From positions 310,001 through 374,000 of the forward strand of contig JAVJVX010000005.1 of NCBI GenBank assembly GCA_040220875.1: a DNA stretch of 64,000 nt. Direction: 5' to 3'. How positions within the stretch are numbered: the first letter of the stretch is position 1; each line of letters opens with the position of its first letter. A program made the translations under genes and the position numbers. Positions 1 to 64,000 of this stretch are shown here, in pieces. The notes under the pieces were generated by a model that did not search any database, was not told the origin of the DNA, and saw only the letters and a list, made by a program, of their open reading frames with translations. The DNA is from Alphaproteobacteria bacterium (GTDB lineage Bacteria > Pseudomonadota > Alphaproteobacteria > JAVJVX01).

Positions 1-727
1 GCTCGACGCGCTGAAGCGCGGCTCGGCCCGGCGCGTGACGGCGGTGGTTCCCTATTACGGCTACGCCCGCCAGGACCGGAAATCCGGCCCCCGGACGCCG
101 ATTTCGGCCAAGCTGGTAGCCAATCTGATCACGGTGGCCGGCGCCAACCGGGTACTCACCATCGACCTCCATGCAGGCCAGATTCAGGGGTTTTTCGACA
201 TTCCGACCGACAACCTCTTCGCCGCCCCGGTCTTCGTTAAGGACATCATCGAGACCTATGACGGGGCGGACCTGATGATGGTCTCCCCGGATGTCGGCGG
301 GGTGGTGCGCGCCCGGGCCCTGGCAAAACGGCTTGACGCCGACCTCGCCATCATCGATAAGCGCCGGGAACGCGCCGGGGTGTCCGAAGTGATGAACATC
401 ATCGGTGATGTCGAGGGCCGCGACTGCATCCTGGTGGACGATATCGTCGATTCCGCCGGAACGCTGTGCAACGCGGCCGAGGCCCTGATGAATGCCGGGG
501 CTGCCACGGTGTCCGCCTATGTGACCCACGGGGTCCTCTCGGGGGGCGCGGTGGCCCGGGTGACGGCCTCTCCTCTCAAGAGTCTGGTGACCACGGACAG
601 CATTCAGGCGACCGAAGCAGTGAGGGTCGCCCACAACATGCGCCAACTGTCCGTCGCGCCGCTCCTCGGCGAGGCGATACAGAGAATCAGCTCCGAACGC
701 TCGGTATCGAGCCTGTTCGACGGATAA
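1..727 (+). CDS. prs: Ribose-phosphate pyrophosphokinase, 5' truncated by the window edge
   Basis: Makes PRPP from ribose 5-phosphate and ATP in the cytosol, feeding purine, pyrimidine, His, Trp and NAD synthesis. The frame is open from base 2 ([20 protein letters not shown]), so the true start lies before the window; 241 residues remain of a usual 310 or so. Visible family signatures are [10 protein letters not shown] near the cut end, the [16 protein letters not shown] stretch (metal and ATP site region), and the PRPP-binding loop [18 protein letters not shown]. It ends 50 bases before rplY, so the two may be co-transcribed. Identification is secure; the missing N-terminus contains part of the ATP site. 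Confidence 0.97.
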
Positions 728-777
728 CGCCCCGAGCGAATACGGGGTACGGGTAAGACGGCTTAAGGAGAAAGACA

Positions 778-1446
778 ATGGCCGAGTTGGGAACCATCAC
801 GGGAACCGTGCGCGAACGCACCGGCAAGGGCGCGGCCCGTCAGGCGCGACGCGAGGGTCGCGTTCCGGGAGTGGTGTACGGGGGCGATGACGAGCCGTTG
901 AGCATCGCGGTCGATCGCAACGTCCTCGAACGCGTATTGCACCAGCCCGGTTTCTTCGCCCGCCTGTTCGAGCTCAATGTCGGTAGCGACAAGATCAGCG
1001 TGCTGGCCCGCGACATCCAGTTGCATCCCGTGAACGAGGTCCCGCTGCATGTGGATTTCCTCCGGGTCGCCAAAGACGCGAAGATCGAAGTCGAGATTCC
1101 GGTGCACTTCCTGCGTGAGGAAGCGTCGCCCGGCCTCAAGCGCGGCGGCGTCCTCAACATCGTGCGTCATGAGGTGGAACTGCTCTGCCCGGCCAATGCG
1201 ATCCCCGAATTTCTCGAGGTGGACCTGACCGGACTCGAGATCGGCGACAGTGTGCATATCTCGAGCATTGCCCTGCCCGAGGGCGTGACGCCGACGATCA
1301 CCGACCGCGACTTTACCGTCGCCACCATCGCTGCCCCGACAGTACAGACCGAGGGCGAAGAGGCGGAGGAAGCCGCGGAGGCAGCCGAGGTCGCCGGCGG
1401 CGAAGAGGAAAAAGGTGGCGCGGCCGAAGGGGACGAGAAGGAATAA
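778..1446 (+). CDS. rplY: 50S ribosomal protein L25/general stress protein Ctc
   Basis: Binds 5S rRNA in the large ribosomal subunit. The 222-residue product is the long Ctc form: an N-terminal L25 domain (about residues 1-95, with ARQARREGRVPGVVYGG), a C-terminal beta domain (about 100-185) and a low-complexity tail of Glu, Ala and Gly with a GEEEKGG stretch. The ATG at 778 has a good Shine-Dalgarno, AAGGAG, 8 bases upstream. The acidic tail is common in alphaproteobacterial Ctc proteins. It sits between prs and pth, the usual prs-rplY-pth-ychF order in many proteobacteria, so joint expression is likely. Confidence 0.96.
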   Translation: MAELGTITGTVRERTGKGAARQARREGRVPGVVYGGDDEPLSIAVDRNVLERVLHQPGFFARLFELNVGSDKISVLARDIQLHPVNEVPLHVDFLRVAKDAKIEVEIPVHFLREEASPGLKRGGVLNIVRHEVELLCPANAIPEFLEVDLTGLEIGDSVHISSIALPEGVTPTITDRDFTVATIAAPTVQTEGEEAEEAAEAAEVAGGEEEKGGAAEGDEKE

Positions 1447-1472
1447 TCCCGCCCGGCCGCCTGGGGCAGATC

Positions 1473-2093
1473 ATGCGACTTGTGGCCGGTCTTGGAAATC
1501 CTGGCGGGCAGTATGCCGGCCACCGCCACAACATCGGCTTTATGGTGGCGGACCGGCTGGCCGAGGCCTACGGCTTCAGCAACTTCCGTGGCCGGTTTGA
1601 CGGCGAGGTCGCGGATGGCGTCATCGCCGGCGAGAAAATCGCGCTCCTGAAACCCCAGACCATGATGAACCTGTCCGGCCAGTCTGTGGGCGCGGCGCTG
1701 CGCTTCTTCAAACTCCAGCCTGAAAATCTCGTGGTGATCCACGACGAGCTGGACCTCGCCCCCGGCAAGGTCCGCGTCAAGTGCGGTGGCGGCGCCGGCG
1801 GACACAACGGGCTGAGGGATATCGACAGGGTGATCGGCCGCGAATATTGGCGAGTGCGCATCGGTATCGGACACCCCGGCGACAAAGGCCGGGTAACCGG
1901 TCACGTCCTGCGGAATTTTGACGAGGCGGAGGCGCTGTGGCGCGACGCGGTGATCGACGCCGTCGCCCGACATTTTCCGCTTATGGTGACGGGAGACGCA
2001 GAGCGGTTCATGACCGACGTCGCCCGGGACACCCGCCAGGCCCTGGCTGATTACGCCGCGCGTCAGGTGGACGACCGCGAGCAGGAGAATTAA
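1473..2093 (+). CDS. pth: Peptidyl-tRNA hydrolase
   Basis: Cleaves the ester bond of peptidyl-tRNAs released prematurely from the ribosome, recycling tRNA. The 206-residue protein has the family start LVAGLGNPGGQYAGHRHNIG, including the catalytic His and nearby Asn, then KPQTMMNLSG and the VIHDELDLAPGKVRVKCGGG block with the catalytic Asp. Length is typical for bacterial Pth (190-210). It lies 26 bases after rplY and 5 bases before ychF, so it is very probably translated from the same mRNA as ychF. Confidence 0.97.
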   Translation: MRLVAGLGNPGGQYAGHRHNIGFMVADRLAEAYGFSNFRGRFDGEVADGVIAGEKIALLKPQTMMNLSGQSVGAALRFFKLQPENLVVIHDELDLAPGKVRVKCGGGAGGHNGLRDIDRVIGREYWRVRIGIGHPGDKGRVTGHVLRNFDEAEALWRDAVIDAVARHFPLMVTGDAERFMTDVARDTRQALADYAARQVDDREQEN

Positions 2094-2098
2094 CGCCA

Positions 2099-3199
2099 AT
2101 GGGTTTTCAATGCGGCATCGTGGGCCTGCCCAATGTGGGCAAGTCCACCCTGTTCAATGCACTGACGGCGACCGCCAATGCAGAGGCGGCAAATTATCCG
2201 TTCTGTACAATCGAACCCAATGTCGGGCGCGTCGCTGTCCCGGATCCGCGGCTGGCGGAGATTGCGCGGCTCGCGAAATCCGCCCGCGTCGTGCCCACGC
2301 AGCTGGATTTTGTCGACATCGCAGGACTTGTCCGCGGCGCCAGCAAGGGAGAGGGGCTTGGCAACCAGTTCCTTTCCCATATTCGCGAAGTGGACGCGAT
2401 CGCCCATGTGCTGCGCTGTTTCGAGGATGACAACGTCACCCACGTGGAGGGCGCGGTGGACCCGGTCCGCGATGCGGAGATCGTCGAGACCGAACTCATG
2501 CTGGCCGATCTCGAGAGCCTCGAAAAAAGGATCCCGGCGGCACAGAAAAAATCACGGGGCCAGGACGATGCAGCAAGGACCCAGCTTGCCCTGATGGAGC
2601 GCGCGGCCGAATTGCTGCGTGAGGGACAGCCGGCGCGGCTGCTCGAAATCGACGATGCGGAAAGGCCACTTTTTCAACAGCTTCAGCTTCTCACCGCCAA
2701 GCCCGTCCTCTACGTCTGCAATGTCGAGGAGGCGGCGGCGGCGACGGGCAACGACCAGGCCCGCCGGGTCGAGGCCCGCGCGCGCGAGTTGGGGGCAGAA
2801 GCCGTCATCGTCTCGGCCGAAATCGAGGCGGAGGTGGCCCAGCTCGCGGATGACGAGGAAAAGGCCGCGTTTCTCGAAAGCCTCGGCCTTGCGGAATCGG
2901 GCCTTGCGCGGATCATTCAGGCCGGCTACGCGCTTCTCGATCTGATCACATTCTTCACCGCCGGTCCGAAGGAAGCCCGCGCGTGGACCGTCCGGCGCGC
3001 CGCGACGGCGCCCGAGGCGGCCGGTGCCATCCATAGCGACTTCCAGCGCGGCTTTATCTGTGCCGAAACGATTTCGTACGAGGATTACGTCAGGCATGGC
3101 GGTGAAGCAGGGGCGAAAGATGCCGGCCGCCTGCGCCAGGAAGGACGCGACTATATTGTTCGGGACGGCGACGTCATCCTGTTCCGCTTCAATGTCTGA
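2099..3199 (+). CDS. ychF: Redox-regulated ATPase/GTP-binding protein YchF
   Basis: An Obg-family P-loop NTPase that prefers ATP, associates with ribosomes and affects oxidative stress responses. Of 366 residues, the P loop GLPNVGKSTLFNALT is at about 9-23, switch II region DIAGLVRGASKGEGLGNQFL at about 76-95, a coiled-coil insertion near 130-200 and the C-terminal TGS domain with FFTAGPKEARAWTV and GDVILFRFNV. The specificity motif reads NVEE at the position of the canonical NKxD, as expected for YchF. Starts 5 bases after pth and ends 2 bases from the stop codon of the convergent aldolase gene. Confidence 0.97.
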   Translation: MGFQCGIVGLPNVGKSTLFNALTATANAEAANYPFCTIEPNVGRVAVPDPRLAEIARLAKSARVVPTQLDFVDIAGLVRGASKGEGLGNQFLSHIREVDAIAHVLRCFEDDNVTHVEGAVDPVRDAEIVETELMLADLESLEKRIPAAQKKSRGQDDAARTQLALMERAAELLREGQPARLLEIDDAERPLFQQLQLLTAKPVLYVCNVEEAAAATGNDQARRVEARARELGAEAVIVSAEIEAEVAQLADDEEKAAFLESLGLAESGLARIIQAGYALLDLITFFTAGPKEARAWTVRRAATAPEAAGAIHSDFQRGFICAETISYEDYVRHGGEAGAKDAGRLRQEGRDYIVRDGDVILFRFNV

Positions 3200-3201
3200 A
3201 G

Positions 3202-3894
3202 CTAGTCCGCGCGGGATTTTTGCTGGCCATAGGTCGCGAACTTCTCGATCGCTTCAGTGATTTCCGCATCCGTCAGCAGGATCGGCTCCGCGACCGCCAG
3301 CGCCGTCAGGTATTGCCCGGCCAGGGCCTCGACCTCGACCGCCAGTTCGAAAGCCGTCTCCAGATCGGCCCCCAAAGCGATCACACCGTGATTGGCGAGA
3401 AGACAGGCCTTGCGATCAGCCAGTGCGGCAAGCGCGTTATCCGAAAGTTGCTGGCTGCCATAGATGGCGTAGTCGGCGCACCGGATCGAAGCGCCGCCCG
3501 CGGCGGCGACCATGTAATGAAAGGGCGGGATATCGCGCCTCAGGCAAGAAAGCGCGGTGGCCGCCGGGGAATGGGTATGCACCACTGCGCCGGCATCGGG
3601 CCGGGTGAGATAGATATCGTGATGAAAGCGCCATTCGCTTGAAGGAAGCCGCGATCCCTCGGCCGCCTCGCCACCGCCGACGGCGATGCTCATTTCGGAA
3701 ATGTCGGACGGCACGAGATCGGAATAGCGCAGGCCGGTCGGCGTGATGAGAAATCCACCGCCGCTTCGCGCGCTGACATTGCCGGCGGCATTATGGTTGA
3801 TTCCGGCCGCATTCATGGCCCGGGCGGTCTCGATGATCCGGGTGCGCAGCGCATGGGGGCCGGGACCCTGGGAGTCAGCTCTGTCCTGCACCAT
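3202..3894 (-). CDS. Class II aldolase/adducin family protein, probable 5-methylthioribulose-1-phosphate aldolase
   Basis: Zinc-dependent class II aldolase fold of 230 residues, starting at an ATG (MVQDRADS) that overlaps the end of mtnA by 20 bases. Family landmarks are GNVSAR, PTGLRYSDL, the paired metal-ligand histidines in VVHTHSPAATALSC, and LLANHGVIALG. The family includes fuculose-phosphate aldolase and MtnB dehydratase. The order mtnP-mtnA-aldolase matches the Rhodospirillum rubrum genes whose products split 5-methylthioribulose 1-phosphate into dihydroxyacetone phosphate and methylthioacetaldehyde (DHAP shunt). That role is inferred from context; MtnB is the main alternative, but no mtnC, mtnD or mtnE is visible here. 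Confidence 0.85.
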   Translation of the reverse strand: MVQDRADSQGPGPHALRTRIIETARAMNAAGINHNAAGNVSARSGGGFLITPTGLRYSDLVPSDISEMSIAVGGGEAAEGSRLPSSEWRFHHDIYLTRPDAGAVVHTHSPAATALSCLRRDIPPFHYMVAAAGGASIRCADYAIYGSQQLSDNALAALADRKACLLANHGVIALGADLETAFELAVEVEALAGQYLTALAVAEPILLTDAEITEAIEKFATYGQQKSRAD

Positions 3895-5011
3895 CGGCAA
3901 CCTGTCCTTCCCGTCGTTCCGGATAGAGCGCCCGCAGCCCCGCCGGCGAGGCTTCGGCAATGCCGCGCTCGGTCACCAGCCCCGTCACCAGCCGGGCCGG
4001 CGTGACATCGAATGCGTAATTGGCCAGGGCCGCCCCTTCGGGCGTAATGCGGACGTGATGCAAGACGCCGGCCGCATCCACCCCGGCAAGATGGGAGACC
4101 TCCCGGCCATCACGCTCCTCGATGGGGATCTGACGGACGCCATCCGAAATTGCCCAGTCAATCGTCGGAAACGGTACGGCAGCGTAGAACGGTACTCCAT
4201 TATCGGCTGCCGCCAGAGCCTTCAGATACGTTCCGATCTTGTTGCACACATCGCCCCCGGCCGTAACACGATCGGCGCCGGTGATCATCACATCCACCCT
4301 GCCCCGCTGCATCAGATGGCCGCCCGCATTGTCCACAATCAGGGTATGCGGCACACCGTGCTGGGCAAGCTCCCAGGCCGTCAACGCGGCACCCTGGTTG
4401 CGTGGGCGGGTTTCGTCCACCCAGACATGGATGGGCAATCCGGCGTCATGGGCGAGATAAACCGGCGCCAGCGCCGTACCCCAGTCGAGGGTGGCAAGCC
4501 AGCCGGCATTGCAATGGGTCAGCACGTTAAGTGGCCCGGCCTGACCGGACTGCGACTTCCGCCTGTAGAGATCCTCGAACAGCCGCAGCCCGTTTTCGCC
4601 GATCGCCCGGCAAAGCGCCACGTCCTCCTCGCAGATTTCCGCTGCGCGCGCGTAGGCGGCCGCCACCCGTTCCGCCGGCGCCAACGGCACGAGGTGGCGG
4701 CGCATGTCCTCGATCGCCCAGCCCAGGTTGATGGCCGTCGGCCGCGTCGCCAGCAAGGCCTGGCAAGCGCGGTCCAGCGAGTGCTGTCCCGCGTCGACAC
4801 CAAGCGCCAGGCAGATGCCGTAAGCCGCTGTGGCGCCGATCAGCGGTGCCCCCCGGACGCGCATGTCCCGGATGGCCGCCACGGTCGCCTCCAAGGTGGT
4901 CAGCCGGGCAATCTCGAAGCGATGGGGGAGAAGCGTCTGGTCGATAATCTCGACCGACCGGCCGTCATCTGCGACCCAAATGGTGCGAAAGGGCTTTCCG
5001 TTGACGCGCAT
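3875..5011 (-). CDS. mtnA: S-methyl-5-thioribose-1-phosphate isomerase
   Basis: Converts 5-methylthioribose 1-phosphate to 5-methylthioribulose 1-phosphate in methylthioadenosine recycling. The 378-residue protein has the eIF2B-alpha-like fold; signatures include MRVRGAPLIGATAAYG near residue 50, THCNAGWLAT with the catalytic Cys, VDETRPRNQGAALTAWEL, and GADRVTAGGDVCNKIGTY with the catalytic Asp. Its 5' end is 47 bases after mtnP and its 3' end overlaps the aldolase start, so the three form one transcription unit. Length is slightly above the usual 340-370. Confidence 0.96.
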   Translation of the reverse strand: MRVNGKPFRTIWVADDGRSVEIIDQTLLPHRFEIARLTTLEATVAAIRDMRVRGAPLIGATAAYGICLALGVDAGQHSLDRACQALLATRPTAINLGWAIEDMRRHLVPLAPAERVAAAYARAAEICEEDVALCRAIGENGLRLFEDLYRRKSQSGQAGPLNVLTHCNAGWLATLDWGTALAPVYLAHDAGLPIHVWVDETRPRNQGAALTAWELAQHGVPHTLIVDNAGGHLMQRGRVDVMITGADRVTAGGDVCNKIGTYLKALAAADNGVPFYAAVPFPTIDWAISDGVRQIPIEERDGREVSHLAGVDAAGVLHHVRITPEGAALANYAFDVTPARLVTGLVTERGIAEASPAGLRALYPERREGQVADGAGQS

Positions 5012-5058
5012 GGCGTGAGCCTATCGCATTTCGCGCAATTTTGGGCCCCGATTCCGGC

Positions 5059-5946
<888 letters not shown>

Positions 5947-6000
5947 CCGCCGCTTCCAGACAGGTCCGCGCCGCGCCGGGGCGGCGCCGGTTGATGCCGG

Positions 6001-6786
6001 TTAATGAATGTCGGCCCAGATGCGCCGCTTGACGGCATAAAGCAGCCCCGCCAGCACCAGCAGGAACAGCATCACCTTGATCCCCAAGGCCTTGCGCTCC
6101 TCCAGCTCGGGCTCTGCCGCCCAGGCCAGGAAGAGGGTCACATCGCGCGACATCTGTTCGACCGTCGCCTCGGTGCCGTCGCCATACTCCACGAGCCCTT
6201 CCATCAGGGGCGGAATCATGGCGATCTGCCGGCCCTCAAAATACGGGTTGTAGTAAGTGCCTTCCAGCAGGTCGAAACCCTCGGGCGCCTCCTCATATCC
6301 GGTCAGGAGGGCGTGGATATAATCGGCGCCATGGGCGCGCGCCTTGACCACCACGGAAAGATCCACCGGCAGCGCGCCGTTGTTCGCCGCACGGGCGGCC
6401 GCGTCATTGGGAAACGGACGGGCGAAGGGGTCCGACGGGCGCGCCGGGCGCGTGAACATCTCGCCATCCTCGTTCGGGCCGTCCTCGACTTCCCAGTTTG
6501 CCGCGATCGCCTTGATCTCGGCCTCGCTGTATCCGAGGTCAGCGAGATTCCGGTAGTGGAGATGCTCCAGCGCGTGACAGGCGGCGCAGACCTCGAGATA
6601 GACCTGCAGGCCACGCTGCGCCGAGGCGCGCTCGAAGGTGCCGAAAATCCCCTCGAAACTCCAGTCGTGATCGGCCGGTGTTTTCGCGTCTCCCGCCGCC
6701 TGGGCGCCGAAGCCCAGACCCGCCGCCATCGCGGCGCTCAGCGTCAGCGTTTTCAGAACGGATGTCAGGCCTTGCATTCTTTTCAT
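6001..6786 (-). CDS. petC: Cytochrome c1 of the bc1 complex
   Basis: Membrane-anchored c-type cytochrome that passes electrons from the Rieske protein to soluble cytochrome c. Of 261 residues, 1-30 look like a Sec signal peptide ([13 protein letters not shown]). The haem is attached at C67-A-A-C70-H71, the likely axial Met lies in [10 protein letters not shown], and a C-terminal anchor helix ([15 protein letters not shown]) ends in the positive KRRIWADIH. The start overlaps the end of petB by 4 bases (ATGA). Third gene of the petABC operon. Confidence 0.96.
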
Positions 6787-8000
6787 TCTCCCGCTCCCTT
6801 CAGAACCGGCTCGCTGATGCTTTTCGGCAGGGGCCGCGGTTTCTCGAACATCCCGACAAGCGGGATGAGCACCAGCAGGTGAAGGAAGTAGTACGCCGTC
6901 GCGATCTGGCCGATGACGATGAAATACCCTTCGGGCGGATTGGCCCCGACCCAGCCGAGCACAATGCCATTGGCGAGGAACACCCAGTAAATCTGCTTGT
7001 AGATCGGCCGGAACCGGGCGCTGCGCACCTTGGAACGGTCAAGCCACGGCAGGAAGAAAAACACCAGAATGGCGGCGAACATGAGCACCACGCCGAGCAG
7101 CTTGTCCGGCACCGCACGCAGGATCGCGTAGAAGGGCAGGAAGTACCATTCCGGCACGATGTGGGCCGGCGTCACCAGCGGATCGGCCGGAATGTAGTTG
7201 TCGGGATGGCCCATGAAATTGGGCGCGAAGAAGACGAACCCGGCCCACACGATCAGCAGCAGGCTCAGCCCGTACATGTCCTTGACCGTATAATAGGGAT
7301 GGAACGGGATCTTATCCTGTGGCCCGGTAGCGTCGATCCCCACGGGGTTGTTGGACCCGAAACGGTGCAACGCCCAGAGATGCAGGAAAACCACGCCGAC
7401 GATGACGAAGGGAAGCAGGTAGTGAAGCGAGAAGAAGCGCTTGAGGGTCGGGTTGCCGACCGAAAAGCCGCCCCACAGCCAGGTCACGATGTCCTCGCCC
7501 ACGAGCGGAATGGCTGAGAACAGGTTCGTAATGACCGTCGCACCCCAGAAGCTCATCTGGCCCCAGGGCAGGACGTAGCCCATGAAGGCGGTCGCCATCA
7601 TCAGGAGGAAGATGATGAGCCCCAGCCACCACAGCACCTCGCGCGGCGTTTTGTAGGAGCCGTAATAGAGGCCGCGGAAGATGTGGATATAGACCACGAT
7701 GAAGAAGATCGACGCGCCGTTCATATGGATGTAACGAAGCAGCCATCCGTAATTGACGTCGCGCATGATGCTCTCGACGCTGGCGAAGGCATGGTCCACA
7801 TGGGGCGTGTATTGCATGGCCAGCACCACGCCCGTCGCGATCATGACGACGAGGACGATGCCGGCGAGAGAGCCGAAATTCCACCAGTAGTTCAGGTTCC
7901 GCGGGGTCGGATAGTCAACCAGGTGCTCCTGCACATAGCTGAACAGCGGCAGGCGGTCGTCGAACCACTGGACGGACTTGCTTTTCCATTTTGTAGCCAT
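6783..8000 (-). CDS. petB: Cytochrome b of the bc1 complex
   Basis: Quinol-oxidising, haem-b-carrying membrane subunit of ubiquinol:cytochrome c reductase. The 405-residue protein shows eight hydrophobic segments. Signatures include [20 protein letters not shown], the Qo-site region [17 protein letters not shown] and, in the C-terminal half, [14 protein letters not shown] with the PEWY motif. Haem-ligand histidines sit in helices B and D (for example RYIHMNGAS and FSLHYLLPF). It starts 11 bases after petA and overlaps petC. Full-length and intact, so the chromosome encodes a functional bc1 branch. Confidence 0.97.
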
Positions 8001-8011
8001 TTGCTCTGCCC

Positions 8012-8569
8012 CTACCCGATCCTGACCAGCGTGTCCTCAACGAAGCTGTAATCCGGCACCAGAAGATTTTTTGGCGCCGGCCCTTTGCGCACCCGCCCCG
8101 AGGTGTCGTAGTGAGAGCCGTGGCAGGGGCAGAACCAGCCGTTCCACTCCCCCTTGGGCTGGCCCGGCTTTTGGCCCAGCGGCACGCAGCCGAGGTGCGT
8201 GCAGATGCCGACCATGATGAGCCATTCGGGTTTTTTCACCCGAGCAGCGTCCGCTTCGGGGTCCGGCAGGTCGCTTTCCGCAACCGCCCGGGCTGCCTCG
8301 ATTTCCCCGGCGGTCCGATGGCGGATGAAAACGGGCTTGCCGCGCCATTTCACAGTGATGGCCTGGCCCGGCTCGATTGCCGACAGGTCCAACTCGATGG
8401 AGGCCAGCGCCAGCACGTCAGCCGCCGGGTTCATCGAATCGACGAAAGGCCAGGCGACGGCTACGGCGCCCGCGACCCCGAAAGCGGTGGCGGTCAGCGT
8501 CAGAAAGTCCCGGCGGGTCTGGTCTTCTCCGCCCGGCGCGTCCCCGGCGGGATTGGCTTGGTCGGCCAT
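8012..8569 (-). CDS. petA: Rieske iron-sulfur subunit of the bc1 complex
   Basis: Carries the 2Fe-2S cluster that takes the first electron from ubiquinol. Of 185 residues, the N-terminus has a twin-arginine signal (TRRDFL at about 18-23) followed by a hydrophobic anchor (about 24-42), as expected for a folded cofactor protein exported by Tat. Cluster ligands are C123/H125 in CTHLGC (disulfide partner C128) and C147/H150 in CPCHGSHYD (C149 the other disulfide Cys). First gene of petABC; its promoter must lie in the 330-base gap shared with the divergent trmL. Confidence 0.97.
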
Positions 8570-8899
8570 GTGTCTTCCACCCCTTGTTACAGGTCAGCCA
8601 CTCTGTTGTCGTCCCGGTCCCCGGCGCCCGGATACCATATGGAACCCTGGCCGCCGATCTGTGCGACACGCTGTCGCAACGCTCGGGGGCCGGGACTTCG
8701 TGCCTGACGGTTCTTCCCGGTTTCCCGACAGTTTCAGGCTGGCAACCCCCCGATTATCCTTCCCCGCCGCGCTTCGTCGCGACCGGGAAGTCGGGGGAGG
8801 GTATACTCGAAAGGCGCTCCCTTGCAAAGGCTTGAGGGAGAAGGAAACCGGCCCTAAAAGCGCCGGGCCGGGCGGCTCCGCCCGGCGGCGGGGATTCCC
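8570..8899. other. Divergent intergenic region between petA and trmL
   Basis: A 330-base stretch without a convincing gene. It must hold the promoters of the petABC unit (minus) and of trmL (plus), but no clear -35/-10 pair stands out. Around 8755-8800 a GC-rich patch contains partly complementary runs (CTTCCCCG and CGGGAAG types), which could form a hairpin. Open frames here have no ribosome binding site or recognisable protein features and were not called. Confidence 0.5.
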
Positions 8900-9367
8900 A
8901 TGCGTCTTGCCCTTTTCGAACCGGACATACCCCAGAATGCGGGGGCGATGATGCGCCTCGGCGCCTGCCTCGGCGTGGGCGTCGACCTGATCGAGCCATG
9001 CGGCTTCGTGATCGGCAGCGCCGCCTTCCGTCGGGCGGGAATGGATTATCTCGACCACGTCGACTGGCGCCGCCATTCGAGCTGGGCGCATTTTCACGCC
9101 AATGCCTGCCGGCCGCCGGCCCGCCTCGTATTGCTGACAACGCAGGCGGAGACGGGCTATACCGATTTCCGGTTCCGCGAGACGGATATCCTGTTGCTGG
9201 GCCGCGAATCGGCCGGCGTGCCCGACCACGTGCATGAGCTGGCCGGAGCGCGTATATCCGTCCCGATGGCCCCGCATATGCGCTCGCTGAATGTCGCGAC
9301 AGCCGCGGCCATGGTGCTGGGGGAAGCCCTGCGCCAGACTGGCGGGCTTAACAACTGGCGCTTTTGA
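8900..9367 (+). CDS. trmL: tRNA (cytidine(34)-2'-O)-methyltransferase
   Basis: SPOUT-fold enzyme that methylates the ribose of the wobble nucleotide in tRNA-Leu isoacceptors. At 155 residues it has the usual length. Family motifs are [19 protein letters not shown] at the N-terminus, [16 protein letters not shown] in the middle, and the SAM-knot segment [20 protein letters not shown] near the C-terminus. The ATG at 8900 follows a GGGG-rich leader. Its stop is 20 bases before the preferred hemF start, so the two are probably co-transcribed. Confidence 0.95.
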
Positions 9368-9387
9368 CACTAGAGACGAGAAATCCG

Positions 9388-10290
9388 ATGCCCCCAGATA
9401 CCGCCACCGGCGCATCTGCCGACGAGACGTCCAGAAAACAGGCGGCCCGCTGGTTCCGGGAATTGCGCGACATGATCTGCGCCGAGTTCGAGGCGATCGA
9501 GACGGAACTTTCGGGCACCTGCGCCGATCTCGCGCCGGGCCGGTTCGAACGGACCGCCTGGCAGCGGGCCAAGCCGGGCGAGCCGGACCAGGGGGGCGGC
9601 GAGATGTCGGTCATGCGCGGCCGGGTCTTCGAGAAGGTGGGTGTCAATTTTTCCGAGGTATACGGAGAATTCTCGCCCGACTTCGCCAAGGAGATACCGG
9701 GCGCCGATGAAGATCCGCGCTTCTGGGCCGCCGGGATCTCGCTCGTCGCCCATATGCGCTCGCCCAAGGTGCCGGCGGTGCACATGAACACGCGCCATAT
9801 CATGACGACCAAAGGCTGGTTTGGCGGCGGGGCCGATCTGACGCCGATGGTCCCCGACGACGCCGACACGCGCGCGTTTCATGCCGCCCTCAAATCCGCC
9901 TGCGACCGGCACGGCGCGGATTACTACGACCGTTTCAAGGCCTGGTGCGACGAGTATTTCTTCCTGAAGCACCGCAACGAGCCGCGCGGCGTGGGCGGGA
10001 TTTTTTACGATTACCTGGACTCGGCCGACAAGCCCGGGGGTGGCTTCGCGGCCGATCTCGCTTTTACCCGCGACGTCGGGCGGGCCTTTCTCGAGATTTA
10101 CCCGAAACTGGTTCGCCGGCACATGAATGAAAGCTGGACCGACGCCGAGCGCGCCCACCAGCTCGAGCGCCGCGGGCGCTATGTGGAATTCAACCTTCTC
10201 TACGACCGGGGCACGAAATTCGGGCTGATGACGGGCGGCAATGTGGAAGCGATCCTGATGTCGCTGCCCCCCGAGGTCCGCTGGCCCTAG
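9388..10290 (+). CDS. hemF: Oxygen-dependent coproporphyrinogen III oxidase
   Basis: Decarboxylates coproporphyrinogen III to protoporphyrinogen IX using O2 in haem synthesis. The 300-residue protein has family blocks [55 protein letters not shown] and the C-terminal [20 protein letters not shown] at 9364 overlapping trmL is possible, but the ATG at 9388 is preferred because a GAGACGAG leader precedes it and the homologous region starts after it. The stop TAG lies in a CTAG that also forms the stop codon of the convergent cca gene. Confidence 0.96.
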
Positions 10291-11588
10291 CCGCTGCCGG
10301 CCTCCGCCGCCAGTTCACGAAGCTTGCGCAGCGTCTTGCGTCGGCCGGGGCGCAGCCCCTGGCCCAGCCACCAGTCCTCGACCCTGGCCAGAAGACGCGA
10401 GACGTCGGGCCCCGGCCGGATGCCGAGTGCCAGCACATCGCGCCCCTGGACGGGAAGTGCCCGGCTTTTCCATCTGCGCGCCGCGTGCAGCGCGGCGCGA
10501 TGGGCGCCCTCGACCGGCTGCTGGTCGCTGCCCGCCGCCAGCCGGGTGGCCCAGTCCATCAGCACCAGATCAACGAAGAGTGCCCGGCCGAGCCGGTAGA
10601 GGGCCGGGCGGAAATCGGTCTTGGGGTCATCGGGCGGAGTGAACACGGCGGGCGGCGCCAACAGGTTGATCAGCCGCGCGCGCTCGGCCCGGGAGAGGCG
10701 CAGCCGGGCGGCAATGTCCTGGGCGGTTTCGCCATCAGCCTCCAGAAGCGCCGCCAGGCGCCGCAGCCCGTCATGGACCCTGCCCTCACCCGCCCCCGCC
10801 TCGAGAACGTCGCGCGCTTCAGCAAGCTCGATCTGTTGCATGGCCGCAAGCCGGTCGAGGCGCGTCGCCTCGCCCAGCAGCGCATCGAGAACATGATTTT
10901 CCAGCATGAGTGCGAAGGCATCGGCCGGGTCCGGCGCTTCCAGCGTCTTCAGAAGCTCGACCCGCACCCGCTCGGCCGACAGCGCCGTCAGCTCGGGCGC
11001 GTAATGGCGGCAGGCCGCGAGTGTCTCGGCGTCGGGCGGCACGCGCCCGAAATGAGCGAAAAAACGGAAGAACCGCAGAAGACGCAAGCGGTCCTCCTCG
11101 ATGCGCTGGCGCGCGTCGCCGACGAACCGCACATGACCGCGCCGGATATCCTCGCGCCCCTCGAAAGGATCGTACAATGTGCCGTCAGCGTCGGCATACA
11201 TGGCGTTCATGGTGAAATCGCGGCGCGAGGCGTCGGCCAGCCAGTCATCGGTAAAGGCGACATCGGCATGGCGGCCGTAGGTCTCGACATCAACGCGCAG
11301 GGTCGTGATCTCGAATTGCCAGTGCTTCAGGACCGCGGTGACCGTCCCGTGCTTGAGTCCGATGGGCAGCGCCTGGATCCTGGCGCGCGACAGAAGCTCC
11401 ATGACATCCTCGGGCCGCGCGTCGGTGGCGAGATCGATGTCCGCGACCTCGCGCCCGAGTATGGCGTCGCGCACGCAGCCCCCCACGAAACGCGCCACCG
11501 CGCCCTCGGCCGTCAGCGCCTTCAGGACTTTCTGGGTCGGGCGCGCCGACATGCGCCCGACGAGCTCGACCCGGCCTGACGGCTTCAC
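10287..11588 (-). CDS. cca: CCA tRNA nucleotidyltransferase/poly(A) polymerase family protein
   Basis: Adds or repairs the 3'-terminal CCA of tRNA. The 433-residue product has the class II nucleotidyltransferase head: [20 protein letters not shown] with the glycine loop and the DxD metal motif, [10 protein letters not shown], and the RxxRF-type region [14 protein letters not shown] helical C-terminal body follows. No classical HD phosphohydrolase motif is obvious. The GTG start at 11588 overlaps the stop of the upstream DUF6111 gene in GTGA, indicating translational coupling. Much of the upstream open frame has non-coding composition and is excluded. Confidence 0.93.
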
Positions 11589-11902
11589 GGCGCGCTCTCG
11601 GGCGGTGTCACATGGCCCGGCTCTATCCGGCCATCGCGAAAAGTCGGCGGATGATATTCGCCCTCGATCCCGCTGCCGCCAAGCAACGCCATCGCCCCCA
11701 GCGTCAAGGCCAGCAGCACGACGCCTGCCGTGGCGAGGAGCAGCCAGGGCGTCGGTACCATCTCGCGCGCCGCGTCCGCCTCCGGATCGGCCGCGAGGCG
11801 CCGGGCGCGCCGGTTCGCCCATATGAAGTAAATGACCGTGGGCAGCAGGAGCGGCACGAGATATGTGAGCAGAATACGGAGCATCGAAATGACATTCCCC
11901 AT
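11585..11902 (-). CDS. DUF6111-like small membrane protein
   Basis: A 105-residue protein with two hydrophobic segments (ILLTYLVPLLLPTVIYFIW at about 8-26 and LLLATAGVVLLALTLGAMAL at about 54-73) separated by a charged loop ([18 protein letters not shown]). The C-terminal tail is polar and proline-rich (GEYHPPTFRDGRIEPGHV). This resembles the alphaproteobacterial DUF6111 family, of unknown role, usually found next to the CCA-adding enzyme as here. Its stop overlaps the cca start by GTGA. A Nudix gene ends 28 bases upstream on the same strand. Confidence 0.8.
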   Translation of the reverse strand: MGNVISMLRILLTYLVPLLLPTVIYFIWANRRARRLAADPEADAAREMVPTPWLLLATAGVVLLALTLGAMALLGGSGIEGEYHPPTFRDGRIEPGHVTPPESAP

Positions 11903-11930
11903 TTAATGGGAGGGGGCGCCTTGATCGGGA

Positions 11931-12656
11931 TCAATCCCCGTTCAGCACCTCACTCAGATTGACCAGCATACCCGCCGTGGCCCCCCAGATGTACCGGTCT
12001 TCGAAAGGCAGCGCCCAGAAATGCCGCTCCACCCCATTGAAAATGGCGCTGTGGCGTTTGTGGTTGCGCGGGTCGGTCACGAAGGAGAGCGGCACCTCGA
12101 AAATATCCGCGACTTCGAGCGGGTCGGGCGTGAGGGCGACCGGCGGGGCGATCAGCCCCACGACGGGGGTGATCGAAAATCCGGTCCCCGTCTCATAGAG
12201 ATCGAGCCGGCCGATCACTTCCACACCGGCGCGAGCCAGCCCCACCTCTTCTTCCGCCTCGCGCAGCGCCGCGTCCTCGGGCCGCGCGTCCGCCGCCCCG
12301 ATGCGCCCGCCGGGGAAGCTGATCTGGCTCGCATGGTCCGGGAGGTGCGCTGCCCTCTGTGTCAGGAGAACCGTGATCTCGTCCTCATGGAGAATGATGG
12401 GCACCAGCACCGCCGCGTCGGTCATGACGACCGGCACCGTCCCGCGAAGCACCGGGTAGACGCCGTCGTCGGCGCGGACGCCCGCAGCCGGCCGTGACGG
12501 CCGGGCGGCGGGCACGCCGCGCACCGGGTCGAACGCGTGGGGCGAGGTGGTCGCGCCCCGCCGACGGCTCGGGCGGTAGTCTTCCAGTTTTTTGACCAGC
12601 CTGTCCTTCACCCGCACCGTTCCGCCCGATTGCCCCGCCGACGGGGTCCACGTCAT
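11931..12656 (-). CDS. Nudix hydrolase, CoA pyrophosphatase-like
   Basis: A 241-residue protein with a full Nudix box, SFPGGRIGAAD followed by REAEEEVGL, which binds the catalytic metal. The segment before the box (VLLTQRAAHLPDHASQISFP) is typical of the NudL/CoA diphosphatase group that splits CoA into 3',5'-ADP and phosphopantetheine. The start is taken at the ATG at 12656 (MTWTPSAGQSGG); later starts are possible because residues 1-65 are not part of the Nudix fold. It leads the Nudix-DUF6111-cca set on the minus strand. Confidence 0.9.
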   Translation of the reverse strand: MTWTPSAGQSGGTVRVKDRLVKKLEDYRPSRRRGATTSPHAFDPVRGVPAARPSRPAAGVRADDGVYPVLRGTVPVVMTDAAVLVPIILHEDEITVLLTQRAAHLPDHASQISFPGGRIGAADARPEDAALREAEEEVGLARAGVEVIGRLDLYETGTGFSITPVVGLIAPPVALTPDPLEVADIFEVPLSFVTDPRNHKRHSAIFNGVERHFWALPFEDRYIWGATAGMLVNLSEVLNGD

Positions 12657-12984
12657 CACAAAACCGCGGCCTTTGCCAGCGATCGCGCACCCGTGATCCG
12701 GCGCCGGGCACCGGCCCGCGTCAAATTGCCGCCCGGCCACGATCCATGATACAAGCGCGGAGAAAGCCCGCGTCGGAAAAGGCGAGAAATACCGTTTTCG
12801 ATTCAGTGCCTTCCCGGCGCCCCGGCGGGAGCCGGCCGAGGGCAGCCGGCGTGCCCGCCGAAAGGCACTTTGTTGCCATGATTTCAAAAGATTTTTGCCA
12901 TAAGGTGACGGCGAGCATGGCCGGCATCCGAAGCCGGCACCGGAATGCTTTCGCGACCGGCTATTTTTGCAAGGGAGCCGCCTT
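12657..12984. other. Divergent intergenic region between the Nudix gene and the MoxR operon
   Basis: 328 bases with no supported gene. The right half is less GC-rich (12869-12905) and contains a direct repeat TTGCCAT at 12873-12879 and 12895-12901, start-to-start spacing 22 bases, which is about two helical turns. It may hold the MoxR operon promoter or an operator, but no strong -35/-10 pair is evident. A shorter inverted repeat GCCGGC/GCCGGC lies near 12921-12938. Confidence 0.5.
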
Positions 12985-14001
12985 TTGACTGTTGCCGATT
13001 CCGCCACGCCGCCTGAGGAGGGCGAGCCTGGCCCGCGCGCCGATCTCGAGGCACTCGCGAGCCGCCTGATTGAAGTGCGCGAAAGCATCCGCGCCGTCAT
13101 TTTCGGCCAGGATACTGTCGTGGACCAGACCCTGATTACGCTGCTGTCCGGCGGGCATGCCCTCCTGATCGGTGTCCCCGGGCTGGGCAAGACCCGCCTC
13201 GTCGAGACGCTGGGCTCCGTGTTCGGCCTCGAGACCAAGCGCGTGCAGTGCACGCCCGACCTCATGCCGGCCGATATCCTGGGCTCCGAGGTGCTCGAGG
13301 AGTCCGAGCACGGGCGGCGCTCGTTCCGGTTCATCGAGGGTCCCGTGTTCACCCAGCTCCTGATGGCGGACGAGATCAACCGCGCCAGTCCGCGCACGCA
13401 ATCGGCGCTCCTGCAGGCGATGCAGGAGAAGCGCGTCTCCGTCGCCGGACACCCTCACATGCTGCCAAGCCCGTTTCACGTGCTGGCGACCCAGAACCCG
13501 CTTGAGCAGGAAGGCACATACCCCCTGCCGGAAGCGCAGCTCGACCGGTTCCTGCTTCAGGTCGACGTGACCTATCCCGATATCGCGGCTGAACGCCGGA
13601 TGCTGGCGGCTACGACCGGCATGCGCGATGTGAGCGCGGCCGCGGCCATGACCCCGGACGAGCTGATCACAGCCCAGCAGTTCGTTCGCCGGCTGCCCGT
13701 GGGAGATTCGGTGGTTGACGCCATCCTCGCCCTTGTCCGGGCGGGCCGGCCCGACGATTCGGATCTCGATATCGTCCGCGACAACGTTTCCTGGGGGCCC
13801 GGCCCCCGTGCCAGCCAGGCGCTGATGCTCGCGACACGGGCGCGCGCCCTTCTTGAGGGGCGGCTCGCTCCATCGGTCGACGATGTGGTGGCGCTGGCGC
13901 GGCCCGTCCTGCGGCACCGGATGGCACTCAATTTCGCCGCCAGGGCCGAGGGCATCACGATCGAACAGATCATCGACCGGCAGTGCGAGCGACTCGTATA
14001 G
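12985..14001 (+). CDS. MoxR-family AAA ATPase
   Basis: Chaperone-like AAA+ ATPase of the MoxR/RavA group, usually acting with DUF58/VWA partners in cofactor insertion, envelope stress or metabolism. Of 338 residues, the Walker A is GVPGLGKTRLVETLG, Walker B LMADEINRASPRTQSALLQA, and sensor 1 VLATQNPLEQEGTYPLPEAQ, the MoxR signature region. The TTG at 12985 is chosen because AAGGGAG lies about 9 bases upstream; a TTG at 12967 is possible but would lack such a site. It opens an operon with DUF58, DUF4159 and a large membrane protein. Confidence 0.93.
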   Translation: MTVADSATPPEEGEPGPRADLEALASRLIEVRESIRAVIFGQDTVVDQTLITLLSGGHALLIGVPGLGKTRLVETLGSVFGLETKRVQCTPDLMPADILGSEVLEESEHGRRSFRFIEGPVFTQLLMADEINRASPRTQSALLQAMQEKRVSVAGHPHMLPSPFHVLATQNPLEQEGTYPLPEAQLDRFLLQVDVTYPDIAAERRMLAATTGMRDVSAAAAMTPDELITAQQFVRRLPVGDSVVDAILALVRAGRPDDSDLDIVRDNVSWGPGPRASQALMLATRARALLEGRLAPSVDDVVALARPVLRHRMALNFAARAEGITIEQIIDRQCERLV

Positions 14002-14078
14002 CATGGCACGATCATTTCGGATCGGGCGGCCGGATGACGGGCCGGCCATGACGCGGTCGGAAAGGGGCCACTTCGGTC

Positions 14079-14963
14079 ATGTCGCAGGCATTTGAGAGCC
14101 AGGCCCGGGCCGAACGAGTAGCGGCGAGGCTCCCCCCGCTCACCGTCGCGGCAGAGCGCCTGGCGACCGCGGTCGCACAGGGCATTCACGGCCGGCGCCG
14201 CGTCGGCCCCGGCACGACCTTCTGGCAGTTCCGCCCCTATGAACCGGGCGATCCGGTCCACCGGATCGACTGGCGGCGCTCCGCCAAGGCGGACCCGGTT
14301 TTCGTGCGTGAACGCGAATGGGAGGCGGCAGCGCGGGTCTGGCTCTGGCGGGACGCCTCCCCCTCCATGGTTTATCGCTCGCGCCGCGGGCTGCCGCTCA
14401 AGCGTGAGCGCGCCGAACTCCTGCTCCTCGCACTCGCATCCCTGCTGGTACGCGGCGAAGAGCAGGTCGGACTGCTTGGAACCGATGAAACCACGCTGGG
14501 CGGGGCGCCCGGGCTGGAGCGCCTGAGCCTCGCCCTTGCGGCCGAAAGATCCGGGACGATGGCCGGCGAGATGCCCCGGCCGCCGCATTTGCCGCGTTTC
14601 GCCCGCGTCATTCTTTTGGGCGATTTCCTCGGACCCACAGCCGAGATCGAGGCGGATCTCAAACGATATGCGGGCTGGAACGCGCAACTGCACCTGTTGC
14701 TGATCGTCGATCCGGCGGAGGAATCGCTGCCCTTTTCGGGCCGCATCCGTTTCGAGGGCCTCGAGGGGGAAGGCACCGTGCTGATCAATCGCGTCGATTC
14801 GGTGCGCGCGGCCTATATCGAACGCATGCGGACCCGCAGACTGTTCCTGGCCGAGACCGCCCGGCGCCTGGGGGGCACCTTCCACATCCACCGCACCGAC
14901 TCCTCGCCGGAAGCCGCCCTGCTCGATTTGTACAGCGCCCTGTCGCTGCACCGGGACGGGTGA
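14079..14963 (+). CDS. DUF58 domain-containing protein
   Basis: A 294-residue cytosolic protein of the DUF58 family, the usual partner of MoxR ATPases. The diagnostic block GTTFWQFRPYEPGDPVHRID, continuing WRRSAKADPVFVRERE, is at about residues 46-75. The rest has the VWA-like layout common to the family (LWRDASPSMVY resembles the first part of a metal-site DxSxS). No membrane segment is obvious, unlike many longer DUF58 proteins. It begins 77 bases after moxR and ends 7 bases before the DUF4159 gene. Confidence 0.9.
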   Translation: MSQAFESQARAERVAARLPPLTVAAERLATAVAQGIHGRRRVGPGTTFWQFRPYEPGDPVHRIDWRRSAKADPVFVREREWEAAARVWLWRDASPSMVYRSRRGLPLKRERAELLLLALASLLVRGEEQVGLLGTDETTLGGAPGLERLSLALAAERSGTMAGEMPRPPHLPRFARVILLGDFLGPTAEIEADLKRYAGWNAQLHLLLIVDPAEESLPFSGRIRFEGLEGEGTVLINRVDSVRAAYIERMRTRRLFLAETARRLGGTFHIHRTDSSPEAALLDLYSALSLHRDG

Positions 14964-14970
14964 ACGGCGC

Positions 14971-17727
14971 ATGCTGACGCTCGGCCCCTTCGCCTTCCTT
15001 GCGCCTTGGGTGCTGGCCGCCCTGGCGCTTATTCCGGCCATCTGGTTTCTCGTGCGCGCGACACCGCCGGCCCCGCGCCACGTGTCCTTTCCGGCCGCCC
15101 GACTTTTGCGCGGCCTCAAGCGTGACGAACAGACCCCGGCGCGGTCGCCCTGGTGGCTGCTGGTATTTCGCGCGCTCGCGGCAGCCGTCCTGATTCTTGC
15201 CCTGGCCGGGCCGGTCCATACCCCCCAGACGCGGGTCGCCGAGGGCGGGACGTTGGTCCTGCTGGTCGATGACGGCTGGGCCGCCGGGCCGGTCTGGTCG
15301 GAAATCTCCGCCACGCTCAAGCAGCTCGTGGACCAGGCCCGGCGCGACGACCGTCCGGTCATGCTGGCCACCACCGCGCCCGAGCGCGACGGCCAGGTCC
15401 CTTCCCCCCGCCTGATGAGCGCGGAAGAAGCGCAATCGGCCGTTGCCGCGCTGGCGCCCAAGCCCTGGCCGGCAGACCGGCAGCGCGCCATCGCGGCCCT
15501 GAGCGAAGGCGCCTTCCCCGAGGGCGCGCGGATCGAGTGGCTGAGCGATGGACTCGCGACAGCGGCGGACGATACGGCCGCGCTCGTCGCCGCCCTCGAC
15601 GCCCTGCCTCACAGCGGCGAGATCCGCCTGCGCGCGCCACGCCGGAAGAGCGCCGGCGAAGCGGGGACGGCCCATCTCCTGGTGCCGCCCGACTTGCGGG
15701 CCGAGGGCTTTACCCTCAGGGCCCGCCGCGCCCCGGCGCCCATGGCGGAACAGATTTTCGTTCAGGGGCTTGGCGCCTATGGCGAGGTGCTCTCCCGCAC
15801 CCTGCTGAGCTTTGCGCCGGACATGGCCACCGCGGAAGCGGAGGTGACCCTGCCGGCCGAACTTCGCAACAAGCTGGTACGTTTTGAAATCGCCGGCGAG
15901 ACGGGGGCGGGCGCCACAGTGCTGCTTGACGAACGATGGGCGCGGCGCACCGTGGGGCTGGTGCGGCCGGCGAATACGGCGGACGGCCCCAACCTGCTCG
16001 AGCCGCTGTTCTATCTGGAGACGGCCCTCGCGCCCTATGCCGACACGAAGCTGTCCGGGCTGAACGAACTTCTCGAAGACGCACCCTCGGTCATGGTCCT
16101 GGCGGATGCGAGCCTGCCCGGCCAGGAAGTCGCCCGGCGCATCGGCGCCTGGGTCGCGGGGGGCGGCGTCTTGCTGCGGTTTTCTGGGCCGCGCACCTCG
16201 GACGCAGAGGACGATCTCTTGCCCGTCGAGCTCCGAAGCGGCGGTCGCGCCCTTGGCGGCGTGATGTCTTGGTCCGACGCCATGGCCCTCGCGCCCTTCG
16301 ACGACACAAGCCCGTTCTATGGCCTGACGGCGCCCGACGACGTGCGCGTGCGCCGGCAGGTCCTGGCCGAGCCCTCGCTGGATCTCGCAGGCAAGACCTG
16401 GGCGCGGCTCGAGGACGGCACGCCGCTCGTCACAGCCGAAGCCCGTGGCAGGGGTTGGATCATCCTGGTGCACACCACGGCCGATCCCGCCTGGTCGGAT
16501 CTCGCCCTGTCTGGTGTTTTCGTCAACATGCTGCGCCGTGTCCTGGCGCTGGGCCAGGGCAAACCCGGTGAGGCGACGGCGGCGCTGGCGCCACTCGAGG
16601 TCATGGACGGTTTCGGCCGGCTGACCCAGGGGGCCGCACACGCCACGTCGATCGCCCCGCCCTTCGAGGATGCGACCGTGCGGCCCGGCCAGCCGCCCGG
16701 TTATTACGGTACGCCGGACTACCGGCGTGCGCTCAACCTCGGTCCCGCCATCGGCTCGCTCGCGCCTCTCGAGCCCAGAGAGGCCGGGCTCACACACGCG
16801 GGTTACGGGGGGGCGCATGAACGCGATCTGAAACCGCTACTTCTGAGTTTCGCGCTCGTCCTGCTGCTGATCGACACGGCGCTCGGCTTTTATCTGCGCG
16901 GCCTTGGACCGCGCCTCTGGTCGCTCGGACGGCCCGGCAGAGACAGCGCTGCCCTGGTCCTGCTGCCGCTCATTCTCTGGGCGGGCATGGCGACACCCCT
17001 GCCGGCTGCCGACATCTCGGCCAGGGAGGCAGCTAACACGACGCGTCTTGCCTATATCGGCACGGGCGATCCGGCACTCGACCAGCGCACTGCCGCCGGT
17101 CTCGCGGGGCTGACCCGTGCACTCAACGCCCGCACGGCCACGGAGCTGGCGGCGCCGGCCGCGCTGACGCTGGAAGACGATCTGATTTTCTACCCGCTTC
17201 TTTACTGGGTCGTGACCGCCGAGATGCCGGCGCTGACAACGCCCCAGCTCAATCGGATCCGGCAATATCTCCGGACCGGGGGCCTGATCCTGTTTGACAC
17301 GCGCGAGGCGGCGCCGGACATGGCGGGCGGCGCGGACCGGCGCGTGGCCGAGCGCTTGCGCGCCCTGCTCCGCCGGCTCGATCTGCCGGCGCTCGTTGCC
17401 ATTCCGGACGACCACGTCCTGCACCGGGCCTTCTACATCCTCGACGATTTTCCCGGGCGCTGGGCAGAGGGTCGCATCTGGGTCGAGGGCCAGGGCGATG
17501 CGGCGACCGACCATGTGACCTCCGTCGTCGTCGGCGGGCACGATTGGGCCGCCGCCTGGGCAATTTCGGACACAGGGCGCCCCCTGTATCCCGTCGTGCC
17601 GGGCGGCGAGCGCCAGCGCGAGATTGCCTACCGCTTCGGGGTCAACCTGATGATGCATGCGCTGACCGGCAACTACAAAGCCGATCAGGTTCATGTCCGC
17701 GCGTTGCTCGGCCGGATCGGGGAGTAA
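14971..17727 (+). CDS. DUF4159 domain-containing membrane protein with BatA-like N-terminus
   Basis: A 918-residue protein. The N-terminal 80 residues carry two membrane helices in the aerotolerance regulator BatA N-terminal arrangement (FLAPWVLAALALIPAIWFLV and LLVFRALAAAVLILALAG), followed by a VWA-like stretch (GTLVLLVDDGWAAGP) and a long soluble region. A second pair of helices lies near residues 625-680 (LLLSFALVLLLIDTALGFYL and AALVLLPLILWAGMATPLPA). The remaining 240 residues fit DUF4159 (YPLLYWVVTAEMP, RTGGLILFDTRE, HRAFYILDDFPG). Probably an inner-membrane partner of the MoxR/DUF58 proteins; the function is unknown. Confidence 0.88.
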   Translation: MLTLGPFAFLAPWVLAALALIPAIWFLVRATPPAPRHVSFPAARLLRGLKRDEQTPARSPWWLLVFRALAAAVLILALAGPVHTPQTRVAEGGTLVLLVDDGWAAGPVWSEISATLKQLVDQARRDDRPVMLATTAPERDGQVPSPRLMSAEEAQSAVAALAPKPWPADRQRAIAALSEGAFPEGARIEWLSDGLATAADDTAALVAALDALPHSGEIRLRAPRRKSAGEAGTAHLLVPPDLRAEGFTLRARRAPAPMAEQIFVQGLGAYGEVLSRTLLSFAPDMATAEAEVTLPAELRNKLVRFEIAGETGAGATVLLDERWARRTVGLVRPANTADGPNLLEPLFYLETALAPYADTKLSGLNELLEDAPSVMVLADASLPGQEVARRIGAWVAGGGVLLRFSGPRTSDAEDDLLPVELRSGGRALGGVMSWSDAMALAPFDDTSPFYGLTAPDDVRVRRQVLAEPSLDLAGKTWARLEDGTPLVTAEARGRGWIILVHTTADPAWSDLALSGVFVNMLRRVLALGQGKPGEATAALAPLEVMDGFGRLTQGAAHATSIAPPFEDATVRPGQPPGYYGTPDYRRALNLGPAIGSLAPLEPREAGLTHAGYGGAHERDLKPLLLSFALVLLLIDTALGFYLRGLGPRLWSLGRPGRDSAALVLLPLILWAGMATPLPAADISAREAANTTRLAYIGTGDPALDQRTAAGLAGLTRALNARTATELAAPAALTLEDDLIFYPLLYWVVTAEMPALTTPQLNRIRQYLRTGGLILFDTREAAPDMAGGADRRVAERLRALLRRLDLPALVAIPDDHVLHRAFYILDDFPGRWAEGRIWVEGQGDAATDHVTSVVVGGHDWAAAWAISDTGRPLYPVVPGGERQREIAYRFGVNLMMHALTGNYKADQVHVRALLGRIGE

Positions 17728-17730
17728 GCT

Positions 17731-19806
17731 GTGGAGACATTTTCGACCGGGCTGGATTTCGCGCCGCTCCTGCCATGGCCCTACTGGGCGACCCTCGCCG
17801 GGCTGGCCGTACTCATGGTGCTCGCCGGGATCGCCATCTCCGCGCGCGGCATCTGGTGGCGCGCCGGCGCACTGGGCGTGGTGATGCTGGTCCTCGCCAA
17901 TCCGGGCATCGTGCACGAAAAAAGCGAGGCACTCTCCGATGTCGCGCTTGTCGTTCTCGACGAAAGCCCGAGCCAGGGACTGGAGGACCGCCGCGAAACG
18001 GCGGAAGCGGCCCTCAAAAACCTGGAGGCGCGGCTCGGCGCGCTTGAGGATCTGGAGGTTCGCGTGCGGCGCGTCGGCGGGCGCGGTGACAGCGAGACGC
18101 GGCTTTTCTCGGCGATCGAAAACGCGCTCATCGACGTGCCGGCCGACCGGGTGGCGGGAGTCGTGGCGATCACCGATGGCCAGGTACATGACGTACCCGC
18201 GATAACGGAAGGAGCAGCCGCGCTCGCCTATCCGGTCCATGTCCTCTTGACCGGCCGGCTTGACGCCGGCGACCGCCGGCTTGTCATCCAGAGCGTGCCG
18301 CGCTACGGCATCGTCGGTCGCACTCTTGAACTGACCGTGCGGATCGAAGACCCGGCAGGCGGACAGGCCCGGCCCGCACGGCTCATGCTGTCGGTCAATG
18401 GCGAGGCGGCTCTCGAGCGCCAGGTAATGACCGGCAAGGACGAGACACTCAGCTTTACGCTGGACCGGCCCGGCGAATCACTGGTGGAAATCGAGGTCGC
18501 GGCCGGTCCGACGGAGCTGACACTGCAGAACAACCGGGCGGCGCTCTTGGTCAACGGCGTGCGGGACCGGCTCAGGGTGCTGCTGGTATCGGGCGAGCCC
18601 CATGTGGGCGAGCGGGTCTGGCGCAACACCCTCAAGGCCGACCCGTCTGTGGACCTGATCCATTTCACGATCCTGCGGCCGCCCGAAAAGCAGGATGGCA
18701 CTCCCGTTGCGGAGCTCGCCCTCATTCCGTTTCCGATTCGCGAGCTGTTCCAGGAACGGCTGAGCGAGTTCGATCTCATCATCTTCGATCGCTATCGCCA
18801 GCGCGGCCTGCTGCCCCGCCTCTACATTCACAACATCGTCGATTTCGTGGAGCAGGGCGGCGCGCTCCTGGTCGCCGCGGGGCCGAGTTTCGCTGGCGGG
18901 CTCAGCCTGGCGCGCACGCCCATCGGACGGATCCTGCCGGCCCAGCCCACGGGCCAGGTGATCGAACAAAGCTTTCGGCCAAAGCTGACCGAAACCGGAA
19001 AGCGCCACCCGGTCACGGCGAAACTTTCCGCCAATGAAGGACGCGACTGGGGCAACTGGTCGCGCCAGATCGCGGCCGAGGTCACGGGCGGACAGGTGTT
19101 GCTCGCAGGCGTCGAGGGGCGCCCCCTCCTCGTCCTCGACCGGCGCGGCGCGGGTCGGGTCGCCCAGGTCATGAGCGATCATGTCTGGCTTTGGGCCAAG
19201 GGGTTCGATGGCGGCGGGCCGCACGGCGAATTTCTCAAGCGCGTGGCCCACTGGCTGATGAAGGAACCAGAGCTCGAGGAGAATGCCTTGCGTGCCCGGG
19301 CCGAGGGCACGGGGGGCAATACGGAGCTCAGGATCGAGCGTCACACGCTGGCGCCGGCCGACACGCCCGTCACCGTTACGAGCCCGTCGGGCGAGACAAC
19401 CGCCGTGCCGCTCGGTCAGCGCGAGAGCGGGGCGGAGACGGCACGGCTCAAGGTGACGGAAGCCGGATTGTACCGGCTGACCGATGGCGAGCGATCGGCC
19501 ATTGCAGGTGTCGGCACGCTGAACGCCCGCGAATTTTCCGAAGTGAGTACGACGCGCCGCCACCTGGATCCCATCGCCGCGGCAACCGGCGGCGGGATAT
19601 ATGCGGTCGGACAGGACGCGCCTCCGCCGTCCGTCCGCCGCGTATCGGCGGGACGCGACCTGTCCGGGTCCGACTGGATCGGGCTCCGGGACAATCGCGG
19701 CCAGCGCATTCTCGGTGTGACCCGCGTGCCCCTCCTGCCGGTGTTTCTTGTCCTCGCCTTCGTCCTTGCCGGCCTTGCCGGCGCCTGGTGGCGCGAAAGC
19801 CGCTAG
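17731..19806 (+). CDS. Large inner-membrane protein of the MoxR operon, function unknown
   Basis: A 691-residue product starting at GTG 17731, preceded by GGGGAG. Two N-terminal helices (WATLAGLAVLMVLAGIAISA and GALGVVMLVLANPG) lead into a VWA-like segment (VALVVLDESPSQGLEDRRET, ITDGQVHDVP). A middle part resembles a glutamine-amidotransferase-like fold (LLVSGEPHVGERVWRN; VEQGGALLVAAGPSF), and a single helix closes the protein (FLVLAFVLAGLAGAWW). It starts 3 bases after the DUF4159 gene and ends the four-gene operon. Such proteins routinely accompany MoxR/DUF58/DUF4159 in alphaproteobacteria; no activity can be assigned. Its stop shares a CTAG with the convergent gene. Confidence 0.85.
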   Translation: METFSTGLDFAPLLPWPYWATLAGLAVLMVLAGIAISARGIWWRAGALGVVMLVLANPGIVHEKSEALSDVALVVLDESPSQGLEDRRETAEAALKNLEARLGALEDLEVRVRRVGGRGDSETRLFSAIENALIDVPADRVAGVVAITDGQVHDVPAITEGAAALAYPVHVLLTGRLDAGDRRLVIQSVPRYGIVGRTLELTVRIEDPAGGQARPARLMLSVNGEAALERQVMTGKDETLSFTLDRPGESLVEIEVAAGPTELTLQNNRAALLVNGVRDRLRVLLVSGEPHVGERVWRNTLKADPSVDLIHFTILRPPEKQDGTPVAELALIPFPIRELFQERLSEFDLIIFDRYRQRGLLPRLYIHNIVDFVEQGGALLVAAGPSFAGGLSLARTPIGRILPAQPTGQVIEQSFRPKLTETGKRHPVTAKLSANEGRDWGNWSRQIAAEVTGGQVLLAGVEGRPLLVLDRRGAGRVAQVMSDHVWLWAKGFDGGGPHGEFLKRVAHWLMKEPELEENALRARAEGTGGNTELRIERHTLAPADTPVTVTSPSGETTAVPLGQRESGAETARLKVTEAGLYRLTDGERSAIAGVGTLNAREFSEVSTTRRHLDPIAAATGGGIYAVGQDAPPPSVRRVSAGRDLSGSDWIGLRDNRGQRILGVTRVPLLPVFLVLAFVLAGLAGAWWRESR

Positions 19807-20801
19807 CGCCCGAGACCGAGACCGATCAGGCGGCGGCCGATTTCGCGGCCGTAAATTTCGTGACCCCGATAATCGAGATGCACGCCGTCGACATAAAGCG
19901 GGCCGTCGACCTCGGCCGTCTCTTCCGCCGCCTTCCGCATCGCCGGACGCATGTCGAGATACGGGAGGCCGGAATGCTTCATCGCCGTATCGGCGACGGG
20001 CGTCAGCCTGTACGCCTCGCCGGCGAGCTCCATTTCATAAGGACTGAGGACCAGCAGCACTGTCTTGCCCGCGGCCGTGGCCCGGCGAAGAACCCCGATG
20101 AGGTCGTTCATGCTTTCCCGTCCGACCGGAATATCGAACCGGTCGTCCCGATGGACGGCACCACGCAAGCCATTCATGATGTTGTAGCCGATATGGGTCG
20201 CAAGCTCCCACAGGGCCGGGAACGGCCCCGGCGGCGGGCGTGTCATCCAGGGGCCTCCCTGGAATGACGCCTCGGCCCGCTTCAAATCGCCCGGCAACAC
20301 CACGGCCACGATCGCATCCGCGTCCGCAAAGCCGCCATAGCGCAAGCGCTTGACCATGTTGTCGACGCCATAGCCGTTGACCCCGGCATTGCCGCAAACA
20401 GCGTCCTCCCCCGTCTCGGACTCGATCAGGGTGCAGACGCGTTCGGGAAACGTACCACTATCGTCAATATTTGTTCCGCTCCAGGTGACGCTGTCGCCGA
20501 CGAAAAGAATTTTCGTCCCCGCCGCCCCGCGCCAGGCCTCGGTGCTGCGCAGGCCCGATTCGTTGATTGTGATCCAGGCATCGCGCCGGCGCTGCATGCG
20601 CTGATCGGGCCGTGGCGCGTAGCGATAGGCCGCGTTGGTCTCGTAAAGCACCGGCTCGCCCAGCCCGATCTGGCGCAGGATCAGCTCGGCCAGGATCAGG
20701 GGGGAGACCAGCAGCGCCCCAAGGACCAGATAGAAGGCAAGCTTCTTCGCGATTTTTGTCATTGTCCCCTTTGTCATTGTCCCCTTTGTCACTGTCCCCA
20801 T
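19803..20801 (-). CDS. SGNH/GDSL hydrolase family protein, membrane-anchored
   Basis: Predicted esterase or acyl-hydrolase with one N-terminal membrane helix (LAFYLVLGALLVSPLILAEL), so the catalytic domain is probably periplasmic. Block I is ILFVGDSVTWSG with the nucleophile Ser, and the C-terminal DGVHLDYRGHEIYG supplies the Asp/His pair. The N-terminus holds a 15-base in-frame tandem repeat; each unit brings an ATG or GTG preceded by AAAGGGG, so the start is uncertain. The ATG at 20801 is used here; 20777, 20762 and a GTG at 20819 are alternatives. The substrate is unknown. Confidence 0.85.
   Translation of the reverse strand: MGTVTKGTMTKGTMTKIAKKLAFYLVLGALLVSPLILAELILRQIGLGEPVLYETNAAYRYAPRPDQRMQRRRDAWITINESGLRSTEAWRGAAGTKILFVGDSVTWSGTNIDDSGTFPERVCTLIESETGEDAVCGNAGVNGYGVDNMVKRLRYGGFADADAIVAVVLPGDLKRAEASFQGGPWMTRPPPGPFPALWELATHIGYNIMNGLRGAVHRDDRFDIPVGRESMNDLIGVLRRATAAGKTVLLVLSPYEMELAGEAYRLTPVADTAMKHSGLPYLDMRPAMRKAAEETAEVDGPLYVDGVHLDYRGHEIYGREIGRRLIGLGLGR
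20756..20800. repeat. 15-bp tandem repeat, three units, at the start of the SGNH hydrolase gene
   Basis: Three consecutive units of TTGTCATTGTCCCCT (plus strand), the last with two changes. On the coding minus strand each unit reads GACAAAGGGGACAAT and encodes Thr-Lys-Gly-Thr-Met/Val, giving TVTKGTMTKGTMTK. Each unit carries its own Shine-Dalgarno-like AAGGGG and start-like codon, so copy-number change would add or remove potential starts without breaking the frame. Confidence 0.9.
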
Positions 20802-21079
20802 TGACCCCGCCGTCCGCACTCCCGGTTCCCGTTTCCCGGTTTTACCCGCTGCCGCGCGGGTACAGCGGCGCCGGACAATCTATCATCCGCGCTTCGCGCC
20901 ACGCTAGGGACCGGATTTGGCGGGATTTTTCTGTTCCCGCCGCCGCCCGGCCGGAAAACCGGTCAGAGCGGGTTTTTTTGTCCGGGCCGGCCCCTATACT
21001 GATCTCCGTGGGCGGATCCCGGCGCGCGGCAACCCGGGCCCCGCGAGACAATTCCCGCGAAACCGGGCAGGAGGCAACA

Positions 21080-22066
21080 ATGGGTTTGATGATCGACGGC
21101 GTCTGGCACAGCGGCGACCACCACGACACTGACAAGACGGGCGGCAAATTCGTGCGCCGCGACAGTGTCTTTCGCGACTGGGTGAAGGCGGACGGGTCGA
21201 GCGCGTTCGCGCCCGAGGCGGGCCGCTACCATCTTTACGTCGTGACGGGCTGCCCCTGGGCGCACCGCACCCTGATCGCGCGCCGCCTCAAGAAGCTCGA
21301 GGATGTGATCGGCGTGACCCGGCTGGTACCGGAAATGTCGGCCGACGGATGGTATTTTCCGGAACAGCCGGCAGATGGCTGGGAGCCTGATCCGTTTTAC
21401 GGCGCCAAGGCGCTCTATCACCTCTACCTGCGCGCCGATCCGAAATGCAACGGCAAGGCCACGGTACCGATCCTCTGGGACCGAAAGACCGAAACCATCG
21501 TCAATAACGAATCGTCCGAGATCATGCGCATGCTCAACAGCGAGTTCGACACGTTTGGCGATGCGTCGATTGACCTTTATCCCAAGGCACTGCGCAAGGA
21601 GATCGATGAGATCAACGCCATCACCTATGACCGGATAAACAACGGCGTTTACAAATGCGGCTTTGCGACCACGCAGGAAGCCTACGAGGAGGCATTCAAC
21701 CAATTGTTTGAGACGCTGGACGATCTCGAGGCGCGGCTCGGCCGGCAGCGCTACCTCGTCGGCAACCGGATCACCGAAGCGGACTGGCGGCTTTTTCCGA
21801 CCCTGCTCAGGTTCGATTTTGCTTATTACGGCTACTTCAAGACCAATTTGCGCCGGATACTCGACTACCCCAACCTGATGAACTACCTGCGCGAGCTGTA
21901 CCAGATGCCCGGCATCAGGGAGCTGGCACCGATCGAGGATTTCAAGCGCATGTACTACTCGCTTGACGGCGCCTGGTTCGGCAAGCCGGTGATCATTCCG
22001 CTCGGCCCCGAAAACCGGCTGGACGAGCCGCATGACCGCGATTCCGTGCCGCTCGCGGCCGAGTGA
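21080..22066 (+). CDS. Glutathione S-transferase family protein, glutathionyl-hydroquinone reductase type (copy 1)
   Basis: Xi-class GST that reduces glutathionyl-hydroquinones to hydroquinones. At 328 residues it matches the length of E. coli YqjG. The active-site motif is VTGCPWAHRTLI with the catalytic Cys, and the family-typical NNESSEIMRMLNSEFD and LVGNRITEADWRLFPTLLRF (C-terminal helical domain) are present. The ATG at 21080 has a strong AGGAGG 6 bases upstream. It is followed 18 bases later by a paralogue in the same orientation. Confidence 0.93.
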   Translation: MGLMIDGVWHSGDHHDTDKTGGKFVRRDSVFRDWVKADGSSAFAPEAGRYHLYVVTGCPWAHRTLIARRLKKLEDVIGVTRLVPEMSADGWYFPEQPADGWEPDPFYGAKALYHLYLRADPKCNGKATVPILWDRKTETIVNNESSEIMRMLNSEFDTFGDASIDLYPKALRKEIDEINAITYDRINNGVYKCGFATTQEAYEEAFNQLFETLDDLEARLGRQRYLVGNRITEADWRLFPTLLRFDFAYYGYFKTNLRRILDYPNLMNYLRELYQMPGIRELAPIEDFKRMYYSLDGAWFGKPVIIPLGPENRLDEPHDRDSVPLAAE

Positions 22067-22084
22067 CGGGACGCTTCACGCCAG

Positions 22085-23098
22085 ATGACCGCCCCCGTCG
22101 ACAGGACAACACGCGACCGCGCGCCCGAGGGCGCCTTTGTGCGCAGGGACTCGAAGATCCGCCATTGGGTGACACCTGACGGCGCTGGCGGCTTCAAGGC
22201 AGAGAAAGGCCGCTATCACCTGTATGTCGCGATGAACTGCCCCTGGGCCCACCGGGCGCTGATCATGCGCAGGCTGAAAGGGCTCGAGGATGTGATCGGC
22301 CTTTCCGTGACGCGCCCGCAGCGGACCGATCTGGGCTGGAGGTTTGGCGGGCCGTCGGGGGGTGGCGAAGCGGGCACGACGGAAGACCGGGTGAACGGGT
22401 TTACTCATCTGCGTGAGGCCTATCTGAAGGCCGATCCGGAGTATGCCGGGCGCTTTACCGTGCCGCTCCTTTGGGACACCCGGCAGCAGACGGCGGTCAA
22501 CAACGAATCGTCCGAAATCATCCGCATGTTCAACGACGCCTTTCAGGCCCTCACCGACGTGGACGACGATTATTACCCCGAAGCGGAACGCGCCGAGATC
22601 GACCGGCTCAACGCCTATGTTTACGAAAACGTCAACAACGGCGTGTATCGGGCAGGATTCGCGACCTCGCAGGACGCCTATGAATCGGGCTACGGGGACG
22701 TGTTCGAGGCGCTCGACCTTCTCGACGCGCGGCTGGCCGATCAGCGCTATCTCGCCGGCAGCCGGCTGACCGAGGCGGATTGGCGGCTTTTCCCGACGCT
22801 CGTCAGGTTCGATGCCGCCTATCACGGCGCTTTCAAGTGCAACAAACGCCGGCTGATCGATTACGCCAATCTTTGGCCCTATACCCGCGAGCTTTACCAG
22901 GTCCCCGGCATGTCCGAGACCGTCAACCTGGCCCATATCAAGCTCGGCTATTGGCGCAAGGGCCCTCGAAATCCCTTCGGCACCATCCCCAAGGGCCCGG
23001 CCCTCGACTTCACCCTGCCCCATGACCGCCACCGCCTGCCCGCCCGGCCGGTCGCCCGGCTTTCGGCGCGGCGGGGCACAGCCCTCGAGTCCCGGTAA
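22085..23098 (+). CDS. Glutathione S-transferase family protein, glutathionyl-hydroquinone reductase type (copy 2)
   Basis: A tandem paralogue of the preceding gene: 337 residues, MNCPWAHRALIM active site, NNESSEIIRMFNDAFQ, and LAGSRLTEADWRLFPTLVRF. It has an insertion around residue 95 (GGPSGGGEAGTTED) absent from copy 1 and a different C-terminal tail rich in Arg and Pro. The divergence is large, so this is an old duplication or separate acquisition. It ends 8 bases before the DODA-type dioxygenase, suggesting a three-gene unit for quinone or catechol metabolism (inference). Confidence 0.92.
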   Translation: MTAPVDRTTRDRAPEGAFVRRDSKIRHWVTPDGAGGFKAEKGRYHLYVAMNCPWAHRALIMRRLKGLEDVIGLSVTRPQRTDLGWRFGGPSGGGEAGTTEDRVNGFTHLREAYLKADPEYAGRFTVPLLWDTRQQTAVNNESSEIIRMFNDAFQALTDVDDDYYPEAERAEIDRLNAYVYENVNNGVYRAGFATSQDAYESGYGDVFEALDLLDARLADQRYLAGSRLTEADWRLFPTLVRFDAAYHGAFKCNKRRLIDYANLWPYTRELYQVPGMSETVNLAHIKLGYWRKGPRNPFGTIPKGPALDFTLPHDRHRLPARPVARLSARRGTALESR

Positions 23099-23106
23099 CA
23101 GAACCC

Positions 23107-23886
23107 ATGAACAGATTCCCGAGCATCTTCGTGAGCCACGGCTCGCCCGCCTTCATTCTGGAAAAAGGCCCCGGCTATGATTTTCTTGCCGGCTTCGGCA
23201 AGACACTCGGCCGCCCCCGCGCGGTGATCTGCATCTCGGCCCATTGGGACACGTATCGCCCGGCCGTGAGCGGCGCCGAGCACCCGGCGACGATCTACGA
23301 TTTCTACGGCTTCCCCCGGGCGCTTTACGAGATCCGTTACGAGCCGCCCGGCGCGCCGGAACTCGCTATCGAGATCGCGGGCGCCCTCGCCGCCGCCGGC
23401 ATGTCCTGCGATGTGGACCCGCAGCGCGGTCTCGATCACGGCGCCTGGACGCCCCTCGTTCTGATGTACCCCGAAGCCGATATTCCCTGCCTGCAACTCT
23501 CGGTCTCGAGTCCGCTCGGCCCCGATCACCATATTGCGCTCGGCCGCGCCCTCGCCCGGTTTCGCGACGATGGCATCCTGATCCTTGGCAGCGGAACCGC
23601 GACCCACAATCTGCGCGAGTTCGGCCTCTATCCGCCGGATTCGCCGCCGCCCGATTATGTTGCCGATTTCGCGGCCTGGCTGGAAGACAGGGTGCAGGCC
23701 GGCGACCTGGAGGCGGTCGCCCATTTTCGCCGCCATGGGCCGGCGGCCGATCGCAACCACCCGTCGGACGAGCATTTCCTGCCGCTCGTCGTCGCCATGG
23801 CCGCTGGCGCATCACCGAAGGGCCGCACGCTCCACAATTCGTTTAGCTGGGGCATGATGAACCTGGCGTCGTTCGCCTTCGACTGA
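23107..23886 (+). CDS. DODA-type class III extradiol ring-cleavage dioxygenase
   Basis: A 259-residue member of the LigB/YgiD family of iron- or zinc-dependent dioxygenases that open catechol rings such as 4,5-DOPA. Metal and active-site histidines are visible in FVSHGSPAF, ISAHWDTY, RGLDHGAWTPL and HPSDEHFLPLVVAM, the four hallmark positions of the family. It follows the two glutathionyl-hydroquinone reductases with an 8-base gap. The true substrate cannot be read from sequence. Confidence 0.92.
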   Translation: MNRFPSIFVSHGSPAFILEKGPGYDFLAGFGKTLGRPRAVICISAHWDTYRPAVSGAEHPATIYDFYGFPRALYEIRYEPPGAPELAIEIAGALAAAGMSCDVDPQRGLDHGAWTPLVLMYPEADIPCLQLSVSSPLGPDHHIALGRALARFRDDGILILGSGTATHNLREFGLYPPDSPPPDYVADFAAWLEDRVQAGDLEAVAHFRRHGPAADRNHPSDEHFLPLVVAMAAGASPKGRTLHNSFSWGMMNLASFAFD

Positions 23887-23919
23887 GGCAGGCACATCAT
23901 CGGGCGGCATCGGGCGGCG

Positions 23920-25047
23920 CTACTGCGCCGCCTCTGCCACCGGATCGATTTCTTCCCTCAGGACCGGCATGATCTCGCGGGCGAACAGTTCCTGATTGCG
24001 GATCGCCTGCCAACGCGGCATGCCGCCGTAATGCGGGATCAGTACGAGTTCCTGGAATCGGAAACGGTCGTAGAGATCGAGAAATTTTTCCGTCACCGTC
24101 CGCGGGGTGCCGACATAAACGATGTCGTTCTCGACCAGCTCCTCAAAGGACAGCTTGGCGAGATTGGGGAAATCATCCTCGGCATAGAATGCGTAGCCCG
24201 CGTTGCGCAGCCGCTCCTTTTCCGCTTCGGTCTCGCGCTTGAGGCGCTCGAAGGGGGAGACATTGAAGGCGATGAAATTGAGTGCCCATTCCCGCGCTTC
24301 GCGCATGGCGGTCGCTTCGTCCTCCGCCAAAAATACGGCCTTGCCATAACCCAGATGGGGCCTCGTGCCGAATTCGGCGCAGGCGCTGAGATAGGTATCG
24401 GCCGCTTCCTGAAAGACGAAATCCGGTGCCGGGCCGCCAATATTCGTGCCCCAGCCGCGCTCGGCCGCCAGTCGGAACCATTTGCTGCTGGTTCCGACAA
24501 TGAAGATGGGCGGGTGCGGTTTCTGATAGGGCCGCGGCACGATCGAGAGGTCCTTGCAGGTGTAATACTCGCCCTCGAAGCTGAAGCGCTCGTTGGTCCA
24601 GCCGCGCAGCAAGATCTCGAGACCCTCCTGAAAGCGCGGGACGCTCTCCTCCATCACGATATTGGCGTCCTCGCACAGCCAGGCATGGCCACGCCCGACA
24701 CCCACCTCGATCCGGCCTCGCGTCAGAATATCCGCTTGCGCGATCTCGCCTGCCAGAACCATCGGGTTGTGCAGCGGCAGGGTGTGGCACAGACAACGGA
24801 ATCGCAGACGGCGAGTTTTCTCGGCAAGCGTGCAGAAGAGTGCGAGAGGCGCGGCGTTGAGCGCGAATCTTTCATGAAACGGATGTTCGAGAATGGTGAA
24901 TGTGTCAAACCCGATCTGGTCGGCATGCACGCCCAGGGCGACAATATCGTGGATCAGCCGTGCATGGTCGGCGCCCGGCGGCGACTGAATCTCGACATAA
25001 GTGGCAAATTCAAGCCCCCGCCCCGGTGTCGCCTCGGCCATGGTCAT
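23920..25047 (-). CDS. LLM class flavin-dependent oxidoreductase (luciferase-like)
   Basis: A 375-residue TIM-barrel flavoprotein of the bacterial luciferase-like monooxygenase family. Features are LAGEIAQADILTRGRIEVGVGRG (the usual post-strand motif), RPYQKPHPPIFIVGTS and YVGTPRTVTEKFLDLYDRF. The start is placed at the ATG 25047 because GGGGAG lies about 8 bases upstream; the frame extends to 25110. It is divergent from the CurA/PTGR-like gene (170-base gap) and converges on the DODA gene. Likely a monooxygenase or F420/FMN reductase; the substrate is unknown. Confidence 0.9.
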   Translation of the reverse strand: MTMAEATPGRGLEFATYVEIQSPPGADHARLIHDIVALGVHADQIGFDTFTILEHPFHERFALNAAPLALFCTLAEKTRRLRFRCLCHTLPLHNPMVLAGEIAQADILTRGRIEVGVGRGHAWLCEDANIVMEESVPRFQEGLEILLRGWTNERFSFEGEYYTCKDLSIVPRPYQKPHPPIFIVGTSSKWFRLAAERGWGTNIGGPAPDFVFQEAADTYLSACAEFGTRPHLGYGKAVFLAEDEATAMREAREWALNFIAFNVSPFERLKRETEAEKERLRNAGYAFYAEDDFPNLAKLSFEELVENDIVYVGTPRTVTEKFLDLYDRFRFQELVLIPHYGGMPRWQAIRNQELFAREIMPVLREEIDPVAEAAQ

Positions 25048-25217
25048 GTTTCGCTCCCCGTCTGCGTGTTGACCGGGATCAACTATGTCCAATTTGGCCG
25101 GGCGGCGCAATTGAGCCGCAGGACACCCGGAACGGAGCCGGGAATTGGATTCAGGCCCCTAATCGGGTATCGATGGCCGGGCAGCCTTTTTGTCCCGAGC
25201 CTTTCCGGAGGATATTC

Positions 25218-26240
25218 ATGACCGCTCAGAAAAACCGCCAGCTACTGTTGAAATCACGCCCCGAGGGGATGATCGACGAATCGAATTTCGAGGTGGTTGA
25301 GAGCCCTGTGCCGGTCATCGGCGACGGCGAATTGCTGGTGAAGGTCCATTATGTCTCGATCGACCCGGGCATGCGGGGTTGGCTTCGCCCGCACCGGACC
25401 TATGTCGATCCGGTGCCGCTCGGTGACGTGATGCGCGCCCTGTCCCTGGGCCAGGTGATCGAAAGCCGGCGCGCCGGCTTTGAGGCCGGGGAATTCGTCG
25501 TTGGCTGGCTCGGCATTCAGGATTACGCGGTGACACGCGGGGAGGGGCTGCACAAGGCCAACCCGGCCCTCGCGCCGCTGCCGGCCTGGCTCAATGCGCT
25601 GGGCATGCCGGGGCTGACTGCCTATTTCGGCCTGCTCAAGATCGGCGCGGCGCGGCCGGGCGACACGGTGCTGATCTCGGCGGCCGCCGGCGCGGTCGGC
25701 TCTCTCGTGGGCCAGATTGGCCAGCTTATGGATTGCCGTACCATCGGTCTCGCGGGCTCAGCCGAAAAATGCGCCTGGCTGACGGACGAGCTTGGCTTCG
25801 ATGCCGCCATCAATTATCGCGAGTCAAAGGATCTCGCGGCCGATATCAAGGGCGCAGCGCCGGACGGGGTCGATATTTATTACGATAACGTCGGCGGCGA
25901 GATTCTGGACGCGGCGCTGATGACCCTCAACCAGGGGGCCCGCGTCGTCGTGTGCGGCATGATTTCGCAATATAATAATACCGGCCCCGGCTACGGCGTG
26001 CGCAACACCCTCTCGCTGCTGCGCAATCGTGCGCGCATGGAGGGGTTTATCGTTTTTGACTTCAAGGACCAGTTTCACGAGGCCTATCCGCGCCTCGGCC
26101 GATGGGTGCGCGCGGGCAAGCTGCATCATCGCGAGGATCTGACCCGAGGAATCGAAAACGCGGCCGCTGCCATGAAGCGCATGTTCACGGGCGAGAACTT
26201 CGGCAAATCCGTCCTGGAAATTTCCCCGCCCGCGCTCTAG
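25218..26240 (+). CDS. NADP-dependent zinc-free medium-chain oxidoreductase (CurA/PTGR-like)
   Basis: Reduces the carbon-carbon double bond of alpha,beta-unsaturated carbonyls with NADPH. The 340-residue protein lacks zinc ligands and has the N-terminal pattern YVSIDPGMRGWL, the nucleotide-binding loop AAAGAVGSLVGQIGQ, the ribose/phosphate region GLAGSAEKC, and VDIYYDNVGGEILDAAL. The ATG 25218 follows GGAGGA by 5 bases. Shares a CTAG stop with the convergent GST gene. Confidence 0.93.
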   Translation: MTAQKNRQLLLKSRPEGMIDESNFEVVESPVPVIGDGELLVKVHYVSIDPGMRGWLRPHRTYVDPVPLGDVMRALSLGQVIESRRAGFEAGEFVVGWLGIQDYAVTRGEGLHKANPALAPLPAWLNALGMPGLTAYFGLLKIGAARPGDTVLISAAAGAVGSLVGQIGQLMDCRTIGLAGSAEKCAWLTDELGFDAAINYRESKDLAADIKGAAPDGVDIYYDNVGGEILDAALMTLNQGARVVVCGMISQYNNTGPGYGVRNTLSLLRNRARMEGFIVFDFKDQFHEAYPRLGRWVRAGKLHHREDLTRGIENAAAAMKRMFTGENFGKSVLEISPPAL

Positions 26241-27070
26241 GGCTCGATCAGCCAGTCGCCGAAAAGCAGAACCGGAAGTGCCCCCGCGACCAGGGGAACG
26301 AGCCGGCGCATCTCGCCCGGTCGCGCCAGGGCGGGGACGAAGCTCGGCCGGTTCTTCAGCCGGGCGTAGTACGCATCGAGCGCGGTGAGGCCGGCACCGT
26401 TCTTCCCGTCCCGCCAGAAACGCCCCCGCTTGACGCTGTCGAGATGAAACAGGCCGACCGTCCAGAGGAGGTCGGCGGCCGAATATTCATCGCCCGCAAC
26501 GAACCGGCGGCCATCCCGGGCGAGATGCGCGTCAAGCGCCCGCAGATCATCCCGCAGCTTCTCAAACCCGGCCGCTGCGGCCGTGGCGCGGGCGCTGTCG
26601 CTCCCGTCCCCGGCCAGCTCGGCCAGCCGCCGGGCATAGGCGTCGCGCAGGACCGGGGCATCACGCATCATCCGCCCCAGCTTGATGCGCCGCAACTGGC
26701 GAAAGCGGCGCATGACAAGCCGTCTTGCCGGGGAAGCCAGTTGCCAGGCGACGCCCTCCCAGTCAGTCGCCTCGAAGCGCCGGATCCACTCTTCCCGGTC
26801 CGTCGATTCAGTCTTCGGAAAAAGCGGCGGCTCGGGCGCGCGGCGATCGAGATATCGGAGAATGCGAACAATGTCGCGCACGATCTCGCCCCCATCCACC
26901 AGCGTCGGCACCACGGCCCGGCTGTTGAGCCGCACGTAGCCCGGCTCGAGATGGTCCAACGCCAGCAGGTTAAGGGGCCTGGCCTCGTATTCGAGCCCCT
27001 TTTCCCGGAGCGCGAGACGCGCCACACCCGAATTCAGCGACGGGGAAAATTCGTAAAGGGTGAGAGTCAT
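26237..27070 (-). CDS. Glutathione S-transferase family protein
   Basis: A 277-residue protein with a thioredoxin-like N-domain (MTLTLYEFSPSLNSGVARLA, then the cis-Pro and Glu/Ser region AVVPTLVDGGEIVRDIVRIL) and a helical C-domain (RFVAGDEYSAADLLWTVGLF). The active-site residue near Ser10/Ser12 fits a serine-type or non-classical GST. Its length exceeds the usual 200-230 owing to an inserted stretch around 85-140. It lies downstream of tRNA-Gln on the minus strand, 58 bases away. Confidence 0.88.
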   Translation of the reverse strand: MTLTLYEFSPSLNSGVARLALREKGLEYEARPLNLLALDHLEPGYVRLNSRAVVPTLVDGGEIVRDIVRILRYLDRRAPEPPLFPKTESTDREEWIRRFEATDWEGVAWQLASPARRLVMRRFRQLRRIKLGRMMRDAPVLRDAYARRLAELAGDGSDSARATAAAAGFEKLRDDLRALDAHLARDGRRFVAGDEYSAADLLWTVGLFHLDSVKRGRFWRDGKNGAGLTALDAYYARLKNRPSFVPALARPGEMRRLVPLVAGALPVLLFGDWLIEP

Positions 27071-27128
27071 CCGGCTCCGGCGCCTCGGTGCGCTGCCTGG
27101 CGGGCCTGATCACGCCGCCCGCAACAAT

Positions 27129-27202
27129 TGGCTGGGGCGGCAGGATTCGAACCTGCGATCACGGGATCAAAACCCGATGCCTTACCGCTTGGCTACGCCC
27201 CA
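27129..27202 (-). tRNA. tRNA-Gln (anticodon TTG)
   Basis: A 74-base tRNA including an encoded 3' CCA. The acceptor stem pairs TGGGGCG at the 5' end with CGCCCCA before the discriminator G. The anticodon loop is TTTTGAT flanked by CGGG and CCCG, giving anticodon TTG; the T arm has GCAGG-TTCGAATCC-TGC. The structure is complete with no intron. It lies between fcl and a GST gene. Confidence 0.97.
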
Positions 27203-27276
27203 ACGGGGATCGGGCGCCACATTACGCAGAACTGCCGCCTGCCGCAACGTGCAGGCAGCATCAAATTCGGAGCCGG

Positions 27277-28230
27277 TCACCGTGTCTTTTCGAGGTGTCC
27301 GAGATACCAGTCATAGGCGGCACCCAGCCCTGACTCGAGCCCCGTCCGGGGCGTCCAGCCAAGCCCCCTGATGCGGGCGACATCGAGCAGCTTGCGCGGC
27401 GCGCCATCCGGTTTGGAGCGATCGAAGGTAAACTCTCCCTCATAGCCGACGACGACCGCGATGGTCCGTGCCAGTTCGGCGATCGAGATGTCCTGCCCGG
27501 TACCCACATTGATATGTGGCTCATCCGTATATCGGGTCATCAGCTGCACCAGCGCATCGGCCAGGTCATCGACGTATAGAAATTCCCGCCTCGGTGTCCC
27601 GCTGCCCCAAATCGTGACGCTGGGCGCATTTTTCAGCTTCGCCTCGTGAATGCGGCGCATGAGGCCGGGAATGACGTGACTGCCTTCGGGGTCGAAATTG
27701 TCCCCGGGCCCGTACAGATTGGTCGGCATCGCCGAGATGAAATCGCAGCCATGCTGGCGCCGATAGGCCTGGCACAGCATGATCCCCGAGATTTTCGCGA
27801 TCGCGTACCATTGGTTGGTGGGCTCGAGCGGTCCGGTCAGGAGCGCATCCTCCGCCATGGGCTGGGGGGCGAGGCGCGGATAGATGCAACTGCTTCCCAG
27901 AAAGAGGAGCTTTTCGACACCCGTTTCGAAGGCGGCGTGAATGACATTCGCCTCGATGGCCAGGTTGTCATACAGAAAATCGGCCGGCCGCGAGTCGTTG
28001 GCGAGAATGCCGCCCACAGTCGCCGCCGTGAGGAAAACCGCCTCCGGCTTCTCGGCCCGCATCCATGCCTCAACTTCGGCCTGCCGGCGCAAATCCACCG
28101 TCTCACGGCCGACGGTGGCGATTTCGCAGTCTTCCTGCGCGAGGCGCCGGCAGACGGCACTGCCCACCATGCCACGATGGCCGGCCACCCAGATTTTCTT
28201 TCCACTCAGGGGATAGGGAACGGCTGCCAT
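27277..28230 (-). CDS. fcl: GDP-L-fucose synthase
   Basis: Epimerase-reductase converting GDP-4-keto-6-deoxy-mannose to GDP-L-fucose with NADPH for surface polysaccharide. About 317 residues: Rossmann motif [16 protein letters not shown] near the N-terminus, the [20 protein letters not shown] block with the catalytic Ser, and [20 protein letters not shown] with the catalytic Tyr/Lys. The ATG 28230 is preferred over a GTG at 28242 because a GGGGTGGA lies just upstream of it. It follows gmd, which makes its substrate. Confidence 0.95.
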
Positions 28231-28248
28231 GGCTGGATCCACCCCGGC

Positions 28249-29322
28249 CTACTGGCCTTCGCGATTTTGGCGCTTCTTCTCCTGCGCGACGACCTCGAGA
28301 TCCGAGGCCACCATCTCAGCCACAAGTTCCGCAAAGGGCGTCGTGTGCTGCCAACCGAGCACCTGGCGGGCCTTCGCCGGATCGCCCAGCAGCAGTTCCA
28401 CTTCGGTCGGGCGAAAATAGCGCGGATCGATCCGGACCAGCACCTCTCCCGTCTCGGCGTCGCGGCCGGTTTCGTCCACGCCCTTTCCCTGCCATTCGAT
28501 ATGCCGGCCGGTCTCGGCGAAGGCCAGTTCGACGAATTCGCGAACCGAATGTTTTTCGCCCGTCGCCAGAACGTAATCGTCGGGTACGTCCTGTTGCAGC
28601 ATCAGCCACATGCCTGCCACGAAGTCGCGCGCATGGCCCCAGTCGCGTTCGGCGTCCAGATTGCCGAGATAAAGCACGTCCTGCAGACCGAGCCTGATGG
28701 CCGCGACCGCGCGCGTGATCTTGCGGGTGACGAAAGTTTCGCCGCGCGTCGGTCCCTCGTGATTGAAAAGTATCCCGTTCGAGGCGTGAAAGCCGTAGGC
28801 CTCGCGGTAATTCACGGTGATCCAGTAGGCGTAAAGCTTCGCCGCGCCATAGGGGCTGCGGGGATAGAAAGGCGTTTTTTCGGTCTGCGGCACCTCCGCG
28901 ACCTTGCCGAACATCTCCGAGGTCGAGGCCTGGTAGAACCGGACACTGTCCTTCATGTCGAGGATCCGAATCGCCTCGAGCAGACGGAGCGTCCCGAGCG
29001 CATCGGCATTGGCCGTGTATTCAGGAGTCTCGAAGCTCACCTGCACATGACTCTGGGCGGCCAGGTTGTAAATTTCCCCGGGCCGGGTTTCCTGAATGAG
29101 CCGGATCAGATTGGTGGCATCGGTCAGATCGCCGTAATGCATGAAAAAGCGCGTCGGCCGCTCATGGGGGTCGTGATAGAGATGGTCGACCCGGGCGCTG
29201 TTGAAGGAGGAGGAGCGGCGCTTTACGCCGTGAACCTCGTAGCCCTTGGCGAGCAGCAGTTCCGCCAGCAAGGCGCCGTCCTGCCCGGTCACGCCGGTAA
29301 TGAGTGCGATTTTGTCTGTCAT
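28249..29322 (-). CDS. gmd: GDP-mannose 4,6-dehydratase
   Basis: First committed step to GDP-L-fucose and GDP-rhamnose: dehydrates GDP-mannose using bound NADP. The 357-residue protein has [19 protein letters not shown] at the N-terminus, [38 protein letters not shown] and the catalytic [20 protein letters not shown]. The start at 29322 (MTDKIALIT) gives the standard N-terminus; the frame continues upstream but without homology. Forms an operon with fcl, with under 20 bases between them. Confidence 0.96.
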
Positions 29323-29717
29323 TCCCGCCCGCAGATATACCCCGTTAATGGCCGCAAACCGCCGCTGACCCGGCCGTTTGGCCGACAGCCCGCGCACGCT
29401 ACCCGATCCCTTGCCCCATTGCATCCCGTTTCCCCGCCCGACAAAGGCGGCATGCCAGGGAAAGGAATATCCGCCTGCCGGGCAAAACTCTGACAAAAGG
29501 GGCTTTATTCCGGCATGAAAAACAATGTTAACTGCGCTGAACAGTGGTCGGCAGGCGGGTATGACTACTGAGCAAGAGAATTTACCGGCGCCATACCGGA
29601 CTTTGGCGAGGTGGCCGGCCGGCCCGCCGCCAAAAAACGCGCGCGCAATGTAACGAATTGAAGAAACGGTGCGAATAGCAACTCAGTAGAACCGACTGGA
29701 GGCGTTCGCGGAAAAGT
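29323..29717. other. Divergent intergenic region between gmd and the PodJ-like gene
   Basis: 395 bases without a supported gene. The middle (about 29490-29600) is clearly less GC-rich than its flanks and should contain the promoters for gmd-fcl (minus) and the PodJ-like pair (plus). It holds an 8-base inverted repeat CTACTGAG/CTCAGTAG about 100 bases apart and a shorter GGTATG/CATACC pair near 29558-29595. No GANTC sites and no full CtrA box were seen. Confidence 0.5.
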
Positions 29718-30374
29718 ATGACCGGAGGTTACAAGAAACCGGGTCGGGACACGACCCACCGCCACGTTCCCTGGAGCGTCAAGGGCGTCCTCCCCGAAGC
29801 CCGCGAAGCGGCCAAGCTGGCTGCGCGCAAGGCCGGGGCGCCGCTCGGCGCGTGGCTGTCCCAGACGATCCTTTCCACCGCCGCAGTTCAGCTCAAGCGC
29901 GACGCGCCGCCGGCGAGCCAGGCGGGCGGCATGACCCCGCCCTACGGTCAGTCCGACCCTCATCAGGGGCCGAACCAGTGGGCGGGCCAATGGAGTGGCC
30001 AGTACGAGCCGGGATATTATGCGCGAGGCGAGAGCCCGCCGCAGACGCCCCAACCGCCCCAACCGCCCCAGCCGCCGGCGCCGCTGCCGGCAGCCCTCGC
30101 AGAGAGCATCCAGCGCCTGGTCCAGCGCATCGACGAGACCGAAGTCCGGACAGCCGAAGCAATCGAGCCGATCGCGGAAAAAGTGAATGAGTTGAGTCAG
30201 CGTCTCGAGGCAAGCAAGGCGTCGGGAAGCCCCAACCCGGGTCTGGAGCGGGCGGTCACGCGCCTCGCCGAACGGCTTCAGAAACTGGAAGAAGGGGAGG
30301 ACGGCCCGGTGGAGAGCAAGAACTCTCAGGGCGAGTCGGGCCGCGGCCTGTTCGGCCGTCGCCGGAGGCGCTGA
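29718..30374 (+). CDS. PodJ-like N-terminal protein (first half of a split polarity factor)
   Basis: A 218-residue soluble protein. Residues about 17-60 carry the motif VPWSVKGVLPEAREAAKLAA continuing RKAGAPLGAWLSQTI, which resembles the conserved N-terminus of alphaproteobacterial PodJ localization factors. A proline/glutamine linker with repeated PQPPQPP follows (about 108-124), then a charged, probably coiled-coil helix (residues 130-195) and a tail of five Arg residues. The remaining PodJ parts lie in the next gene, 50 bases downstream in another frame. Function inferred: cell-pole scaffold. Confidence 0.65.
   Translation: MTGGYKKPGRDTTHRHVPWSVKGVLPEAREAAKLAARKAGAPLGAWLSQTILSTAAVQLKRDAPPASQAGGMTPPYGQSDPHQGPNQWAGQWSGQYEPGYYARGESPPQTPQPPQPPQPPAPLPAALAESIQRLVQRIDETEVRTAEAIEPIAEKVNELSQRLEASKASGSPNPGLERAVTRLAERLQKLEEGEDGPVESKNSQGESGRGLFGRRRRR
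30038..30082 (+). repeat. Short CCCCAACCG-type repeat encoding a Pro/Gln linker
   Basis: Near-perfect 9-base units of the form CAACCGCCC follow one another inside the PodJ-like first gene and encode PQPPQPPQPP. Slippage here would change linker length without a frameshift. Confidence 0.7.
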
Positions 30375-30424
30375 CGCCGGCATCGTCCGGTGCAGCGCAA
30401 GGTGACGATTTCTCGGGGGCAGGC

Positions 30425-32092
30425 TTGGTTGAAAATGACAAACCCCAGGACCCGGACCGTCGGGCATGGGCCGATCCAGGCCGCTCCCAGCAGGGCGGGC
30501 TGCCCGAACCCGCTTACGGATCGGGTGATCTCAGCAAGGTCGATGAGCTGATCCGCGCCCTCGATCTGTTGAGCGGCCGGCTCGCGAGATCGGAAAACCG
30601 GATCCGCTCGGCGGTCCAGCCGCTCGAAGCCGCGCTCGCCCGGATCGAGGCACAGCTTGACAAGGAAGGCGCGCCGCCAGCGTCCGGTCAAAAAGAGACT
30701 TCCTTTCCCGGCGCGATACTGGAAGAGGAGGCTGCACCTCCCACGCGGACCGGGCTTTCGCCGGACCCCGGCCGCGAGAATGACGTTCGGAACGCAGAGC
30801 GGCCTGACGAAGCAGCCGCATCGGCGGTTGACCGGGCACCCCGGGTGGCGGGACGGGGACGCATGGAAGCCGCGCGGACAAGCCGCCGGCACATGTCGCT
30901 CGAAAAGCGCTTCGAGTATTTCAGCAATTCCGGGCCGGCCGAGATCGAGGAGCACGCGCGGCCCGACGAGGGCCGCGTCCGGGCTTCGGTCGAGACCGGC
31001 GAACGTCCGGACGGGACGCGGTATCTGTTTCTAGTCACCAGCCTCCTCGCTTCGGCCGGGATCGGATTTTGGGTCTATTCGAGCTTCGTGTCCGATCGGC
31101 TCGGGAATGACGAGATGCGCGCCACCCTCTCGATCGAGACGCAATCGCTGCCGGCCGAGTTGTCCCGGCTGGCCGATCCGGCCAGCCTGTCCTTCACGCC
31201 CCTGCCACCGGAAATGGCGGATATGCCCTTGCCCGTCCTGACCCGAACCGCCCGGATCGGGGATAGCTGGGCCGCGGTCGCGCTCGGTGTCATGTATGCC
31301 AGGGGGCTCGGGGTCGAACTGGATTATGCCAGCGCCGACGAGTGGTTCAGGGTCGGCATCGAACACGGCAGCCGCGACGCGAAGTATAATCTTGCGGTCC
31401 TGCACGCCCAGATGGCGGGCAACAACGAAGCGGCCGGTGAGCAGCCCGCGCCGGCCGGCCAGGGCCGCATTCTCGCGTGGCTGCGCGAGGCAGCGCGTGA
31501 CGGCCAGCCACAGGCCAGCGTCGCCCTCGCACTGATGGCGCTGGCCAACGCGACCGACCCCGAAAGTCTGGGCAGCGCGGTGGACGTGCTGGAGCGCACC
31601 GCCCGGAAGGGACACGCGGACGCGGCACTGGCGCTTGGGCATGTCTATCTCGACGGTCTCGGCACGCCAGCCGCGCCCGAGGATGCCTATGTCTGGTTCA
31701 GCCTGGCGGCCCTCGCCGGCAATCAGGCGGCCGTAGCAGGCGCCGGGCTGGCCTCCGGCCGGTTGGACGCGGCAGGCCGGGAGCGGGCCGAGGCTCGGGT
31801 CAGCCGGTGGAGCACGACCTTCCTCCCCCAAAACGAAATTGGCGGGAATGGCGTTGAAAACGACGGCGAAAAGGATTCAGTGCTCGAGACCGAACAACTG
31901 CTCGACCGGCTGCGCATATCACCCGGGCCGGTGGATGGCAGAATGACGGAAGAAACCCGCGCGGCCATCCGCACCTATCAGGGCTATGCGGGCCTGCCCG
32001 AAACCGGCGAAATCTCGCCCGCCCTCTTGACCCATCTGCGTGCCGTAAGCGGCGTGGCACCACCCGAGGACAGCGGGAGCGCGCCCGACTGA
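30425..32092 (+). CDS. PodJ-like membrane protein with SEL1 repeats and peptidoglycan-binding domain
   Basis: A 555-residue protein: a helical N-terminus (about 40-80, DELIRALDLLSGRLARSENR), one membrane helix near 199-222 (YLFLVTSLLASAGIGFWVYS), three or more SEL1/TPR-like repeats (about 275-440, ALGVMYARGLGVELDYASAD and ALGHVYLDGLGTPAAPEDAY) and a C-terminal PG_binding_1 domain (LLDRLRISPGPVDGRMTEET). This order matches the C-terminal part of PodJ. The TTG start at 30425 is weak; the same frame is open upstream to overlap the previous gene, so the real start may be earlier or a frameshift may join the two. Confidence 0.75.
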   Translation: MVENDKPQDPDRRAWADPGRSQQGGLPEPAYGSGDLSKVDELIRALDLLSGRLARSENRIRSAVQPLEAALARIEAQLDKEGAPPASGQKETSFPGAILEEEAAPPTRTGLSPDPGRENDVRNAERPDEAAASAVDRAPRVAGRGRMEAARTSRRHMSLEKRFEYFSNSGPAEIEEHARPDEGRVRASVETGERPDGTRYLFLVTSLLASAGIGFWVYSSFVSDRLGNDEMRATLSIETQSLPAELSRLADPASLSFTPLPPEMADMPLPVLTRTARIGDSWAAVALGVMYARGLGVELDYASADEWFRVGIEHGSRDAKYNLAVLHAQMAGNNEAAGEQPAPAGQGRILAWLREAARDGQPQASVALALMALANATDPESLGSAVDVLERTARKGHADAALALGHVYLDGLGTPAAPEDAYVWFSLAALAGNQAAVAGAGLASGRLDAAGRERAEARVSRWSTTFLPQNEIGGNGVENDGEKDSVLETEQLLDRLRISPGPVDGRMTEETRAAIRTYQGYAGLPETGEISPALLTHLRAVSGVAPPEDSGSAPD

Positions 32093-32149
32093 CCAGCGTC
32101 AATTCCGGCCGGTTGCCTCAGCCTTGCCGCACGTCAGTCTTGCCGCAAC

Positions 32150-33061
32150 TCAGTCTCGCCGCAGGGGCAATTCGGCCGCGATATCACTGATCATCGGGCC
32201 GGCCGCGACCCACCAGGCCGGCGCATCGCGGCCGATGGACCCGGCCGCCGCCGCCGCCTCTTCAGCCGTTCCGAAAAGCCCGAAACACGTGGCCCCGCTG
32301 CCCGACATGCGCGCCAGCAAACACCCCTCGCTGGCCTGGATCGCCGCCAACACGTCACCGATCTCGGGCGCCAGTTCAAGCGCCGGCGCCAGCAGATCGT
32401 TCCGCGTCTCGCGAAGTGCCGCGATGAACGCGGCGCGATCCCGCCCGCCCGCGACGGCGGCGGCGGCGAGCGCCGGCTCGGTGAACGCACCCTGCCGGCG
32501 AGCGAATACCGCTGGTGTCGGCACCGCCACACCGGGGTTGACCAGAACCAGCCATAGGGGCGGCAAATCCCCGACCGGTGCCAACTCGTCGCCGATCCCG
32601 CTCGCCCGCGCGGCCTGCCCGGCCAGACAGACCGGCACGTCGGCACCCAGCCGACGGGCCAGTGACTCGAGGTCATCCCCTCGCGGCGTGAGGCCCCACA
32701 AGGCGCAAAGAAGACGCAAGGTCGCCGCCGCATCGGCCGACCCGCCGCCAATGCCGGCCGCCGCCGGCAGGGTCTTGTAAAGCCGGAGAGCGGCGCCGGG
32801 CGGAGGGCTCCGGCCGGTCAGTCGGGCCAGACCCTCGGCCGCGCGCAGCACAAGATTGTCCTGCGCCGGCCCGACAAGCCCGCCGAACGGTCCCGTCACC
32901 TCATCAAGGATCAGGGTGCCGGCCGGTGCGGCCGATACCTCGTCCGAGATCCCGGCAAAGACGATCAGGCTGTCGAGAAGATGATAGCCATCCTCGCGCC
33001 GGCCGGTGACGTGAAGGAAAAGGTTTATCTTTGCCGGGGCGGCCGCGATAAGCCGCGTCAC
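32150..33061 (-). CDS. ispE: 4-diphosphocytidyl-2-C-methyl-D-erythritol kinase
   Basis: GHMP kinase of the non-mevalonate isoprenoid pathway; phosphorylates the 2-hydroxyl of CDP-methylerythritol. The 303-residue protein has AAAPAKINLFLHVTGRREDG at the N-terminus, the glycine-rich ATP loop LPAAAGIGGGSADAAATLRL and, near the C-terminus, RMSGSGATCFGLF. The GTG at 33061 overlaps the stop of the upstream TPR gene (GTGA), so translation is probably coupled. Confidence 0.95.
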   Translation of the reverse strand: MTRLIAAAPAKINLFLHVTGRREDGYHLLDSLIVFAGISDEVSAAPAGTLILDEVTGPFGGLVGPAQDNLVLRAAEGLARLTGRSPPPGAALRLYKTLPAAAGIGGGSADAAATLRLLCALWGLTPRGDDLESLARRLGADVPVCLAGQAARASGIGDELAPVGDLPPLWLVLVNPGVAVPTPAVFARRQGAFTEPALAAAAVAGGRDRAAFIAALRETRNDLLAPALELAPEIGDVLAAIQASEGCLLARMSGSGATCFGLFGTAEEAAAAAGSIGRDAPAWWVAAGPMISDIAAELPLRRD

Positions 33062-34854
33062 GGCACCGCACTTTCGCCGGCACCCGCGGCGGAATTGGAA
33101 TGCGCCTCGGACCGGGCCGGGTCCGTGAGGCCGTGCTCGAGCTTGCGCGTGATGCTGGCGAGAAGCTCTTCGGTCGGGTCGAAGAGAAGCGCCCGCGACC
33201 ACTGGAATCTTGCTTCCAGCCGGCGACCGACCCGCCAATAGGCGTCCCCCAAATGGTCATTGATCGTCGAATCATGCGGCACGAGCTCGGCCGCCCGCTC
33301 GAGACTTTCCGCGGCGCGCTCGTAATCGCCGAGGTGGTAGAGAACCCAGCCCAGGCTGTCGACGATATACCCGTCATTGGGCCGGCGGCGGACGGCGCGT
33401 TCGATCATGGAACGCGCGCGCGGCAGATTGATGCCCTGCTCGACCCAGGAATAGGCAAGATAATTCAGAATGAACGGCTGGTCGGGCTCGAGCTCCAGCG
33501 CACGCAGGAAATCGGTCTCCGCCCGCCGCCATTCCTTCGCCCGTTCGAGCGCGATGCCGCGGGCATAGAGAAGACCCCAGTGATGCTTTTCCACCGGTTG
33601 CACGGCGGCTACAGCCTTGTCATAGACCGCGACGGCCTCATCGAATTTTTCGGAATCGCGGAGGATATCTCCCAGCGTCGTCAGCGCCGCCAGGTAATCG
33701 GCCCGCTCATCGATGAGTTGCCGCAGGAGTTTCGCCGCATCCTTGCTCCGGCCCAGCCGGTGCAGGGCCTCGGCCTTGCGGATACGCGCCTCCCGGCCAT
33801 AGGGGCTGAGGGTTGAAACCTCGCCGTAAAGGCGGACGGCATCCTCATAGCGCCCCTGGTCACGCAGAATATCGCCGACAAGCAGCTTCGCCTCCGGAAA
33901 CTCGGGCTTGAGAAAAAGGGCGAACCGCACATAAAGCAGCGCCAGGGTATTCGCATTCTCGCTTTCCAGCGCATGCGCGAAGTTGAGCGCCGCCTCGGCC
34001 AGTCCTTCCGCCGGCGCGCCGACCATGGGTGGCATCGCCCGACCCTCGTCCAAATCGCCCGTCAGAGACGCGACCAGCGCCGAGCCCTCGCGCGTATCCT
34101 GAAATTCCCGGTAGATTTCGCGCGCTTCCACGATCCTTCCCTGGCGGGCATAGAAGGAGGCGAGTGCCGCCGCCAGCCGCAGGGACGGCTCGGGACTGGC
34201 GCCGTAGGCGGCGCGATAGCGGTTTTCCGCCGCCGCCGCGTTGCCTTCGAGATCGTGGATGAACCCGGCATGGAGATCGTCGAAGAGCGCGAACGCCCGC
34301 GAATGAGAGAGCCGCGCCAGGGTCTTGATCGCCAGATCGGGTTTCCCCTGCCCCACTTGGGCCCAGGCCATGAAAAGGGGGCGGGTGTAACGATCGAGCC
34401 CCTTGACGGGAATTTCCTCGAGGAAACGCACCGCGTCGGTGAAATGCCCGCCTCGGGCCGCGTTCATGGCGAGGAACATGTTGGCCAGGGCGTGGCTGTG
34501 GTCGAGGGCGCGCAGGCGTTGCGCCGCATCGAGGGCACGATCGAAATGGCCGGCGCTGACATGCAGCATCAGGCTGCGATCGCCCAGTTCGCGATTATCG
34601 GGATCGGCCGCAAAGACGCGGGCGAAAAATTCGCTCGCCGAGGCGTAGTCCTGGGTGTGCTCAGCGTGCAGGCCGGCGAGGTAATTGGCAGCGAGCTTGC
34701 TGTCGAAGTCACTTGCCGGTCCGGGCTTGGCCCAGGCGGCCGGCGCGCCGGCCGGTAACACCAGGAACAGAAGCAACGGGACGAGCACCGCCAGACGCGC
34801 GGGCGGGCGGCGCCCGCAACCGCGACTATCGTGAGATGAGGCCCGGTTTTCCAT
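33058..34854 (-). CDS. Tetratricopeptide repeat protein, exported
   Basis: A 598-residue protein with a hydrophobic export signal (LAVLVPLLLFLVLPAGAPAAWA at about 19-40) and many TPR helices through the rest, for example NYLAGLHAEHTQDYASASEF, LVGDILRDQGRYEDAVRLYG and the C-terminal SLGWVLYHLGDYERAAESLE. TPR arrays form protein-binding surfaces; such proteins are common next to ispE and ETF-QO in Rhodospirillales. The ATG at 34854 is preferred; the frame extends to 34908. No enzymatic motif. Confidence 0.9.
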   Translation of the reverse strand: MENRASSHDSRGCGRRPPARLAVLVPLLLFLVLPAGAPAAWAKPGPASDFDSKLAANYLAGLHAEHTQDYASASEFFARVFAADPDNRELGDRSLMLHVSAGHFDRALDAAQRLRALDHSHALANMFLAMNAARGGHFTDAVRFLEEIPVKGLDRYTRPLFMAWAQVGQGKPDLAIKTLARLSHSRAFALFDDLHAGFIHDLEGNAAAAENRYRAAYGASPEPSLRLAAALASFYARQGRIVEAREIYREFQDTREGSALVASLTGDLDEGRAMPPMVGAPAEGLAEAALNFAHALESENANTLALLYVRFALFLKPEFPEAKLLVGDILRDQGRYEDAVRLYGEVSTLSPYGREARIRKAEALHRLGRSKDAAKLLRQLIDERADYLAALTTLGDILRDSEKFDEAVAVYDKAVAAVQPVEKHHWGLLYARGIALERAKEWRRAETDFLRALELEPDQPFILNYLAYSWVEQGINLPRARSMIERAVRRRPNDGYIVDSLGWVLYHLGDYERAAESLERAAELVPHDSTINDHLGDAYWRVGRRLEARFQWSRALLFDPTEELLASITRKLEHGLTDPARSEAHSNSAAGAGESAVP

Positions 34855-34960
34855 CGGCGCACGACCCGTCAGGGGATGATTTCCGAAGCATCGCCCAGAC
34901 CGGGGCAAGTTTCAATCACCCGGCCGGGCATGAGTTAATTCCAGATGTCTTTCCCGATAG

Positions 34961-36610
34961 TTACATATTGGGATAGTTGGGGCCGCCGCCCCCTTCGGGA
35001 ACGACCCAGGTGATGTTCTGCTCCGGGTCCTTGATGTCGCAGGTTTTGCAGTGAATGCAGTTCTGCGCATTGATCTGGAGCCGGGACACCCCCCCCTCCT
35101 CGACGATCTCATAGACCCCGGCCGGGCAATACCGGCTTTCCGGCGAGCCATATATGTCGAGATTGACGTCGATCGCCTTTTGCGCGTCTCCCAGAACCAG
35201 ATGACCCGGCTGATCTTCCTCGTGATTTGTGTTCGAGATATAGACCGATGACAGCCTGTCAAAAGTGAGTGTTCCGTCGGGTTTGGGGTAGGTAATCGTC
35301 CGCGTCTTGTCGCGCGGCTTCAGATGCCGGTGGTCTCTTTTTCGCTTGTGCAGCGTCCAGGGCGCACGGCCGCGCAGCACCAGGCTGTCCAGCGCGCTGT
35401 AGGCCAGCCCGGCCAGAAGTCCCCAACCGAAGGCGGGGCGAATGTTGCGCACCTTCTCGAGTTCGCGACCGACCCACGACCGCCGCAGCCGGGACTCGTA
35501 CTCCGGCGAACCGGCTTCGGCCCCGTCCGCCGGCGCGAGGGTGGCAAAGGTTGCCTCGGCCGCCAGCATCCCCGACTTGATCGCCGTGTGCGAGCCCTTG
35601 ATGCGGGGGACGTTCATGAAGCCGGCCGCACAGCCGATCAGCGCGCCGCCCGGGAAATCCAGTGTCGGGATCGACTGGAACCCCCCTTCGTTGAGGGCCC
35701 GGGCCCCGTAGGCCAGGCGCCGTCCACCGGCCAGCACGGGACGGATGGCGGGATGCGTCTTCAAACGCTGAAACTCTTCGAAAGGGCTGAGAGTCGGATT
35801 TTCGTAATCGAGTCCGACGACGAGGCCCACGGAGACAAGGTTGTCCTCGAGGTGATAGACGAAACCGCCACCATAGGTTCGCCAGTCGAGCGGCCAACCG
35901 ACGGTGTGGGTCACGAGGCCGGGACGGTGACGGGCCGGGTCGACTTCCCACAATTCCTTGAGGCCGATGGCGTAGGTCTGGGGATCGCTTTCATTTTCGA
36001 GGCCGAACTTCGCCATCAGCCCCTTGGTCAGCGAGCCGCGACAGCCTTCGGCGAACAACGTGTGACGCCCGCGCAATTCGACTCCGCGCTCGAAACCGGG
36101 TTTGCGCCGGCCGTCCCTGCCAAGACCCATATCGCCCGTCGCGACACCGGCCACGCGGCCCGTCTCGTCGTAAAGCACTTCGGCGGCGGCAAAGCCGGGG
36201 TAGATCTCGGCCCCCAGCGCTTCCGCCTCCGCCGCCATCCAGCGCGCCAGATTGCCCAGGCTGATGATGTAATTGCCATGATTGCGGATCGGCCCCAGCA
36301 CCGGGAGCCATGCGGCGTGGCGCCGGGTGAGGAACAGCAACCTGTCCTTGCTTGCCGGCGTGTTCAGGGGCGCCCCCTTCTCGCGCCAGTCCGGCACCAG
36401 CTCCGTCAGCGCGACCGGGTCCATTACCGCCCCCGACAGGATATGCGCCCCGACTTCGGACCCTTTTTCCAGAACGCAGACCGACACCTCGCGTCCGGTT
36501 TCGGCGGAAAGCTGGCGCAGCCGGATCGCGGCCGCCAGCCCTGCGGGCCCGGCCCCCACGATCACGACATCAAACTCCATCGCCTCACGGCCATCCGGCT
36601 GTTCACTCAC
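34961..36610 (-). CDS. Electron transfer flavoprotein-ubiquinone oxidoreductase
   Basis: Membrane-associated FAD and 4Fe-4S protein passing electrons from ETF, and so from fatty-acid and amino-acid dehydrogenases, to ubiquinone. The 549-residue product has the FAD motif DVVIVGAGPAGLAAAIRL, the family's LSGAVMDP and TFAEGCRGSL-like FAEGCRGSLTKG, GCAAGFMNVPRIKGSHTAIK, and the C-terminal cluster segment INAQNCIHCKTCDIKDP, with a further Cys in ESRYCPAGVYE. The GTG at 36610 follows AAGGAGGG closely and is preferred to an upstream start at 36670. Confidence 0.96.
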   Translation of the reverse strand: MSEQPDGREAMEFDVVIVGAGPAGLAAAIRLRQLSAETGREVSVCVLEKGSEVGAHILSGAVMDPVALTELVPDWREKGAPLNTPASKDRLLFLTRRHAAWLPVLGPIRNHGNYIISLGNLARWMAAEAEALGAEIYPGFAAAEVLYDETGRVAGVATGDMGLGRDGRRKPGFERGVELRGRHTLFAEGCRGSLTKGLMAKFGLENESDPQTYAIGLKELWEVDPARHRPGLVTHTVGWPLDWRTYGGGFVYHLEDNLVSVGLVVGLDYENPTLSPFEEFQRLKTHPAIRPVLAGGRRLAYGARALNEGGFQSIPTLDFPGGALIGCAAGFMNVPRIKGSHTAIKSGMLAAEATFATLAPADGAEAGSPEYESRLRRSWVGRELEKVRNIRPAFGWGLLAGLAYSALDSLVLRGRAPWTLHKRKRDHRHLKPRDKTRTITYPKPDGTLTFDRLSSVYISNTNHEEDQPGHLVLGDAQKAIDVNLDIYGSPESRYCPAGVYEIVEEGGVSRLQINAQNCIHCKTCDIKDPEQNITWVVPEGGGGPNYPNM

Positions 36611-36817
36611 CCCGACCCTCCTTTCCGCTGTTTCCCGGGATTTTGTGGCATCGGGCCGCGCAAAAGCCAACCCCGGCGATAGCCTGACTTTTTACCCGGC
36701 ATTAAATATAGTGGCGCCACAATCCGGGGGTGTTAACCAAACCGCCCACGGAGCGGGACCGGTGGCCACGCGCCCCGGCGCTCGGCGGAAGCGGGAACAG
36801 CGCGGGGTAGGGAGAGT

Positions 36818-37651
36818 ATGGATCGTCAGGCATTGCTGGATGCGCTGGCCTGGCAGGTCGAGGCGGGCGCGGATGTCTGCGTCGCCGACACGCCTGTCGA
36901 CAGCTACGCCCTGACCCGGCAACAGAAGGCCGCCCGCACGGCGTCCCGGCCGGTCGCGGCACCGGCCGCCGAGCGCCCGGCGGGCCCGGCCAGGAGAGCC
37001 GAGCGCCCGGGCCCCGATCCGGCGCCGCTCGCGACCGATAACCGGCTGGCCCAATCGGCACGACACGAGGCGGCGGCGGCAACCAGCCTGGCGGAGCTTC
37101 GGGCCGTGATCGAGGCGTTTGACGGCTGCGCCCTCAAGGATACCGCGAGCCACACGGTTTTCGCCGACGGCAACCCCGAGGCACCGATCATGATTATCGG
37201 AGAGGCGCCGGGCGCGGAAGAAGACCGCAAGGGATTGCCGTTCGTGGGCGCGGCCGGCCAGCTTCTTGACCGGATGCTTGCCAGCATCGGCCTGGACCGG
37301 AAAAGCGCCTATATCTCGAATGTGCTGCCCTGGCGGCCGCCCGGCAACCGCCAGCCGACCTCGGCCGAGATCACCACCTGCCTGCCCTTCATCGAACGTC
37401 ATATCGAACTCGCCGCGCCGCGCCTCGTGGTCCTGGCGGGCGGTACTGCGGCCAAGGCTCTCCTCGGCACGCGGACCGGCATCATGCGGCTTCGGGGAAA
37501 ATGGGCGGAGATCCAGACCGCGCACTTGCCGGCGCCGGTCCCGGCCATGCCGATCTTTCATCCGGCCTATCTCTTGCGCACGCCCTCGGCCAAGCGCGAA
37601 GCGTGGCGCGACCTTCTCGAAATCGGCAAACGTCTGGAGGCCCTCTCATGA
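36818..37651 (+). CDS. Family 4 uracil-DNA glycosylase-like protein
   Basis: Excises uracil from DNA in base-excision repair. The 277-residue protein has an Ala/Pro/Arg-rich N-terminal extension of about 90 residues, then motif [38 protein letters not shown], and motif [14 protein letters not shown]. Of the four cysteines that bind the 4Fe-4S cluster in canonical family 4 enzymes, only two appear present (DGCALKD and TTCLPF); the others are replaced (Trp before RPPGNR). Its stop overlaps the next start by ATGA. Confidence 0.9.
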
Positions 37652-37687
37652 GCCGGGCAATGAGCCGGGCAATGCGCCGGGCAATAA
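37648..37687 (+). repeat. 12-bp tandem repeat spanning the start of the transglycosylase gene
   Basis: Units ATGAGCCGGGCA, ATGAGCCGGGCA, ATGCGCCGGGCA and a partial fourth beginning ATAAGCC. Encodes [12 protein letters not shown] just before the signal peptide, duplicating both the start codon and the positive n-region. Confidence 0.9.
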
Positions 37688-39504
37688 GCCTGCGGATCAT
37701 GGCGATCCTGCCCATCTGCCTCGCCAGCCTGGCGACCGTCGCCGCCGCTGACGAAACGAGTATTGGCAGCGCGGGCACGCCGGGCGCGGAACAGGCGGCG
37801 GCCGATCGCGAGACCCTGTTCCGCGGCTGGCCGGCCGTTCTGAATGCGGGCGATCGCGAGACCTATCGGCGCATCTTCGAGGCGCAGAAATCGGGCGACT
37901 GGGGTGCGGCGAGCCGGCTGATCGAGACACTCGGCGACCGGCGCCTCATGGGCTACGTGCTCTCGCAGCGTTATCTGCATCCGACCAAATATCGTTCCAA
38001 ATTCCATGAGTTGCGTGACTGGATGGCCGCCTGGGCCGACCTTCCTGACGCGCATCGAATCTACCGCCTGGCTCGCCGTCGCCAACCGGCGGACGCCGGC
38101 GCGCCGAAGCCGCCCGAAGCTCGGCTCTGGACCGGGCGCTATGCAAGCGAAAGCTTCCCCGGCGCCTGGCGCGGACGCGTCGCCCATTGGCAGGCGGGGG
38201 AGTCTTCTCCCGCCGCGCGTCGCCTGACCGCGCAAATTCATAACGATCTGCGCCGCTTTCGCATCACCATATCCAAGGACCGCCTGTACGATCCCGAACA
38301 AGGCGCAAAGCTCTATACGCCTACCGCCTTCGATGAGGTACAGGCCGCGATCGCGGGCGCGTATTTCGTGGCCGGCAAGGACCATCTCGCGCTCGACCTG
38401 TCGCGGCGGAGTGCTGCCCGGTCCGGGGACAAGGTCCCCTCGGCCTATTGGACGGCCGGGCTGGCGGCCTGGCGGCTCGGCCAGATCGAACTGGCGGCCA
38501 GTGCCTTCGAGGGGCTGGCCCGGGCGGAACGCGCCGGAAGCTGGCAGCAGGCCGCTGGCGCCTTCTGGGCGGCGCGGGCCTATCTGGCCGACGGCAGGCC
38601 GCAAAAAGTGCAGGAACTGCTGGTCGCGGGTGCGGGGCACAACCGGACCTTCTACGGCATTCTTTGCCGCTACATGCTCGGGCTGGATGCGACTTTCGAC
38701 TGGTCGGCGCCGGCGATACCGGCGGCGGCGCGCGCGGCGCTCCTCGAGGTCCCGGCGGTGGCGCGCGCGGTGGCGCTGGCGGAGATCGATCAGCAGAACC
38801 AGTCGGAACGGGAATTGCGCATCGTATTCCCGAGCCTCTCACGCACGCAGCAGGACCAGGTGCTTGTCCTCGCGCTCGACCTCAACCTGGCCGGGCTCGC
38901 CATGCGCATCGGCGGCACCAAGGTGGCGGAGGGAGAGGATTACCTCGATGCCGCACTTTACCCGCTCCCGGTCTGGCATCCCGAAGACGGCTACAAGGTC
39001 GACCGCGCCCTCATCTATGCGGTGACGCGCCAGGAATCCCGTTTCAACGCCTACGCCAAAAGTCACGCCGGCGCGCGCGGCCTGATGCAGCTCATGCCGG
39101 CGACCGCGAGTTCGATCAGCGGCACCCGCGCCTACCGTTACAGCCGGCGCAACGATTTGTACGAGCCCGCACTCAACCTGTCCCTCGGGCAGAAATATCT
39201 GCAGCGCCTGCTCGCCAGTGACGATATCAGTGGCAATCTGTTTCTCATGGCCGCGGCCTATAACGGGGGCAGCGGCAATCTGCGCAAATGGATGCGCGAG
39301 ACGGATTACGCCGATGATCCTCTCCTCTTCATCGAGAGCATCCCCGCGCCCGAAACACGTGACTTCATCGAGCGCGTGCTGACGAATTTATGGATCTACC
39401 GTGCCCGCCTCGGTCAGGACGCCCCCTCCCTCGCCGCGCTGGCCAATGGCGGCTGGCCGGTCTACCGTCCGCAGGATGAAGAACTGGCCAAACTGAGCGA
39501 CTGA
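37648..39504 (+). CDS. Soluble lytic murein transglycosylase-like protein
   Basis: Exported enzyme that cleaves peptidoglycan strands to 1,6-anhydro-muropeptides. Of 618 residues, the N-terminus is a signal peptide ([17 protein letters not shown]), a long helical superhelix domain follows (about 50-470), and the SLT domain is near 485-600 with [20 protein letters not shown] (catalytic Glu in QES) and [10 protein letters not shown]-like [17 protein letters not shown]. The start codons lie in a 12-base repeat, so Met1, Met5 or Met9 could be used. Overlaps the UDG gene by 4 bases. Confidence 0.94.
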
Positions 39505-39514
39505 CAGCATCACC

Positions 39515-40045
39515 ATGCCCGGCATCGACGAAAGCCGCGAATTCCTGCCGGTCCAGATCGCGCTTCTGACTGTCTCCGATTCGCGCACGACGGAAACCGA
39601 CACCTCCGGAGATATCCTGGCCGCCCGGCTGACGGCGGCGGGTCACCGTCTGGCGGCACGGAAGATTCTCCCCGACGACCGCGCGCGGATAGCGGCGCAG
39701 TTGCGGAGCTGGATCGCGGATCCCGAGATCGACGCGGTGATTTCGACCGGAGGCACGGGCCTGACGGGGCGCGACGTCACCCCCGAAGCCTTCGGCGATG
39801 TGATCGAAAAGGAAATCGCCGGATTTGGCGAACTTTTCCGCTGGCTCAGCTACGAGAAAATCGGCACGTCCACGATCCAGTCCCGCGCCATCGCCGGCGT
39901 TGCGGGCGGCACCTATCTCTTCGCGTTGCCGGGATCACCCGGGGCGTGCAAGGACGGCTGGGACGGAATCCTCAGCCATCAGCTCGATTCGCGGTTCCGC
40001 CCCTGCAACTTCGTCGAGCTCATGCCCCGACTGAAGGAAACCTGA
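39515..40045 (+). CDS. moaB: Molybdenum cofactor biosynthesis protein B
   Basis: MoaB/MogA-fold protein acting on molybdopterin (adenylylation step or binding) in cofactor assembly. The 176-residue product has LLTVSDSRTTETDTSGDILA at the N-terminus and the MPT-binding loop VISTGGTGLTGRDVTPEA, followed by GTSTIQSRAIAGVAGG and ALPGSPGACKDGWDGIL. Its length and motifs fit MoaB rather than the longer MoeA. It starts 10 bases after the transglycosylase gene and converges on the glycosyltransferase pair with a 12-base gap. Confidence 0.94.
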   Translation: MPGIDESREFLPVQIALLTVSDSRTTETDTSGDILAARLTAAGHRLAARKILPDDRARIAAQLRSWIADPEIDAVISTGGTGLTGRDVTPEAFGDVIEKEIAGFGELFRWLSYEKIGTSTIQSRAIAGVAGGTYLFALPGSPGACKDGWDGILSHQLDSRFRPCNFVELMPRLKET

Positions 40046-40057
40046 ACCCGCCCGCCA

Positions 40058-40705
40058 TCAGGCGGACCCGGGCTGGCGTCTTTCCCGCCGCCGGCGCCAA
40101 CGCCGCCAATCCGCCCCGTTATCGAGATCATCCAGCGCCGGCGCGTATCCGACGGCGAGCCGGGCAAGATTTCGCGCCGTATCGGCAGAGGTGTGACTGG
40201 TCGACCAGCGCACCCCCTCGAAGCATTTGTGATCCAGGACCGCGCGCCGCGGCTGGCGAAATCCCACAAGCCAGTAGCCGCCATCGCCGGCCGGCCCCAG
40301 CACCGCGTCATGGCGCGCCAGGAGCCGCAAGGCGCGGCGTATGTGTTGCGGGCCGAGATCGGGAATATCGCCCCCGACCATGACCGCGGGGCCGGCAGGT
40401 CCGCCCAGAAACGTCCGGCCCATGCGCCGGCCCAGATCACCCTGCCCCTGGCGCAGCACGCCCTTGGGGCGGATCGCGCCGGCGAGACGAAAGCTGCGCG
40501 TGCGGGCCGAATCCGGGCTGAGCGCGATCCAGAGGTGCCAGCGCCGGTCGCGACCGAGCCGGGCGATGGTCTGTCGCAGAAGCAGACGATAAATGCGCCA
40601 GGCGTCGACCGCCCCGACCTCGCGGCCGAGACGCTTCTTGACCTGACCCACGCGCGGAGCCTTGACCATGAGGATGACGCGAGGGATGCGGGTGCGCCGG
40701 GCCAT
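40058..40705 (-). CDS. TIGR04282-like glycosyltransferase (DUF2064)
   Basis: A 215-residue GT-A fold protein of the family annotated as arsenosugar-biosynthesis glycosyltransferase. Features are LMVKAPRVGQVKKRLGREVG at the N-terminus, QGQGDLGRRMGRTF, and VMVGGDIPDLGPQHIRRAL with the acidic metal site, then LGPAGDGGYWLVGFRQPR. The ATG at 40705 overlaps the stop of the next gene upstream (TGATG). The family is widespread without arsenic genes, so the true sugar product is uncertain. Confidence 0.88.
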   Translation of the reverse strand: MARRTRIPRVILMVKAPRVGQVKKRLGREVGAVDAWRIYRLLLRQTIARLGRDRRWHLWIALSPDSARTRSFRLAGAIRPKGVLRQGQGDLGRRMGRTFLGGPAGPAVMVGGDIPDLGPQHIRRALRLLARHDAVLGPAGDGGYWLVGFRQPRRAVLDHKCFEGVRWSTSHTSADTARNLARLAVGYAPALDDLDNGADWRRWRRRRERRQPGSA

Positions 40706-41412
40706 CAGCGATAGAGCCTCTCGAGCCGGCAGGGCGGGACGCCCGCAAAATAGAGGGCGAGAAGGGAGAGGTTTCTGAGCGGCCGGCGGAAATAGCCGTT
40801 GCGGCGATAGCGCCGGGCCGACGTGACGGCCCGGGCAGGCAGGAGACGGACGGGCCGGTGGACACCTTCCAGTCGCGCCAGCCGGCGAAGCCGGCGGATG
40901 AAATCCACGTCTTCCATCAGACCGAGGTCGCGATACCCGCCGACATCTCGATACAGGTCGCGCGAGATCAGCAGCCCCTGATCACCGTAGGGGAGCGCCA
41001 GCCACCGGCTGCGCCAGTTGGCAAGCCGGGCCACACGCCGAGCACCGGGCGTGTCGTCGTCAAAAGCGAGAGTGAAGGCGCCGACGCGGCGGTGATTTTC
41101 GGCGTCCGCCATGAACTGCCACGCGGCCGCGCGCCAGGAAGGGTCGAGGACGGTATCGACATGCAGAAAGAGAAGCCATTCCCCCTCGGCCGCGGCGGCG
41201 CCCAGGCGCAACTGCCGGCCCCGGCCGGGCTCGCCAAGCTCGATCACGCGTGCCCCCGCCCGGCGCGCCACTCCCGCACTATCGTCGCTGGAGCCGCCAT
41301 CGGCGACGATGATTTCGCCAATCGGCGCACCATCGGCGGCCCCGAGCGCGCGAAGGCAGGCCGGCAGATCGGCGGCGCCCCCAAGGCAGGGGAGGATCAC
41401 GGAAAGCGTCAT
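40705..41412 (-). CDS. TIGR04283-like family 2 glycosyltransferase
   Basis: A 235-residue GT2 enzyme: LSVILPCLGGAADLPACLRA at the N-terminus, IIVADGGSSDDSAGVARRAG, the metal motif FLHVDTVLDPSWRA, and PYGDQGLLISRDLYRDVGGY. The neighbouring TIGR04282 gene is its constant partner. The pair is named for a proposed role in arsenosugar synthesis, but no arsM, arsS or other arsenic gene is in this window, so another glycan or glycolipid is equally possible. Confidence 0.88.
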   Translation of the reverse strand: MTLSVILPCLGGAADLPACLRALGAADGAPIGEIIVADGGSSDDSAGVARRAGARVIELGEPGRGRQLRLGAAAAEGEWLLFLHVDTVLDPSWRAAAWQFMADAENHRRVGAFTLAFDDDTPGARRVARLANWRSRWLALPYGDQGLLISRDLYRDVGGYRDLGLMEDVDFIRRLRRLARLEGVHRPVRLLPARAVTSARRYRRNGYFRRPLRNLSLLALYFAGVPPCRLERLYR

Positions 41413-41530
41413 GGCCCCGTTTTAGCCGAGCCGACGGCCCCGGAAACCCCATAAAACCCGGAATCGTCCCGCGCCGGCCGCCGGGATGTATGTTCTTGAA
41501 TTGTTCTCATTCTCGGCGCAAGATTTTTAG

Positions 41531-42658
41531 ATGGTCGATCGCCCCGCCTATGATGCCACGCCCCACCGGCTGACCCGCGGCCAGGCCAGGAAGGGACGGG
41601 GTGCTGCGAGCAACGCGCCCGGCCGGTTTGAGCCCCATACGCGCGAGGCGGTGGCCGATGGCTGGGAGCAAGCGGGCTCGGAGGTGCCGGAAGAGGCTGC
41701 GTCCGGGCCGCTGCGCACCACGGTCCTGCCCGACCAGGCGCGGCGCGTGATCGCGCGCAACAACTCACCCGATATTCCCTTCGATCGCTCGATCAACCCG
41801 TATCGCGGCTGCGAGCATGGCTGCATCTACTGCTATGCGCGCCCAAGCCACGCGTATCTCGGCCTGTCGCCGGGACTGGATTTCGAAACCCGGCTTTTCG
41901 CCAAGATGGACGGCGTGGCCCGGCTGCGCGCCGAACTGGCGAAGCCCGGCTACGTGCCGGCGCCGATCGCCTTTGGCGCCAATACCGATCCCTACCAGCC
42001 GGTCGAACGTCGGCTCGGGATCACACGCGGCCTGATCGAACTTCTCTCCGCGTGCCAGCATCCCATCACCATCGTCACCAAGTCGGACCTGGTCACGCGC
42101 GACATCGAACTGCTGAAATCCATGGCCGAGCGCCGGCTCGTGCAGGTTTTTGTCTCGATCACGACGCTCGACCGGGGCCTTGCCCGCACGCTCGAGCCCC
42201 GCGCCGCGACGCCGTCCCGCCGGCTTGCCGCCGTTTCCAGGCTGGTCGAGGCGGGCGTGCCCGCGGGCGTCATGACCGCCCCCATCATCCCGGCCGTGAC
42301 CGACCATGAAATCGAGGCGCTCCTCGAAGCGGCGGCAGAGGCCGGCGCCTATTGTGCGAGCTATACGCTGCTTCGCCTGCCTCACGAGGTAAAGGAGCTT
42401 TTCGACGAATGGCTCCGGACGCACGCGCCGCTCAAACGTGAGAAAGTACTCAACCTGATCCGCGACACGCGGGCGGGCGGGCTTAACGATTCGGCTTTCG
42501 GGCGCCGCCTCAGAGGGGAAGGCCCCTATGCCCAACTGATCGCCGCCCGGCACAAGGCGGCCTGCCAGCGCTTCGGGCTGACACGGCCGATGCCCGACAG
42601 CGATTGCACGCGCTTTCGGCCGCCCCGGAAAGACACGGCGCAGCTCGATCTGTTCTGA
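41531..42658 (+). CDS. PA0069-family radical SAM protein
   Basis: A 375-residue radical SAM enzyme of the spore-photolyase-like/Rv2578c group. The 4Fe-4S cluster motif is INPYRGCEHGCIYCYARPS (CxxxCxYC) at about residues 93-108, and the downstream pattern FGANTDPYQPVERRLGITRG and TKSDLVTRDIELL is characteristic of the family. The reaction is unknown; homologues are linked to DNA damage or cofactor chemistry. It stands alone, 76 bases before the antiporter gene. Confidence 0.91.
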   Translation: MVDRPAYDATPHRLTRGQARKGRGAASNAPGRFEPHTREAVADGWEQAGSEVPEEAASGPLRTTVLPDQARRVIARNNSPDIPFDRSINPYRGCEHGCIYCYARPSHAYLGLSPGLDFETRLFAKMDGVARLRAELAKPGYVPAPIAFGANTDPYQPVERRLGITRGLIELLSACQHPITIVTKSDLVTRDIELLKSMAERRLVQVFVSITTLDRGLARTLEPRAATPSRRLAAVSRLVEAGVPAGVMTAPIIPAVTDHEIEALLEAAAEAGAYCASYTLLRLPHEVKELFDEWLRTHAPLKREKVLNLIRDTRAGGLNDSAFGRRLRGEGPYAQLIAARHKAACQRFGLTRPMPDSDCTRFRPPRKDTAQLDLF

Positions 42659-42734
42659 AGAGGCAGCGAGAAAAAATCTGCCGGGAACGTCGTGGTGGCT
42701 TGGCGTGTCCTGCAAGGCACCATAGACTCGTGCG

Positions 42735-44105
42735 GTGTCTGCACATTTCGATCTGACCGGTCTCGCTATCGTCGTCCTGGCGGCAAGCCTCCTGGGCTAC
42801 GCGATGACGCGTCTCAAGCAATCCCCCATCGTCGGCTACATCCTGGCGGGCGTGATCCTCGGCCCCTCGGTGCTCGGCCTCGTCGAGGACCGGGCGGGGA
42901 TCGAACTGCTGGCCGAACTCGGCGTGCTGCTGCTGCTTTTCGTCATCGGACTTGAACTCAGTCTTGAAACCATCAAGACGTCGTGGCGCACGGCGGTGAC
43001 GGCCGCCCTCCTGCAGATTGCCGCGAGTGTCGGAGCCATGCTGATCCTGGCCCTGTTTTTTGGCTGGTCCTGGCCATTCGCGATCCTGCTCGGTTTCGTC
43101 GTCGCCCTGTCGAGTACCGCCGTCGTGGTGCGGATGCTGACCCAGATGGATATCGTGCGCCAACCCGTGGGCCAGTTGACCGTCAGCATCCTGATCGCCC
43201 AGGACCTCGCCTTCATCCCCATGGTGCTGACCGTTGGCGCGATGAAGGGTGGCACGTTCGAACTGGTGGACGCGCTGCGCCTCGTCTCCGGAATCGCGGT
43301 GCTGGGTCTGCTGCTGTGGTATCTCGGGCAGGGGCGCACGGTTAAAATGCCGTTCAGCTCGACCGACCATCGCCGGCGCGAACTGGTGCCCCTGCGCGGC
43401 CTGATGTTCTGCTTCGGCCTCGCCGCGCTGGCAGGCGTGCTGGGGCTGTCGGCCGCCTATGGCGCGTTTCTCGCGGGCCTCATCCTCGGCAACAGCAACG
43501 AACGACGCCTCATGCACGTCACGATGCAGCCCATCGAGGCGGTGCTGATGATGGTGTTCTTCCTTTTGATCGGCCTGCTGATCGACCTCGGCTTCATCGT
43601 CGATAATTTCGGCCGCGTATTTCTGGTGCTGGCCGCCGTGGTCGTGCTCAAGACAGCGATGAATATCGGCATCCTGCACATGCTCAAGGAGCCCTGGCCT
43701 CATGCCGTGATCGCAGGCATCCTGATGGCGCAAATCGGCGAATTCTCTTTCCTCCTGGGCCAGATCGGGCTCGGCGCCGGCATCCTCGACTCGGACGATT
43801 CCAAGCTCATCGTCTCGGTCACGGCATTGTCGCTCATGATCACCCCGATCTGGATGACGACCGCGCGGCGGGTCATGCGCCTCGTGGTCCTGAGCATCAA
43901 TTCCGGGCAGGAAACCGTGCGGGTGGTATTCGGCCATCTGGCCGACCCGCTGATGGACGGAGCGCGCGCCCTGCGTGGCCAGGCCGCGCGACTGTCCGGC
44001 TGGCGCCGGACGTCCGGACGCGGGTCCGACGGGCGGCCGACAGAAGACGGGGAAAATGCCGGACCTCGGCGCGGGGGGCGCGACGGGGGAGATTCCTGGC
44101 CGTGA
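42735..44105 (+). CDS. Cation:proton antiporter, CPA2 family (KefB-like, without RCK domain)
   Basis: Inner-membrane exchanger for K+ or Na+ against protons. The 456-residue product has about 12 hydrophobic segments and the family's QSPIVGYILAGVILGPSVLG, LLLLFVIGLELSLETIKTSW, VVALSSTAVVVRMLTQMD and MAQIGEFSFLLGQIGLGAG. After the membrane domain there is a short, Gly/Arg-rich tail and no TrkA-N/RCK regulatory domain. The GTG start at 42735 has a moderate upstream region. Its stop overlaps the rnhB start (GTGA). Confidence 0.92.
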   Translation: MSAHFDLTGLAIVVLAASLLGYAMTRLKQSPIVGYILAGVILGPSVLGLVEDRAGIELLAELGVLLLLFVIGLELSLETIKTSWRTAVTAALLQIAASVGAMLILALFFGWSWPFAILLGFVVALSSTAVVVRMLTQMDIVRQPVGQLTVSILIAQDLAFIPMVLTVGAMKGGTFELVDALRLVSGIAVLGLLLWYLGQGRTVKMPFSSTDHRRRELVPLRGLMFCFGLAALAGVLGLSAAYGAFLAGLILGNSNERRLMHVTMQPIEAVLMMVFFLLIGLLIDLGFIVDNFGRVFLVLAAVVVLKTAMNIGILHMLKEPWPHAVIAGILMAQIGEFSFLLGQIGLGAGILDSDDSKLIVSVTALSLMITPIWMTTARRVMRLVVLSINSGQETVRVVFGHLADPLMDGARALRGQAARLSGWRRTSGRGSDGRPTEDGENAGPRRGGRDGGDSWP

Positions 44106-44749
44106 TCCGGAAGGCCGATTTCCCGCGTCCCCATTTCGATCTCGAATCCGCCCATGGCGGGCAGGTGGCGGGGCTCGACGAAGCAGGGCGCGGGCCACTG
44201 GCGGGGCCGGTCGTCGCGGCCGCCGTGATGTTCCGGCCCGAGGCGCATCTTTCCGGCGAGCTCCAGGGGCTTACGGATTCGAAGCTCATGGTACTGGCCG
44301 ACCGGCACCGGATCTTCGCGGCCCTGCCCCGTCTCGCCTGGATTGGACTGGGTGCTGCGAGCGCGGGTGAAATCGACCGCCTGAATATCCTCAACGCCAG
44401 CCTGCTTGCCATGCACCGCGCCCTCGACCAGCTGATGCGGCTCGCCGATCACGCGCCGCGCCATGCACTGATCGACGGCAATATCAGCCCGGCCCTGCCG
44501 ATCCCGGCCACGGCCGTCATCAGGGGCGACGGCACGAGTCTCTCCATCGCGGCCGCGTCCGTGGTGGCGAAGGTGGTGCGCGACCGGGCCATGACCCGTC
44601 TTGCCAGTCGATATCCCCAATATGGCTGGGCCGACAATGCGGGCTACGGAACAGCCGCACACCGATCCGCCCTGCAAGCCCACGGCGCCTGTCGCCACCA
44701 CCGTGCCAGCTTCGCCCCCGTACGGGAGATCCGGGGCGGCGCAAAGTAA
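44102..44749 (+). CDS. rnhB: Ribonuclease HII
   Basis: Removes ribonucleotides misincorporated into DNA and RNA of RNA-DNA hybrids. Of 215 residues, the active-site Asp-Glu pair is in VAGLDEAGRGPLAGPVVAAA, then LTDSKLM, HALIDGNISPALP with the third Asp, and SIAAASVVAKVVRDRAMTRL with the fourth. The start GTG overlaps the antiporter stop. Downstream lies the 120-base ccrM leader; joint position with ccrM is seen in other alphaproteobacteria. Confidence 0.95.
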   Translation: MIRKADFPRPHFDLESAHGGQVAGLDEAGRGPLAGPVVAAAVMFRPEAHLSGELQGLTDSKLMVLADRHRIFAALPRLAWIGLGAASAGEIDRLNILNASLLAMHRALDQLMRLADHAPRHALIDGNISPALPIPATAVIRGDGTSLSIAAASVVAKVVRDRAMTRLASRYPQYGWADNAGYGTAAHRSALQAHGACRHHRASFAPVREIRGGAK

Positions 44750-44781
44750 AGACTGCGCCACCACAATATCTTGCGGCCATG

Positions 44782-46018
<1,237 letters not shown>

Positions 46019-46023
46019 ACGCC

Positions 46024-46047
46024 AGCGCCTGGTCGCCCGCGGGCGCT
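46024..46047. terminator. Possible hairpin between convergent ccrM and mutY
   Basis: AGCGCC (46024-46029) can pair with GGCGCT (46042-46047) over a 12-base loop, followed by TTC. Only a short T stretch follows, so this is a weak terminator candidate. Confidence 0.3.
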
Positions 46048-46056
46048 TTCCTCCGG

Positions 46057-47163
46057 TCAGTCGTCATCCCGCGCCGCCCGGATGATTTTTTTCATCACCG
46101 TCGGCAGGGCGTGACGCCCCACCTCGCCCGGGCGACACCACACGCCGCCCTGGTCCGCAAGCCTGCGCGCCGTCGCCGCCGTGACGCTGCCCGCGACGAT
46201 CTCGATTTCGAGATGGAAATGGGTAAACGTATGCCCGATCCGCTTGCCCGTATGCCGCCAGCGGGCGCGTGCCGGGGCGCATGCGCGCCAGCCCGTGCCC
46301 GCCCCCTCGGCCGCCTCGATCCAGGGAGTCGAGGGAATTTCCATCATGCCGCCAAGAAGTCCCGATTCCGCCCGCCGGCGAAGGAGAAACGCGCCGTCCG
46401 GCCGGGTGATGAAGAAGGCGACCGACCGCCGCCTCGGCCGCGCCGCCTTTTCCTCGCGCCTCGGCAAGGTCGCGGCAATGCCCGTTTCCGCCGCACGGCA
46501 GAAGGACCGGACAGGACAGGACCGGCAATCGGGCGTTCTGGGCACGCAGACCAGGGCGCCGAGATCCATCATCGCCTGGGCGAAATCACCCGGGCGGCGG
46601 GAAGGCGTCAGCCCGGCGACTGTCTCGCGCAGGCGCGGCTTCACGCGCGCCAGCGCCGTCGTCTCGGCCAGAAGCCGCACCACGACGCGTTCGACATTGC
46701 CGTCCACCACCGCGGCCGGTCTGTCGAAAACAATGGCCGCGATGGCCGCCGCCGTATAGGGGCCGATGCCCGGCAGGCGGCGAAGCGCGTCTTCGGTATC
46801 GGGGAATTGACCGGCAAGCTCGCGGCTGACGACCCCGGCGCAGCGATGCAGGTTACGCGCCCGGGCGTAATAGCCCAGCCCCTGCCAGGCATGCAGCACA
46901 TCGTCGATGGGCGCCGCCGCAAGATCGTGCACGCCGGGCCAGCGGCGCAGAAACTCGGCATAATACGGCGCCACCGTGGCGACGGTGGTCTGCTGCAGCA
47001 TGATTTCGCTGATCCAGACCCGGTAGGCGTCCGCTCTTTCGCCTGGCCCGACCCGCCAAGGCAGCGCGCGGCCATGACGGTCGTACCAGGCGAGAAGCTT
47101 GCGGGCGAAGCGGCGCGTGTCGATCTTGCCCGCGGGACCGGTCTGGGAGGGGGATGCGGTCAT
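46057..47163 (-). CDS. mutY: A/G-specific adenine glycosylase
   Basis: Removes adenine mispaired with 8-oxoguanine. The 368-residue protein has the helix-hairpin-helix region LRRLPGIGPYTAAAIAAIVF with the catalytic Asp region (AAVVDGNVERVVVRLL), the QQTTVATVAPYYAEFL block with catalytic Glu upstream (WISEIMLQQ), the 4Fe-4S ligands CVPRTPDCRSCPVRSFC, and a C-terminal Nudix-like 8-oxoG recognition domain. The ATG at 47163 is preferred over 47202. Part of the conserved mutY-dciA-dsbA-smc neighbourhood, but transcribed away from it. Confidence 0.95.
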   Translation of the reverse strand: MTASPSQTGPAGKIDTRRFARKLLAWYDRHGRALPWRVGPGERADAYRVWISEIMLQQTTVATVAPYYAEFLRRWPGVHDLAAAPIDDVLHAWQGLGYYARARNLHRCAGVVSRELAGQFPDTEDALRRLPGIGPYTAAAIAAIVFDRPAAVVDGNVERVVVRLLAETTALARVKPRLRETVAGLTPSRRPGDFAQAMMDLGALVCVPRTPDCRSCPVRSFCRAAETGIAATLPRREEKAARPRRRSVAFFITRPDGAFLLRRRAESGLLGGMMEIPSTPWIEAAEGAGTGWRACAPARARWRHTGKRIGHTFTHFHLEIEIVAGSVTAATARRLADQGGVWCRPGEVGRHALPTVMKKIIRAARDDD

Positions 47164-47295
47164 CACGCGCTTATACCTCAGGCCCGGCAGGGGCGCATCC
47201 ACCCCCCTGCCCGTCTCGTGGCCGCTTGTCGCACCCAGGGGGCAGACCTAGGATAGGGCGGCATCCCTGGCACGACAACAAAGGCCCGCCCGACC

Positions 47296-47844
47296 ATGTC
47301 CGACCCCACCGCACGCCGTTATTCCAAGGGGCCCCGGGCCGTTGCCGGACTGGTCGCGAAAGTCACCGCCCCCGCTCTCAAGGCACGCGGGCTCGCCAAC
47401 GCGCAAGTGGTGACTGACTGGCCAGCCATCGTCGGGCCCGAGTTGTCACGGAAATCGTTTCCCGAAAAACTTTCCTTTCCGGCCAGGCAACGCACCGGCG
47501 GCACGCTGCGTGTCCGGGTCGAGCCGGTCTTCGCGACCGAGTTCCAGCATCTGGAATCTGAAATCGTCGATCGGCTGAACACTTATTACGGCTTCAACGC
47601 CGTGGCCCGGTTGCACTTGCGCCAGGCGCCGGTGGGCGGGCCCGTCCCGACACCCGCGGCCGCGCCGCCCGAAGCGGGCCCGGCCGGGCGGGCCGCCGTC
47701 GAGGCGCTGGTGGCGCCCCTGGCCGATGGCGATCTCAAAAGCGCCCTGATGCGGCTCGGAATCCGGGTTTTCGGCCGGGCGGAAGCGCGCGGCGCGGGGC
47801 GGCGCGAGCCTGATCGCGACGGGCCGGACGGCTCCGGGAGTTGA
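47296..47844 (+). CDS. DUF721/DciA-family protein
   Basis: A 182-residue protein with the DUF721 pattern: KGPRAVAGLVAKVTAPALKA at the N-terminus, VVTDWPAIVGPELSRKSFPE and LRVRVEPVFATEFQHLESEI. DciA proteins deliver the replicative helicase in bacteria lacking DnaC/DnaI. The basic, disordered tail (about 130-182, rich in Ala, Gly, Arg) is usual. It is in the same strand group as dsbA and smc. A weak GGCC-based hairpin with a T7 run follows the gene near 47847-47872. Confidence 0.85.
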   Translation: MSDPTARRYSKGPRAVAGLVAKVTAPALKARGLANAQVVTDWPAIVGPELSRKSFPEKLSFPARQRTGGTLRVRVEPVFATEFQHLESEIVDRLNTYYGFNAVARLHLRQAPVGGPVPTPAAAPPEAGPAGRAAVEALVAPLADGDLKSALMRLGIRVFGRAEARGAGRREPDRDGPDGSGS

Positions 47845-48038
47845 GAGGCCCTTGCCACCGGCCCTTTTTTTGCCCCGGTTGCCGTGTAGGCTCTTCCGCA
47901 GCGATCCCGGCGGTCGGCCGGCGGCTGGACTGGTTAACGGACTGACTTACCCACAGAAAATCGGCGCTCCCGGGTTGGCATCGCTTGATGCCTGGATGGG
48001 GCTCCGCCTATACTCCCACCAGATGTAGTGTCAGGAAC

Positions 48039-48731
48039 ATGAAAAAACTCAATTTGTACCGTATCGCAGGATTTTTTCTCGGCGCGACCCTGATCGGGGC
48101 CGGGGCCCTCCTCACGCACGGATCGGGCGAAGCGTCCCAGGCGGGCGGCGGCCCGCTATTGGCCCAGGCGACGGACGCGGAAAAGCCGGCAGGGGCGCAG
48201 GCGCAGGACAGCGATACGCTGGAAAATGCCCTGGGCAGCCCGGACGCCCCCGTGACGATGATCGAATACGCTTCGCTCACCTGCCACCATTGCGCCAATT
48301 TTCATCTCAACGTCTGGCCCGCCCTGCGCGAGCGCTTCGTCGATACGGGCAAGGTCAGGATCATCTACCGCGATTTCCCGCTCGATATCGTCGCGCTCAA
48401 GGCTTCCCAGCTCTCCCATTGCGTGGATCCGAGCCGGTATTTCGGTTTCGTGAAGCTTCTCTTTGCCGAGCAGGAGCGCTGGGCCTTCGTCCCCAATCCG
48501 GAAGCGGCGCTGCGTCAGCGCGCGCGCCTCGCGGGGCTGAGCGACGACCGGATCGACGCCTGCCTCAGCGACGAGGCGCTTCAGGAAAAAATCATCAATA
48601 CCCGCCTGGAAGGGCAGCAGGCGTTCGATATTCAGGGGACGCCCACCATCGTGCTCAACGGACGAAAGTTTACAGGCACCATGTCGATCGAGGCCCTTGC
48701 CCAGGTCGTCGAATCCCAGTTGAACCGCTGA
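48039..48731 (+). CDS. DsbA-family thiol-disulfide protein, periplasmic
   Basis: Thioredoxin-fold protein of 230 residues with a single N-terminal hydrophobic segment (IAGFFLGATLIGAGALLTHG at about 9-28; signal or anchor). The active site is TCHHC (C82, C85), and the cis-Pro loop is IQGTPTIVLNGR. The dipeptide HH between cysteines fits an oxidising DsbA/BdbD-like role or reduction of cytochrome apoproteins. The ATG at 48039 with CAGGAA upstream is chosen over an upstream frame start. Located just before smc, as in many alphaproteobacteria. Confidence 0.9.
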   Translation: MKKLNLYRIAGFFLGATLIGAGALLTHGSGEASQAGGGPLLAQATDAEKPAGAQAQDSDTLENALGSPDAPVTMIEYASLTCHHCANFHLNVWPALRERFVDTGKVRIIYRDFPLDIVALKASQLSHCVDPSRYFGFVKLLFAEQERWAFVPNPEAALRQRARLAGLSDDRIDACLSDEALQEKIINTRLEGQQAFDIQGTPTIVLNGRKFTGTMSIEALAQVVESQLNR

Positions 48732-48782
48732 CGGCTTCATCGGCCTCAGCCCGGCCAGGGCCAGCCTAAGGGGAATACAGGC

Positions 48783-51700
48783 GTGCAGTTCTCGAAAATC
48801 CGCATGACCGGGTTCAAATCCTTCGTCGATCCCGTCGAGGTCTGGATCGAGAAAGGCCTGACGGGCATCGTGGGGCCCAACGGCTGCGGCAAGTCCAATC
48901 TGGTCGAGGCGCTGCGCTGGGCGATGGGCGAGACTTCGGCCAGGAAGATTCGCGGCGGCGAGATGGACGATGTGATCTTCGCCGGAACCGACAACCGCCC
49001 GGCGCGCAATCTGGCGGAAGTGAGCCTGCAGCTCGACAACGCCGACCGCACGGCACCGTCCAGCTTCAACAGTGCCGACGAAATCGAGGTCGTGCGCCGG
49101 ATCGAGCGCGGCGCGGGATCGAGCTACCGGATCAACGGGCATGACGCGCGCGCGCGCGACGTGCAGCTCATGTTTGCCGATGTGGCCACCGGCGCCCGGT
49201 CCCCCGCACTTGTAAGCCAGGGCCGTATCGGCGCCCTGGTCAATGCCAAGCCGGTCGAGCGCCGCCTCCTTCTCGAGGAAGCGGCCGGCACTACCGGACT
49301 TCATTCCCGTCGCCACGAGGCGGAGCTCCGCCTCAAGGCGGCTGAGGGCAATCTCGAGCGTCTCGACGATGTCATGGCGACGCTGGACACCCAACTCCAG
49401 GGCCTCAAGCGTCAGGCCCGCCAGGCCGGGCGGTACCGCCGATTGGCCGGTCACATCCGAAAGCAAGAGGCGATGCTGTTTTACCTGCGCTGGCAGGAAG
49501 CAACCGAACGCCTGGCTTCGGCCCGTGAGTCACTGGCCGCGGCCGAAAGCGAAGTGGCCGACGCGACACGGGCGGCGGCCGGGGAGGCAACGCGCCAGGC
49601 GGAGGCGGCAGGCATACTCCCTGACTTGCGCCAGAAGGAAGCCGCGGCCGCGGCGGAACTGCACCGGCTGACGGTCGCGCTCGACCAGCTCGTCGAGGAA
49701 GAGAACCGGGTCGAGGCCGCCAAGGCGGATGCGAGCCAGCGTCAGGCGCAGATCGCGGCCGACCGCGAGCGCGAGAGCGCGCGCCAAAATGATGCGACGC
49801 GCGCGCTGACGGGGCTCGAGGAAGAAAAGACGACGATCTCGCTCGAACAGGAGAACGAGGCGGGCGCGCGGGAGAAGGCGGCGGTGGAAGCCCGGGAAGC
49901 CGTCAACCGGGTCGAGGATGCGGAAGCGAAGCTGAACGATCTTTTGGAAGAAATTGCGGCCGCCGATGCCCGCGCCACATCTCTCGCCCGGCAGCGGGAG
50001 GATGCGGCCGCGCGGCTTCAGCGCCTGGCCCAGCGTGCCGAGACCCTCGATGCACAGGGTGCCGAGCTGCGCGCCGCCGGGATCGATTTGGCGCGACTTG
50101 AACAGGCGGACCGGGAGCTTCTGGAGGCCGAGGGAACGGTCGAGGCGGCCAAGGCCAGGGCGGATGAGGCGGAAGCCGCCTGGCGTGCGGCACAGGTCGA
50201 GGAGGCCCGCATTCGCGACGAGTTGCAGCGCGCTCAGGAAGCCCACACGCGCCTCGCGGCCGAAGAGGACGCGCTGGGCGACCTGCTGAGCGACGGGTTC
50301 GACCAGTCGGAGTTTCCGAGCGTGCTCGACAGCCTTTCGGTCGAGGCCGGCTTCGAGGACGCGCTGGGCGCGGCCTTCGGCGACGATCTCATCGCCGCCC
50401 TGAGCGACGAGGCACCGGTGCATTGGCACACGTCGGAATGGGAAAACGGCACCGGCGCGGCCCCCGCCCTTCCAGCCGGGGCGACCCCCCTTTCCGCCCA
50501 TGTCGACGCCCCCGGGGCGCTTCAGCGCCGCCTGGCCCAGATCGGCGTCGTCGCGGACTCGATGACCGCACGGCGCCTGCAAGGCACTCTCGCCCAGGGC
50601 CAGCGCCTCGTGACCCGCGCCGGCGGTCTCTGGCGCTGGGACGGATTTACCGTCACGCCGGGCTCGGCCACCGCGGCGGCGACGCGCCTCGTGCAGCGCA
50701 GCCGGCTCGAATCCGTGCGGGCGGAGGTGGGCGACGCTAAGGCGCGGCTCCAGACCGCACAGGACGCGTTTGAAGCCGCGCGCAGCAAGGCGGCGGCGGC
50801 CGTGGGCGATGCCACGCGGGCCCAGAACCAACTGCGCGATGCCTATGGCGCCCTCCAGGCCACACAGTCGCGAAACGCCAGCCTGCGCCAGAAAAACGAG
50901 GGCCAGGCTTCGCGCCTGTCCGCACTGCAGGACTCGATCCGCGATCTCACGGCGGAACGCGAGGCGGCTGAGGCGGAAGTGCGCGAACTGGAGGCGGCGC
51001 GGGCGGCGCTGCCCGATCTCGGCGCCAGGCGGGACGAGGCAGCGCGCCGGCGCACCGAATTGGGCGAGAGGCGGGCGGCCTACATGGAACGCCAGACCAT
51101 TCTGAACCAGTTCACCCAGCGCGCCGAAACGCGGCGCGAACGACTTCAGCGGATCGCCGGGGAGATCACGAACTGGACCCAGCGGCGCGACGATGCGGAA
51201 CATCAGCTCAGCCAACTCGAGGCGCGTCGGGAAGCGGTGGAGAAGGAGCTCGAGACACTAGCTCACGCACCGGCACGGATTGCCGCCAAGCGCGATGAGC
51301 TTGCCGGGCTGATCGAGACCGCGCGCGCCACGCGGCAGGAGAGCGCCGACCGCCTGACCGAGGCCGAAGAGGCGCTCCAGGCGGCCGACCGGGCGCTCAG
51401 GGCGGCGGAAAGCCGGCTCGCCGATGCGCGGGAAGGCCGGATCCGGCGCGAGGCGGCGGTGGAGCAGGGCGAGCAGGCGATCCAGTCGCTCACCACGCGC
51501 ATGCGCGAGCGGATCGATGCCAGCCCCGGCCAGGTGGCCGAGGTGGCCGAAATCACCCCCGAAGACGCGCTGCCCGAGATGGACCAGGTCGAGGAAAAGC
51601 TCGAACGCCTGGTGCGCGAGCGCGAACGGCTCGGCGCGGTCAATTTGCGGGCCGAGGAAGAGGCCGAGGAACTCGAGGCACGGCTGACCGGGATGCAGAC

Positions 51701-52256
51701 GGAGCGCACGGATCTCGTGGACGCGATCGCCCGGCTGCGCCAGGGCATCCAGAATCTCAATCGCGAGGGGCGTGAACGGCTGCTTCGCGCCTTCGAGCAG
51801 GTGGACGGGCACTTCCAGAAAATCTTCGGCCGGCTGTTCGGGGGCGGGAAGGCCTATATGAAGCTGGTCGAATCGGATGATCCGCTCCAGGCGGGGCTGG
51901 AAATTTTTGCGAGCCCGCCGGGCAAGAAGCTGCAGTCCCTGTCGCTGCTGTCCGGCGGCGAACAGGCGCTGACGGGCCTCGCCATGCTGTTCGCCGTCTT
52001 TCTGACCAATCCCGCGCCGATCTGCGTGCTGGACGAGGTCGATGCACCGCTCGACGACGCCAATGTCGACCGGTTCTGCTCCCTGCTCGAGGAACTCTCG
52101 GAAAGCATGAACACCCGTTTCCTCGTCGTCACCCACCACCGCATGACCATGGCCCGGATGGACCGGCTGTTCGGCGTCACGATGGCCGAACGCGGGGTCA
52201 GCCAGGTGGTCTCCGTCAACCTGCACCAGGCCGAGAAAATCCGCGAGTCGGCCTAG
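48783..52256 (+). CDS. smc: Chromosome segregation protein SMC
   Basis: Condensin ATPase that organises the nucleoid together with ScpA/ScpB. The 1157-residue protein has an N-terminal Walker A (IVGPNGCGKSNLVEALRWAM), long coiled-coil arms (about 165-500 and 670-1000), a hinge at about 505-650 (SVEAGFEDALGAAFGDDLIA), and the C-terminal signature LLSGGEQALTGLAML with Walker B ICVLDEVDAPLDDANV. Starts at GTG 48783. Ends 79 bases... before the atpI operon promoter region; no terminator-like hairpin with T run was noted after it. Confidence 0.96.
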   Translation: MQFSKIRMTGFKSFVDPVEVWIEKGLTGIVGPNGCGKSNLVEALRWAMGETSARKIRGGEMDDVIFAGTDNRPARNLAEVSLQLDNADRTAPSSFNSADEIEVVRRIERGAGSSYRINGHDARARDVQLMFADVATGARSPALVSQGRIGALVNAKPVERRLLLEEAAGTTGLHSRRHEAELRLKAAEGNLERLDDVMATLDTQLQGLKRQARQAGRYRRLAGHIRKQEAMLFYLRWQEATERLASARESLAAAESEVADATRAAAGEATRQAEAAGILPDLRQKEAAAAAELHRLTVALDQLVEEENRVEAAKADASQRQAQIAADRERESARQNDATRALTGLEEEKTTISLEQENEAGAREKAAVEAREAVNRVEDAEAKLNDLLEEIAAADARATSLARQREDAAARLQRLAQRAETLDAQGAELRAAGIDLARLEQADRELLEAEGTVEAAKARADEAEAAWRAAQVEEARIRDELQRAQEAHTRLAAEEDALGDLLSDGFDQSEFPSVLDSLSVEAGFEDALGAAFGDDLIAALSDEAPVHWHTSEWENGTGAAPALPAGATPLSAHVDAPGALQRRLAQIGVVADSMTARRLQGTLAQGQRLVTRAGGLWRWDGFTVTPGSATAAATRLVQRSRLESVRAEVGDAKARLQTAQDAFEAARSKAAAAVGDATRAQNQLRDAYGALQATQSRNASLRQKNEGQASRLSALQDSIRDLTAEREAAEAEVRELEAARAALPDLGARRDEAARRRTELGERRAAYMERQTILNQFTQRAETRRERLQRIAGEITNWTQRRDDAEHQLSQLEARREAVEKELETLAHAPARIAAKRDELAGLIETARATRQESADRLTEAEEALQAADRALRAAESRLADAREGRIRREAAVEQGEQAIQSLTTRMRERIDASPGQVAEVAEITPEDALPEMDQVEEKLERLVRERERLGAVNLRAEEEAEELEARLTGMQTERTDLVDAIARLRQGIQNLNREGRERLLRAFEQVDGHFQKIFGRLFGGGKAYMKLVESDDPLQAGLEIFASPPGKKLQSLSLLSGGEQALTGLAMLFAVFLTNPAPICVLDEVDAPLDDANVDRFCSLLEELSESMNTRFLVVTHHRMTMARMDRLFGVTMAERGVSQVVSVNLHQAEKIRESA

Positions 52257-52311
52257 GATATCGTATTTCAAATCAAGGACTTGCCGCGCTGCATCCAGGG
52301 GCTTTTGCGGC

Positions 52312-52341
52312 TTGACCTCACGGGGGCTGGCCCCGTATCTT
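52312..52341 (+). promoter_or_regulatory. Probable promoter of the F0 ATP synthase operon
   Basis: TTGACC at 52312-52317 and TATCTT at 52336-52341, spaced 18 bases, close to the housekeeping sigma consensus. It sits 58 bases before the atpI ATG in the 143-base gap after smc. Confidence 0.6.
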
Positions 52342-52399
52342 GCGCCCGCCCGGACCGGTGGAAACCAGACCGTTTCGGGCTGGGGCAGGGAGCCCTGCG

Positions 52400-52822
52400 A
52401 TGACGGACAAGAAGCCTCCACCGTCTCTCCTCGACCTCGGTAGCCGCATCGCGCGCGCCCGCGCCCGGCGACAGGGGGAAGATCGGAGCCGGACCGGCGG
52501 CCAGGGGTCCCGACCGCCCATGACGGGCCTTGGCATGGCCGTCAGGGTAGGGGTGGACCTGGTCGCGGGGTTGATCGTCGGGGTCGCTATCGGGGTCCTG
52601 CTGGACCGCTGGCTGGGCACCGGCCCCTGGCTCCTCGTGGTGTTTTTCGTGCTCGGCGCCGCGGCCGGGTTCGTGAACGTCTACCGGACGGTGCGCAATC
52701 TCGGCATGGCCGCGGGGTATCCCCGGGACCGGGTCGGGGATGGAACAGAAAACAATGACGGGCCCGGGGACCGCGACCCCGGCGACGAGAACGGAGACAG
52801 CGGTGGCTGCAAGTCCCCTTGA
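52400..52822 (+). CDS. atpI: ATP synthase protein I (AtpI/AtpZ-like)
   Basis: A 140-residue assembly-related membrane protein of the F0 operon. Two hydrophobic helices (AVRVGVDLVAGLIVGVAIGV and PWLLVVFFVLGAAAGFVNVY at about residues 50-69 and 77-97) are joined by LLDRWLGTG, the AtpZ/AtpI pattern. The N-terminal 45 residues are basic and the tail acidic with Asp/Gly/Asn. The ATG 52400 follows CAGGGAG. Overlaps the start of atpB. Confidence 0.87.
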   Translation: MTDKKPPPSLLDLGSRIARARARRQGEDRSRTGGQGSRPPMTGLGMAVRVGVDLVAGLIVGVAIGVLLDRWLGTGPWLLVVFFVLGAAAGFVNVYRTVRNLGMAAGYPRDRVGDGTENNDGPGDRDPGDENGDSGGCKSP

Positions 52823-53531
52823 CCAGTTCAGAATCACCCCGCTGATCCCGGTTCAACTGGGGGACGTGGACGCCTCCTTCACCAATTCCTCACTTTTCAT
52901 GGTGCTCGCCGTGCTGGGCGTGACCCTGCTGATGATGGCCGCGACACGGCGCCACGCGCTGGTCCCCGGCCGCTGGCAATCCATGGCGGAACTTCTGTAC
53001 GAGTTCGTCGCCGGGATGGTGCGCGATAACGTGGGCTCGGAAGGGCGCAAATATTTCCCGATCATTTTCTCAATCTTCACCTTCATCCTGTTCGGCAACC
53101 TGCTGGGGATGATCCCCTACTCCTTCACTTTCACCAGCCACATCATCGTGACCTTCGCGCTGGCCATGCTGGTGTTCATCGGCGTTACGCTGATCGGCCT
53201 GGCGCGCCACGGGTTCCATTTCCTGTCGTTTTTCGTGCCACAGGGCGTGCCCGTGCTGCTGCTGCCACTGATGATCCCGATCGAGATCATCTCCTATCTC
53301 TCCCGCCCCATCAGCCTCTCCATCCGGCTGTTCGCCAATATGATGGCCGGGCATACCATGCTGAAGGTCTTTGCCGGCTTCGTCGTCTCGCTGGGCGTGA
53401 TCGGCGGCTGGGCGCCCCTGGCCGTGGCCTCGGCCCTGGTGGCCTTCGAATTTCTGATCGCCTTCCTGCAGGCGTATGTCTTCGCCATTCTGACGTGTCT
53501 TTACCTGAATGACGCTATCCACCTGCATTAG
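52803..53531 (+). CDS. atpB: F0F1 ATP synthase subunit a
   Basis: Proton-channel subunit working with the c ring. The 242-residue membrane protein has about six helices. Key segments are SFTNSSLFMVL near the N-terminus, the essential-Arg helix IEIISYLSRPISLSIRLFAN, and the last helices MMAGHTMLKVFAGFVV and IAFLQAYVFAILTCLYLNDA. The start GTG 52803, after GGAGACAGC, is chosen because homology starts at AASPLDQF; an ATG at 52740 gives 21 extra residues. Overlaps atpI by 20 bases. Confidence 0.95.
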   Translation: MAASPLDQFRITPLIPVQLGDVDASFTNSSLFMVLAVLGVTLLMMAATRRHALVPGRWQSMAELLYEFVAGMVRDNVGSEGRKYFPIIFSIFTFILFGNLLGMIPYSFTFTSHIIVTFALAMLVFIGVTLIGLARHGFHFLSFFVPQGVPVLLLPLMIPIEIISYLSRPISLSIRLFANMMAGHTMLKVFAGFVVSLGVIGGWAPLAVASALVAFEFLIAFLQAYVFAILTCLYLNDAIHLH

Positions 53532-53551
53532 GGACTTGTCACCTCGCTTGC

Positions 53552-53580
53552 GCTCTTTTCCGTCCAAAGGGAGCGTTTTA
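53552..53580 (+). terminator. Terminator-like hairpin between atpB and atpE
   Basis: CGCTCTTTT (53552-53560) pairs with AAGGGAGCG (53568-53576) with two G-T pairs and a 7-base loop, followed by TTTT. It sits in the 103-base gap inside the operon and could act as a partial terminator, an RNA-processing site or a stabiliser that raises atpE expression. Confidence 0.5.
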
Positions 53581-53634
53581 TCGGATCAAAAGTGTCGGAC
53601 AGCACAGTTGAAAACAATTGGGGAATAATTCGTC

Positions 53635-53859
53635 ATGGAACTTGATGCCGCAAAAATGATTGGTGCCGGTCTTGCCGTTATCGGACTGGGAGGCGTCGGT
53701 GCCGGTATCGGCAGTATCTTCTCCTCGCTCATCAGCTCGGTGTCGCGCAATCCCGCCTCGCGGGGCGACGTGTTTCCGCTCAGCATGCTGGGCTTCGCGC
53801 TGGTCGAGGCGACGGCGCTTTATGCGCTTCTGATCGCGTTCCTCATCCTCTTCCTGTAA
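53635..53859 (+). CDS. atpE: F0F1 ATP synthase subunit c
   Basis: A 74-residue hairpin of two membrane helices that forms the rotor ring. The first helix contains IGLGGVGAGIGSIFSSLISS, with a glycine-rich GxGxG packing motif; the polar loop is SRNPASRGD; the second helix FALVEATALYALLIAFLILF carries the proton-binding Glu in LVEATALY. Good spacing of a GGGGAATAATTC leader before the ATG. Length is typical. Confidence 0.96.
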   Translation: MELDAAKMIGAGLAVIGLGGVGAGIGSIFSSLISSVSRNPASRGDVFPLSMLGFALVEATALYALLIAFLILFL

Positions 53860-53923
53860 GCAGGACTCCAGCGGGGGCCGTCTGCCGGGCGGCTCCCGGC
53901 CGGCTTTCGCGGAAGGACACCCG

Positions 53924-54415
53924 ATGCCGCAACTCGATATCGCTACCTATCCCTCGCAGCTCATTTGGCTGGGACTGACCTTCGTCGCGCTTTATGTGCT
54001 GATGGCCCGGTTCGCCCTGCCCAAGATCGCCGAAATCCTCGAGATCCGCCAAAAGCACGTCGATAACGATCTCGAGCGCGCCGCGCAGCTCAATGCCGAG
54101 GCCGAGGAGGCGCTTGCCCGGTTTGAGCGCCGCATGGCCAAGGCGAGAGAGGAAGCACGCGAGATCGTGGCCAAGGCGGCGGACAAGATGCAGAAAGAGG
54201 CCGACGCGCAGCACCGGACCCTTTCGGAAGAGCTTGACCGCGAGGGCCGGGCGGCCGAGGCCCGCATCGGGGAGGCGCAAAAAGCGGCACTGGCCGAGAT
54301 CGAAACAATCGCCGCCGGCGTCGCCGCGGCCGCGACTGAACGGCTGACCGGGACCCTGCCCGACGACGGCGCGGCCCGGGCGGCGGTGGACGCGAGCCTG
54401 AAGGAGAGCCGGTGA
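53924..54415 (+). CDS. atpF': F0F1 ATP synthase subunit b' (AtpG/AtpF2)
   Basis: One of two different b-type stator subunits used by alphaproteobacteria, phototrophs and plastids. 163 residues: one N-terminal membrane helix (LIWLGLTFVALYVLMARFAL at about 12-31) and a long charged helix (RQKHVDNDLERAAQLNAEAE onward) that dimerises with subunit b. It begins 64 bases after atpE; its stop overlaps the following b gene by TGATG. Confidence 0.93.
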   Translation: MPQLDIATYPSQLIWLGLTFVALYVLMARFALPKIAEILEIRQKHVDNDLERAAQLNAEAEEALARFERRMAKAREEAREIVAKAADKMQKEADAQHRTLSEELDREGRAAEARIGEAQKAALAEIETIAAGVAAAATERLTGTLPDDGAARAAVDASLKESR

Positions 54416-54906
54416 TGGACCAGCTTCTTCACGATTCGAGTTTCTGGGTCGGCGTCGCCTTCGTCATCACGGTCGGGCTGCTGGCGCGGAAACTCCTGCC
54501 CGTCGTGGGCCGGGCGCTGGATGCGCGGGCCGAGACGATTCGCACCCAGATCGACGAGGCGACCAAGCTGCGCGAAGAGGCACAGGACCTGCTGGCCAAC
54601 CATCAGCGCAAGCAGCGTGACGCGGCGCGCGATGCGGAGGCCATCCTTGGCCACGCGGCCGAGGAGGCCCAGCGCATTCAGAGCGCGGCCGCAAAGGACC
54701 TCGAGAACGCGCTGGCCCGCCGCCGCCAGCAGGCACTGGAGAAGATCGCCAAGGCCGAAGCCGATGCCGTGGCGGCGGTGAAGACCGCGGCCGTTACCAT
54801 CGCCATCCAGGCAGCGGAAAAACTGATCCGCGAAAAGATGAAAGGCGATTCGGCCGAGGCGCTGATCGACCGGGCGATCGAGGATCTGCCCGCCCGGTTG
54901 CACTAG
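54415..54906 (+). CDS. atpF: F0F1 ATP synthase subunit b
   Basis: A 163-residue stator subunit: membrane helix FWVGVAFVITVGLLARKLLP near the N-terminus and a long alpha-helix rich in Glu, Lys, Arg and Ala (EAQDLLANHQRKQRDAARDA), ending with the subunit delta-binding tail. Starts with the ATG at 54415 sharing bases with the previous stop; a GTG at 54412 is one codon earlier. Last gene of the F0 operon; F1 genes are not in this window, as usual for alphaproteobacteria. Confidence 0.93.
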   Translation: MDQLLHDSSFWVGVAFVITVGLLARKLLPVVGRALDARAETIRTQIDEATKLREEAQDLLANHQRKQRDAARDAEAILGHAAEEAQRIQSAAAKDLENALARRRQQALEKIAKAEADAVAAVKTAAVTIAIQAAEKLIREKMKGDSAEALIDRAIEDLPARLH

Positions 54907-54931
54907 CGCAAAGAGACATCGGCGCCAGCAG

Positions 54932-54960
54932 AAACCCCCGGCCGGAACCGGGGGTTTTTG
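54932..54960 (+). terminator. Rho-independent terminator of the F0 operon
   Basis: AAACCCCCGG (54932-54941) pairs perfectly with CCGGGGGTTT (54948-54957) over a 6-base loop, followed by a T run (TTTTT through 54959). It is 25 bases after atpF. The stop codon of the convergent disrupted gene starts at 54961-54963, directly beyond it. Confidence 0.92.
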
Positions 54961-55323
54961 TTAGTCTGACGCCGCACGCGCCCACTTCTCTTGAAGCCAG
55001 CACCACTTCTCTTCAATCCCTTGGTCTTCAGTCTTTTGCCGACCTTTCACGACGTTTTCGCATAACTGAAGATTCGACCCAAACGCCATTCCGGTTTGTT
55101 TCTCATAACCACTTCTCCAAAGTGGCTCCGAAAAGACATTTACGAAATATTTTCCATCATAGTCCTTCTCATAGAACTTAAACTCTTTGTTATTTAGTTC
55201 TTGAAGTAATTCGTTCACTGATTCCGAAAAGATAATTCTAGGAAACTTTGCGACCTTTTGTTCGAGACAATGCGCCTCAATTAAACCAGGTCCAAAAACT
55301 ACGTTCCCTCTGTGCCATATTTC
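54961..55323 (-). pseudogene. C-terminal fragment of a nucleotidyl-cyclase-like gene interrupted by an IS1595-type element
   Basis: The 3' part (120 codons plus stop) of a gene split by the element at 55324-57845. Read from the target duplication it begins E-I-W-H-R-G and continues NVVFGPGLIEAHCLEQKVAK, FPRIIFSESVNELLQ. This stretch resembles the C-terminal half of small class III cyclase-homology-domain proteins (recognition by pattern, not search). A methionine just inside the element (55374) lets a 137-residue frame be read, but it would be only half a domain. Composition is visibly AT-richer than the backbone, indicating horizontal acquisition. Confidence 0.8.
55316..55323. repeat. Left 8-bp target duplication of the IS1595-type element
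   Basis: CATATTTC, identical to 57846-57853 on the other side of the element. Eight bases is the duplication length made by IS1595-family transposases. Confidence 0.9.
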
Positions 55324-55346
55324 GGGCATTATATACTTGACGTAGC
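55324..55346 (+). repeat. Left terminal inverted repeat
   Basis: Starts GGGCATTATATACTTGAC. Contains TATATA and TTGACG, which look like promoter hexamers pointing inward. Confidence 0.9.
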
Positions 55347-55385
55347 ATAGGCCATCAGGCACCATGTTTATCAAGGAGATAAGCC

Positions 55386-56300
55386 ATGGACCTGACCAAC
55401 CCCATCTTCCAAGACGAAAACGCCGCCCGCAAACACCTTGAGGGCATCCTGTGGCCCGACGGGCCGACCTGCCCCCATTGCGGCGAATACGAGAACATCA
55501 AGAAGCTGGCGGGCAAGTCCCACCGTCCGGGCCTCCATCAGTGCAATTCCTGCCGTGGCGCTTTCACAGTCACGGTCGGAACGGTGCTTGAGCGCTCCAA
55601 GATCCCCCTGCACAAGTGGGTGCTCGGCTTTCACCTCATAGCCTCATCCAAGAAGGGCATGAGCGCTCACCAACTGCACCGTATGCTCGGCGTGACCTAC
55701 AAGACTGCTTGGTTCATGGCGCACCGTATCCGCGAGGCCATGCGTGAGTTCAGCCCCGGCCCCATGGGTGGAGAGAACAAGGTTGTTGAGGCTGACGAAA
55801 CTTTTGTCGGCGGCAAGGCCAAGAACGCAAAGCGTGGCAAGCCTATTCCCAAGAAGGAAGCGGTGTTCTCTCTGTTAGAACGTGACGGCAAGGTGCGCTC
55901 TACTCACCTTCCTGCCGTAAACCACAAGAACCTTCGCCCTGCTATTTTCACACAGGTTGACCGCAAGAGTTACCTAATGACCGACGAGGCAATGCACTAC
56001 AAGGGCATCGGCAAGGAGTTTGCCGGACACGGTTCCGTCAACCATTCGATTGATGAATATGTCCGTGGTGTGTTCTGGCATACCAACACGATTGAGGGCT
56101 ATTTCTCCATCCTCAAGCGTGGCATCAACGGCACCTACCAGCACGTCAGCCAGCAGCACCTAAAGCGTTACCTTGGCGAGTTCGATTTCCGCTACAACGA
56201 GCGCAAGATCACCGACGCCGAACGCGCTGCAAAGGCCCTATACGGCATTCAGGGCAAGCGACTGACGTATCGGAGGACTGACGAAACCGCGAACGCCTAA
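55386..56300 (+). CDS. IS1595-family transposase (ISXO2-like)
   Basis: A 304-residue transposase, the usual length. N-terminal zinc ribbon with C29-P-H-C32 and C53-N-S-C56, then a helical DNA-binding region (GMSAHQLHRMLGVTYKTAWF) and the DDE/N catalytic core: D137 in VVEADETFVGG, D200 in YLMTDEAMHY and N234/E237 in HTNTIEGYFSILKRG. The ATG at 55386 has AAGGAGA 8 bases upstream. No frameshift or stop, so the element may still move. It is the only plus-strand gene in the element. Confidence 0.95.
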   Translation: MDLTNPIFQDENAARKHLEGILWPDGPTCPHCGEYENIKKLAGKSHRPGLHQCNSCRGAFTVTVGTVLERSKIPLHKWVLGFHLIASSKKGMSAHQLHRMLGVTYKTAWFMAHRIREAMREFSPGPMGGENKVVEADETFVGGKAKNAKRGKPIPKKEAVFSLLERDGKVRSTHLPAVNHKNLRPAIFTQVDRKSYLMTDEAMHYKGIGKEFAGHGSVNHSIDEYVRGVFWHTNTIEGYFSILKRGINGTYQHVSQQHLKRYLGEFDFRYNERKITDAERAAKALYGIQGKRLTYRRTDETANA

Positions 56301-56347
56301 GCAGCAAGCTAAGGCATTCATTCGCTGGCGTAATAAGCGATAGCAAG

Positions 56348-56377
56348 AGCCCCGGTCACTTGGCCGGGGTTTCTTTC
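56348..56377 (+). terminator. Terminator after the transposase, overlapping the end of the cargo operon
   Basis: CCCCGG (56350-56355) pairs with CCGGGG (56364-56369) over an 8-base loop, followed by TTTCTTTC. The stop codon of the 56-aa cargo gene lies in the loop, so both converging units end here; the T run favours the plus direction. Confidence 0.75.
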
Positions 56378-56526
56378 TTGGGCTTCCTGCCTTTCCGCCC
56401 GGCTTTCCCTACCACCTCAGCGTGGGGCTTGGGCGGCGTTTTTAGCAAGTTTCTCAAACCCTCGTCCCGCCTCTTGATAATCTCTGATTCGGGAAGTTCA
56501 GGCTTTGAGGCGCCCTTGTTGGTCAT
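56356..56526 (-). CDS. Small basic Lys/Pro-rich protein, cargo gene 3
   Basis: A 56-residue open frame beginning MTNKGASKPELPESEIIKRR and ending KKPKKETPAK-like (RKPKKETPAK). It contains RNLLKTPPKPHAEV, a small proline/lysine-rich motif. The ATG overlaps the stop of the DUF1828-like gene by ATGA, which supports real translation. No hydrophobic segment. It could be a nucleic-acid-binding or regulatory small protein; similar small proteins accompany IS1595-type elements and phages (recollection, not a search). Confidence 0.65.
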   Translation of the reverse strand: MTNKGASKPELPESEIIKRRDEGLRNLLKTPPKPHAEVVGKAGRKGRKPKKETPAK

Positions 56527-57320
56527 TGTAGGCTCGTTCGAAGGGTTGGAATTTCCTTCGCGATACGCGCGATAGCTTCGGATTCCGCACCATAAAATAC
56601 TGGCGTGGCATCTAAACGGTTTAGCGCACGCTGGCGCATTTTTCCCGTTACGAGGCGTGAGTTGTCACGGTCGAGAAGGGCCACTACAGAGCATAACTCT
56701 TTGGTTTCGTGGTCAGCAGCCATGCGTAGAAAAATAGCCTCGTATAGGCGCGCATCAGAGACGGCTATGAACACCGCTACAGGCATTTTCCCTGGAGCGG
56801 AAAGCAACACGTCCGGAATAAATTCTCCCAAGGAGGGGCTGACCGCTTGCTCTGTGAGGATTTGAACGCGATCCCCTAACTCTTGGGTAATGCGAATGAT
56901 TGCATCATCGCGGAAAGTGTTTCGCACAATCTCCGGATTCATGGCTGATAGTGCGCTCACGCGCATCATCATCGATACAAATCCGAGTGCTGCTTGCGGT
57001 AACTCCTGAGATTGCATCAAGGGGGATTTGAGTTCTCCGGTGTCCTCGTCATAGGTAACGCGCGATTGTCCAAGAATTGTGGCGAACACTCGCCCTCGCT
57101 GACCCTCTGTGACCTTCGTGCCCATTGCCAAGAGTTCTGGCACTAGTGAGCCATCATCTTCCAAGCGGTAAAGGCCGGTCTGCTCATCTCGCACAATGTA
57201 GAAGGCAATGCGGTCGCCTATTTTGTCCTCAAACGCAGTAGACACAGCAAACCCAGCGGGAACCTCAGATATCTGTATCCCGTCGCAGAAATATTCGCAG
57301 AGGTCATGTTCTAGGTTCAC
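56523..57320 (-). CDS. DUF1828-like protein, cargo gene 2
   Basis: A 265-residue protein starting at a GTG that overlaps the upstream gene's stop (GTGA). The N-terminal 90 residues (GDRIAFYIVRDEQTGLYRLE, then DDGSLVPELLAMG) match the DUF1828 pattern of a small beta-rich domain with a DDG turn. The C-terminal half (VAVFIAVSDARLYEAIFLRM, CSVVALLDRDNSRLVTGKMR) resembles the DUF1829 partner region. No signal peptide or membrane helix. The function of these domains is unknown; they occur in accessory regions and with toxin-antitoxin-like pairs. Confidence 0.75.
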   Translation of the reverse strand: MNLEHDLCEYFCDGIQISEVPAGFAVSTAFEDKIGDRIAFYIVRDEQTGLYRLEDDGSLVPELLAMGTKVTEGQRGRVFATILGQSRVTYDEDTGELKSPLMQSQELPQAALGFVSMMMRVSALSAMNPEIVRNTFRDDAIIRITQELGDRVQILTEQAVSPSLGEFIPDVLLSAPGKMPVAVFIAVSDARLYEAIFLRMAADHETKELCSVVALLDRDNSRLVTGKMRQRALNRLDATPVFYGAESEAIARIAKEIPTLRTSLQ

Positions 57321-57808
57321 AGCAAGTCCCCACGAGCCGCCGCATGCGCCCTGAAAAACTTCAGAGCCAGCTCCCACCACTCCTTCTTGCCGCGCAAAAC
57401 GTGCGGTCGCCGGTGCGCGCTTTTCCAGTAGGGGAAGGATAGCATATCCGCTGGTTCAATCTCGCCCACCGTTAAGCCCCCTCCGGGGCCGCACTCCGCA
57501 TGGCAATGCAAGCCCGCATGGGAGTGCGATTCCAACCGGGCCACCATCGCCCAACCTTCCGTGGTCTTAACGGCTAACCACGCCTTGTAGTTCGGCTTGT
57601 CCTGCCGCATTTGGACGAGAAGGCGGAACTCGTAGTCCTCCGAATCAAGCGCCACAGCCCGCCATATCCATTGCGGGTTAATACCCAATTGCCCCTTAAA
57701 AATAGGGAAATACCGCCGCCCGACTGGCCCTTGAGCCCAGTCCTTAGGCGCGTTCGCCGTCCACTTCGGCTGTCGTATCAGTTCCCGCGGGTTCACGGTC
57801 GCGAGCAT
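57317..57808 (-). CDS. Unknown 163-aa protein, cargo gene 1
   Basis: First gene of the cargo operon. It is rich in aromatic residues (WQ... pattern IWRAVALDSEDYEFRLLVQM, YKAWLAVKTTEGWAMVARLE) and has a His/Cys segment ESHSHAGLHCHAECGPGGG that could bind metal. The C-terminal helix KKEWWELALKFFRAHAAARG precedes the overlap with gene 2. The ATG is only 14 bases inside the right inverted repeat and has no strong ribosome binding site, so a leader near or within the repeat must drive it. I recognise no family. Confidence 0.7.
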   Translation of the reverse strand: MLATVNPRELIRQPKWTANAPKDWAQGPVGRRYFPIFKGQLGINPQWIWRAVALDSEDYEFRLLVQMRQDKPNYKAWLAVKTTEGWAMVARLESHSHAGLHCHAECGPGGGLTVGEIEPADMLSFPYWKSAHRRPHVLRGKKEWWELALKFFRAHAAARGDLL

Positions 57809-57822
57809 GTAACGGGCTATCC

Positions 57823-57845
57823 GCTACGTCAAGTATATAATTCCC
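57823..57845 (-). repeat. Right terminal inverted repeat
   Basis: Read on the minus strand it starts GGGAATTATATACTTGAC and matches the left end at 22 of 23 bases. Confidence 0.9.
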
Positions 57846-57853
57846 CATATTTC
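57846..57853. repeat. Right 8-bp target duplication
   Basis: CATATTTC, identical to 55316-55323. Confidence 0.9.
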
Positions 57854-58147
57854 TCCTACGTGAATAACGCCTCGAAGTGGCAGTTGTAATTTACTTAAAT
57901 AAGCCCACCAGAGTCCTTGAGTGGAAAACAGCCCATTGGCAAGGGATGCAACAGTCGAGTTCGTTGAAACGATAAAGGCATCAGATAGAACCGTCATCTG
58001 GAAGTCTGTTCTGGAACTCTGTGTATTATAGCTCCATTCTTCCAGTATGCCGCGAACACGCTCAAGTTCTTGGATAGTCGGATCTGACATAATTAATTTT
58101 CGGAATCCGAGTATATCCAAAAGGAAGATTAACTTTTTCTCGTACAT
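57846..58147 (-). pseudogene. N-terminal fragment of the interrupted nucleotidyl-cyclase-like gene
   Basis: Starts at ATG 58147 (MYEKKLIFLLDILGFRKLIM) and keeps 98 codons before the target duplication; reading on into the element adds only GIIYLT and a stop at 57824. LLDILGF resembles the first metal-binding Asp strand of class III cyclases, VLSDAFIVSTNS the second Asp hairpin, and LPLRGVIHVGE the following strand. Joined to 54961-55323 it gives 218 residues with no stop. It lies 54 bases after gcvPB on the same strand. AT-rich, so probably horizontally acquired before the element arrived. Confidence 0.8.
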
Positions 58148-58201
58148 TCTGAGGCCCGTGCGTCGTTTGGTGGTCGTACCCACGAAACCTGCCACCGCCC
58201 C

Positions 58202-59719
58202 CTACTCGGCCGCTTCGGCCGGGCGGCCGGGCCGCCAGGTGAGAACCGGCCTGCGCGCGGCCGCAGTCTCGTCCAGCCGGCGGCGGGGGGCGAGCTCGGG
58301 CGCGGCGGCGAACATCTCCGCCTCCCCCGCCTTGGCCTTCTTTGCAAGCGCGCGGATCGTCTCGATGAACTGATCGAGGCTTTCAAGGCTTTCACTTTCG
58401 GTCGGCTCCATCAGGAGCGCGCCATGCACCACGAGCGGGAAATACATGGTCATGGGGTGGAAGCCCTCGTCGATCATCGCCTTGGCGAAGTCCAGGGTTG
58501 AAACGCCCGTGTTCCTGAGGAAGCGGTCGTCGAACAGCACCTCGTGCATGCAGCGGCCCGGGAAGGCCGGCGTGAGCTCGTCCGACAAGCGCGTCATCAG
58601 GTAGTTGGCGTTGAGGACCGCGGCGCCCGAAGCGGCGGCGAGCCCGTCCTTGCCGTGGCTCATCATGAAGGCGAGTGCACGGACGAACATCCCCATCTGG
58701 CCGTGGAACCCCTTGAGACGGCCGAAGGGTTTGGCCCCTGCCGGCAGGTCGGACCGATTTTCGGCCAGCGCCAGCCCGTTTTCGCCCCGGACAAGGAATG
58801 GAAGCGGCGCATAGGGCGCGAGTGCCTCCGACAGAACCACCGGCCCCGAGCCGGGGCCGCCCCCGCCATGGGGGGTCGAGAAGGTCTTGTGCAGATTGAT
58901 GTGCATGCAGTCGATGCCGAGATCCCCCGGCCGGACCCGGCCGACGATGGCGTTGAAATTGGCCCCGTCACAGTAGAAATATGCGCCCGCCTCGTGGACG
59001 GCCTCCGCGATCGAGACGATCTCGTTCTCGAACAGACCGCATGTATTGGGGTTGGTCAGCATGATCGCCGCCACCTCGTCATCGAGCGCGGCCTTGAGCG
59101 CCCTGGCATCGACCCGGCCGCGATCGTCGCCCGGAATTGCCTGGACCGTATAGCCGAGTGCGGCGGCAGTCGCGGGATTAGTCCCATGGGCAGATTCGGG
59201 CACCAGCACCTTGCGCCGGGGATCGCCGCGATCCTCGAGCGCGGCATGGATGCACATCATGCCGCATAATTCACCATGCGCTCCCGCCGCGGGTGACAGC
59301 GCCACCGCGGGCATGCCCGTCAGCTCGCGCAGCCAGCGCGCCAGCTCATCCATCAGTTCAAGCGCTCCCTGCACCGTCGAGACCGGCTGGAGCGGATGGA
59401 TATCGGCGAAGCCGGGCAGACGGGCGACGCGCTCGTTGAGCCGCGGATTGTGCTTCATCGTGCATGAGCCCAAGGGGTAGAGCCCGCTGTCGATCGCGTA
59501 GTTTTTCTGGCTGAGGCGCGTGTAATGGCGCACCACCTGGGGTTCGGACAGGCCGGGCAGGCCGATGGGACGGCTGCGCACGAGCCCGTCGAGCGGACTC
59601 GCTACATCGGGCGGGTCAGCCAGATCGACGCCGGTGCGCCCGGTGGCGCCCTGCTCGAAGATGAGGGGCTCATCCATATCGAGGCCGCGATGGCCGCTCG
59701 TGGTGATCTTTGCGCTCAT
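58202..59719 (-). CDS. gcvPB: Glycine dehydrogenase (decarboxylating) subunit 2
   Basis: PLP-bearing half of the two-subunit P-protein; decarboxylates glycine and passes the aminomethyl group to GcvH. The 505-residue protein has [20 protein letters not shown] at the N-terminus, [20 protein letters not shown], and the PLP lysine in [20 protein letters not shown]. Its ATG overlaps the gcvPA stop by ATGA. Last gene of gcvT-gcvH-gcvPA-gcvPB. Confidence 0.96.
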
Positions 59720-61095
59720 GCCGACACCTCCGTCCGACTGTCTCGCACGGCCCGCGCCAGTGCCGTCCCCAGCCGGTCCATGTCGTCGTCCGTATTGGTT
59801 TCCGTCACCGCGACCAGCAGAAAATTGTCGATATCATGCGCCCCGGGCCAGAGCCTCGAGGCCGGCACGCCGCCCAGCACACCCGCCGCCGCCATGCGCT
59901 CGACGGCGGTCGCCGCGTTTTCCGGCAGGCGCAGGGTGAACTCGTTGAAGAAACGGTCCGTCACCACCTCCACACCCGGAATGGCGGCGAGCTTTTCTGC
60001 CAGTTGGACTGCCCGCGCGTGATTGAGCCGGGCGAGCTTGGCGAGCCCCTCTTCCCCCAGAAGCGAGAGGTGGATCGTGAAGGCCAGGGCACACAGCCCC
60101 GAATTGGTGCAGATATTGCTGGTCGCCTTCTCACGCCGGATATGCTGCTCGCGTGTCGAGAGGGTCAGCACGTAGCCCCGCCGGCCATCAGCGTCCTTCG
60201 TCTCGCCGCACAGCCGGCCCGGCATTTGCCGCAGAAACTTGTCCCGCGTCGCGAAAAGCCCCACATGGGGGCCCCCGAAATTCATGGCGTTGCCAAGCGA
60301 CTGGCCTTCCGCCGCCAGTACATCGGCCCCCATCTCGCCGGGCGATTTGAGAAGCCCGAGGGAAACTGCCTCGGTCACGACCACGACAAGAAGCGCACCC
60401 GCCGCGTGACAGGCCTCGGCCAGCGGCGCCAGGTCGCGCGCCTGGCCGAAGGCATCCGGATTCTGCACGACAACGCAGGACACATCGCCATCGAGGCGGG
60501 CCGACAGGTCCTCGGCGCCACCCGGGCGGGTTTCGGCGACATCGAGTGCGAATCCGGTGAGCCGACCATAGGTTTCGGCGACGGCGCGATAATGCGGGTG
60601 GAGGGCGCCGGAAATCACGACCTTCTCGCGGCGCGTGATCCGGTTGGCCATCATGATCGCTTCGACACAGCTCGTCGCGCCGTCATACATGGAGGCGTTC
60701 GCCACATCGAGGCCGGCAAGCAGTGCCACCTGGGTCTGGAACTCGAAGAGATACTGGAGCGTGCCCTGCGAGACTTCGGGCTGATAGGGCGTGTAGCTGG
60801 TCAGGAACTCGCCCCGCTGGATGAGGTGATCCACCGCCGCCGGCACGAAATGGCGGTAACTCCCGGCGCCCAGAAAGCTCGGTGCCGTCCCACCGTCGAG
60901 ATTCCCGCGCGCCAGGCGCGACAGCCGGGCCGTCACTTCGGCTTCGCTCATGTGGTCGGGCAGATCGAAGGGCAAATGCGCCGGGTCGAGCCGGGCCGTT
61001 TCGGGCACATCCTCGAACAGCGCCTGAATGTCGGGAACGCCAATGGCCCGGAGCATGTGCTGGCGGTCGGCTTCGGTATGGGGCAGGTAGCGCAT
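59716..61095 (-). CDS. gcvPA: Glycine dehydrogenase (decarboxylating) subunit 1
   Basis: Non-PLP half of the split P-protein, 459 residues. Typical blocks are [40 protein letters not shown] (substrate-site region), [20 protein letters not shown] and [20 protein letters not shown]. Start overlaps the gcvH stop by one base (TGATG). The split form is usual in many alphaproteobacteria and Gram-positives. Confidence 0.96.
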
Positions 61096-61472
61096 CAGTC
61101 GAGCTCTCCGAGATAGGCGTCGTAGGCGGCGCGATCCATCAGGGCGGCGAGATCGCCCGAATCGGCCAGCCGGATCCGCAGAAACCAGCCTTCCCCCTCG
61201 GCATCACTGTTGACCAGGGCGGGATCCTCATTGAGGCGCGCGTTCACCTCGAGCACCTCGCCGGCGACGGGGGCGTAGACCTCGCTCGCCGCCTTGACCG
61301 ATTCGACGACGGCCGCCTCGCCCCCTTTTTCAAGCGCCCGGCCGATCTCGGGCAGCTCGACAAAGACGATGTCGCCAAGCTGTTCCTGCGCGTAGCCGGT
61401 AATGCCGATTGTGGCCACGCCATCATCGGCCGCGATCCATTCGTGGTCCTTGGTAAAACGCTTTTCACTCAT
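61095..61472 (-). CDS. gcvH: Glycine cleavage system H protein
   Basis: Lipoyl carrier of 125 residues that shuttles the aminomethyl group between P, T and L proteins. It has [20 protein letters not shown] at the N-terminus and the lipoylated lysine K60 in [20 protein letters not shown]. Lies 33 bases after gcvT. Confidence 0.97.
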
Positions 61473-61505
61473 CTTCCGCTCCTGGCCCCTTCTGGCCTGT
61501 TCCAG

Positions 61506-62642
61506 TCATTTTCCGGACCGACGCCGGTAGCCCGGTTTCACAAATGGCAGGGCGGCGACGCTGGCTGTCACCGACTTGCCCCGGATGTCGACATGCACGG
61601 CCTGCCCGGTCTCGCTCAGCGCCGGCGGCAGGTAGCCCATCGCGACCGGACCCCCCAGGCTGGGGCCGAAACCGCCGCTGGTAATCCGCCCCACCTCGGC
61701 CCCCGATCCGTCGAGCACCGCCGCGCCTTCCCGGGCGGGCTGCCGCCCGTCTGGCCGCAGGCCCGCGCGGAGCCGCGGGGCGCCGCTTTCGAGCTGCGCG
61801 CGCACGGTTTCGTAACCGGGGAACCCGCCTTCGGCCCGCCGGCGCTTGCCAATCGCCCAGGCAAGCCCGGCCTCGACCGGGGTGGTCGTCTCGTCGATAT
61901 CATGGCCATAAAGGCAGAGCCCGGCTTCGAGGCGCAGTGAATCGCGCGCGCCAAGCCCGATGGGCAGACAGGCCGCATCCTCGATCAGGAGACGCGCCAC
62001 GCCCTCGCCGTCCTCGGCCGCGAGCGAGATTTCGAAACCGTCCTCGCCCGTATAGCCGGAACGGGTGACAAAGGCGGCACGGCCGGCAACGGTCATGTCC
62101 TTGCCCTCCATGAAGAAGAGATCGGCCGATGACGGCGCATGGCGGACGAGAATATCGCCCGCGCCCGGCCCCTGCAGGGCGAGCAGCGCGCGATCGAACC
62201 GCGGTTCGACCCGCGCTTCCGGCAGGCTGGCCTCGAGATGAGCGAGATCGGCCGCCTTGCACGCGGCGTTGACCACGACATGGAAATGGTCGCCGGCATG
62301 GGTGACCATGAGGTCGTCGAGGATCCCGCCCGCCTCGTTGGTAAACAGGGTATAGCGCTGGCGGCCCGGCTTCAGGGCCTGGAAGTCGCCGGGTGTGATC
62401 CGCTCCAGCGCGCCGGCGAGCGCGGCCATGTCGCCCGTCGCCGGGGTGAGGCGGATCTGGCCCATATGCGAGACGTCGAAGAGCCCGGCTTTCTCGCGCA
62501 CCCAGAGGTGTTCCTGAATGATACCAGCGGCATACTGGACGGGCATGGCGTAGCCCGCGAAGGGCACCAGGCGCGCACCCAATGCAACGTGGAGATCATG
62601 GAGCGGCGTGCGCTCAAGGGGTTCGTGCGGGGTGTCCGGCAA
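61506..62642 (-). CDS. gcvT: Aminomethyltransferase (glycine cleavage T protein)
   Basis: Transfers the methylene group from aminomethyl-lipoyl GcvH to tetrahydrofolate, releasing ammonia. About 378 residues with LVPFAGYAMPVQYAAGIIQE, LFDVSHMGQIRLTP, FVTRSGYTGEDGFEIS and RDSLRLEAGLCLYGHDID. No ATG is present at the 5' end; a TTG at 62642 preceded by GGAGAGA is favoured, while a TTG at 62654 would add four residues. The glycine riboswitch lies upstream, giving glycine control of the whole operon. Confidence 0.94.
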   Translation of the reverse strand: MPDTPHEPLERTPLHDLHVALGARLVPFAGYAMPVQYAAGIIQEHLWVREKAGLFDVSHMGQIRLTPATGDMAALAGALERITPGDFQALKPGRQRYTLFTNEAGGILDDLMVTHAGDHFHVVVNAACKAADLAHLEASLPEARVEPRFDRALLALQGPGAGDILVRHAPSSADLFFMEGKDMTVAGRAAFVTRSGYTGEDGFEISLAAEDGEGVARLLIEDAACLPIGLGARDSLRLEAGLCLYGHDIDETTTPVEAGLAWAIGKRRRAEGGFPGYETVRAQLESGAPRLRAGLRPDGRQPAREGAAVLDGSGAEVGRITSGGFGPSLGGPVAMGYLPPALSETGQAVHVDIRGKSVTASVAALPFVKPGYRRRSGK

Positions 62643-62705
62643 CGCTCTCTCCAACAGATTCGAGGCATCGGCGAGCGGCCTTAAGCAAAGGCGTTTCGAC
62701 CGATG

Positions 62706-62917
62706 ACCCGCTCTGTCTTTAGACCTGAGAGAATTGCCGCCGGGGGCCGGGACGCGTTGTCCCGCTTGCCACCCGCCGGTCTACCCCGTCGGTGAGGCGG
62801 CCGAGGCCGCCTGCTTTCCAGAGTGCTGCTCCCCCGTGCGGTCCTTTTGCCTGAGAGATTCCGGGTCCGTTGCTCCTTCGGCGCCGCTCCGCTGTCCTGA
62901 AGCGACCTCTCCCGCAG
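62706..62917 (-). promoter_or_regulatory. Tandem glycine riboswitch upstream of gcvT
   Basis: Read on the minus strand, two aptamer-like units follow one another. The first runs from GCGGGAGAGGTCGC through GCGCCGAAGGAGCAA to AATCTCTCAGGCAAAAGGAC; the second from CGGGGGAGCAGCACTCTGGA through CACCGACGGGGTA to AATTCTCTCAGGTCTAAAGA. The GGAGAG, GCCGAAGGAGCAA and CTCTCAGGCAAAAGG blocks are hallmark glycine aptamer sequences. It ends about 60 bases before the gcvT start, fitting translational or transcriptional ON control by glycine. Confidence 0.93.
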
Positions 62918-63037
62918 GGATCATGCAGCTAACGGGACAAACCTAAAGCGACTGACCAAAGAGTCAATATCCGGACTCTGGCCATCTCAAACCCGCAAGA
63001 TTTGGGGGTTTTCCGACCCTTTATCGGGGACCCGCCA
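62918..63037. other. Gap between the glycine riboswitch and the CDGSH gene
   Basis: 120 bases that should include the gcv promoter on the minus strand. No clear terminator for the CDGSH gene was found. Together with the riboswitch and the gcvT leader, this leaves 62643-63037 without a protein-coding gene. Confidence 0.5.
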
Positions 63038-63280
63038 TCAGGAAAGGGCTTTGTGGGATCCGTCGCACATGGGCGAACTGCCGCTTCCCTTGCAGCCGCA
63101 GAAATAGGCCGGGCCCGAGGCCGGCGCGGTGAACTGGACGGGGCCGAATTCCGTTCCCTTGTGGGATCCATCGCAAAATGGCTGGCTGGCCGAAGCGCCA
63201 CAGGCGCACCACCAGTAATCGTTGCCCTTTTCCACCTGAACTTCGTAAGGCGCCAGTTGCGGGCGCTGCGGCTCACTCAT
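63038..63280 (-). CDS. Protein with two CDGSH iron-sulfur motifs
   Basis: An 80-residue protein with two CxCx(n)CxxxH clusters: [17 protein letters not shown] at about residues 24-40 and [17 protein letters not shown] at about 60-76, each expected to hold a redox-active 2Fe-2S cluster with three Cys and one His ligand. The tandem form resembles MiNT/Miner2-type bacterial CDGSH proteins. ATG at 63280 follows GGGAGG. It is not part of an obvious operon; convergence with no neighbour. Confidence 0.92.
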
Positions 63281-63428
63281 CGGAGGCCTCCCTCTTTTCA
63301 TGTAGCTGGTTATTTGAGTCCTGGCGAACTCTAGGGAGATTACCGCGGAACGGCAAGCTGCAGAAAACCCATTAGCCGCGCGCGGGACGAGCGGCTAAAG
63401 TCTGCCCGCCAACGGGATGAGAAGGAAG

Positions 63429-64000
63429 ATGGCGGTATATACGGAAGTCGGCGATGCCGACCTGGCGAGATTTCTCGAGGCCTACGAGATTGGTGAGCCT
63501 CTCGCCTTCAAGGGGATCGCGGAAGGTGTGGAAAATTCCAACTACCTTCTTCAGACGACAGGTGGCAGCTATATCCTGACGCTTTATGAAAAACGCGTGC
63601 GGCCGGGGGATCTGCCCTTTTTTCTCTCGCTCCTGGACCATCTCGCGCGCAAGGGGATTGCCTGCCCGATCCCCGTCCCGGCGCGGGACGGCGCGGCCCT
63701 GCGCGAACTCTGCGGCCGGCCGGCGGCCGTCGTGACCTTCCTCCAGGGAATCTGCCCGCGGCGCATCGAGCCCTTCCACTGTCGCGCCCTCGGCGGCGCG
63801 CTCGCCCGGCTGCATCTCGCGGGCGAAGATTTTCCGGGGGCTCGGGCAAACGATCTGTCTCTCGCCGGCTGGCATCACCTTTTTAAAAGCACCCGCACGC
63901 GGGCCGATGCCGTGCAGGCGGGCCTCGAACGGGTGATCGCGGATGAACTTGATTTTCTTGACGCCCATTGGCCGCGCGATCTGCCGGCCGGAATAATCCA
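63429..64000 (+). CDS. thrB: Homoserine kinase, 3' end beyond the window
   Basis: Phosphorylates homoserine in threonine synthesis; this is the ThrB2 type with an aminoglycoside-phosphotransferase-like fold. 190 codons are inside the window, open to the last base. The ATG at 63429 follows AAGGAAG. Recognisable parts are FKGIAEGVENSNYLLQTTGG, YILTLYEKRVRPGDLPFFLS, KGIACPIPVPARDG and LHLAGEDFPGARANDLSLAG. The catalytic HGDLxxxN and DFxxA parts lie beyond the window. Confidence 0.93.
   Translation, partial: MAVYTEVGDADLARFLEAYEIGEPLAFKGIAEGVENSNYLLQTTGGSYILTLYEKRVRPGDLPFFLSLLDHLARKGIACPIPVPARDGAALRELCGRPAAVVTFLQGICPRRIEPFHCRALGGALARLHLAGEDFPGARANDLSLAGWHHLFKSTRTRADAVQAGLERVIADELDFLDAHWPRDLPAGII

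Follow-up and report, generated by a model that had tools for sequence, protein, structure and literature searches.

Transposons that carry toxin-antitoxin or defence genes include Tn3-family and Tn7-like elements. Among insertion sequences, the IS1595 family has been described as containing "transporter IS" (tIS; Siguier, Gagnevin & Chandler 2009, as cited in PMC3129680, PMC7986276 and PMC11891212), and the passenger reported for its member ISNha5 is a transcription regulator (PMC11891212). In a literature search, whose reach did not extend to Siguier 2009 itself and ISfinder, we found nothing on IS1595 cargo with defence genes, and no experiments on the function of DUF1828 or of the PADLOC candidate pair PDC-M24 (M24A together with M24B, a DUF1828 protein). 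The element presented here, located in a window of 64,000 nucleotides (the whole stretch of DNA analysed), is a cargo-bearing IS of this already known kind. It shares with the IS1595 tIS the zinc-ribbon transposase, the short inverted ends, the 8-bp duplication and passengers unrelated to transposition. It differs from ISNha5 in that the passenger is a PDC-M24-like pair instead of a regulator and that toxin- or defence-like genes are found across its lineage. Like the Tn3-family and Tn7-like elements it is a mobile unit with modules that may protect the host or the element, but it has a single IS-type transposase and the unit is smaller than 3 kb in most copies. Taken together, we consider it likely that the locus represents a complete, probably still mobile IS1595 transporter with an autonomous M24-like gene pair, belonging to a lineage that exchanges its cargo, and that a 218-codon gene was disrupted by it.

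The element comprises 2,522 bp (55324-57845) and is present in exactly one full copy in the 2.54-Mb assembly of nine contigs; its features are listed in Table 1. A 16S search gave no match in this assembly, and its relatives point to Alphaproteobacteria as the probable class. We estimate (without the output of a tool) that 2.8 kb would contain a 22/23 inverted match with an identical 8-bp direct repeat abutting it exactly about 1e-10 times by chance, thus coincidence cannot account for this footprint. Both the terminal inverted repeats and the 8-bp target duplication of the IS1595 family are present. The original prediction had placed the 23-bp ends with one mismatch and the 8-bp flanks correctly to the base, and these coordinates bear out the proposed size. 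The assignment to IS1595 was likewise confirmed, since the transposase contains the ISXO2-like DDE domain (Pfam PF12762, 8.7e-33; NCBIfam NF033547, 3.6e-57) together with an N-terminal zinc-ribbon domain (Pfam PF12760, 5.1e-11), and genes other than the transposase do lie between the ends, as expected for a cargo-bearing element. The ends, the duplications and the restored reading frame fit the proposed simple transposition. Calling it recent, in a relative sense, is reasonable because no decay is seen in the transposase, in either end or duplication, or in either half of the gene. As an insertion event this is nothing unusual, and the evidence for it is now good. According to its sequence the element is probably still mobile: the transposase, if active, would act on the two 23-bp ends, and the 2.5-kb unit would enter the target DNA with duplication of 8 bp, which is seen here as the footprint.

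Table 1. Features of the IS1595 element and of the interrupted gene (positions in the window).
Feature	Position	Strand	Description	Basis
3' part of interrupted gene	54961..55323	-	120 codons + stop	joined frame, homologues across junction
Left target-site duplication	55316..55323	.	CATATTTC	sequence read
Left terminal inverted repeat	55324..55346	+	23 bp, GGGCATTATATACTTGACGTAGC	22/23 match to right end
IS1595 transposase	55386..56300	+	304 aa, intact, full-length	Pfam and NCBIfam
Micro-ORF C	56356..56526	-	56 aa, TPPKPH motif	start overlaps B stop
Cargo gene B	56523..57320	-	265 aa, DUF1828, PDC-M24B-like, GTG start	Pfam, PADLOC, alignments
Cargo gene A	57317..57808	-	163 aa, no family; conserved histidines H97, H101, H103	alignments
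Right terminal inverted repeat	57823..57845	-	23 bp, GGGAATTATATACTTGACGTAGC (read inverted)	22/23 identical to left end
Right target-site duplication	57846..57853	.	CATATTTC	sequence read
5' part of interrupted gene	57854..58147	-	98 codons	joined frame, homologues across junction

What goes beyond the original prediction is the identity of the cargo and the finding that carriage of cargo is general in the lineage. It is the cargo and the lineage-wide pattern that raise the interest of the locus, and borders set to the base give the cargo without guesswork from gene neighbourhoods. The cargo is an operon of three reading frames, A, B and C, which faces the transposase in convergent orientation and contains two 4-base overlaps, GTGA at 57317-57320 (A stop and B start) and ATGA at 56523-56526 (B stop and C start). 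Gene A has no family match in Pfam, NCBIfam or PADLOC profiles. Gene B matches Pfam PF08861 (DUF1828; 4.1e-11) and PADLOC PDC-M24B (4.1e-12 over residues 28-159), and the viral protein that matches it best likewise belongs to DUF1828 (2.4e-10). Four other delimited elements also have small ORFs with the TPPKPH motif of C, and the motif recurs next to an A-B pair in another genome (locus L131), against two occurrences counted in 207 kb of flanking sequence. Neither A nor B matched plasmids in tblastn searches or viral contigs, and a search of solved structures with both proteins matched none. The structure model of B is fairly confident (pLDDT 83.5, pTM 0.62); its fold matches in the PDB are weak, the best being the restriction enzyme Kpn2I (E=0.024), a hint that the C-terminal half of B might be nuclease-like. 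The fold predicted for A was too uncertain (pLDDT 54) and was dropped as evidence.

The closest described counterpart of the cargo is PDC-M24. In both cases two genes are adjacent, B matches M24B and a small partner with a histidine motif is located upstream; however, A of the window falls outside all M24A profiles, and the pair resides in an IS, with a micro-ORF downstream of it. PDC-M24A profiles gave no match to four A proteins, including that of the window, up to E=10, and the pair is therefore termed M24-like and not a member of PDC-M24. No similarity emerged when A and B were compared directly by profile with the more distant pairs. The distant B homologues in other classes are mostly encoded downstream of a small protein, and partners of such homologues match PDC-M24A (2e-56 in L136, 7.5e-4 in L135), which links A-B with this candidate system. 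The residues K15, H97, H101 and H103 are the only ones conserved in all ten A-type proteins compared. A-B can thus be regarded as a putative divergent relative of PDC-M24, for B by profile and for A by position and histidine motif.

As the likeliest function we propose that A and B would act jointly against phage or other foreign DNA and that the host would thereby benefit from the element; our confidence in this role is evenly balanced. It is less probable, and on the whole unlikely, that A-B is a toxin-antitoxin (addiction) module stabilising the element, in which one partner harms the cell and the other neutralises it. Two small genes in an operon with a 4-base overlap would suit such a module, and sibling elements contain PIN/VapC pairs and HEPN-like genes, which are typical of it, but PADLOC lists this type of pair as a phage-defence candidate, and none of the toxin or antitoxin families of Pfam and NCBIfam is matched by A or B. 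The two roles are not exclusive.

At four further loci (L021, G015, G051 and G528) the pair occurs with no transposase beside it, which identifies A-B as an independent module. In L021, from a Rhodospirillales genome, the proteins are 49% (A) and 53% (B) identical to those of the window and the element ends have no match; at the other three loci no transposase was seen adjoining the pair. That A and B are accessory transposition proteins is therefore very improbable, although such a role would be compatible with their location inside the element, facing the transposase: A-B stands alone elsewhere, for which reason transposition machinery was rejected, and there are elements with closely related transposases that do not contain A-B. 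Lying inside the ends and occurring also on its own, the pair corresponds to a tIS passenger, and from its sequence distribution it would be dispensable for transposition. In G015 (L023, 1498-1975) gene A appears to have a frameshift close to the C-terminal part, which may be a mutation or an assembly error.

Besides the window, two IS1595 contexts contain M24-like pairs. L131 (genome G425) has A-B in the same layout as the window; the IS1595 transposase next to the pair is truncated at its 5' end, and a remnant resembling an element end is located 84 bp upstream of A. Because of the truncation, the border at the transposase end could not be delimited. The second one, L104, is a delimited element with a transposase 60% identical to that of the window, and holds a distant A'-B' pair of which B' matches PDC-M24B at 1.1e-7.

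Transposases at least 43% identical to that of the window were present in 39 of 373 Alphaproteobacteria genomes. From 40 stretches, a sample of the best matches within this one class, we could delimit 30 elements, requiring ends with at least 17 of 22 matching positions and an 8-bp duplication with at most one mismatch (two if at least 19 positions of the ends matched). Five more were delimited on named alphaproteobacterial plasmids, giving a total of 35 further elements. With lengths of 1.83-4.31 kb and a transposase of about 0.93 kb each, all of them carry cargo, which is decayed in one (L098). No transposase-only copy was detected among the 35 elements by a search able to detect a bare element.

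The cargo found above the Pfam cut-off is varied: NYN, RelA_SpoT, DUF3800, HEPN_MAE_28990 with GmrSD_N (PADLOC NsnA and PD-T4-2_A), GmrSD_N with HNH, DUF433 with PIN_10, PIN, an N6_N4 methylase with Mrr, HEPN, an aspartyl protease and a Cas2-like protein. Elements on Roseomonas and Methylobacterium plasmids contain PIN and VapC genes annotated by NCBI. A toxin- or defence-like label is based here on family or motif, and several cargo genes have no family. In a small-database search, 13 cargo proteins formed a diverged set, most of them joined by pairwise similarity, and nearly all have an R[NH]xxxH-type motif, such as is found in HEPN RNases. This motif is present in 18 of 50 cargo ORFs versus 22 of 181 flank ORFs (Fisher p=2e-4, for a single motif picked after viewing the cargo).

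The distribution of cargo is not that of the transposase tree. By identity, the closest transposase (77%) is accompanied by an unrelated NYN gene and the next two by HEPN-like genes, while the transposase of L104, the other delimited element with an M24-like pair, is 60% identical. Thus, the lineage appears to swap toxin- or defence-like modules: as a pattern in the 35 further elements, close transposases are found with unrelated genes of this type, and transposase and ends would be retained while the cargo is exchanged. More tentatively, and with somewhat less confidence than in the joint action of A and B, we propose that this alphaproteobacterial IS1595 lineage might be a dedicated shuttle, in which each copy carries a small toxin- or defence-like module that is swapped under constant ends and transposase, so that reading between the ends would reveal new defence systems, A-B(-C) included. 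Should defence or toxin-antitoxin modules prove to be the regular cargo of the lineage, many compact, uncharacterised systems would come to light through mining of the ends. This would also help to account for the movement of such genes between chromosomes and plasmids, and would connect the dissemination of defence genes with an IS family.

Several further arrangements were observed. Two related IS1595 elements lie in opposite orientation with 9 bp between them in L111 (3272-5553 and 5563-7915), and one element in L103 (2962-5300) combines a Cas2-like protein (Pfam PF09827, 1.4e-5) with a HEPN-like gene. A delimited element on a plasmid of Mesorhizobium sp. AR07 (L150, 5869-8159) contains what by eye resembles an adenine DNA methyltransferase and a 460-aa ParB-like protein. 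On the Sulfitobacter guttiformis plasmid pSD118 (L148, 6037-6753) a 238-aa protein, by eye similar to the DUF1828-type protein of L104, adjoins an IS1595 transposase; the element borders could not be delimited there. Three IMG/VR contigs (L030 6171-6193, L032 4838-4860 and L033 8539-8561) share the same 18-bp core of the end in an identical short context; viral contigs with end-motif matches showed no second end and no delimited element.

The target of the insertion can be reconstructed. Excising 55324-57853 results in a single minus-strand frame with ATG at 58147 and stop at 54961, which reads ...VGEIWHRG... at the junction, in agreement with the original prediction of 98 and 120 codons joined at E-I-W. 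The 218-aa protein has homologues in other genomes of Alphaproteobacteria, and its tblastn matches on plasmids of Acinetobacter, Agrobacterium, Novosphingobium and Leisingera span residues 2-211 up to 2-218. The alternative that two unrelated genes flank the element and resemble a single target gene by coincidence can practically be dismissed: no empty-site relative was found among those compared and the homologues are distant (23-28% identity, full length), but two Agrobacterium plasmid proteins, each encoded by a single gene, align without a gap at the junction, the plasmid matches span it and frame and duplication fit exactly. The target was thus one gene that was broken by the landing of the element. 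An empty locus at the same site was not seen in the relatives compared, none of which belonged to the same genus or family. The GC content is 43-44% in the gene halves, 56% in the element and 66% in the window; since the target gene looks foreign, the insertion may have occurred in an earlier host.

The target gene is isolated and low in GC; by ORF reading, it is flanked on one side by the end of an ATP-synthase cluster and on the other by a glycine-dehydrogenase gene. Possibly the gene broken by this defence-like element had a defence function of its own. A Pfam scan of the protein gave no match; its conserved motifs DILGF, FSD and RGG recall those of class III nucleotidyl cyclases, which would suggest such an activity from the motifs. 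The sole matches among solved structures were antibody chains, which we regard as chance. One of three homologues inspected has no defence-type neighbours; of the other two, which are plasmid homologues, one is located among AbiEii, AAA-ATPase and UvrD-helicase genes and one adjoins Dsr1.
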